DNA of 27,263 nucleotides from a virus, in the IMG/VR virus record IMGVR_UViG_3300032235_000621, positions 1 through 27,263 of that record, one strand, 5' to 3'. This document shows positions 1-27,263 of the stretch, piece after piece (positions within the stretch are counted from its first letter, which is position 1; each line of letters starts with the position of its first letter). Made by a program: the position numbers and the translations under genes. The notes under the pieces were generated by a model that was given only the letters and a program-made list of their open reading frames with translations, searched no databases and was not told the origin of the DNA.

Positions 1-209
1 GCAATCGCCGACCCGCAGCCATACGTTTTAAATCTCGCATCTGTAATAATGCCATCTTCAACCTTTATCTGTAGTTTCATTACATCGCCTATCTAACCAC
101 ACGCTGGGGCGCCAACCATGCCGGTCCCAACGTGCGTGTCCTCCTTATCAAATGATCCCACATTTCGTGGGTTCTCGTAATGATCCACAACCTTTTCTGA
201 ATAGGCCAT
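1..209 (-). CDS. iscU: Fe-S cluster scaffold IscU, 5' part only, interrupted by an in-frame TAG
   Basis: IscU is the scaffold on which IscS builds [2Fe-2S] clusters before transfer to apoproteins. From the ATG at 209 (AGGAG six bases upstream) the reading begins MAYSEKVVDHYENPRNVGSF and continues through MVGAPACG, nearly identical to proteobacterial IscU as I remember it. Codon 39 is TAG (95-93), followed by ATA, GGC and then GAT-GTA-ATG, which resumes the family sequence DVMKLQIKV and reaches FKTYGCGSAIA at the edge. The ligand Cys37 and the second Cys (in YGCGS) are both present. The break lies between Gly38 and the conserved Asp that normally follows it. GC is about 48% by hand count, higher than the next genes, which fits recent acquisition from a host. 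Identity is near certain. Whether the gene works (recoding, restart, pseudogene or sequence error) is open. The 3' part lies outside the window. Confidence 0.85.
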
Positions 210-242
210 AGTTATCTCCTGAGTTTATTGTATAGTATTTAA

Positions 243-623
243 TTAGTCTTGTCTACGCTTCATGGCGCTTTTGGCCATGTTCGAAACAGTTTGTTCTGGA
301 TTGTCAGCTGCGGCCATATACTCTTCTGGATTATCAACTCGACTTTGAGAATCTGTGGTAAACTTAATAGTTTCTGGAGTAATGTTCTTAAGCATTTCTT
401 TAATTGAATCTTCAGCTTCATTGGCTGCAATTAAATTTTGGTAAGTAAAACCAGTCAGGCCAGTATTTGATATATACCGAATTACCATTGGAGTGGGTAA
501 TTCAGAAGCGATCTCTCCCCTGATGACTTTATTATGAAGAAGATTCAGAGCTGTGATTATGTTTCCATAATCACCTCTGTCTTGATTATCTTCGTCTTCT
601 TTAATAAAGTCTGAAGCTCTCAT
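243..623 (-). CDS. Putative internal head protein with capsid-targeting-like N-terminus
   Basis: This is a 126-residue soluble protein of unknown function. Its N-terminus MRASDFIKEDED resembles the T4 capsid-targeting sequence (MKTYQEFIAEA in internal protein III, from memory). I7-K8-E9 fits the hydrophobic-x-Glu site cut by the T4 prohead protease gp21. The rest is hydrophilic and mostly helical-looking, with a basic end (MKRRQD) and no membrane segment. Its ATG overlaps the stop of the preceding gene as TAATG, so the two are probably co-translated. It is the last gene before iscU, with a 33-base gap that holds the iscU ribosome-binding site. The head assignment is inference from the N-terminus and the late-gene setting. 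Confidence 0.6.
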   Translation of the reverse strand: MRASDFIKEDEDNQDRGDYGNIITALNLLHNKVIRGEIASELPTPMVIRYISNTGLTGFTYQNLIAANEAEDSIKEMLKNITPETIKFTTDSQSRVDNPEEYMAAADNPEQTVSNMAKSAMKRRQD

Positions 624-1294
624 TAACGACGCTCTCTGCCCAACTCATCGCTGCCAGCGGCAGCATCGGTGGCAGCAAATCCGTCATCCTCAGCATCTAA
701 ATCGCTGTCTAAGTCTGCTGGAGGTAACTGGCCTGACAATCCTTGATCACCGCCCATGCTCATAGCTTGGTCAGGTTGCTCACCTGCAAGTACTCGGGCA
801 CCATTATCTAACGCATCGCGGGCACCATTCAACGAATCCATTAATCCTTGTAGTGCTGCTGTAACTGTTTGCTTATAGCTGTCAGCTTGTGCAGTGCCGA
901 TTTGATCACGTATGGTATCTAGTAAAGGAGGAAGTTCTTCATTCATCATTTTACTAGCATCAGTGATCATGTCCTGAACGCTGTCTACCATGTCCTTGGC
1001 TGCTAGTACTGCTTCAGCTGTTTCCAACTCGCCTTCTAGTAGAGTTTCATGTTGATTAATCCACTCAGTTAGCCCTTCACGCACCATAAGCATTTCCATA
1101 TATTTTGGATTTTTTTCTGCTGTATGAGCGCCATAGCTCTTTCTAATAACATTCAGGCTTTCACCTAATGCAGCACTTAAACGCTGAGCCTTTGCGTAAG
1201 TTAAATTATCGTAGTCAATTGAAAAGCCAAAACGGCTTTCCATGACACGGTTCAATCGTTTTGTTTTTTGTGGTGCAAGTTCTTTTAAATTCAT
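623..1294 (-). CDS. Helical protein with acidic tail, candidate head core/structural protein
   Basis: A 223-residue protein. Residues 1-170 look strongly helical with no membrane segment. After about residue 175 comes a Gly/Asp/Ala-rich acidic tail (DLDSDLDAEDDGF). The start MNLKELAPQKTKRLNRVMES and the phrase RFGFSIDYD remind me of a protein conserved near virion genes of marine T4-like phages, but I cannot name it. Size and acidity are in the range of T4 prohead core proteins such as gp22 (269 residues), which is only an analogy. It overlaps the upstream gene by ATGA and the downstream one by TAATG, placing it inside a late operon. Function unknown. Confidence 0.65.
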   Translation of the reverse strand: MNLKELAPQKTKRLNRVMESRFGFSIDYDNLTYAKAQRLSAALGESLNVIRKSYGAHTAEKNPKYMEMLMVREGLTEWINQHETLLEGELETAEAVLAAKDMVDSVQDMITDASKMMNEELPPLLDTIRDQIGTAQADSYKQTVTAALQGLMDSLNGARDALDNGARVLAGEQPDQAMSMGGDQGLSGQLPPADLDSDLDAEDDGFAATDAAAGSDELGRERR

Positions 1295-1812
1295 ATTAAG
1301 GTTTCCCAGATTTTTATATATTTAGCCGTTGCGATTCTTTTTTCCAATTCTTGACGAGCAGGCCCGAATTTTAATTTAAAATCATAATATCTTGCGTACC
1401 ACAATTGTGCTTTAAACGGATCTTTTTTATTCTTATTTGTTAATTTGTCAGTGTAGAATTCTAATTCATCATAGACTCGGGCCACTTCGATATCTGCTGT
1501 CAGTAACCCATCCGCTGTTTTATAATATTGCATTTTAGTAAGAACGGTATATAGCACCGCAGCAGGTTTACTATAAAATGTATGAATTAATTTATTATCT
1601 TTGATAACTTTATACCTATGTGTGCCCAAGTTAGTTATTACATAATTTCCGATGACCCATTGATTATTGTTTATGGGCACTAGTACAGGTTGATTTAGAG
1701 CATATCGAATATAATTCAGTTCTTTTTTTGCCCAAATGTTTACTTTAGATACACCAAGGTTTACTATTAATTTACCTAGCTCGTTTTTTGTATATGATTC
1801 GACCGTTTTCAT
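1291..1812 (-). CDS. Hypothetical phage protein
   Basis: A 173-residue basic protein rich in Lys, Tyr and Asn, which I do not recognise. Residues 45-85 read as alternating strands (VLVPINNNQWVIGNYVI, then HRYKVIKDNKLIHTF), possibly a small beta domain. Residues 105-173 look helical. No signal peptide, membrane segment or catalytic motif is visible. The ATG at 1812 lies inside the 3' end of the preceding small gene (41-base overlap in another frame) and has only a weak A/G-rich stretch in front of it, so translation may depend on coupling. The 3' end overlaps the next gene by ATGA. Confidence 0.6.
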   Translation of the reverse strand: MKTVESYTKNELGKLIVNLGVSKVNIWAKKELNYIRYALNQPVLVPINNNQWVIGNYVITNLGTHRYKVIKDNKLIHTFYSKPAAVLYTVLTKMQYYKTADGLLTADIEVARVYDELEFYTDKLTNKNKKDPFKAQLWYARYYDFKLKFGPARQELEKRIATAKYIKIWETLI

Positions 1813-1984
1813 TTTTTCTTGTTAATAGATTTTTATTCACTAATTGATTAGCCATATGTTGTTGTCTGTCATCCATATCACCTTTAGCCATTACAGGTGT
1901 TTCTTCGTCAAATTGAGACAGCATGTCTGCTTCCTCATTTGTGATGGCCACATTTATATTTTGCGTAAGTTCTACGATTTTCAC
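1772..1984 (-). CDS. Small hypothetical protein with winged-helix-like C-terminus
   Basis: A 70-residue protein starting with GTG, overlapping the upstream stop (GTGA). It begins MKIVELTQNINVAITNEEAD. The C-terminal half (QLVNKNLLTRKNENGRIIYK) reads as a helix followed by a basic beta-hairpin ending in a G-R-I-I-Y strand. This is the layout of the recognition helix and wing in small winged-helix proteins, so nucleic-acid binding is possible but unproven. It lies in the late operon between a coiled-coil membrane protein and an unknown basic protein. Confidence 0.6.
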   Translation of the reverse strand: MKIVELTQNINVAITNEEADMLSQFDEETPVMAKGDMDDRQQHMANQLVNKNLLTRKNENGRIIYKKRAR

Positions 1985-2244
1985 TTTGATGCCAGATGAA
2001 TTAACAGGGTAATAATGGCTGTAAACATAACCCCAACTATAGTAGTTCCAATGGTTATCATTTGTTTATTAATGCCACCTGTCTTATTGGTGATACTGTC
2101 TTTAATTTCTACAACGTGACGCTCAATGACCGTCATCCGCTCGTCCAGATTGTCTAGTTTATTTTCCAAAGCTGCATACCTTTCCGCACAAAGTTCTACG
2201 TGCGCTTCAAGGTTCTTCTTTTCAATGTCGGTGGTTTTGCTCAT
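1981..2244 (-). CDS. Coiled-coil protein with C-terminal membrane anchor (XhlA/holin-like)
   Basis: An 87-residue protein with two parts. Residues 5-55 are a hydrophilic heptad-like helix (ERYAALENKLDNLDERMTVI). Residues 60-85 form one hydrophobic transmembrane segment (MITIGTTIVGVMFTAIITLL) with a short tail HLASK. Coiled coil plus one C-terminal membrane helix is the layout of the haemolysin XhlA family and of small phage lysis or membrane-tethering proteins. A lysis role is plausible, but no endolysin lies beside it here. An AAGG element precedes the ATG. Its stop overlaps the GTG of the next gene. Confidence 0.65.
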   Translation of the reverse strand: MSKTTDIEKKNLEAHVELCAERYAALENKLDNLDERMTVIERHVVEIKDSITNKTGGINKQMITIGTTIVGVMFTAIITLLIHLASK

Positions 2245-2320
2245 ATTACGCCTTATATAGCGATGCTTTAATTTGTTGCCTGAATATGCCGTGAAGAGAA
2301 GCCTTAATGGTGCCGTAGCA

Positions 2321-2725
2321 TCAACTAATATTTAGCTCATCTACGGCAGAAAAATATATGTTTTTTAATATCCCATAGCTATGGAAAATCGGTAGCATGA
2401 ATCTGGCAGATTCGTCCAACCCAGTTATCACCGGCACTTGTTCAAAATCTTCATATAATTGATCCACAGTGTAGATATTTTGTTCGCTGGCAAATTTAAA
2501 TATCCAAACTTTTTGCATGGTTTGATAAAACTCTCCGAAAATTTTACTGACGCCATCCATGTCTGATAAAAGCTCGGGTCCTCCTAAAATTATAGGCTGA
2601 GTTTTTAAACCCAATACCTGCAAAACTGTTTCCCAATTTCGTTGCTGATTCCGTTCAAGACTATCACCTCTGATTATATCAGTGGGTGTTATATCTACCA
2701 GAGTAGCACACATAAAAGAGTTCAT
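2321..2725 (-). CDS. Conserved hypothetical late protein
   Basis: A protein of about 134 residues starting MNSFMCATLVDITPTDIIRG. I rejected an upstream in-frame GTG at 2755 because it lies inside the terminator stem. The ATG at 2725 comes exactly five bases after a perfect late-promoter octamer (2738-2731), so the late transcript would have almost no leader; an ATG four codons later is the alternative. The sequence is globular, with no membrane segment, and contains NWETVLQVLGLKTQP and FEQVPVITGLDESARFMLP. Similar proteins seem familiar from marine T4-like phages, but I cannot assign a role. It heads a run of small late genes that continues toward iscU. Confidence 0.65.
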   Translation of the reverse strand: MNSFMCATLVDITPTDIIRGDSLERNQQRNWETVLQVLGLKTQPIILGGPELLSDMDGVSKIFGEFYQTMQKVWIFKFASEQNIYTVDQLYEDFEQVPVITGLDESARFMLPIFHSYGILKNIYFSAVDELNIS

Positions 2726-2730
2726 GAAAA

Positions 2731-2738
2731 TATTTATA
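2731..2738 (-). promoter_or_regulatory. T4-type late promoter octamer TATAAATA
   Basis: An exact match to the T4 late consensus recognised by gp55-RNA polymerase. It lies between a rho-independent terminator and the start of the next gene, so it restarts transcription there. The octamer is followed by TTTTC and then ATG, placing the expected +1 on or next to the start codon. Confidence 0.75.
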
Positions 2739-2744
2739 ACCAAC

Positions 2745-2772
2745 AAAAAAGGCACTATAAAAGTGCCTTTTT
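2745..2772 (-). terminator. Rho-independent terminator
   Basis: A perfect 11-base-pair stem (AAAAAGGCACT / AGTGCCTTTTT) with a five-base loop. On the minus strand it is followed directly by T residues. It sits 20 bases after the stop of the small late gene at 2792-3199 and would end that transcript. It is symmetrical enough to work in both directions. Confidence 0.85.
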
Positions 2773-2791
2773 GTTTTAGTTTAAGCTAAAA

Positions 2792-3199
2792 TTACTCAGC
2801 TAGACGTAGTCCAGGCTGTGTAACTACAACACCAGTTGTGTTGTAACCAGCGGCTGTAGCAGCACGGATGTTAGCTTGTAGGTCTGTTGCATTCCAAGCT
2901 GATTCTTCAACAAGAACGCTTAGAAGACCGTTTGTAACTGCACCGTTGTTTGCTGTACCAACTTGGTAAGCTAGCAATGTAGCATTCAATCCAATAGTGC
3001 GTAGGATTGTTTCAACGCCTTCGCCTGTACCAAATTGTGTGGTCATAGAAACGTTAGAGTTGATAGCAAAAGCCTGAACTGGCTTGCCGATACCTGTGCT
3101 GATCAATACGTTTGCACTTGATGCTTCTGTGCTTAGAGCAATGTTACCAACGCTGACTACGTTTTGTGCATTACCATTTGTACGTGTAAAAACTGCCAT
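2792..3199 (-). CDS. Small, probably abundant virion protein
   Basis: A 135-residue protein rich in Ala, Thr, Val, Asn and Gly, with one Trp and no Cys, typical in composition of beta-rich phage surface proteins. It starts MAVFTRTNGNAQNVVSVGNI, contains the helical-looking ATDLQANIRAATAAGY and ends TQPGLRLAE. No signal peptide or membrane helix is visible. It is an isolated transcription unit with a perfect late promoter 43 bases upstream, AAAGGA before the ATG and a strong terminator after the stop. That arrangement suits a protein needed in many copies, such as a capsid decoration or small fibre subunit. The family itself I do not recognise. Confidence 0.7.
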   Translation of the reverse strand: MAVFTRTNGNAQNVVSVGNIALSTEASSANVLISTGIGKPVQAFAINSNVSMTTQFGTGEGVETILRTIGLNATLLAYQVGTANNGAVTNGLLSVLVEESAWNATDLQANIRAATAAGYNTTGVVVTQPGLRLAE

Positions 3200-3241
3200 T
3201 TTATTTTTCCTTTAAAAATTCTGCGACTTAACGCATGTAAT

Positions 3242-3249
3242 TATTTATA
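3242..3249 (-). promoter_or_regulatory. T4-type late promoter octamer TATAAATA
   Basis: An exact late consensus on the minus strand, 42 bases before the ATG of the small virion gene. It leaves a normal leader of about 37 bases that contains AAAGGA. It lies just after the stop of the ligase-like gene. Confidence 0.85.
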
Positions 3250-3255
3250 CCAAAG

Positions 3256-4563
3256 TTATTTTTTCCACTGCTTAGGGGCAGTAAAATTAGCTTTACTAAA
3301 CTCAATTCTATCAACTAACTTAACTGCTCCGCCGTCGTGTCCGATAGCAACAAAGCCTTCAGGCGCTGTTACTCGATATCCGTTGTCAGTTTTTAAGAAA
3401 GTGCCTATATTTTCAATTTGCTGCATCTTTTGTAATAGCATTACTTTGGCTTCAACTATCCGTTTATATATGGCAAGAATTCCCAGCAATATGTTACTGT
3501 TATCAGCCATGAACTGTTCTTTATCCTGTATCTTTTGTATACGGGCAGCAGCAGCAGGACTGTCGGGCCCACCTTTTAGTTTAGCAATCTCTGCTTCCAT
3601 TTTACCTTTGTAAAATGTCAGGAAATTCTTCAAGAATGTTGTGGGGTCGCCTACCTGTGTTCCACCACGCACCATGTTATTAATGAAAGGTTTAATGTAA
3701 GTGGCAAATTCTGTCATTTCTTCGTCGCCGCCTTTAGTAGTGCGGCCAGTAAAGATAATACGATTAAAGTCTTTTTCCTTAATTTTCTTGAATGTTGTTG
3801 CAGCAGCAGTCAATGTACCTTTGATCCTTGCATCTTCGTCGGGTGTCAAACTGGCTCTACCAGTAAAATCTTTATATGTGGCATCGTCATACCACACAGC
3901 ACTGTTAGGTTGCAACCCTGCCACCGAGGCTCCAAATACAGCCTGCATATTAGGCAAACTATCGCCTTCATAGGCTGTATGAAAAATTATACCTATTTTA
4001 GCTTTTTCAATTCTTTTGCCTAATTCACTGTTTACAGGCACTGCATAGGTAATAGTGTTAGGAGTAAAAATATAACATTCTTCAGTGCCAGCGCCGCTGG
4101 GCAAAGCAGCAGTCGTAACATCACCGGGAGCAAACATTAAGTCGCCTTGCAGCACATTGCCTATGCCTAATTTACTCAAATATTTTAAGGCAATAGTAAG
4201 TTTGTTGGCCAGACCTTCCTGAGCTCCATAAAAGTTTCTAATATCTTTTGCACTTTTGCATAGTTTAGGTTCATTTTTAGAAAATACGCTTTTTGTACCT
4301 ACAAAAAATTTACCATCCAATGGATCAGTGCCGCAGATGATAGCAGGAGCTCCGTCCCATTTTACTGTAACTTTAACTGGTTGACCTTCTCCTTGTGCAA
4401 ACATTCTGCGAAGGCCTTCCATATAGTTGAGTGCTTTTTGTGCGCCCAAATAACCTTCATTATAGACAAGGTCTTCCACATGTTCTAAGTGTACATTTTT
4501 GCCTTCTGCTGCTTCACATAATAACCATGCCGCAGGAGCTTCTTTAATTTCAAATAATTTCAT
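3256..4563 (-). CDS. Ligase-superfamily-like nucleotidyltransferase with capsid-targeting N-terminus
   Basis: A 435-residue protein. Several motifs of covalent nucleotidyltransferases (DNA/RNA ligases, capping enzymes) occur in the family order. These are motif I K68-W-D-G (candidate AMP-accepting lysine), a motif III-like Q139-G-D-L, a motif IIIa-like IIF194HTAYEG, motif IV E402-G-F-V and motif V V-K415-L-V-D-R. About 200 mainly helical residues lie between IIIa and IV, longer than in standard ligases. Motif III has Asp where Glu is usual. The N-terminus MKLFEIKEAPAAW looks like a capsid-targeting peptide with an I-K-E protease site. I believe the family is catalogued as a phage domain of unknown function. 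The start overlaps the upstream stop as ATGA, and the stop lies just before a late promoter. Substrate, activity and packaging are inference. Confidence 0.6.
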   Translation of the reverse strand: MKLFEIKEAPAAWLLCEAAEGKNVHLEHVEDLVYNEGYLGAQKALNYMEGLRRMFAQGEGQPVKVTVKWDGAPAIICGTDPLDGKFFVGTKSVFSKNEPKLCKSAKDIRNFYGAQEGLANKLTIALKYLSKLGIGNVLQGDLMFAPGDVTTAALPSGAGTEECYIFTPNTITYAVPVNSELGKRIEKAKIGIIFHTAYEGDSLPNMQAVFGASVAGLQPNSAVWYDDATYKDFTGRASLTPDEDARIKGTLTAAATTFKKIKEKDFNRIIFTGRTTKGGDEEMTEFATYIKPFINNMVRGGTQVGDPTTFLKNFLTFYKGKMEAEIAKLKGGPDSPAAAARIQKIQDKEQFMADNSNILLGILAIYKRIVEAKVMLLQKMQQIENIGTFLKTDNGYRVTAPEGFVAIGHDGGAVKLVDRIEFSKANFTAPKQWKK

Positions 4564-5279
4564 AGTTTACTTAATTGTCTATTTAAAAATTGTGCCATTT
4601 CGGGACTTGCTTCTTTTTTGCTACCAAAATACACCCATCTGTCGTCGTCAGTAAGAGCAAAGTCTGTGTTTTTATATCGCAAAATTAACGGGTCTGCAGA
4701 ATTAACCACTGACACACTTTGAGCAATCCCGGGCGCAGGTTCGTCAGTTCGTTTTTTCTCTGCTCGGGCAATATTTTCTTGATTTTGTGATACCCATATT
4801 GCAGCATTGGATCTTATTTTTGTTATTTCCTTAAAATAATTTAATGCAGTCTGTCTATCTATTTTATTAGGCAGTGGTTCAAAAGGCAAAGTTTGTGCTA
4901 TATAGGATTTAATTTGCGGCTCTTCACCGCCTGCAAAAAATTCAAAAGCAAACATCCGCATATCATTTCTAACAGCCGTCGGATTAAAACTAGTGGGATC
5001 ATCCAGGTTCATGCCCTGATCTGCCAATCGAGTCTGGAAATATGCCAAAGCTTGTTTAGGCAATTCCTCGTTGATATCGGCTAAATTTTTTTTAAGTGAG
5101 TCTGTTTGGCGCTGCGCCCGTTGTGCTCTAGTTCCTACATCTCCTGATCCACCAGCTAGCCGGTCTAATAGGCCAATAGTTCCAGTTGCGGTGCCTCCTG
5201 CTATTTGGCCCAGGCCGCGGCCCACATTCTTAATACCTTGCCATACTCCGGCTTCAGTGATAACTTCATTTACTTTCAT
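4560..5279 (-). CDS. Putative internal head protein with capsid-targeting-like N-terminus
   Basis: A protein of about 239 residues starting MKVNEVITEAGVWQGI. The ATG at 5279 is preceded by AAAGGA at six bases, so I prefer it to an in-frame GTG six codons upstream. I7-T8-E9 fits the hydrophobic-x-Glu cleavage rule of T4 prohead protease. A Gly-rich segment (GRGLGQIAGGTATGTIG) follows, then a helical middle part. The C-terminal domain has strands (LILRYKNTDFALTDDDRWVY) and ends in a helix (SPEMAQFLNRQLSKL). Its stop overlaps the start of the ligase-like gene, so the two are translated together and may be packaged together. The molecular function is unknown. Confidence 0.6.
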   Translation of the reverse strand: MKVNEVITEAGVWQGIKNVGRGLGQIAGGTATGTIGLLDRLAGGSGDVGTRAQRAQRQTDSLKKNLADINEELPKQALAYFQTRLADQGMNLDDPTSFNPTAVRNDMRMFAFEFFAGGEEPQIKSYIAQTLPFEPLPNKIDRQTALNYFKEITKIRSNAAIWVSQNQENIARAEKKRTDEPAPGIAQSVSVVNSADPLILRYKNTDFALTDDDRWVYFGSKKEASPEMAQFLNRQLSKL

Positions 5280-5517
5280 TTGAAATCCTTTTAACACCGC
5301 GGCTAAATTTAGCTGTATCTTGGGCCCTGATGCTGTTTATTAATCTACGTTCTAATTCTTCTGCTTGTTCTTTATCGTAGTTTTCACGAATAAAGTTAAT
5401 AAGATTAATGGCTCCAGTAATGACGTGATTGGCTCGGCTTTCCACAAGATTCTCTTTATCTTTGTGTAATCGTAATGAATCTAGTTCTTCTAATAAACTA
5501 CGAGTTTTTTTCTGCAA
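5266..5517 (-). CDS. Small helical late protein, TTG start
   Basis: An 83-residue, almost wholly helical, highly charged protein (ANHVITGAINLINFIRENYD; EQAEELERRLINSIRAQDTA) with a basic C-terminus. It starts at TTG, with GGAG eight bases upstream and a perfect late promoter 23 bases upstream; no ATG fits. An ATT just before the TTG is the alternative. It is the first gene of the transcription unit that continues into the two capsid-targeted proteins, and it overlaps the next gene by 14 bases. It feels familiar from marine T4-like phages, but I cannot name it. Confidence 0.65.
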   Translation of the reverse strand: MQKKTRSLLEELDSLRLHKDKENLVESRANHVITGAINLINFIRENYDKEQAEELERRLINSIRAQDTAKFSRGVKRISNESK

Positions 5518-5539
5518 AATACTGGCTCCAGATTAACTA

Positions 5540-5547
5540 TATTTATA
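5540..5547 (-). promoter_or_regulatory. T4-type late promoter octamer TATAAATA
   Basis: An exact late consensus on the minus strand in the 40-base gap after the SGNH-like gene. The expected +1 near 5534 leaves a short leader with GGAG ahead of the TTG start. Confidence 0.85.
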
Positions 5548-5557
5548 TCTAATTATT

Positions 5558-6337
5558 TTATAACCCATTTAGGTCCTTTAATATATTGTTCCATGTCAAT
5601 TCTCGATCCCAATAAAAAGGAATCCAGTTTGTTTCCTTAATTGTAGTAGTTAATCGATCTAGTCTGTTTTTTGAATAATAATAGGGTATTTTTGGCAATA
5701 AAAAATTAATAATCCACTCAAGATGGATTATAGGACTTGGTTGTACTTCATTCATTCTTATTTCTTTATAAATTTCTTTAAGGCTAAACTCCATCATTCC
5801 TTTCCACGGTGTGTCCCAAACCCATCGATCGTCGACTAAAATATCTTTTTGTTTTTCTGTAAGCTGGCAATCTTGAGTTAAAAAGAAATAATAGTTACTA
5901 TCTTTAAGCAATTGTTTAACTAGAAACATATTATTGAATAGTCTTAATTTTGCTTGTTCTTGTTGTATATAAAAATTATGATAATTCTTAACTTCTTGCA
6001 ACTTACTATCACTGCTTAACCACCAAGTTCTGCCAGATTGATGCACATAATTTGCGCCATATACTGCGTCGGATTTTATTGCTTCTTCCCATATGTTGTT
6101 TTCGATTACTTTGTCGAATCTATTAGGATGTGGCCATTGAATTAAAAATATACCGTGTTTGTCTTTTATGTATTGGTCAACAACGGCTGTAGTTAAAAAC
6201 TCGCTGCCTGCGCCTATACCCGACATATTGATCACTTCACAATTATCATATATTGCAGATAATAATGCAGGCCATTCTGGCCATATATGGTTGGCTGCAT
6301 AACCGTCCCCAAAAGTAAAGATTTTAAATTTTTCCAT
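5558..6337 (-). CDS. SGNH/GDSL-like protein lacking the usual serine
   Basis: A 259-residue protein. The start KIFTFGDGYAANHIWPEWPA and the later VINMSGIGAGSEFLT and IFLIQWPHPNRFD follow blocks I-III of the SGNH-hydrolase-like proteins common in phages (usual block I: FGDSFT). Here block I reads G10-D11-G12, with Gly in place of the nucleophilic Ser, so classical hydrolysis is doubtful and a binding or altered role is possible. The rest is rich in Trp, Tyr, Lys and Ile. It is the third gene of the cassette with the radical SAM and sulfotransferase-like genes and overlaps the latter by 14 bases. A late promoter follows it. The assignment rests on pattern only. Confidence 0.5.
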   Translation of the reverse strand: MEKFKIFTFGDGYAANHIWPEWPALLSAIYDNCEVINMSGIGAGSEFLTTAVVDQYIKDKHGIFLIQWPHPNRFDKVIENNIWEEAIKSDAVYGANYVHQSGRTWWLSSDSKLQEVKNYHNFYIQQEQAKLRLFNNMFLVKQLLKDSNYYFFLTQDCQLTEKQKDILVDDRWVWDTPWKGMMEFSLKEIYKEIRMNEVQPSPIIHLEWIINFLLPKIPYYYSKNRLDRLTTTIKETNWIPFYWDRELTWNNILKDLNGL

Positions 6338-7118
6338 AATCGATAATTTCTGTTGTATCAGCGAACCAAGACGCTGAATACAAATTGATAATATCTTTAC
6401 CTGTTAACTTATAGACCATCGACGAGACTATACCAAAATCAATGTCATTGAATTCTTTTGGAATTTGATGGTTTTTTCTATTAGATATATTTTCTAATAT
6501 TAACGAATAGTTCTTAGATTTTTCTACAATGTTGGATTGTTTTACTAAAAAATCTCGATGTATCTCTTCTAAGTTTGCAGGAATAACGAGATCATTGTTT
6601 TTAAAAAATTCGTTAAGTTTATCGAATCTATAAATCCAACTAAAAGGCAAATTTATACAGTCGGGCTTTTCGTTTACTAACGTCGATTCGGGCAACCAAG
6701 AATAAAAATTAAAAAACTCTTCTCTTATTGCATTGGGGGAGTTAGGATACTTTTCGTTGACCTTAGCTATAAAATTTTTTTTAGTTGTGGAATCGGATCC
6801 GATGGCTTTATAATAAAAATTATTTGTGTAAATATCCAGTTTATCATCCAGGAACACATTGATTAATTTATGATCAGGAAAATAATAACCAAGATTTGTA
6901 TTATTAAAATTATGTAAACAAACTACATTTTTGTTTTTGTCGCTTTTTTGAAAATTCTTTTCAAAATTCTCAAAACTACCTGTGATTGATTCATAATTAT
7001 GTTCTTGAGAGTGGAACTCTCCTAGTTTACCCGACTGAAAATTATAATCATTGTTTAGAACTCTTGCAATAAAATGCCCAAGACCGCCTGGCGGAAAATC
7101 AATTACTACTTTATTCAT
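6324..7118 (-). CDS. Sulfotransferase-like protein
   Basis: A protein of about 264 residues. I take the ATG at 7118, which overlaps the radical SAM stop and gives the start MNKVVIDFPPGGLGHFIARV. A strand followed by G11-G-L-G-H-F resembles the phosphate-binding loop of the phage sulfotransferase-like family (often GGxGxHF). The stretch VVCLHN, then YYFPDHKLINVFLDD, resembles the family's His and cofactor-side strand. The C-terminal half is helical and AT-rich, with KKNF and NNF low-complexity. It sits between the radical SAM enzyme and the SGNH-like protein with overlaps on both sides, so all three are probably made together. Activity and substrate are unknown. Confidence 0.4.
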   Translation of the reverse strand: MNKVVIDFPPGGLGHFIARVLNNDYNFQSGKLGEFHSQEHNYESITGSFENFEKNFQKSDKNKNVVCLHNFNNTNLGYYFPDHKLINVFLDDKLDIYTNNFYYKAIGSDSTTKKNFIAKVNEKYPNSPNAIREEFFNFYSWLPESTLVNEKPDCINLPFSWIYRFDKLNEFFKNNDLVIPANLEEIHRDFLVKQSNIVEKSKNYSLILENISNRKNHQIPKEFNDIDFGIVSSMVYKLTGKDIINLYSASWFADTTEIIDYGKI

Positions 7119-8202
7119 ATAAGTCTGACAATTCAGGAAATGCATCTTGCCATTTAGAATGCCGAACAATGTCCCATCGACTCACAAATGTTTTCCAACT
7201 TTCTAAATTTCCATTTAGTGTATATTGACTAATTAAATTGAGAAGTCGATGATCTTTACTGTATTTTTTAACTATTCTCTCATACAGGGGAGTTGATATT
7301 TTATCTATACTCCATGCGTTTCCGTAACAGGGATGTATATTAATTTCTACTGGATCTCCTAATCTGTTAACTGAAAAATTTTGATTCACCCATTCTTCAA
7401 ATTCTTTAAAATAAAAAGCATTTAAGAAATTAACTGTATATTCAAATCTAAACATTACATTAACTGGTGCATGATCGATGAGTTTAAACAAATTACCAGT
7501 AACTTTATCCCATTTCAATGGCCATCGGATATAGTCAAATTGCTTGTCTATTCCATCAGCTGACACACAGAATAGTATTAGTTTAAATTTATCCCATAGC
7601 TCTAATACTTCCTCTTTGGGATATATAGATCCGTTTGTGGTATATTGTAAAGTAACACGTTCAGGATTTTTAATTTGCTTTAAAAATTGATAGTGAGCAT
7701 CAGTAAATAACGGTTCCCCGCCATAAAATTTAATATAGGTTAACGATTCTAAGTCCAATGAATCGATAATTTTTTTAATTTTAGATTCTGGTGTAATTGT
7801 ATTAACAGGTAAAGTTTTTTTAAAAAATTTATTGTGTTCTTTAATCCATAATGTACTAGAAGATTTATCGCATATAACACAAGCGGCATTGCAGTTAATG
7901 TCGAGCCTCAAGTCTAGTTGATGGATGCTATTATTAGCAACGTCAGGTATCCAATCAAATGATGTTTGTCTAAGACTTTGAATGCCTGCATTTTCTAGTT
8001 CTTTGCAATTAAAACAGTTATTTGTCCAATCTGTTATCTGAGCAAATTCCTGTCGAATAGTCGACACACTATCTTCGACAGATAAGTCGGCTGCCTTTCT
8101 ATTTTTAAAATAGCAGCATGGCGTAATCGAAACATTATTAGCAGAATTGTCATTCCATAATGTCAGCCCGTTGCTCAAGAATCTACAAAAATTGTTGCTC
8201 AT
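7111..8202 (-). CDS. Radical SAM protein (phage twitch/SPASM-like type)
   Basis: A 363-residue protein. C104-N-A-A-C108-V-I-C111 is the CxxxCxxC motif that holds the catalytic [4Fe-4S] cluster, and G161-G-E-P is the SAM-binding GGEP motif. The order of strands after it (VTLQYTTNGS; LILFCVSADG) fits the partial TIM barrel. The N-terminal region has extra cysteines (C6, C29-C30, C63, C66), as in the twitch-domain radical SAM proteins of marine phages, suggesting an auxiliary cluster. Enzymes of this kind modify peptides or sugars by radical chemistry; the substrate here is unknown. The gene overlaps gp41 by ATGA and the sulfotransferase-like gene by eight bases, so it belongs to the same message. 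Confidence 0.85.
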   Translation of the reverse strand: MSNNFCRFLSNGLTLWNDNSANNVSITPCCYFKNRKAADLSVEDSVSTIRQEFAQITDWTNNCFNCKELENAGIQSLRQTSFDWIPDVANNSIHQLDLRLDINCNAACVICDKSSSTLWIKEHNKFFKKTLPVNTITPESKIKKIIDSLDLESLTYIKFYGGEPLFTDAHYQFLKQIKNPERVTLQYTTNGSIYPKEEVLELWDKFKLILFCVSADGIDKQFDYIRWPLKWDKVTGNLFKLIDHAPVNVMFRFEYTVNFLNAFYFKEFEEWVNQNFSVNRLGDPVEINIHPCYGNAWSIDKISTPLYERIVKKYSKDHRLLNLISQYTLNGNLESWKTFVSRWDIVRHSKWQDAFPELSDLYE

Positions 8203-9650
8203 TCTGCTTTTTTCAGTCCCGCTAGCATTTGTTTAAGCTTTGCATTTTGGGCAGCGCCGCCACCAATTCCACTGCCTGCGGGTTGTTCCCAGGCTGGTGT
8301 GCCTGTTGCTCTTTCAAATTTATTGGGCGCATCTGCGTCATCTGCACTAGTGGACCTTGCTTTAATGCTGCTCATAATGCTACCAACCTGTGGCTTTACT
8401 GTACCTGGTGTACCCTGTGCCTCCTCGCCCGGATCTGTAATACGTAGTGTGTCGATGTCATAATCTAAGTCTACTTTCATACCCACACCACTACTGCTAC
8501 GAGTTTTCATTAATTGTATCTGATAGCGACCACGCTCACGCATAGCTCTGGATGTAAAGATTCCAAATACATTGTCTGCTGTATTAATCTTACTAATACC
8601 GCCACTGATATGACTGTGATCAAATTCAATCTCCTCAACTGCACTTCTATTTAACTGGCTAGCTGTAATCATTAATACGCCAAATTCTTTGGCCAAGTTT
8701 CTTAGTTCTTCCGAAACGTATTTGTCTTTGACAAATAAATCATTGGGGCTGACTTTGGCACTGACAGGCATAACAAGATCCAAATAGTCTACCATGATAA
8801 AATCTGTTTTGCGGCCAGTCTGCACTTCAAGTTCTTTGAGATATGCACGAATCTGATTGACGTTGCTCTGCGCCGGCATATATTTGATTCTCATGCTGCC
8901 AGACTTTTTGCCCAACATGCCAATCTTTAATTCCACTGTGTCCAGTTCTTTAAAAATTTCTCTAGTACTGACATTTGCAGCCATGCTGTCAATACGCATG
9001 GCGCACAGTTCTTCACTGAGTTCCAAAGTCAAAAACACACCATTTAATCCAGCAACTACCCAGTTTAATGCGATGTTTTGCATGAACAAGCTTTTACCCG
9101 AACCCGATCCTCCGGCAAAAATATTCAACTCTCCGCGGTTCATCCCACCAAACAATCTCTTATCCATGGTGGGCCAACCTGTGCTAATCTGCCCGTTGTT
9201 GCTTTTAATTTTCATTAATCGAGCACGAGGATCTGCAAAGTAGTCTGTGCCCATGTCTTTGGTTAGACTGATCTGTACTGCATCTTTGATAATCTTTTCA
9301 ATGGGGTCGAAGTCCCCTTTTTCAATCATATCTGCGGCCTTGAGCACTGCACGTTCTAATTCATATTTCTTAGTAAAGCCTTCAAACTCGATCATAAACC
9401 AATCATAATGATTTTCGCCCAAGTCCGGAACAGGCTTTAAATCTGTGCCTGTGACTGCACGAATTTGTTCAGCAGTGGGCATGGCTTTGTGTGCATCAAC
9501 ATGTTCTTTGATAAATTTGGCAGCAGATTTTAAACTACGATCAAAATTCTCTGGATTGTAGATATTCTGAACACGCACATAGCTTTCTGAATTTTGCAAC
9601 ATCATTTCCAAAAACAATTTTTGGAGATCAACACTATAGTCTTTAGTCAT
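8199..9650 (-). CDS. 41: Replicative DNA helicase gp41 (DnaB-type)
   Basis: A 483-residue hexameric 5'-3' helicase of the T4 replisome. The N-terminal helical domain (residues 1-150) is followed by a RecA-like motor. The Walker A loop is G180-G-S-G-S-G-K-S187, the Walker B strand is FIMVDYLDLV with Asp288, and a later GISKINTADNVFGIF fits the DnaB family. The length matches T4 gp41 (475). The C-terminal 80 residues are Ala/Gly/Ser-rich and end LKQMLAGLKKAE, probably the tail that contacts other replisome proteins. It overlaps primase by ATGA, matching the functional gp41-gp61 primosome. The radical SAM gene downstream is an accessory insertion compared with T4. Confidence 0.93.
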   Translation of the reverse strand: MTKDYSVDLQKLFLEMMLQNSESYVRVQNIYNPENFDRSLKSAAKFIKEHVDAHKAMPTAEQIRAVTGTDLKPVPDLGENHYDWFMIEFEGFTKKYELERAVLKAADMIEKGDFDPIEKIIKDAVQISLTKDMGTDYFADPRARLMKIKSNNGQISTGWPTMDKRLFGGMNRGELNIFAGGSGSGKSLFMQNIALNWVVAGLNGVFLTLELSEELCAMRIDSMAANVSTREIFKELDTVELKIGMLGKKSGSMRIKYMPAQSNVNQIRAYLKELEVQTGRKTDFIMVDYLDLVMPVSAKVSPNDLFVKDKYVSEELRNLAKEFGVLMITASQLNRSAVEEIEFDHSHISGGISKINTADNVFGIFTSRAMRERGRYQIQLMKTRSSSGVGMKVDLDYDIDTLRITDPGEEAQGTPGTVKPQVGSIMSSIKARSTSADDADAPNKFERATGTPAWEQPAGSGIGGGAAQNAKLKQMLAGLKKAE

Positions 9651-10705
9651 ATTTTATTAGCTAACAATTTAATTTTTAATGGATTGGATTCTTTGGCATC
9701 TAGAATAGATTTCATAACAAACAGTTTTCCGTATAATTGAACTGCATGATTAATATCTTTTGCAGTACCTTTCCAAATTGGAAAACTCACACTCCATCCG
9801 TATTCTATTGCACGATTAATAGTTTGTTGCCCGGGCCAAACTTCCTTGCCTTGTTTGTTGACATGTTTGTCGAAGTCTGGAACTACAATTACTTCTCGTC
9901 CCAATGACTCTATTAGTTCTGCCTGCTGCTCACTGATATCATTGGTCTGTGTACTTACCCCATCTACGCTCATAGCATCAAACGGACCTTCACAGACAAT
10001 GACAAATTTACTGTCCGGTTTTTGTTCATCTAAATTAAAAACAAAATGGGCAGGATGATCACTGTGATATTTGGGTTTAACATCGTCATTTGATGCTCTT
10101 GCCGTATATCCTACTACTTCACCTTTGTATTTAAAAGGAATAATAACACGATGTGATAATTTATATTCTACTTCGGGAGTCCAATAAAATTCATAACGTT
10201 GCATATCAATTTTTCTTTGATATACATAATCAACTGCATGTTTAAAACCTTGTGGATAGTCAAGACTATCTGCTAGTTCATAAAATTCAACCAGGGCCAT
10301 AAAACTTGACGCTTCATCTGGTAATTTTCGAGCAGTGAACGTTATTTCTTCTTCGACTCCAGCTTTGATGTCTTCGGGTTGAATTAAGTCTTTGATCCTC
10401 AGTGCTTCAACTACTAGTCGTTGTATTTCGTTAACATCTGCGCCTAACCAATTGAGAAATTTTCGATATTTGAAACTCAGTGGTCTGCCAGGTTGATAAC
10501 CAGTCTTAAATCCACAATTAAAGCAGTGCCAGCTTACTCCGCCGTCTTCGTTGACTATTAGTCCGCCACGTCCTCTTGTATCTTGATTGTCGCCGTTGTG
10601 AATACAACAAACAGCATTACCCGACAACCAACCAGACTGGGACTTTTTAGTTTTACGACTTTGAGTCCATAATTGCTGCGTATAATTTGCTACTTCATGT
10701 ATCAA
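9647..10705 (-). CDS. 61: DNA primase gp61
   Basis: A 352-residue primase that makes RNA primers for the lagging strand together with gp41. The zinc-binding domain has C33-C34-x-H36 and H60-C61-F-N-C64. The TOPRIM catalytic domain has VIVCE219GPFD223 and VVPD257FD259. The C-terminal end IKLLANKI is typical of the family, and the length is close to T4 gp61 (342). The start is TTG at 10705, inside the last codons of the GIY-YIG endonuclease. The nearby ATG at 10698 is out of frame and closes after two codons. Weak initiation or coupling to the endonuclease is therefore expected, unless translation begins further upstream in the same open frame. Confidence 0.9.
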   Translation of the reverse strand: MIHEVANYTQQLWTQSRKTKKSQSGWLSGNAVCCIHNGDNQDTRGRGGLIVNEDGGVSWHCFNCGFKTGYQPGRPLSFKYRKFLNWLGADVNEIQRLVVEALRIKDLIQPEDIKAGVEEEITFTARKLPDEASSFMALVEFYELADSLDYPQGFKHAVDYVYQRKIDMQRYEFYWTPEVEYKLSHRVIIPFKYKGEVVGYTARASNDDVKPKYHSDHPAHFVFNLDEQKPDSKFVIVCEGPFDAMSVDGVSTQTNDISEQQAELIESLGREVIVVPDFDKHVNKQGKEVWPGQQTINRAIEYGWSVSFPIWKGTAKDINHAVQLYGKLFVMKSILDAKESNPLKIKLLANKI

Positions 10706-11354
10706 GACGAGTGACTTTCCAGTTGTTTTGATCTTTTCTTTTTCTTACGGTTACTGTGTTAGTATAACACTTTCTGTAAGCAGAAAACAACTGCCAGTAA
10801 CTTACTTTTAGCTCATTTTTGTACTGTTCGGCAAAATCTTTTAGACCGATATTAGTAGTCCAGACTTTACCTTCTGGTGATTCAATTCTATACGATCCCT
10901 TATGCGACTCACTTTTGCGTTGTTTGGTCTCTATTGAATCTGGAAAAGTTTGATATCTTTTCTTTTGCCCGACACTACAGTTTTGACTTCTTGATTGTTT
11001 CTTTTCTTTTGACATATTGGCATGATGTTTTAGTGCATTGTTTCTTGCACATTCTGAATCCACTCCATCCCCACCTGTTGTCATATTATACCCATAATCA
11101 ACAGAATTATAATGTGCAATCCAGTAAATTTCCCTATCGTTTAATTCTTGTTTTGACCATTCATCGTTTCTTTCGATGATTTCAAATTTCATACTATTCC
11201 ACGTATATTTTCTGATAGCATTTACTATTTTTCTATCAGTTGTATCTTTATGTTCAAGTAAGCTATACCAATATTTCTTTTTATCGTAATTAACTTTTGA
11301 TTGCCCGACATAATGTTTGCCAGAAGGAGAGGTAATAAGATAAATGTATTTCAT
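10695..11354 (-). CDS. GIY-YIG homing endonuclease
   Basis: A 219-residue site-specific nuclease that spreads its own gene into related phages. From the ATG at 11354 it begins MKYIYLITSPSGKHYVGQS, the GIY-YIG motif (Y3-I-Y5, Y15-V-G17). The remaining active-site residues are visible as R48, E75 (in LNDREIYWI) and N90 (in YNMTTGGDG). Residues 105-160 are a Lys/Gln/Ser-rich linker like those of T4 Seg and I-Tev enzymes, followed by a DNA-binding C-terminus. An in-frame TTG five codons earlier is less likely. A 7/8 late octamer ends five bases before the ATG. The 3' end overlaps the primase start. It is free-standing, with no intron visible around it. Confidence 0.88.
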   Translation of the reverse strand: MKYIYLITSPSGKHYVGQSKVNYDKKKYWYSLLEHKDTTDRKIVNAIRKYTWNSMKFEIIERNDEWSKQELNDREIYWIAHYNSVDYGYNMTTGGDGVDSECARNNALKHHANMSKEKKQSRSQNCSVGQKKRYQTFPDSIETKQRKSESHKGSYRIESPEGKVWTTNIGLKDFAEQYKNELKVSYWQLFSAYRKCYTNTVTVRKRKDQNNWKVTRLDT

Positions 11355-11359
11355 ACATT

Positions 11360-11367
11360 TATTTATC
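11360..11367 (-). promoter_or_regulatory. Probable late promoter GATAAATA
   Basis: Seven of eight bases match TATAAATA. It is followed by AATGT and then the endonuclease ATG, the same spacing seen at two other starts in this window, giving a leaderless message. T4 homing endonucleases are also commonly late-expressed. Confidence 0.5.
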
Positions 11368-11484
11368 AACTAACAGTTAAAACAAATTCTTCTTAGCGGG
11401 CAGTATGCTTAGGGTATAATCCTGTACAGAGTTGAACATCAGTGTTAGTATACACTAATTTTTGGGTGAAATCAAATAGTTTTA

Positions 11485-12090
11485 TTAATAAATCTCTACC
11501 ACTGTGCCAATCAAAGCTGCCGTAGCATCTAGTGTAAAGTCGCCACCTGCCCAAACTGACAGGTATTCAGCATAAGCCATGCCGTTGTCTACGATCCACC
11601 CAGCTGGAGCGGCTGTAATACCATCGTAAAAACTAAATGTCACTACAGTTGATGGGTAACGAGTCAATGATAGACCTGGTACTGCCAATGTAGTTCCGGT
11701 AGTATTATCATCAATGCCAGATGCGCCATCTACCCCCACAGCATTACGAAATATCAAACAACCTGAATAAGAATCGGTGCTGGCCGTGCCGCTGCCGCTG
11801 TCAAATGTTAAAGTCTGTGCCGAACCGTCGCTGAACTTATAAACCATTCTAGTCGATCGATCGCTGCCAGTCCCAAATGGATTGGCAGTGCCTGTGGCAA
11901 TACTAGTCCAACCTGCGGGAGTCGGTGGAGCGGTACTAGTTCTGTTGCTGCCAAATGCTATTATTAAGTCGCCGTCTGCATGTGTAGGTATACTGATACT
12001 AGTTACTCCCGCTGTGCTTAGGATAGAACCCAACACACTCTGTACCATAATAGGCACTGGTTCCATTAGTAATGCTTGTATGCTGGCCAT
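11485..12090 (-). CDS. Beta-sandwich virion surface protein
   Basis: A 201-residue protein rich in Thr, Ser, Gly and Ala. Its pattern is that of phage fibre-associated proteins of the type 'IPxHxxGDLIIAFxS...PAGWTSI': here SISIPTHADGDLIIAFGSN and TPAGWTSIATGT, then strands ending TAALIGTVVEIY. No signal peptide is visible, as expected for a phage structural protein. It follows the 760-residue fibre with one base between stop and start and closes the adhesion operon. It is probably a tip or decoration of the fibre. Binding specificity cannot be read. Confidence 0.65.
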   Translation of the reverse strand: MASIQALLMEPVPIMVQSVLGSILSTAGVTSISIPTHADGDLIIAFGSNRTSTAPPTPAGWTSIATGTANPFGTGSDRSTRMVYKFSDGSAQTLTFDSGSGTASTDSYSGCLIFRNAVGVDGASGIDDNTTGTTLAVPGLSLTRYPSTVVTFSFYDGITAAPAGWIVDNGMAYAEYLSVWAGGDFTLDATAALIGTVVEIY

Positions 12091-12091
12091 T

Positions 12092-14374
12092 TTAACTTAG
12101 ACCAGCACCGGAGATAACAAAAGTATTAGCAGTAACACACACCAATGTTGCCACGCCGTAACGAGCCAATGTTCTATTTCCGGTAGCTGCTGTGCCTGCT
12201 AGTCTTAGTGTAACGCCCGATCCTTGAACTATTGCATTGCTAGAGTTTTGATTGTTGAATATGCTAATAGTTTGTCCGTAAGGAGCGGCAAATATGCTGG
12301 CCGGAACAGTTACATTACCTGTTGTAATGTTAATCATTTGTCCATTGTCTGTGGATTGTAAACTATAATTAGCATTTTTTCCGTTTTGTGGTATACTACG
12401 CACAGAACCTATACTATCAGATATATTTCCACTGACATTTAATGACGTTAAATTGCCGACTGACGTGATATTTGGCTGTGCCGCAGTTAAAATAGTACCA
12501 GTTACATTACCAGTTACTGCACCAACGTGTGTACCAAATGTGTTGCTGTTAACGTTGGCGGCTGTTACATTACCAGCAAAGATGGCGGTGGTACCTGTAT
12601 AAGTTGTTCCGCTCACATTACCAGTGGTAACATTGCCCGATACTGCTAAACTTGTTAATGTGCCTACTTGTATGATAGCAGATTGGACACCCGCTGTTAC
12701 TGTGGCGGCAGTTAAAGCACTGGTTGCTTGACCAGTCAACGCGGCTGTGATTATATTAGCTTGAAAGTTGCCGTTGGCATCACGACTGACTACTGTGCCT
12801 GCTACAGAATTTGGTGTGGCGTCAATGCCCACAACAACTGCACCGGTAGTAGGTGACACCTGCATATGAAGATTACCGCTGACACTACTGATTGGGCTAC
12901 TTGCCTCTACTCGATTCCACACATTGCCGCCGTAGGTCACAGTGTCGCCGGATACATACGTCACATTGCCTGCGCCCAAATTCTGTGTTCCGCCAATTGT
13001 AACAATATACTGATAACCTGCGACTCCTGTGCCGTTGCTGAGTGTGGGAGTATTATTGGCAGCGTTCCATCCGCCTTGGAAAACAATGGCACCAACTAGA
13101 CTACTAGGTATTTGATCAGTGGTCAATCTACCATCTATGCCCAGTGTGGCTACACCGTTGGCCACTGCTCGTTGTGTCAGTGGTATACCAGCGGTAGTTT
13201 GTATACTACTGTCTGTGGTAAACAGAACTGCATTTGCTGAAATACCTGTGGCTGTTATACTGGCCACTTGTTGACTAACAATACTACCTATAGGAGTGGT
13301 CCAGAAGTTAATCTTTGATCCTTTGGCACTATCGGTAAAGTTTTCTAATGCCACCGATTCAATGCGTGTGCCGCCTGTGCCCCAAGTAGTTGTACCGAAG
13401 CCGTTACTGCTCAATCTTGATAAAATATCATTTTGTTTGGTAGCTTGTGGATTAGACACGTTGCCGCGGGCCACATAACTAGCCCAAACCGAATAACTAT
13501 TGTCACCGCCTACGTTGCCCGAACTTCCATAACTTCGTTGGGCAATACGGCTATTTTTGTTGGGGCGACTGGTTGTTTGTATCAGTGTGTCTGGAAATAC
13601 TGTGTCGGGATCAGTCGTGCCACTGCCATTAATGGCGACCATTGCTTCAGTGGGGCTAAATGTTGTGTTGTCAAACTGTGCCTTGCGTTTAACGTAGAAA
13701 AAACCAGTATCACCAGTATCACCGATGCTGATATCAAGTGAAGGGTTAGCACTTTTTAAAGTTGTATCTTCAATGACAAGGTTGCCCAAGGCCAAGTTCT
13801 GTACACCATTTAGATATAGTGTACCAGCATTGGCAGTAATGTTAATATTCTGATCTGTACCTGTGTCGGCCAGAAATAGACCCTGATATCCCAAATATAA
13901 ATTCGAATATCTGCGATTTGGGTTGCCCAAATTAATAGTGTTGTCCCCAGCAGGAATCAAATTCGATGTCAGTGATCCAGGAACGTATGCTATACTTTGT
14001 GTGGCGCCATTGTTAAACTGAATATTACCAAATGCCACATTGCCGGTGCCATTGTTATAACTTAATGATCCTGCGTTATCTAAACCTAGTGTATTGGCGC
14101 TAAAGTAAATACCAACTGGGTCGCTGGCCAAGTGTATGTGAGCCCAACGTAGTTCGGCAGTACCTAAACTGTATAAATCATCAGCGGTGGGCAACAAACT
14201 ACCGGCAGTGATAACATTGGCTACAATACTAATAGGAGTTCCGCCTGGGGTTGAGCCGTCACTGAGTCTTAGTTCTCCGGCGGATTCATTGTAGAACATT
14301 CTTCCCCGGTCTCCGACATAAGACGAAGCATTAGCTGAATTAATTCTACTAGTAAAGAGTTGTTGTACTGGCAC
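12092..14374 (-). CDS. Large tail fibre protein
   Basis: A 760-residue structural protein starting at GTG with AAGGA seven bases before it. Residues 1-50 (GRMFYNESAGELRLSDGSTP) match the small N-terminal attachment domain of many phage fibres, whose hallmark is 'GELxxxDG(S/V)T'. The middle is repetitive and rich in Gly, Asn, Thr and Val, with collagen-free beta repeats such as VGTLTSLAVSGNVT and AAQPNITSVGNLTSLNVSGN typical of trimeric fibres. The last 85 residues (SGVTLRLAGTAATGNRTLAR ...) are paralogous to the end of the 969-residue fibre. No S74 chaperone domain is visible. Its neighbours are other adhesion proteins, so a host-recognition role is likely. Confidence 0.85.
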   Translation of the reverse strand: MPVQQLFTSRINSANASSYVGDRGRMFYNESAGELRLSDGSTPGGTPISIVANVITAGSLLPTADDLYSLGTAELRWAHIHLASDPVGIYFSANTLGLDNAGSLSYNNGTGNVAFGNIQFNNGATQSIAYVPGSLTSNLIPAGDNTINLGNPNRRYSNLYLGYQGLFLADTGTDQNINITANAGTLYLNGVQNLALGNLVIEDTTLKSANPSLDISIGDTGDTGFFYVKRKAQFDNTTFSPTEAMVAINGSGTTDPDTVFPDTLIQTTSRPNKNSRIAQRSYGSSGNVGGDNSYSVWASYVARGNVSNPQATKQNDILSRLSSNGFGTTTWGTGGTRIESVALENFTDSAKGSKINFWTTPIGSIVSQQVASITATGISANAVLFTTDSSIQTTAGIPLTQRAVANGVATLGIDGRLTTDQIPSSLVGAIVFQGGWNAANNTPTLSNGTGVAGYQYIVTIGGTQNLGAGNVTYVSGDTVTYGGNVWNRVEASSPISSVSGNLHMQVSPTTGAVVVGIDATPNSVAGTVVSRDANGNFQANIITAALTGQATSALTAATVTAGVQSAIIQVGTLTSLAVSGNVTTGNVSGTTYTGTTAIFAGNVTAANVNSNTFGTHVGAVTGNVTGTILTAAQPNITSVGNLTSLNVSGNISDSIGSVRSIPQNGKNANYSLQSTDNGQMINITTGNVTVPASIFAAPYGQTISIFNNQNSSNAIVQGSGVTLRLAGTAATGNRTLARYGVATLVCVTANTFVISGAGLS

Positions 14375-14383
14375 CGATAGTCC

Positions 14384-14737
14384 TTAAACGTCTAATGGTT
14401 CATCGCTGGCCATTTCGTCAATGGCAGCAATATTAATTCCGGATAATTTTTTTAATTGAGTTAACTCGTCGTCCTCATTGTCAGCACCTTGGCCGCTTAG
14501 ATCGTTGTCTTCGCCGTGTTCGTCGTAGATACTGTCAACGTCCACTGCTTTTTTTAACAATTCAAGTTTAGCTTGTAGTGGGGGAACAAAAAGACCAACA
14601 TTTTCTGTGTTGTCGTCTAGTTCTGGTTCGACTTGATGCAGTCGACCAGACACTGTAATATCTGCAGGCTGTTGTTCGTTGTTGCCAAATGCGGCCAACA
14701 TATTAGCTGCGGCTTGGATAAATTCATGTGATTTCAT
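14384..14737 (-). CDS. Acidic conserved protein in the fibre operon
   Basis: A 117-residue very acidic protein. The start MKSHEFIQAAANMLAAFG resembles the capsid-targeting-like N-termini of the left-hand genes but has I-Q-A instead of a hydrophobic-x-Glu site. A conserved-looking core VGLFVPPLQAKLELLKKAV is followed by an acidic linker and DELTQLKKLSGINIAAIDEM. It lies four bases after the stop of the small late protein and ten bases before the GTG of the 760-residue fibre. It might be an assembly helper rather than a surface protein. Function unknown. Confidence 0.6.
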   Translation of the reverse strand: MKSHEFIQAAANMLAAFGNNEQQPADITVSGRLHQVEPELDDNTENVGLFVPPLQAKLELLKKAVDVDSIYDEHGEDNDLSGQGADNEDDELTQLKKLSGINIAAIDEMASDEPLDV

Positions 14738-14741
14738 AGTA

Positions 14742-15056
14742 TTATGTGTTCAAAAATGTTGTGCTGTTTTGATTCACTGCACTCTGAAAAACTGTACCAC
14801 ATTCTGTTAGTGTAACAGCAGTGCTGGTGCCGGCAACTGGTAAAACTGAAATTCTGTTTCCAATGCCCGTCATGTTTATGTATGTGGGAAAGTTTGCGGG
14901 AATCATTGCGCCCACATTCGAAGTAAGTGTTGCTGGTGCATTAATAGCGTAAACGCAGGCTGCATTTGCTACTATTTTAACTTTTGTAGTGGCTATGGTG
15001 TTAGTGTTACCAGCTACATTTGCTGCTGTTGCTGTTACTATTGTATATGATGCCAT
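14742..15056 (-). CDS. Small virion protein under its own late promoter
   Basis: A 104-residue Thr/Ala/Val/Asn-rich beta protein (MASYTIVTATAANVAGNTNT; RISVLPVAGTSTAVTLTECG) ending FLNT. The composition is close to that of the small late protein at 2792-3199, though I see no clear sequence identity. A perfect late promoter lies 25 bases upstream, with CAGGA before the ATG, so it can be made at higher levels than the distal fibre genes. The acidic protein and the 760-residue fibre follow on the same message. Probably a minor structural subunit. Confidence 0.65.
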   Translation of the reverse strand: MASYTIVTATAANVAGNTNTIATTKVKIVANAACVYAINAPATLTSNVGAMIPANFPTYINMTGIGNRISVLPVAGTSTAVTLTECGTVFQSAVNQNSTTFLNT

Positions 15057-15080
15057 ATCTTAAAATCCTGTTATTATTGT

Positions 15081-15088
15081 TATTTATA
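15081..15088 (-). promoter_or_regulatory. T4-type late promoter octamer TATAAATA
   Basis: An exact late consensus on the minus strand in the 43-base gap after the LamG-like gene. It starts a second transcription unit inside the adhesion module. Confidence 0.85.
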
Positions 15089-15099
15089 TTAATATGTGG

Positions 15100-15807
15100 T
15101 TAGTAACCAAATCTGGCTTTATAGGTAGCGTATAGGGATTGTACAGTGGCCAAATCCAACACCCCGTTATAGACTTTGACAAATCCTATGTCAGCTGTTT
15201 GGACTTCGCTGCCAGCTGATCTGCTGAATAATCTCAATTGATTAAACCCGCCACCAGCAGCATTGGTTGAAGAAAATGCCACTGAAGTTGGTTGAACGCT
15301 GGTTGCAGTGTACAATTGTCCCAACGATGTTGTGGTGTTCCAAGTTGCCCAGCCAAAATGCCATACAAGATCAGCACCTGATCCAGGCAAGTTTACTGAA
15401 AAGTTTGGATAAAAAGTGTCGGGGTTACCGTTGTACAAGCCCATCAGCCAATCTTTGCTGGCCTCGCTTTGTGTGTTCAGTAGTCGTCCAGATGATGTGG
15501 CTATGCGTTTGTAGGCCATGAATACCGAATAACTTTGTCCAGTGACATAGTTAGGCCCACCGTACATTACATCTGTGCCAGTGGCATTGCTTTTTCTAAA
15601 CACGCCGCCGCTATCTGCCTGCCAGGATATACTAGTACCAGCATTGGCCACTGTGATAGTGAATGCACCTGTGCCCGCTACTGTAGAACCATTTACAGGT
15701 ACAGCTGAATAATTGGCTGCATCTAAATCATAGACCAATGCGGGACCTGAGGCGGCTGCCACTGTACGTTTCCAACTTCCCACAGCGGCCTGCATAATGC
15801 CAGACAT
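15100..15807 (-). CDS. LamG/concanavalin-like lectin-fold virion protein
   Basis: A 235-residue protein. The pattern ALVYDLDAANYSAVP, then YVTGQSYSVFMAYKRI, LVWHFGWATWNTTT and the final TADIGFVKVYNGVLDLATVQ followed by YATYKARFGY is that of LamG or concanavalin A-like jelly-roll domains in phage structural proteins. The classic last strand 'IGxVxVYNxxLxxxxVxxxY' is clear. Such domains bind sugars or mediate attachment. AGGAG lies seven bases before the ATG, and the ATG overlaps the stop of the 969-residue fibre. It probably sits at the tip of that fibre. The ligand is unknown. Confidence 0.75.
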   Translation of the reverse strand: MSGIMQAAVGSWKRTVAAASGPALVYDLDAANYSAVPVNGSTVAGTGAFTITVANAGTSISWQADSGGVFRKSNATGTDVMYGGPNYVTGQSYSVFMAYKRIATSSGRLLNTQSEASKDWLMGLYNGNPDTFYPNFSVNLPGSGADLVWHFGWATWNTTTSLGQLYTATSVQPTSVAFSSTNAAGGGFNQLRLFSRSAGSEVQTADIGFVKVYNGVLDLATVQSLYATYKARFGY

Positions 15808-18716
15808 TAGTTAACTCCTGTACCGTTAATAAACCAGGTATCTGTTCCCACTTTCATCAGTGTAGCCATTCCATAGTTACCCAATGTTCTAGATCCTGCT
15901 GTACTATTTCCAGCCAAGTACAAGGTCACACCTGATCCTGGGGTTACCGTTAAGTTTGCAGCTCCTTGTTGAACAATACTAATAGCAGTTCCTATGTTGA
16001 AGCTTACTGTGGTATTATTCGGAATAGTAATAACGTTAGCACTGTTGGAACTGAAATAATGCTTACCTGCATCAGACAGTGCTAACGTAGCATTACTAGT
16101 GAATACCACTTGTGGAATATCTCTATAACCAATTGCAAAACCATTTATGTTACTAGTTAGATTACCGAGTATAGTAATATTATTGACACTTATTAGACCG
16201 GCATTGGTAACATCAAATCCTGACAATCTTGGAGCTGGGCTTGTTACAAACTCTGCGTTGATACTACCAGGGATTGTTATGTTACCTGCAGAATCAAATG
16301 TCCAGGTGTAACCATTTTTAACAATATTAGCAGCTATATTACCAGTATAGGTCGGCAAGTAAGCAGCCACATTAGTATTGCTGTAAGTTTCTGTAGCTGC
16401 ACCATATGTAATCTTTTTTGTGCTAGTATCGTAATAAAGAATATTTCCAGTTGTACCACTGCCAATAGGATCTACATAAAATCCTGTACTAGAGCTATTA
16501 AGTACACTACCAGTAGCATTGAACACAATAGTACTGGCCGACATAGCCCTTGCTAACCTACCAATAGCAATAGAATAATTACCGTCAACGTTTGCGCCGT
16601 CACCTATTGCAACTGTAGCTATATCGCTTCCGCCTGATCCTCCTGCGCTAGAACCTATTGCAACTGCACCGTTACCTTGGAATGATCCTCCTGCGCCTGT
16701 ACCTATTGCTATTGCATCGATTCCTTGATTGGTCGCGGCAGCTCCAGTACCGATGGCAACAGAATTATTACCTTGATTGTTCTGTGCCGTAGTTGCACCA
16801 ATAGCAATAGCATAATTGCCCTGATTGTTAGTAGCAGACGTCGGACCAATGGCTACTGCTGAAAATCCTTGGTTTGTGAATCCTGCTGAAAATCCAATCT
16901 TTACATTGGCAACCGATGTCAAATAAGCCGCCACGTTGGTATTGCCGTAATTACTGCTTGCTGCAATGCCAGTTAACAATGCTCCATTACCGATGAAATA
17001 CGATCCTGTTATGTTTCCACTGGCAACTATATTATTAGCAACAGTGATATTGCCACCTGTCAAAGTTGTGCCAACTACTAAATTCGTTTGGATACCAACT
17101 TGGCCGTTTACGGAACCATAGTTCAGTGTCAAGTTTCTGGAACCATTTGGAGCTAACAAGTAGCCCAATCCGCCAATACCAACACCTGCGGTTGGAGAAT
17201 ATGTTGTATTGGGTGACAGAATTAACGATCCACTATCATCGTAAATTGTCGCGCCATTTGTGCTGCCAACAGCCTTAAATTGTATTTTGCTTGCTGCACT
17301 TGCAGCCGCCATTATTATGTTGCCCACTGACAAGTTACCAGTATAGGTCGGCAAGTAAGCAGCTACATTGGCATTGCCATAATCCCCGCCCACATTACTC
17401 GATATTACACTACCATTAACTGACAGTTGTCCATTTGCGGTAACTGTGATTGGCACTCCGCCCAAATACATTGTGCTGTTACTTAACCACAAATCTTTCC
17501 ATTGTCTTGTGGCACTGCCTAAATTATAGGTAACATTAGCACCAGGAACTAAGCCTGTAGAATTAATTTGTGTAATTACATTTGCATCTTGCGGTGCACC
17601 AACGAAGAAATTAATATTTCCAGTAGTCGACCCAATAACTAAATTACCACGGCTTACGCTACCTGGACCAGTGACATTATTACCAACAGCCAATAAATAA
17701 ACGTCGTTGGGTTTGATCACCTCAAAACCAGGAAAATTATAAGTACTACTAGCAATTCCCAAATCTACATAATGTGTTGCATCTGTGCCATTATCAGCCG
17801 TACCAACAAAATCAGAGCTAGATAAATTTCCTGAATTTAAATTTTGATGAACTATCTGACTATAAGAATTAACATTGGCATAAACTTGTACAAATGCTGT
17901 TGGAAAACTGCCAAATACGTTTGCATTTGAAGAAATAACTAAATTACCAATAGTTTGGGTAGTATAGTTTGCATAAAATTTTGTATAGTCTATATTATCG
18001 TGAGTAATTTTTATGTAAGACGGAGGACCGTTTACATGTACAAACCCAGATAGTCCTTCACCTGGTGTATAGAATGAATAACCAACTGAACTACTTTTAC
18101 TTGCGGTAAAATCTGTGGCACTAAGTTGTCCATTGAAATTAAAATCAAATGCGTTGGAAATAGTGTTAAAACTCATACGGCCGTTGTTGGCCCATAGATA
18201 AATGGTAGAATTTAGTGCGCCGTTTGTAGCAGAAATTCTGGCATCATTATTTGCAACAGTAACCATGGTGCTAAAGTTGTTTGCGGAATTAGCAGTGATT
18301 AAAAATGCATCTGTTATTAATAAATTGCCAGCAGAAATATTGCCTGTATATGAAGTAAGATATGCTGCTACATTAGCGTTAGAATAGTTAGTAGTAATAC
18401 CACTTAACAAGGAGCCATTACCGACAAAATAAGACGCGGTTACATTTCCACTAGTGGTTACTCCATTGTTTAATACAACAATTCCAGTCCCATCGGGATC
18501 AATGACAATGTTAGCGTTGGATACTGTGCCGAATATAGTCTGATTAGAAACATCAAGATTTCCCAAACTAAAGCTAGCTGGATGGCCTCCTTGCGTGACG
18601 CCATCGTGAATATTCAAGGTCCAGTTAGTTGTATTAACTGTAAGTTCACCTTCTGGCCCTGTATAAGTAGAACTTACATTAGCGTTACCACGCTTCCATT
18701 GGACTGTTTTGCTCAT
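15807..18716 (-). CDS. Large fibre with YadA-like beta-roll
   Basis: A 969-residue fibre. Residues 1-50 (QWKRGNANVSSTYTGPEGEL ... LNIHDGVTQGG) fit the Mtd-type N-terminal attachment domain. A module reading NVAAYLPTYTGN, with variants, recurs four times. Residues 602-725 are YadA/Hep_Hag head repeats of about 14-16 residues (NYAIAIGATTAQ; NNSVAIGTGAAA; IDAIAIGTGAGG), a left-handed parallel beta-roll known from bacterial trimeric adhesins. FYVDPI...NILYYDTSTKKITYG follows, a motif often found after such rolls. The last 85 residues are paralogous to the end of the 760-residue fibre. GGAAG precedes the ATG. A host-binding role is inferred. Confidence 0.88.
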   Translation of the reverse strand: MSKTVQWKRGNANVSSTYTGPEGELTVNTTNWTLNIHDGVTQGGHPASFSLGNLDVSNQTIFGTVSNANIVIDPDGTGIVVLNNGVTTSGNVTASYFVGNGSLLSGITTNYSNANVAAYLTSYTGNISAGNLLITDAFLITANSANNFSTMVTVANNDARISATNGALNSTIYLWANNGRMSFNTISNAFDFNFNGQLSATDFTASKSSSVGYSFYTPGEGLSGFVHVNGPPSYIKITHDNIDYTKFYANYTTQTIGNLVISSNANVFGSFPTAFVQVYANVNSYSQIVHQNLNSGNLSSSDFVGTADNGTDATHYVDLGIASSTYNFPGFEVIKPNDVYLLAVGNNVTGPGSVSRGNLVIGSTTGNINFFVGAPQDANVITQINSTGLVPGANVTYNLGSATRQWKDLWLSNSTMYLGGVPITVTANGQLSVNGSVISSNVGGDYGNANVAAYLPTYTGNLSVGNIIMAAASAASKIQFKAVGSTNGATIYDDSGSLILSPNTTYSPTAGVGIGGLGYLLAPNGSRNLTLNYGSVNGQVGIQTNLVVGTTLTGGNITVANNIVASGNITGSYFIGNGALLTGIAASSNYGNTNVAAYLTSVANVKIGFSAGFTNQGFSAVAIGPTSATNNQGNYAIAIGATTAQNNQGNNSVAIGTGAAATNQGIDAIAIGTGAGGSFQGNGAVAIGSSAGGSGGSDIATVAIGDGANVDGNYSIAIGRLARAMSASTIVFNATGSVLNSSSTGFYVDPIGSGTTGNILYYDTSTKKITYGAATETYSNTNVAAYLPTYTGNIAANIVKNGYTWTFDSAGNITIPGSINAEFVTSPAPRLSGFDVTNAGLISVNNITILGNLTSNINGFAIGYRDIPQVVFTSNATLALSDAGKHYFSSNSANVITIPNNTTVSFNIGTAISIVQQGAANLTVTPGSGVTLYLAGNSTAGSRTLGNYGMATLMKVGTDTWFINGTGVN

Positions 18717-18764
18717 TTATATCTTCCAAACATTTGTTATGTACATACTTATCAAAATTCTCTA

Positions 18765-19508
18765 TTACTTTGTATTCAACGCTGCGGACAAATTGTCAAT
18801 GAACGGGTAATTTTGATTAAACCCTACAAAGAAATTAACATCAAGTACAGAAATTATTGCACCAGCAGGCGCTCCAGTTAGGCTACCAGTTTCCCACATT
18901 GCTGCTACATACTCGGACCCAGTAAATGCACTGGTCATTGCAGTGCCTGTGCCCAGGCTAGTAAACGTACCTGGTCTTCCAAAAACAATACTATTAGAAC
19001 TATTAGCTAATAAAAATTCAGGTTGTACTGTGACTGCTGCACTATATGCATATTCTGTTGAACTTCTTACAACATTGCCACCGCCTAAGGTAGTCACAAA
19101 TGTGTCAATGGCATTATCCCTGACTCCAAGATCACTGTTTTCACCTAATATGAACATGGCTCCACCACTTTGTAAATAGTTGAACAATTTACTAGTAGGA
19201 TTATTGGGATTTGTCACATACGGGCTCGCATAACCAATATCCCAAATATGTGCAAACTGTGACAAGTTTAATGTGTTTAAATCTGCATAACTTTGAACCA
19301 AAGAAGTTGTAAATCCCAAAGTTGCTTCTCTTGCCTGTATTACAGGGTAGATATTGGTTGCAGGATTTATATCACCAGAATTATTATAATAATTAGTATC
19401 CCCGCCCGGGCCATCTGTTAAAGGATCATAAAAAACGAGAACATTTTTTTTATACCCTCTGCTAGCAGGTCTATTATAGTTAAACCCAAGTCTACTTGCT
19501 CCTATCAT
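18765..19508 (-). CDS. Putative alpha/beta (GATase-like) fibre-associated protein
   Basis: A 247-residue protein. After [20 protein letters not shown] comes an alternating strand-helix pattern (NVLVFYDPLTDG; FAHIWDIGYAS; LFNYLQSGGAMFILGENSDL; DTFVTTLGGG). This resembles the flavodoxin-like fold of GATase1/ThuA-type domains, with the phrase 'yLqsGGamfilGEN'. No complete catalytic triad can be assigned. The C-terminal half is Thr/Ser/Gly-rich like a structural protein. It lies between the collagen-like protein (overlapping TAATG) and the 969-residue fibre, so it is probably a virion component. An enzymatic role, for example on host surface glycans, is only a possibility. Confidence 0.5.
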   Translation of the reverse strand: MIGASRLGFNYNRPASRGYKKNVLVFYDPLTDGPGGDTNYYNNSGDINPATNIYPVIQAREATLGFTTSLVQSYADLNTLNLSQFAHIWDIGYASPYVTNPNNPTSKLFNYLQSGGAMFILGENSDLGVRDNAIDTFVTTLGGGNVVRSSTEYAYSAAVTVQPEFLLANSSNSIVFGRPGTFTSLGTGTAMTSAFTGSEYVAAMWETGSLTGAPAGAIISVLDVNFFVGFNQNYPFIDNLSAALNTK

Positions 19509-20497
19509 TATGCATATCCAGTGGTTAATGTTGCATAATAATTTGTGCCATCATAGAACATATTCATTATGTCTATAGAATTGGCCGCAGTGCTTAAAGT
19601 TTTAAAATTGCCAGCAAATTTATAATTTGCGTTAGGAGTTAATAAACGATTTCCAGTGGCATCTTGGATAAAAATTAATGTTAAACTTTGTCCAAGTATC
19701 ATATCAGTTGGCGTAGACAAAGTTACATTTCCAGTCAAAGTTGAAGTCTGTACAGATCCGTTAGATCTATTTGGTGTAAATGTTCCAGAAACATTGCCAA
19801 CAGAATATAAAGTATCAATTGGCCCTGGTATGGTTACAGTTACTATATTAGAGACATTCGTTGCAGTTACACCTTCTCCCACAAAATTCAAAGTAGAAAC
19901 ATTACCGGTAATTGTGGTTCCTTCGTCTTTTACTGTAATTTCTGACCCGGGTCCTTGTGGTCCTTGTGGTCCTGGTACATTACTGGTACCTGCAGGACCT
20001 TGTGGTCCTTGTGGTCCTTGTGAACCTTGCGGGCCTGATCCTTGTGGTCCTTGTGGTCCTTGTGAACCTTGCGGGCCTGAACTACCAGTAAAACCCACTG
20101 GGCCTGGATTGCCTTGTGGTCCTTGTGGTCCTTGTGGTCCTTGAACTCCAGTGGGTCCTTGTGGTCCTACTTCTCCTTGTGGTCCTTGTGGTCCAGTATT
20201 ACCAATTGGGCCTTGTGAACCTTGATTACCAATCGGACCTTGTGGACCTTGTGGGCCTGGCACGTTACTAACGCCGCTTGGACCTTGTGGTCCTTGTGGT
20301 CCTTGTGAACCGGTGTTGCCAGCCTGACCCTGCGGACCCGTAGGTCCTTGAACACCCCTTAATCCCGTTACTCCAGCCGGTCCTTGTGGTCCTTGTGGCC
20401 CAGCTACGGTGCTGTTTGCTCCAGCAGGTCCTTGTGGTCCTTGTGGTCCTTGGGGGCCTGTTGGGCAAGGGATTCCTAATAGGCTTTCTAAACTCAT
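19508..20497 (-). CDS. Collagen-like fibre protein
   Basis: A 329-residue protein. Residues 14-184 are Gly-X-Y triplets dominated by GPQ, GPA and GPT, which fold as a collagen-type triple helix. Short breaks (ANSTVAG, SGVSNV, TSNV) interrupt the triplets. The C-terminal 145 residues form a beta-rich trimerisation or tip domain ([36 protein letters not shown]). Collagen-like segments are known in phage tail fibres, where they act as stiff rods. AAGGAA precedes the ATG. It lies directly after the BppU-like protein, which may anchor it. Confidence 0.9.
19946..20458 (-). repeat. Tandem 9-base repeats encoding Gly-Pro-Gln
   Basis: Imperfect tandem copies of GGACCACAA (seen on the plus strand as ttgtggtcc) encode the collagen-like triplets. 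Runs of identical units, for example around 20105-20145 and 20285-20310, make slippage or recombination likely, so the triplet number may vary between related phages. Confidence 0.9.
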
Positions 20498-20506
20498 GTT
20501 TGTTCC

Positions 20507-21106
20507 TTAAATTGTTCCAAAATCATACATTGCGCTGTTTATCCCGTCACCCACTGATCCAAGATCTAAAGCCGCAGGCTGATCAACTGGGTAGGCTGAA
20601 TTACTTACATATAACTGTCCAGCTCCGCCGTAATTGTCATCAACGTATGATGCCACATTTCCCCAGCAAGTTTGTATTTTTACATTATAATTATATTGTT
20701 CTCTATCTAACTGCACTAAATCTAACCCAGTTAGTGTAACGTATCCCAACCCAGCAGCAGCATTGCTCATTACTACATTTGCACTTAATACCACATTGGC
20801 ATTAGAAAAAACATAGTCATCGACCACGTTAAATGTAAGTAAATGTCCGGTTACATCAATGGGTTTTTGATCTGCATTTTTTACTGCAATCTTAACAACA
20901 TTGGTAATGCCTTTGTAAATTTGTAATGGTCTGGTATACACAACTCTATTCCTTTGAGGGATTTCTACTGGTATTAGACAAGTTGAACTGATGTCAAATT
21001 GCACATCCACAGTATTGTCATAATAGTAACTTATAACGGTTTGCATCACATATTTAGTTGCTTTTCCATATTCAACATATACAAAATTTTCGGTAATAAA
21101 TATCAT
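20507..21106 (-). CDS. BppU-like baseplate/fibre adaptor protein
   Basis: A protein of up to 199 residues. The segment RPLQIYKGITNVVKIAVKNA followed by QKPIDVTGHLLTFNVVDD matches the N-terminal beta-sandwich of upper baseplate proteins (BppU family), which hold receptor-binding proteins. A second beta domain follows (YVTLTGLDLVQLDREQYNYN) and the end is Gly/Asp-rich. The ATG at 21106 has no clear ribosome-binding site; GTG/ATG codons 20-21 (near 21046) are an alternative start giving MQTVISYYYDN. It is the first gene of the adhesion operon, diverging from the plus-strand gene that begins one base beyond. The adaptor role is inferred from fold pattern and position. Confidence 0.6.
   Translation of the reverse strand: MIFITENFVYVEYGKATKYVMQTVISYYYDNTVDVQFDISSTCLIPVEIPQRNRVVYTRPLQIYKGITNVVKIAVKNADQKPIDVTGHLLTFNVVDDYVFSNANVVLSANVVMSNAAAGLGYVTLTGLDLVQLDREQYNYNVKIQTCWGNVASYVDDNYGGAGQLYVSNSAYPVDQPAALDLGSVGDGINSAMYDFGTI
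21095..21102 (+). promoter_or_regulatory. Probable late promoter AATAAATA
   Basis: Seven of eight bases match TATAAATA on the plus strand. It is followed by TCATT and then the GTG start of the plus-strand gene. The spacing is the same as at 2725 and 11354, which supports it despite the mismatch. Confidence 0.45.
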
Positions 21107-21107
21107 T

Positions 21108-21482
21108 GTGGATTTAGTTTACCAAAATTTATTAGATCAGTACCCCTTTTTAAGTTTTCTTACTTATGGGGGTAATGAATATATAGGAATTATTCAAAAC
21201 CTGGATGATGTAATTACCAGCATCTATGATTTCGGGTTACTTAAAACTCCTGATCAAAAACGACTGTATTTAGAATTCGGGGAAGTATGGTGGTGGGAAA
21301 GTAATAGGATGGTTCCTATTAATATTTTTCTAAAGTCAGATTGGGGTGTATTTAGGCCCACACTTAAGACTTTTAACAGCAAAGATGTAGAATTGAAATA
21401 CGGACCCGCGTTGAGTCTTAAAGAATCTGCACAAAAAAGATCAAAAAGAAGAAGTATTACACTTGTTCGACGAGTCGTCTAA
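21108..21482 (+). CDS. Conserved T4-like phage protein of unknown function
   Basis: A 124-residue protein on the otherwise silent strand, starting at GTG. It contains DQYPFLSFLTYGGNEYIGII and WWWESNRMVPINIFLKSDW and ends in a strongly basic segment (KESAQKRSKRRSITLVRRVV), suggesting nucleic-acid contact. I recall similar proteins with the same 'QYPFLSF' start and basic end in marine T4-like phages, but no function. No ribosome-binding site precedes the GTG, and a late-type octamer ends five bases before it. Its 3' end overlaps the convergent gene by 26 bases. Confidence 0.75.
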   Translation: MDLVYQNLLDQYPFLSFLTYGGNEYIGIIQNLDDVITSIYDFGLLKTPDQKRLYLEFGEVWWWESNRMVPINIFLKSDWGVFRPTLKTFNSKDVELKYGPALSLKESAQKRSKRRSITLVRRVV

Positions 21483-22065
21483 GATTATCTTCTGTATTAG
21501 TCAGCAAATTCATATGAACTACTACCAAATGAGCATATGAAATTGCATGTGCTTTTTTAAAGTAATATCCGTCGTCTTGGGGTTTTTCAAATACAGTTTC
21601 AGCAACTTCCGCCCAAGGAAGCCCAATTAAGTGTCTTTTAGCAGGACGAATAACACTTAAAAACATGGCCATCCTGGGAATACTATTCACAGCTTCTGGC
21701 ATCTTGATTAATGTATCATAATGATTACCAATATGAATTAACTGCCCACAGAACTCTCGATCATATAATTTAGCCCAGCTAGGTTCTTGAGCCATTAACT
21801 GTTCTAAATGATTTTCGTTTTTTACTTGTTGGTACAAGCTAACATTTAAAAAATCTAATTTAAAATACCCACGGTCTTCAGCCGTCTGATAATCCAGACT
21901 GGATTGACCAGTATACGGATCTTTGGGGATATCTGTAAAGTACACTCCAGTATTATGCTTACTTAATTTGCCATCTTTGATAATGCTGGCAGACGTATGC
22001 TTTAGTAAACCAAGAATCTGATCCCTGTTGGCAAAATCAATGTCAATATCTGACTTAAATTTCAT
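21457..22065 (-). CDS. Conserved T4-like phage protein of unknown function
   Basis: A protein of about 202 residues from the ATG at 22065 (overlapping ATGA with the upstream stop, AAAGG in front), starting MKFKSDIDIDFANRDQILGL. A TTG eleven codons earlier is less likely. Well-defined segments are HNTGVYFTDIPKDPYTG, EDRGYFKLDFLNVSLYQQV, REFCGQLIHIGNHYDTL and AISYAHLVVVHMNLL. I remember close relatives next to replication genes in cyanophages, always unnamed. No membrane segment is visible. It lies last in the clamp-loader message. Confidence 0.75.
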   Translation of the reverse strand: MKFKSDIDIDFANRDQILGLLKHTSASIIKDGKLSKHNTGVYFTDIPKDPYTGQSSLDYQTAEDRGYFKLDFLNVSLYQQVKNENHLEQLMAQEPSWAKLYDREFCGQLIHIGNHYDTLIKMPEAVNSIPRMAMFLSVIRPAKRHLIGLPWAEVAETVFEKPQDDGYYFKKAHAISYAHLVVVHMNLLTNTEDNLRRLVEQV

Positions 22066-22745
22066 AGTCCCGCCTTTTGTAAAATATCTTTGACCCATTC
22101 TGTGTCTGCTGCATAGTCTGTAAACTTACGTTGCCAATAATCGGGATCAATCCAGGGCATTAGGATTGCCAGTTGTTCTTGATTCAATGAACTAAGAAAA
22201 TCAATTCCACTGGAACAGTTAAACACTATCCAAGGGCTAATACGTCCGTTTGAAATATGATGAACTATACGATTGCCAGACCCTAATCTAAAGTAATTAT
22301 TGAAGTTATTTTGCAGTATTGTATCAATGTCTGCGTAGTCTTGCATTTCTTTTAAGGCACGCTCTATTGCATCTTGTACAGCTTCTTTTTTCATATACTC
22401 AGATAACCATTCCAAGTATAGCACTTCTTTACACCAATGATCTAATTTTTTATTGTTCTTTAACAACCAATTTGTAAAATTACTTACATTGATACATCTG
22501 ATTGCTGTTACATGTCTGCCATATTTGACAAATGCAGTATAGTACGGACTGGTTGCAAAATCTTCGTAGGTTTTTAATCGAGCACTGCCTTGGGATACTT
22601 CGTAAAATTTTAAATAAGACTTGAACCCGAGCTGGACTCCTGTTTCATTTTGCTGTTGCCATCTACGTTTGGGTTCACATAAATGTGCAATCAGAGTACT
22701 TTCTTTAATATAAGATTTACCACAATACCGACAACTATAGCTCAT
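22062..22745 (-). CDS. Zinc-finger conserved phage protein
   Basis: A 227-residue protein. The N-terminus has a C2HC zinc finger (C5-R-Y-C8-G-K, H21-L-C23), as in DNA-binding fingers. The helical body includes NETGVQLGFKSYLKFYEVSQ and SPYYTAFVKYGRHVTAIRCI, and the end IDPDYWQRKFTDYAADTEWV is well conserved in the cyanophage proteins I recall. Its exact role is unknown; the finger and the gp62/replication setting suggest DNA handling. It overlaps both neighbours by ATGA, so it is made together with the next conserved protein. Confidence 0.75.
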   Translation of the reverse strand: MSYSCRYCGKSYIKESTLIAHLCEPKRRWQQQNETGVQLGFKSYLKFYEVSQGSARLKTYEDFATSPYYTAFVKYGRHVTAIRCINVSNFTNWLLKNNKKLDHWCKEVLYLEWLSEYMKKEAVQDAIERALKEMQDYADIDTILQNNFNNYFRLGSGNRIVHHISNGRISPWIVFNCSSGIDFLSSLNQEQLAILMPWIDPDYWQRKFTDYAADTEWVKDILQKAGL

Positions 22746-23425
22746 ATATTATTTTGTTGTATGTAATTATATAGATATTCTACTAAAGGTAGATTTTCGT
22801 TACCTTGATAATGTTTACAAGAAGGGCTAACACCGACGTCGGTACTTGTCGAGCCCGCTTCGTGTAAAAATAAATTACTAGACCATGTATCCAGATTTAT
22901 TAAGCTTTTATTTTCTTGAATACATTTCAATTTCGGTTCGCTTATATGATTTTTCAATGACGACGACATTAGAAATTCATCACCGGGGGCAGAATATATC
23001 ACATGTCGAATATTTCTACTAGTTAAAAAACCACTTAGGCAAATTACATCATGAAAAAACATGTCCATATATTTGTGATTAACATCAAATTTATAACGAT
23101 CCTCGATATATTTGATATATTGATCATTTAAGTTTGCATATCTTAAATTTTTTATTCCAACTGGACTATAGCTGACCCAATGACGATTATAAGATTCAAT
23201 TTTAGGATTCCATGGGGCCGACTGTCTATTCCAAAAGGTAGTAGATATAATTGCAAAATCAACAGGTCGAGTTAATATATATTCTATTGTGCTTGTAAAA
23301 ATCCTATCGTTGCTTGATCCGGGCAAACTAAGATTGAAATAATTTTCGATATTTAATTTTTTAGCCAAGACTGGTAAAGAAGTTCCCCATGCTGCCCCAT
23401 AACTACAACCGTTTAACAACAGCAT
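22742..23425 (-). CDS. SGNH-hydrolase-like phage protein
   Basis: A 227-residue protein. Block I is LLLN5GCS8YG, with Ser8 in the nucleophile place (GCS for the usual GDS). Block II is N31-LSLPG36SSN39, block III is STTFWN66RQSA, and a His near the C-terminus (CKH205YQGNENLPLVEYLY) fits the last block. Unlike the relative at 5558-6337, the serine is kept. Such phage proteins are widespread but their substrates, possibly acylated sugars or proteins, are unknown. AAGGA precedes the ATG, which overlaps the gp62 stop as TAATG. An accessory gene between replication genes. Confidence 0.6.
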   Translation of the reverse strand: MLLLNGCSYGAAWGTSLPVLAKKLNIENYFNLSLPGSSNDRIFTSTIEYILTRPVDFAIISTTFWNRQSAPWNPKIESYNRHWVSYSPVGIKNLRYANLNDQYIKYIEDRYKFDVNHKYMDMFFHDVICLSGFLTSRNIRHVIYSAPGDEFLMSSSLKNHISEPKLKCIQENKSLINLDTWSSNLFLHEAGSTSTDVGVSPSCKHYQGNENLPLVEYLYNYIQQNNI

Positions 23426-23901
23426 TAAGATAATTCCTTTTTAATTTCGCTGTCGCTCATGCCCATTTCTTTGGCCATGATCTTAATTTCTTTTTCAGTG
23501 TTCAGCTCGGCCATGAGAGCGATATCGTTTATTTTCATAGCAGGATAGAGTTTACTTAAAAATTTAATAATTTTAGTATTTGAACCTTCTTTTTTCTTGC
23601 TGCTTAACCAATAGTGTCGTTGTTTGCCCATGCCCGGACTCACTGACGTACACATTAACCATTGTAGTTTTGTGTGCTTATTAAAATCGAAAAAATTTAT
23701 GTTTACTCTTTCATTACTGGCCAGCAGATACCAAGCTTGAAGATCACTGCTGCCTTCGACATTAGCACTGTATTTCATCATTAGGTAAGTGCTGAACTTT
23801 TTACGTTCTTCATCTGTGAGCTCGTCATAAAATTCTCGATTTTTTAAATCAAGTTGAGCCATTTCGTTATTGATACTTAGTTTATCGCTCATAACATACA
23901 T
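23425..23901 (-). CDS. 62: Clamp-loader small subunit, gp62-like
   Basis: A 158-residue protein (T4 gp62: 187). With gp44 it would load the gp45 sliding clamp onto DNA. Similarity to T4 gp62 is distant but colinear. LQWLMCTSVSPGMGKQRHYW lines up with the T4 stretch NYLMAAVPRGKRYGKW, and IIKFLSKLYPAMKINDIALM plus DSEIKKEL lines up with IKLLAKRYQVNTND and DDFLKEV. I also recall nearly matching proteins labelled clamp loader in marine phages. The ATG at 23901 shares a base with the previous stop; an ATG three codons later is possible. gp44 and gp45 are not in the window, unlike the T4 order. Confidence 0.6.
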   Translation of the reverse strand: MYVMSDKLSINNEMAQLDLKNREFYDELTDEERKKFSTYLMMKYSANVEGSSDLQAWYLLASNERVNINFFDFNKHTKLQWLMCTSVSPGMGKQRHYWLSSKKKEGSNTKIIKFLSKLYPAMKINDIALMAELNTEKEIKIMAKEMGMSDSEIKKELS

Positions 23902-24182
23902 TAAATGGTTTTGTCAGCTTGCTCTGTTAATAAATGATATAGTACTATAACACGATCTAGTTCAGCTTGTAAAACAGAATTGGATTTTGCAGTTTCTCTG
24001 ATTTTATCCCATAGCTGATTTTCTAAGAGTTGATCTCTAAACTTTACTTCTGTAGAAGTTAAGCCATTCCAATCATATCCAATTTCTATTTTTGTACCAG
24101 GGTCTGCACCAAATTCTCTGGCATACACATGACCGTTTACACGTTCGTATATGTATTTGGTGTCTGGTTTAAGATTGCCCAT
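23901..24182 (-). CDS. Small conserved T4-like phage protein
   Basis: A protein of about 93 residues starting MGNLKPDTKYIYERVNGHVY. I prefer the ATG at 24182, which has GGAT upstream, to an ATG four codons earlier (24194). The middle AREFGADPGTKIEIGYDWNG is typical of a protein I recall beside uvsW in cyanophages. The C-terminal half is helical (QAELDRVIVLYHLLTEQADK). No function is known to me. It overlaps the 49-residue gene upstream and gp62 downstream. Confidence 0.75.
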   Translation of the reverse strand: MGNLKPDTKYIYERVNGHVYAREFGADPGTKIEIGYDWNGLTSTEVKFRDQLLENQLWDKIRETAKSNSVLQAELDRVIVLYHLLTEQADKTI

Positions 24183-24318
24183 ATTTATATCCATACTGAG
24201 AATGAGCCCAACGTAAAAATCTTTCTAATTCTTCTTGATCATCGGGATAGCTTTCTAAATAAATTTTAGCTAGACGATTGATAATTTCAAACATTTGAGG
24301 TTCTGTATATTGTGCCAT
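24169..24318 (-). CDS. 49-residue conserved-looking small protein
   Basis: A short frame from the ATG at 24318: MAQYTEPQMFEIINRLAKIY, then LESYPDDQEELERFLRWAHS, ending YGYKYGQS. It is one amphipathic helix-rich unit with an acidic middle and a Tyr/Gly end. It fills the gap between two conserved genes, starting eight bases after one stop and overlapping the next start. No strong ribosome-binding site is seen, so coupling is likely. The amino-acid composition is that of a real protein. Function unknown. Confidence 0.65.
   Translation of the reverse strand: MAQYTEPQMFEIINRLAKIYLESYPDDQEELERFLRWAHSQYGYKYGQS
24182..24189 (-). promoter_or_regulatory. Possible internal late promoter TATAAATA
   Basis: An exact octamer on the minus strand, but it overlaps the ATG at 24182 and lies inside coding sequence. 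If active it would start inside this gene and supply gp62 and later genes. It may equally be a chance reading of Asp-Ile-Asn-Met codons. Confidence 0.3.
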
Positions 24319-24326
24319 ATCATTGT

Positions 24327-24830
24327 TTACCAAACTTTAGAATAATTAACTACTTCACTTTGACGACTAATATCTTTAACAAAATAAACGCACATAGGTT
24401 TATCTGTTCCTGTCTCTAAAGGCACGGCCAACATCTGCCCAGGTTTGAGTTTGGGGAAGTACCATTTAACGTCTTGATATATGTCAATTACTTCTACAGG
24501 AAAAAACTCAGGGCGAAAGCTAGCCATAGGATTAAAAGCAAATGCACTAAAGCCACGATCATTGATACTAGTAAGCGGAACAACTTCTAAATCTCCTAAA
24601 TCAGGTTCACCGATCAGTAGTTGCCAATCTATGGGCATTTTAACTACGTTATTGCCTATCTTAAGAACTAGTGCAGGACTGTTAAAACTTTCCAAGAAGA
24701 TAAGTGGAATAAAAAAGTAGTCTGGATCTTTGGGGTCTGAATTATCTAGTACGCAGAATCTGATGTCGTCCACTTCCTCTGGTATCTCGTTTAATTCGTA
24801 GCTAGTGTTGTCGAGAGTTAATAAACGCAG
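24327..24830 (-). CDS. Conserved T4-like phage protein, non-canonical start
   Basis: A protein of about 167 residues beside uvsW, a position where I recall homologues in cyanophages. It contains DNSDPKDPDYFFIPLIFLES, a core of strands (LEVVPLTSINDRGFSAFAFN) and the end SRQSEVVNYSKVW. The first in-frame GTG is at 24773, but the frame stays open upstream and gives LRLLTLDNTSYELNEIPEEV, which matches the N-terminus I remember. GGAG (24840-24837) sits six bases before a CTG at 24830 and three before an ATT at 24833. One of these rare start codons is therefore likely. Function unknown; possibly structural or a replication accessory. Confidence 0.75.
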   Translation of the reverse strand: MRLLTLDNTSYELNEIPEEVDDIRFCVLDNSDPKDPDYFFIPLIFLESFNSPALVLKIGNNVVKMPIDWQLLIGEPDLGDLEVVPLTSINDRGFSAFAFNPMASFRPEFFPVEVIDIYQDVKWYFPKLKPGQMLAVPLETGTDKPMCVYFVKDISRQSEVVNYSKVW

Positions 24831-24845
24831 AATATTCTCCTTTTG

Positions 24846-24853
24846 TATAAATA
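24846..24853 (+). promoter_or_regulatory. T4-type late promoter octamer TATAAATA
   Basis: An exact late consensus on the plus strand, upstream of the HNH endonuclease. The expected +1 near 24859 coincides with the first base of a hairpin. The leader to the ATG at 24918 is about 59 bases. Confidence 0.8.
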
Positions 24854-24858
24854 AAAAT

Positions 24859-24889
24859 GCTAGTCGCGATATTTGCCGTATCCACTAGC
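24859..24889 (+). other. Predicted 5'-terminal hairpin of the HNH message
   Basis: GCTAGT (24859-24864) pairs with ACTAGC (24884-24889). Inside, GATA (24868-24871) pairs with TATC (24879-24882) around a seven-base loop. It begins at the predicted transcription start, so it could protect the message or tune translation. Seen by eye; stability not computed. Confidence 0.45.
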
Positions 24890-24917
24890 TCTAACGATTA
24901 ATAAGGAATCATCAGCA

Positions 24918-25745
24918 ATGTATTTACAAAACAAATATACTAGTTGGTATAATAGCATTATCAGCAACGCAAAGTCAAGAACTTTATCAAAAGAAATATA
25001 TACCGAAAAACATCATATCATTCCAAGAAGTTTGGGTGGTAATAATTTAGATGAAAATCTGGTTAGGTTAACAGCTCGAGAACATTTCTTATGTCATTTA
25101 TTACTACCCAAAATGCTTACAGGAATCAACAAACGAAATATGACTTTTGCAATTTGGTCAATGTTAAATAGAGATCATTCTAAACAACGATCACGACACA
25201 AAATTAGTTCACATACATATCAAAAACTTAAAATTCAAGTTGCCCGAGCTTCATCCGAAATACACAAAGGCAAATCAAAATCAGAAGAAACTAAACGAAA
25301 AATGTCAGCAAAGGCAAAAGGCAGAACTTCTCTTAATAAGGGTAAGCAGATGTCCGAAGAACAAAAACAAAAAATGAAGGACACTATTGCAAAAAATGGC
25401 AGAATTATTTCTCCGGACACAGTTAAAAAAATATTAGAATCTCGAAAAGATTACACGCATTCAGAAGAAACGAGACAAAAGATAGGTGCAGCACATAAAG
25501 GTAAAACTCAAATTGTTACAGAAGAACAAAAACAGAAAATTTCTGCGACACTGAAAGGCAGGACACCAACTTGGCTAGTAGGTAAGCCTGCTCCTAATAG
25601 GGGAATTTCTCACTCGAGTGAAACTGTTGCAAAATTGAAACTAGCTGCACAAAATCGAGAAAGACTTACCTGCATTCATTGTGGTAAGACTGCGCCTAAA
25701 TGCAGTTTTACTCGGTGGCACGGTGATAACTGTAAGAACAAATAG
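24918..25745 (+). CDS. HNH homing endonuclease with NUMOD3 repeats
   Basis: A 275-residue free-standing homing nuclease. The HNH core is at residues 26-62 (EIYTEKH32H33IIPRSLGGN, then LTAREH56FLCH60). Next come at least four NUMOD3-type DNA-binding repeats (SEETKRKMSAKAKG; HSEETRQKIGAAHKG; TEEQKQKISATLKG; HSSETVAKLKLAA). The C-terminal zinc-binding segment is C-I-H-C-G-K ... H-G-D-N-C. The start is the ATG at 24918 with AAGGA upstream; an in-frame TTG 15 codons earlier is unlikely. It lies opposite to its neighbours and its TAG directly abuts the uvsW stop. Its target is probably in the uvsW region of related phages (inference). Confidence 0.9.
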   Translation: MYLQNKYTSWYNSIISNAKSRTLSKEIYTEKHHIIPRSLGGNNLDENLVRLTAREHFLCHLLLPKMLTGINKRNMTFAIWSMLNRDHSKQRSRHKISSHTYQKLKIQVARASSEIHKGKSKSEETKRKMSAKAKGRTSLNKGKQMSEEQKQKMKDTIAKNGRIISPDTVKKILESRKDYTHSEETRQKIGAAHKGKTQIVTEEQKQKISATLKGRTPTWLVGKPAPNRGISHSSETVAKLKLAAQNRERLTCIHCGKTAPKCSFTRWHGDNCKNK

Positions 25746-27191
25746 TCAACTCTGCCATTCGGTTTTTTCTACACTAAATGGATAGTTTGCTTCTTTGTAA
25801 AATTGCTTGCGCTTAGTTAAATGTCGTTTGGCAAATTTACAAGTCGATGTTATGTCCCAGATTTGGACGAAGTCCTTGTCTTCAGCTTTTCTAATACCTC
25901 GCCCAATTGATTGTATAACCCTTGTAAAGCTCTTTCCGGACTCCACAAGAACCAAATTAAAAATCCTAGGGATATTAATACCCACAGCGGCCACACCGTA
26001 AGTCGCCACAGCAACCTTGTCATCAGTAATCGCAAATTCATCGTACTCATCTTTTCTTGCCTTTGATTTAGTAGCTCCAGATACAAAAACTGCATTTTTT
26101 ATTTTACTGGTCAATCTCTTACCTGGATCTACTCGATCGACCAGTACTAGTGTATTTCCCGTTTCAGAAATCTTGTTAATAAGATTAGCAATATAGTCTA
26201 ATCGATCGTCTGTCTCTAACAAATATCTTAGTTCTTGTTGATAGTCTTTGTATTCGACATAGTCGATCATTTGTATTACATTCACGTGACAGTTACTTAG
26301 ATGCCCCTGTTCTTGTAATTCGCTGGCACTAAGTTGCCCTATCACTGGACCAATGCAACAGTTCAATGCTTGATATGCATAAGCTTCTTTGGGAACTGTG
26401 CCTGTTAATCCCCAACGAATAGGCACACGAGCAAAGATGGTGGTCAACATAGACTTCAATGCATCTGCTTTGGCACTGTGAGCTTCATCAACCATAACGC
26501 AGACAACACCTTCAATAAAGTCGTGTATGGTTACATCTGCTTCGTAGTTCTTTGTATTCTTCACTAAAGCATTCAAACTTTGCCATGTGCAGATTGTGTG
26601 TTGTTTAGTATATTCTTTGCGATCCCCGAACAATACACCAACGTCTAATCCCATGGTTTTGTAGTCTGTTTCTGTTTGTGTAACAAGACTTTTAGAAGGA
26701 ACAATAACAATGCTCCGACCCAAATGTTGCACACTTGCAGACAGTGCCGCGGTCATAATAGTTTTACCAGCGCCTGTGGCCACTTCCTGAATACACTGCG
26801 GATTCTTTAAAAAGCGATTGATAATTTCAACTTGATAATCGCGCAGTATAATAGGTTCATTGTTGGGCCATTGTTTGTGAGAGAAACTATCTTCGACCAC
26901 TTGCCCGAGTTCTAATGTAGTACTGTATTCTCGGACATCATCTACATCAATATCGTAACCCCGTTCTTCTAAGTAAGGAAGAATATCAGGCAATAAATTA
27001 ATGTAGGTTGTCCCGCCCAAATTAAAGTAAGGCACTCTACCGTCCCAACGCCCTAATCGGACCGCAGGCAAATACTTTGCTCCAGGTATTTCGTATTTGA
27101 ACTTTTCTACTAATCGTTTTCGATCAGTGAGTTCAAGCCCTTCGATCTTTACGTTAACTTCGTCGCGAATAATTAATTTTGCTTGATTCAT
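25746..27191 (-). CDS. uvsW: RNA-DNA/DNA helicase UvsW
   Basis: A 481-residue superfamily 2 helicase (T4 UvsW: 503) that remodels stalled forks, drives branch migration and unwinds R-loops, shutting down origin-dependent replication late in infection. The N-terminal domain (residues 1-100) has LGRWDGRVPYFNLGG, typical of UvsW. Motor motifs are Walker A A138-T-G-A-G-K143-T, DEAH 235-238, the motif III-like T263-G-T and motif VI Q426-S-I-G-R-G-I-R433. Its ATG overlaps the upstream stop (ATGA). The stop touches the stop of the convergent HNH gene, so the operon's link to the next gene is now interrupted by about 900 bases. Confidence 0.95.
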   Translation of the reverse strand: MNQAKLIIRDEVNVKIEGLELTDRKRLVEKFKYEIPGAKYLPAVRLGRWDGRVPYFNLGGTTYINLLPDILPYLEERGYDIDVDDVREYSTTLELGQVVEDSFSHKQWPNNEPIILRDYQVEIINRFLKNPQCIQEVATGAGKTIMTAALSASVQHLGRSIVIVPSKSLVTQTETDYKTMGLDVGVLFGDRKEYTKQHTICTWQSLNALVKNTKNYEADVTIHDFIEGVVCVMVDEAHSAKADALKSMLTTIFARVPIRWGLTGTVPKEAYAYQALNCCIGPVIGQLSASELQEQGHLSNCHVNVIQMIDYVEYKDYQQELRYLLETDDRLDYIANLINKISETGNTLVLVDRVDPGKRLTSKIKNAVFVSGATKSKARKDEYDEFAITDDKVAVATYGVAAVGINIPRIFNLVLVESGKSFTRVIQSIGRGIRKAEDKDFVQIWDITSTCKFAKRHLTKRKQFYKEANYPFSVEKTEWQS

Positions 27192-27263
27192 TCTAGAATT
27201 ATAATTTTTTCAGCATTAGAAACCCAACTTTGTTTTTTACTACCTATCATCAGGCTGGTGGTA
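27188..27263 (-). CDS. 3' end of an unidentified upstream gene
   Basis: An open frame enters from the right edge and ends with the residues GSKKQSWVSNAEKIIILE and a TGA that overlaps the uvsW ATG. The four-base overlap is the rule among real genes here, so this is very probably the end of the preceding gene in the uvsW operon. Only 24 residues are visible, too few to identify it. Confidence 0.65.
   Translation of the reverse strand, partial: TTSLMIGSKKQSWVSNAEKIIILE

Follow-up and report, generated by a model that had tools for sequence, protein, structure and literature searches.

The locus and its genes

The DNA analysed here is a 27,263-bp virus fragment, and the term window refers to the whole of these 27,263 nt. 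At 5558-8202, directly 3' of a gp41-like helicase gene, the ORF list of the window places a cassette of three overlapping minus-strand ORFs, in agreement with an earlier note on this DNA that had put three overlapping genes there. The cassette, the two genes that border its slot and two further genes referred to below are the following:

5266..5517, minus strand: 83-aa virion structural protein (phrog_11854, E 9.6e-19), the downstream border of the slot
5558..6337, minus strand: P1, 259 aa, predicted SGNH fold (AF2 model, VIA structural comparison and hhalign)
6324..7118, minus strand: P2, the middle gene, 264 aa, predicted sulfotransferase-like P-loop fold, motif PPGGLGHF
7111..8202, minus strand: rSAM, predicted N-terminal-twitch radical SAM protein, 363 aa (NF033640 and Radical_SAM PF04055)
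8199..9650, minus strand: gp41-like DnaB-type replicative helicase (phrog_19, E 2.4e-73), the upstream border of the slot
9647..10705, minus strand: gp61-like primase (phrog_47, E 3.7e-35)
22742-23425, minus strand: a second SGNH-like gene of the window, of the GCS type with the Ser kept, with relatives in contigs L041, L065 and L030

The overlaps amount to 4 bp between rSAM and gp41, 8 bp between P2 and rSAM and 14 bp between P1 and P2. The value for P2 and rSAM depends on the start assigned to P2, which was taken as ATG 7118 and not TTG 7169 of the longest ORF because the proteins of its relatives begin at the former position in the alignment. The three genes had also been said to sit on one message; the overlapping ORFs agree with this, and promoter and terminator scans of the region came out near shuffled expectation, so that it is the overlap of the ORFs that speaks for a single message and the scans add nothing to it.

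Comparison with L001, another viral contig whose slot holds the trio in identical order at 75, 63 and 72% identity (rSAM, P2 and P1, respectively), indicated that the cassette ORFs are real genes under purifying selection. The substitutions between the two are biased to third positions in all three genes, and dN lies far below dS for rSAM and P1, with dS saturated for P2. The GC content of the cassette genes is 29-33%, against 42% for gp41, which is what acquired genes would show, and no more than about 1.5% of the stretches of that size in the window reach the AT content of the cassette. The gp41 of the window is closest to that of the PA5oct-group phages and Atu_ph07, whose genomes measure 285-490 kb, and the source is therefore probably a large environmental T4-like phage of the jumbo type.

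The position after gp41 had been described as one where accessory genes are gained, and the relatives bear this out. In PA5oct the slot is empty, with the homologous virion gene following 40 bp after the helicase, and among the relatives it is hypervariable. These relatives have a second variable slot at the gp61-gp41 junction, where L212 holds an HNH-type gene. Within the window, a GIY-YIG homing endonuclease gene (10695-11369, minus strand) adjoins gp61, an HNH-type homing endonuclease gene, assigned by sequence (24873-25745, plus strand), adjoins UvsW, and a collagen-like protein with GPQGPQG repeats is encoded amid large tail-fibre-like genes (19508-20497, minus strand).

The slots of the relatives hold various other genes. 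In L263, L267, L269, L271 and L289, opposite-strand genes of about 567 codons resemble the alpha subunit of DNA polymerase III in their sequence (MTRGSAGSSLVCYLxxITDVDP), and in L050, L051, L052, L056 and L157 an opposite-strand gene adjoining rSAM looks, from its sequence, like a 2OG-Fe(II) oxygenase and has no Pfam match. Three phage slots (L234, L241 and L018) and two Bdellovibrionia contigs (L089 and L090) have in common a set made up of a B12-binding radical SAM gene, a short-chain-dehydrogenase-like gene and a twitch radical SAM gene, the B12-binding proteins of the two groups being 33-36% identical over about 490 aa.

The three predicted proteins

All three protein classes named in the earlier note stood up, each at its own level of confidence. 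The rSAM protein is predicted to be a radical SAM enzyme and a full-length member of NF033640 (N_Twi_rSAM), with a score of 192.4 bits against a cutoff of 170 and coverage of profile positions 1-398 of 398; it also matches Radical_SAM PF04055. Its CX3CX2C motif (C104/C108/C111) is kept in 134 of 134 aligned relatives. The N-terminal cysteine set, putatively of the auxiliary-cluster type, comprises C6, C29, C63 and C66, found in about 92% of these relatives, and C30, found in 87%. Both cysteine sets are shared with NF033640, and no feature that was tested sets the protein apart from that family, for which a substrate was looked for and none was found. Sequence searches of solved structures with rSAM returned distant radical SAM matches.

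For P2 and P1, searches of Pfam, NCBIfam and PHROG yielded no family with a meaningful score, and sequence searches of solved structures gave nothing useful for either protein or for M11, one of the families that take the place of P2 in relatives. Their folds were computed. The best AF2 model of P2 reached a moderate pLDDT of 76.5, the other four lying at 50-66, and in a Foldseek search of the PDB 48 of its 50 top matches had the sulfotransferase fold (E 3.6e-3, prob 0.99). The best superposition with VIA, on 1ov4, gave a Z of 8.3, close to what common arrangements reach, over 185 aa at 4.4 A. A sulfotransferase-like P-loop fold is thus predicted for P2 with moderate confidence. The fold is shared with the cytosolic sulfotransferases SULT2A1 and SULT1E1, but P2 has no sequence-level match to these, and its P-loop segment PPGGLGHF is without Lys or Arg in 11 of 11 sequences. 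By the P-loop criterion, P2 does not qualify as a canonical PAPS sulfotransferase, as the basic residue of the 5'-phosphosulfate loop is absent. At the 3'-phosphate site, the likely strand-helix LDDKLDIYTNNFYYKA, which was placed without a residue-level structural alignment, has no Arg/Ser pattern.

The AF2 model of P1 is confident (pLDDT 93.3, pTM 0.91) and matches E. coli TesA (5tif) in VIA with a Z of 15.3 over 159 aa at 3.0 A. The SGNH fold is held in common with the SGNH/GDSL hydrolases, of which TesA is one, but the P1 family differs from them at the catalytic residues: in block I, GDG replaces GDS, so that the nucleophile Ser is a Gly, and in block V, QPxP stands in place of the catalytic His, which has become a Gln. 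Both changes are invariant in 49 family sequences. An hhalign comparison with GCS-type phage SGNH-like proteins (E 2.9e-11) set GDG on GCS and QPSP on HPG. Because Ser is Gly and His is Gln across the 49-member family, P1 as modelled has an SGNH fold without the Ser/His pair and is no classical hydrolase. Neither P1 nor P2, then, passes the catalytic-residue tests of the named enzyme families.

Pairing, gain or loss, and exchange in the slot

Scans of viral contigs with single proteins recovered only L001, L002 and L003, and alignment profiles were needed for more. The loci were sampled in order of similarity to the query, with near-copies among them, which makes the p-values given below for slot counts indicative. 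A P1 relative is found on about 145 stretches of viral contigs, and the trio, in the same order and slot, recurs in about eleven distinct viral versions. In the viral contigs found by the rSAM profile, rSAM lies mostly directly after gp41, usually without P2 or P1. Of 58 complete gp41-anchored slots, 33 hold rSAM, 5 hold P1 and 15 are empty; counted jointly, rSAM occurs without P1 in 31, P1 without rSAM in 3, both in 2 and neither in 22. Among the nearest relatives of the window, L214-L216 have rSAM only and L212 has none of the three.

The company kept by P1 is far more constant. For 46 of 52 distinct P1 sequences, the gene immediately upstream is of the middle type, belonging to M11 in 23, to P2 in 12 and to M12 in 11, and the two ORFs overlap in most pairs. 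Four of the six other cases (L204, L205, L220 and L226), as read from the sequence, carry M11 or another small protein, Gly-rich at its N terminus, at some other place in the slot. When the profiles of P2, M11 and M12 were compared, no significant similarity appeared, and the three are therefore treated as separate families, several of which fill the same position upstream of P1. To call M11 and M12 sulfotransferase-like would be a guess from their Gly-rich N-terminal segment, the fold having been predicted for P2 only. The M11-P1 pair is also present at another locus in a separate phage lineage (L144 and L155), where a tRNA-guanine-transglycosylase-like gene, again judged from the sequence, lies beside it.

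The partner of P1 follows the P1 tree, with 9 changes of type among P2, M11 and M12 against 25.5 when shuffled. The rSAMs of the trios do not behave in this way: a single clade for them was rejected (p-AU 1.8e-10), and they fall at four or more places in the tree. The gain or loss of the pair can be seen in L020 and L023, which share 86% identity as far as the rSAM stop codon, at which L023 continues with P2-P1 and L020 passes directly to a tail-fibre-like gene. P2-P1 is thus present or absent as a unit, with its boundary exactly at the rSAM stop codon. The firm unit established by these computations is the middle gene with P1, and rSAM is often next to it but exchangeable, more tightly tied only in the P2 subtype.

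The tighter tie is the chief argument for a single three-gene pathway, as the earlier note had envisaged, in which the product of rSAM would be the substrate of P2 and P1. Wherever the contig reaches far enough, each of the 11 distinct P2 genes is flanked by rSAM immediately upstream and by P1 immediately downstream; all 9 complete P2 slots contain rSAM, as opposed to 31 of the 53 slots that lack P1 (p 0.02, indicative only), and the ORFs overlap. The remaining evidence runs the other way. M11 and M12 rarely have rSAM upstream, and P1 slots with another middle gene or none hold rSAM in only 3 of 25 cases, against the same 31 of 53 (Fisher 9e-5, likewise indicative); furthermore, the trio rSAMs are of several origins, the pair is missing from L020 with rSAM kept, and the nearest relatives of the window have rSAM only or none of the three. 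A single pathway is therefore unlikely. The co-occurrence expected of the three genes holds in that the trio recurs and fails in that rSAM is mostly alone and P1 mostly without rSAM. Their independence, which had been named as the finding that would speak against a joint pathway, applies to rSAM and not to the pairing of P1 with a middle gene.

A slot built of two separable units is, by our estimate, very probable. The slot would be a cargo site between gp41 and the virion gene in an environmental clade of T4-like, probably jumbo, phages. One unit would be the single N-terminal-twitch rSAM gene, common in the slot and often swapped, and the other the overlapping pair, consisting of P2, or M11 or M12 in its place, followed by the degenerate SGNH-fold P1. 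The presence of rSAM in every P2 slot counts against this division, and a functional tie between rSAM and P2 is possible within the P2 subset.

Proposed role of the cassette

The gene company found in relatives and the islands of pelagimyophages both point to surface chemistry, and for this reason the tailoring of surface glycans is favoured as the role of the cargo. Vibrio phage K566 has twitch rSAMs alongside GT8 and GT4 glycosyltransferases, and the bacterial contig L091 has a twitch rSAM with a UDP-Glc/GDP-Man dehydrogenase, a GT2 and a PMT/EpsG-type protein. The 264,637-bp viral contig L049 carries a biosynthesis-like island with several rSAM genes, together with carbamoyltransferase, AMP-ligase, Asp/Arg hydroxylase and SGNH-like genes. 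Tail-fibre-like genes adjoin the slot itself. A study of pelagimyophages describes host-recognition islands in which tail fibres and glycosyltransferases accompany radical SAM cassettes, and these islands were interpreted as serving surface alteration and the avoidance of coinfection (PMC7029224). A report of 2017 counted twelve radical SAM genes in one marine T4-like genome (PMC5332604). The pelagimyophage host recognition cluster resembles the present slot as a hypervariable island of T4-like phages with tail fibres and radical SAM cassettes; it differs in that the slot here lies between gp41 and a small virion gene, with a gp41 nearest to PA5oct and Atu_ph07, and the passages on it that were consulted do not mention a P2-P1 pair (PMC7029224).

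In the proposed scheme, the pair and rSAM would be alternative or additive activities that tailor a surface glycan. The P2-type P-loop-fold protein would act as a group-transferring or nucleotide-binding enzyme, and P1 as its non-hydrolytic, substrate-binding partner. The target might be a glycan of the host envelope, whose alteration would shut out competing phages, or else the tail fibres of the phage itself, which are encoded next door. The glycan company is seen in relatives, outside the window itself, and some M11-P1 pairs adjoin a DNA-polymerase-like gene in another lineage; both observations weigh against the glycan role, which is put forward for the pair and rSAM tentatively, as a plausible one. 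A cargo slot of two units together with surface-glycan tailoring is the best explanation of the whole, with a probability that falls just short of even. The more specific version is a new two-component module: a P-loop enzyme of sulfotransferase fold, its donor site departing from the canonical one, would act together with a dedicated pseudo-SGNH protein on a surface acceptor, and an exchangeable rSAM could be combined with the two. This version is possible, on the unlikely side.

The retention of the P1 fold after loss of the catalytic Ser and His would also suit a virion protein of the tail or baseplate that binds without an enzyme partner, with P2 as an assembly helper, and virion and tail-fibre genes flank the slot on both sides. 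The patchy presence of P1 (5 of 58 slots) and the swapping of its partner families would be unusual for a structural part, and no structural family was matched, making this quite unlikely. The neighbouring replication genes gp41 and gp61, the DNA-polymerase-like and clamp-like genes read from the sequence near the M11-P1 pair in L144 and L155 and the carbamoyltransferase of L049 could instead suggest a service in hypermodification of phage DNA. This is decidedly improbable: the slot also adjoins virion and tail-fibre genes, the genes scanned included no member of a base-modifying oxygenase, hydroxymethylase or DNA kinase family, and SGNH-fold proteins are not known to modify DNA.

Rapid turnover of the slot, together with a weak match of the rSAM core to pVip (E 1.3e-6), would fit defence or counter-defence cargo in a phage hotspot, such as a viperin-like radical SAM protein. 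Viperin was rejected as an identity for rSAM, which scores 20.4 bits in the viperin equivalog model against a cutoff of 180 and passes NF033640, and P1 and P2 are without any PADLOC match, leaving very little probability for this reading. Twitch/SPASM-type radical SAM enzymes include peptide maturases, and rSAM has weak matches to several maturase models. A RiPP-like peptide modification system is the least probable alternative, to the point of being hardly credible, for all maturase models score far below their cutoffs, P1 and P2 belong to no RiPP-type family, and the overlapping genes leave no intergenic room for a precursor; the small precursor peptides that were to be looked for nearby did not turn up, as the ORFs of at least 20 aa on both strands, judged without ORF-by-ORF conservation, included no evident candidate.

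Significance

Hypervariable islands that bear rSAM genes are already known from T4-like phages. The P1 pair, on the other hand, appears to be unnamed, fitting no family of Pfam, NCBIfam or PHROG and matching nothing in isolated phages: the 50,697 isolated phage records searched contained neither a relative of any of the three window proteins nor one of the P1, M11 and M12 proteins of the related contigs, and a literature search for phage rSAM together with a sulfotransferase or SGNH protein found no described system of this kind. What emerges is a recurrent, widespread and unnamed gene pair that can be told apart from a neighbour merely sharing its slot, and the cassette is probably surface-chemistry cargo of the phage and not one fixed three-step pathway. 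If the pair does tailor surface glycans, it would offer an example of a hydrolase fold retained after the loss of its catalytic residues, and would represent a testable way for large environmental phages to alter the surface of the host or their own fibres.
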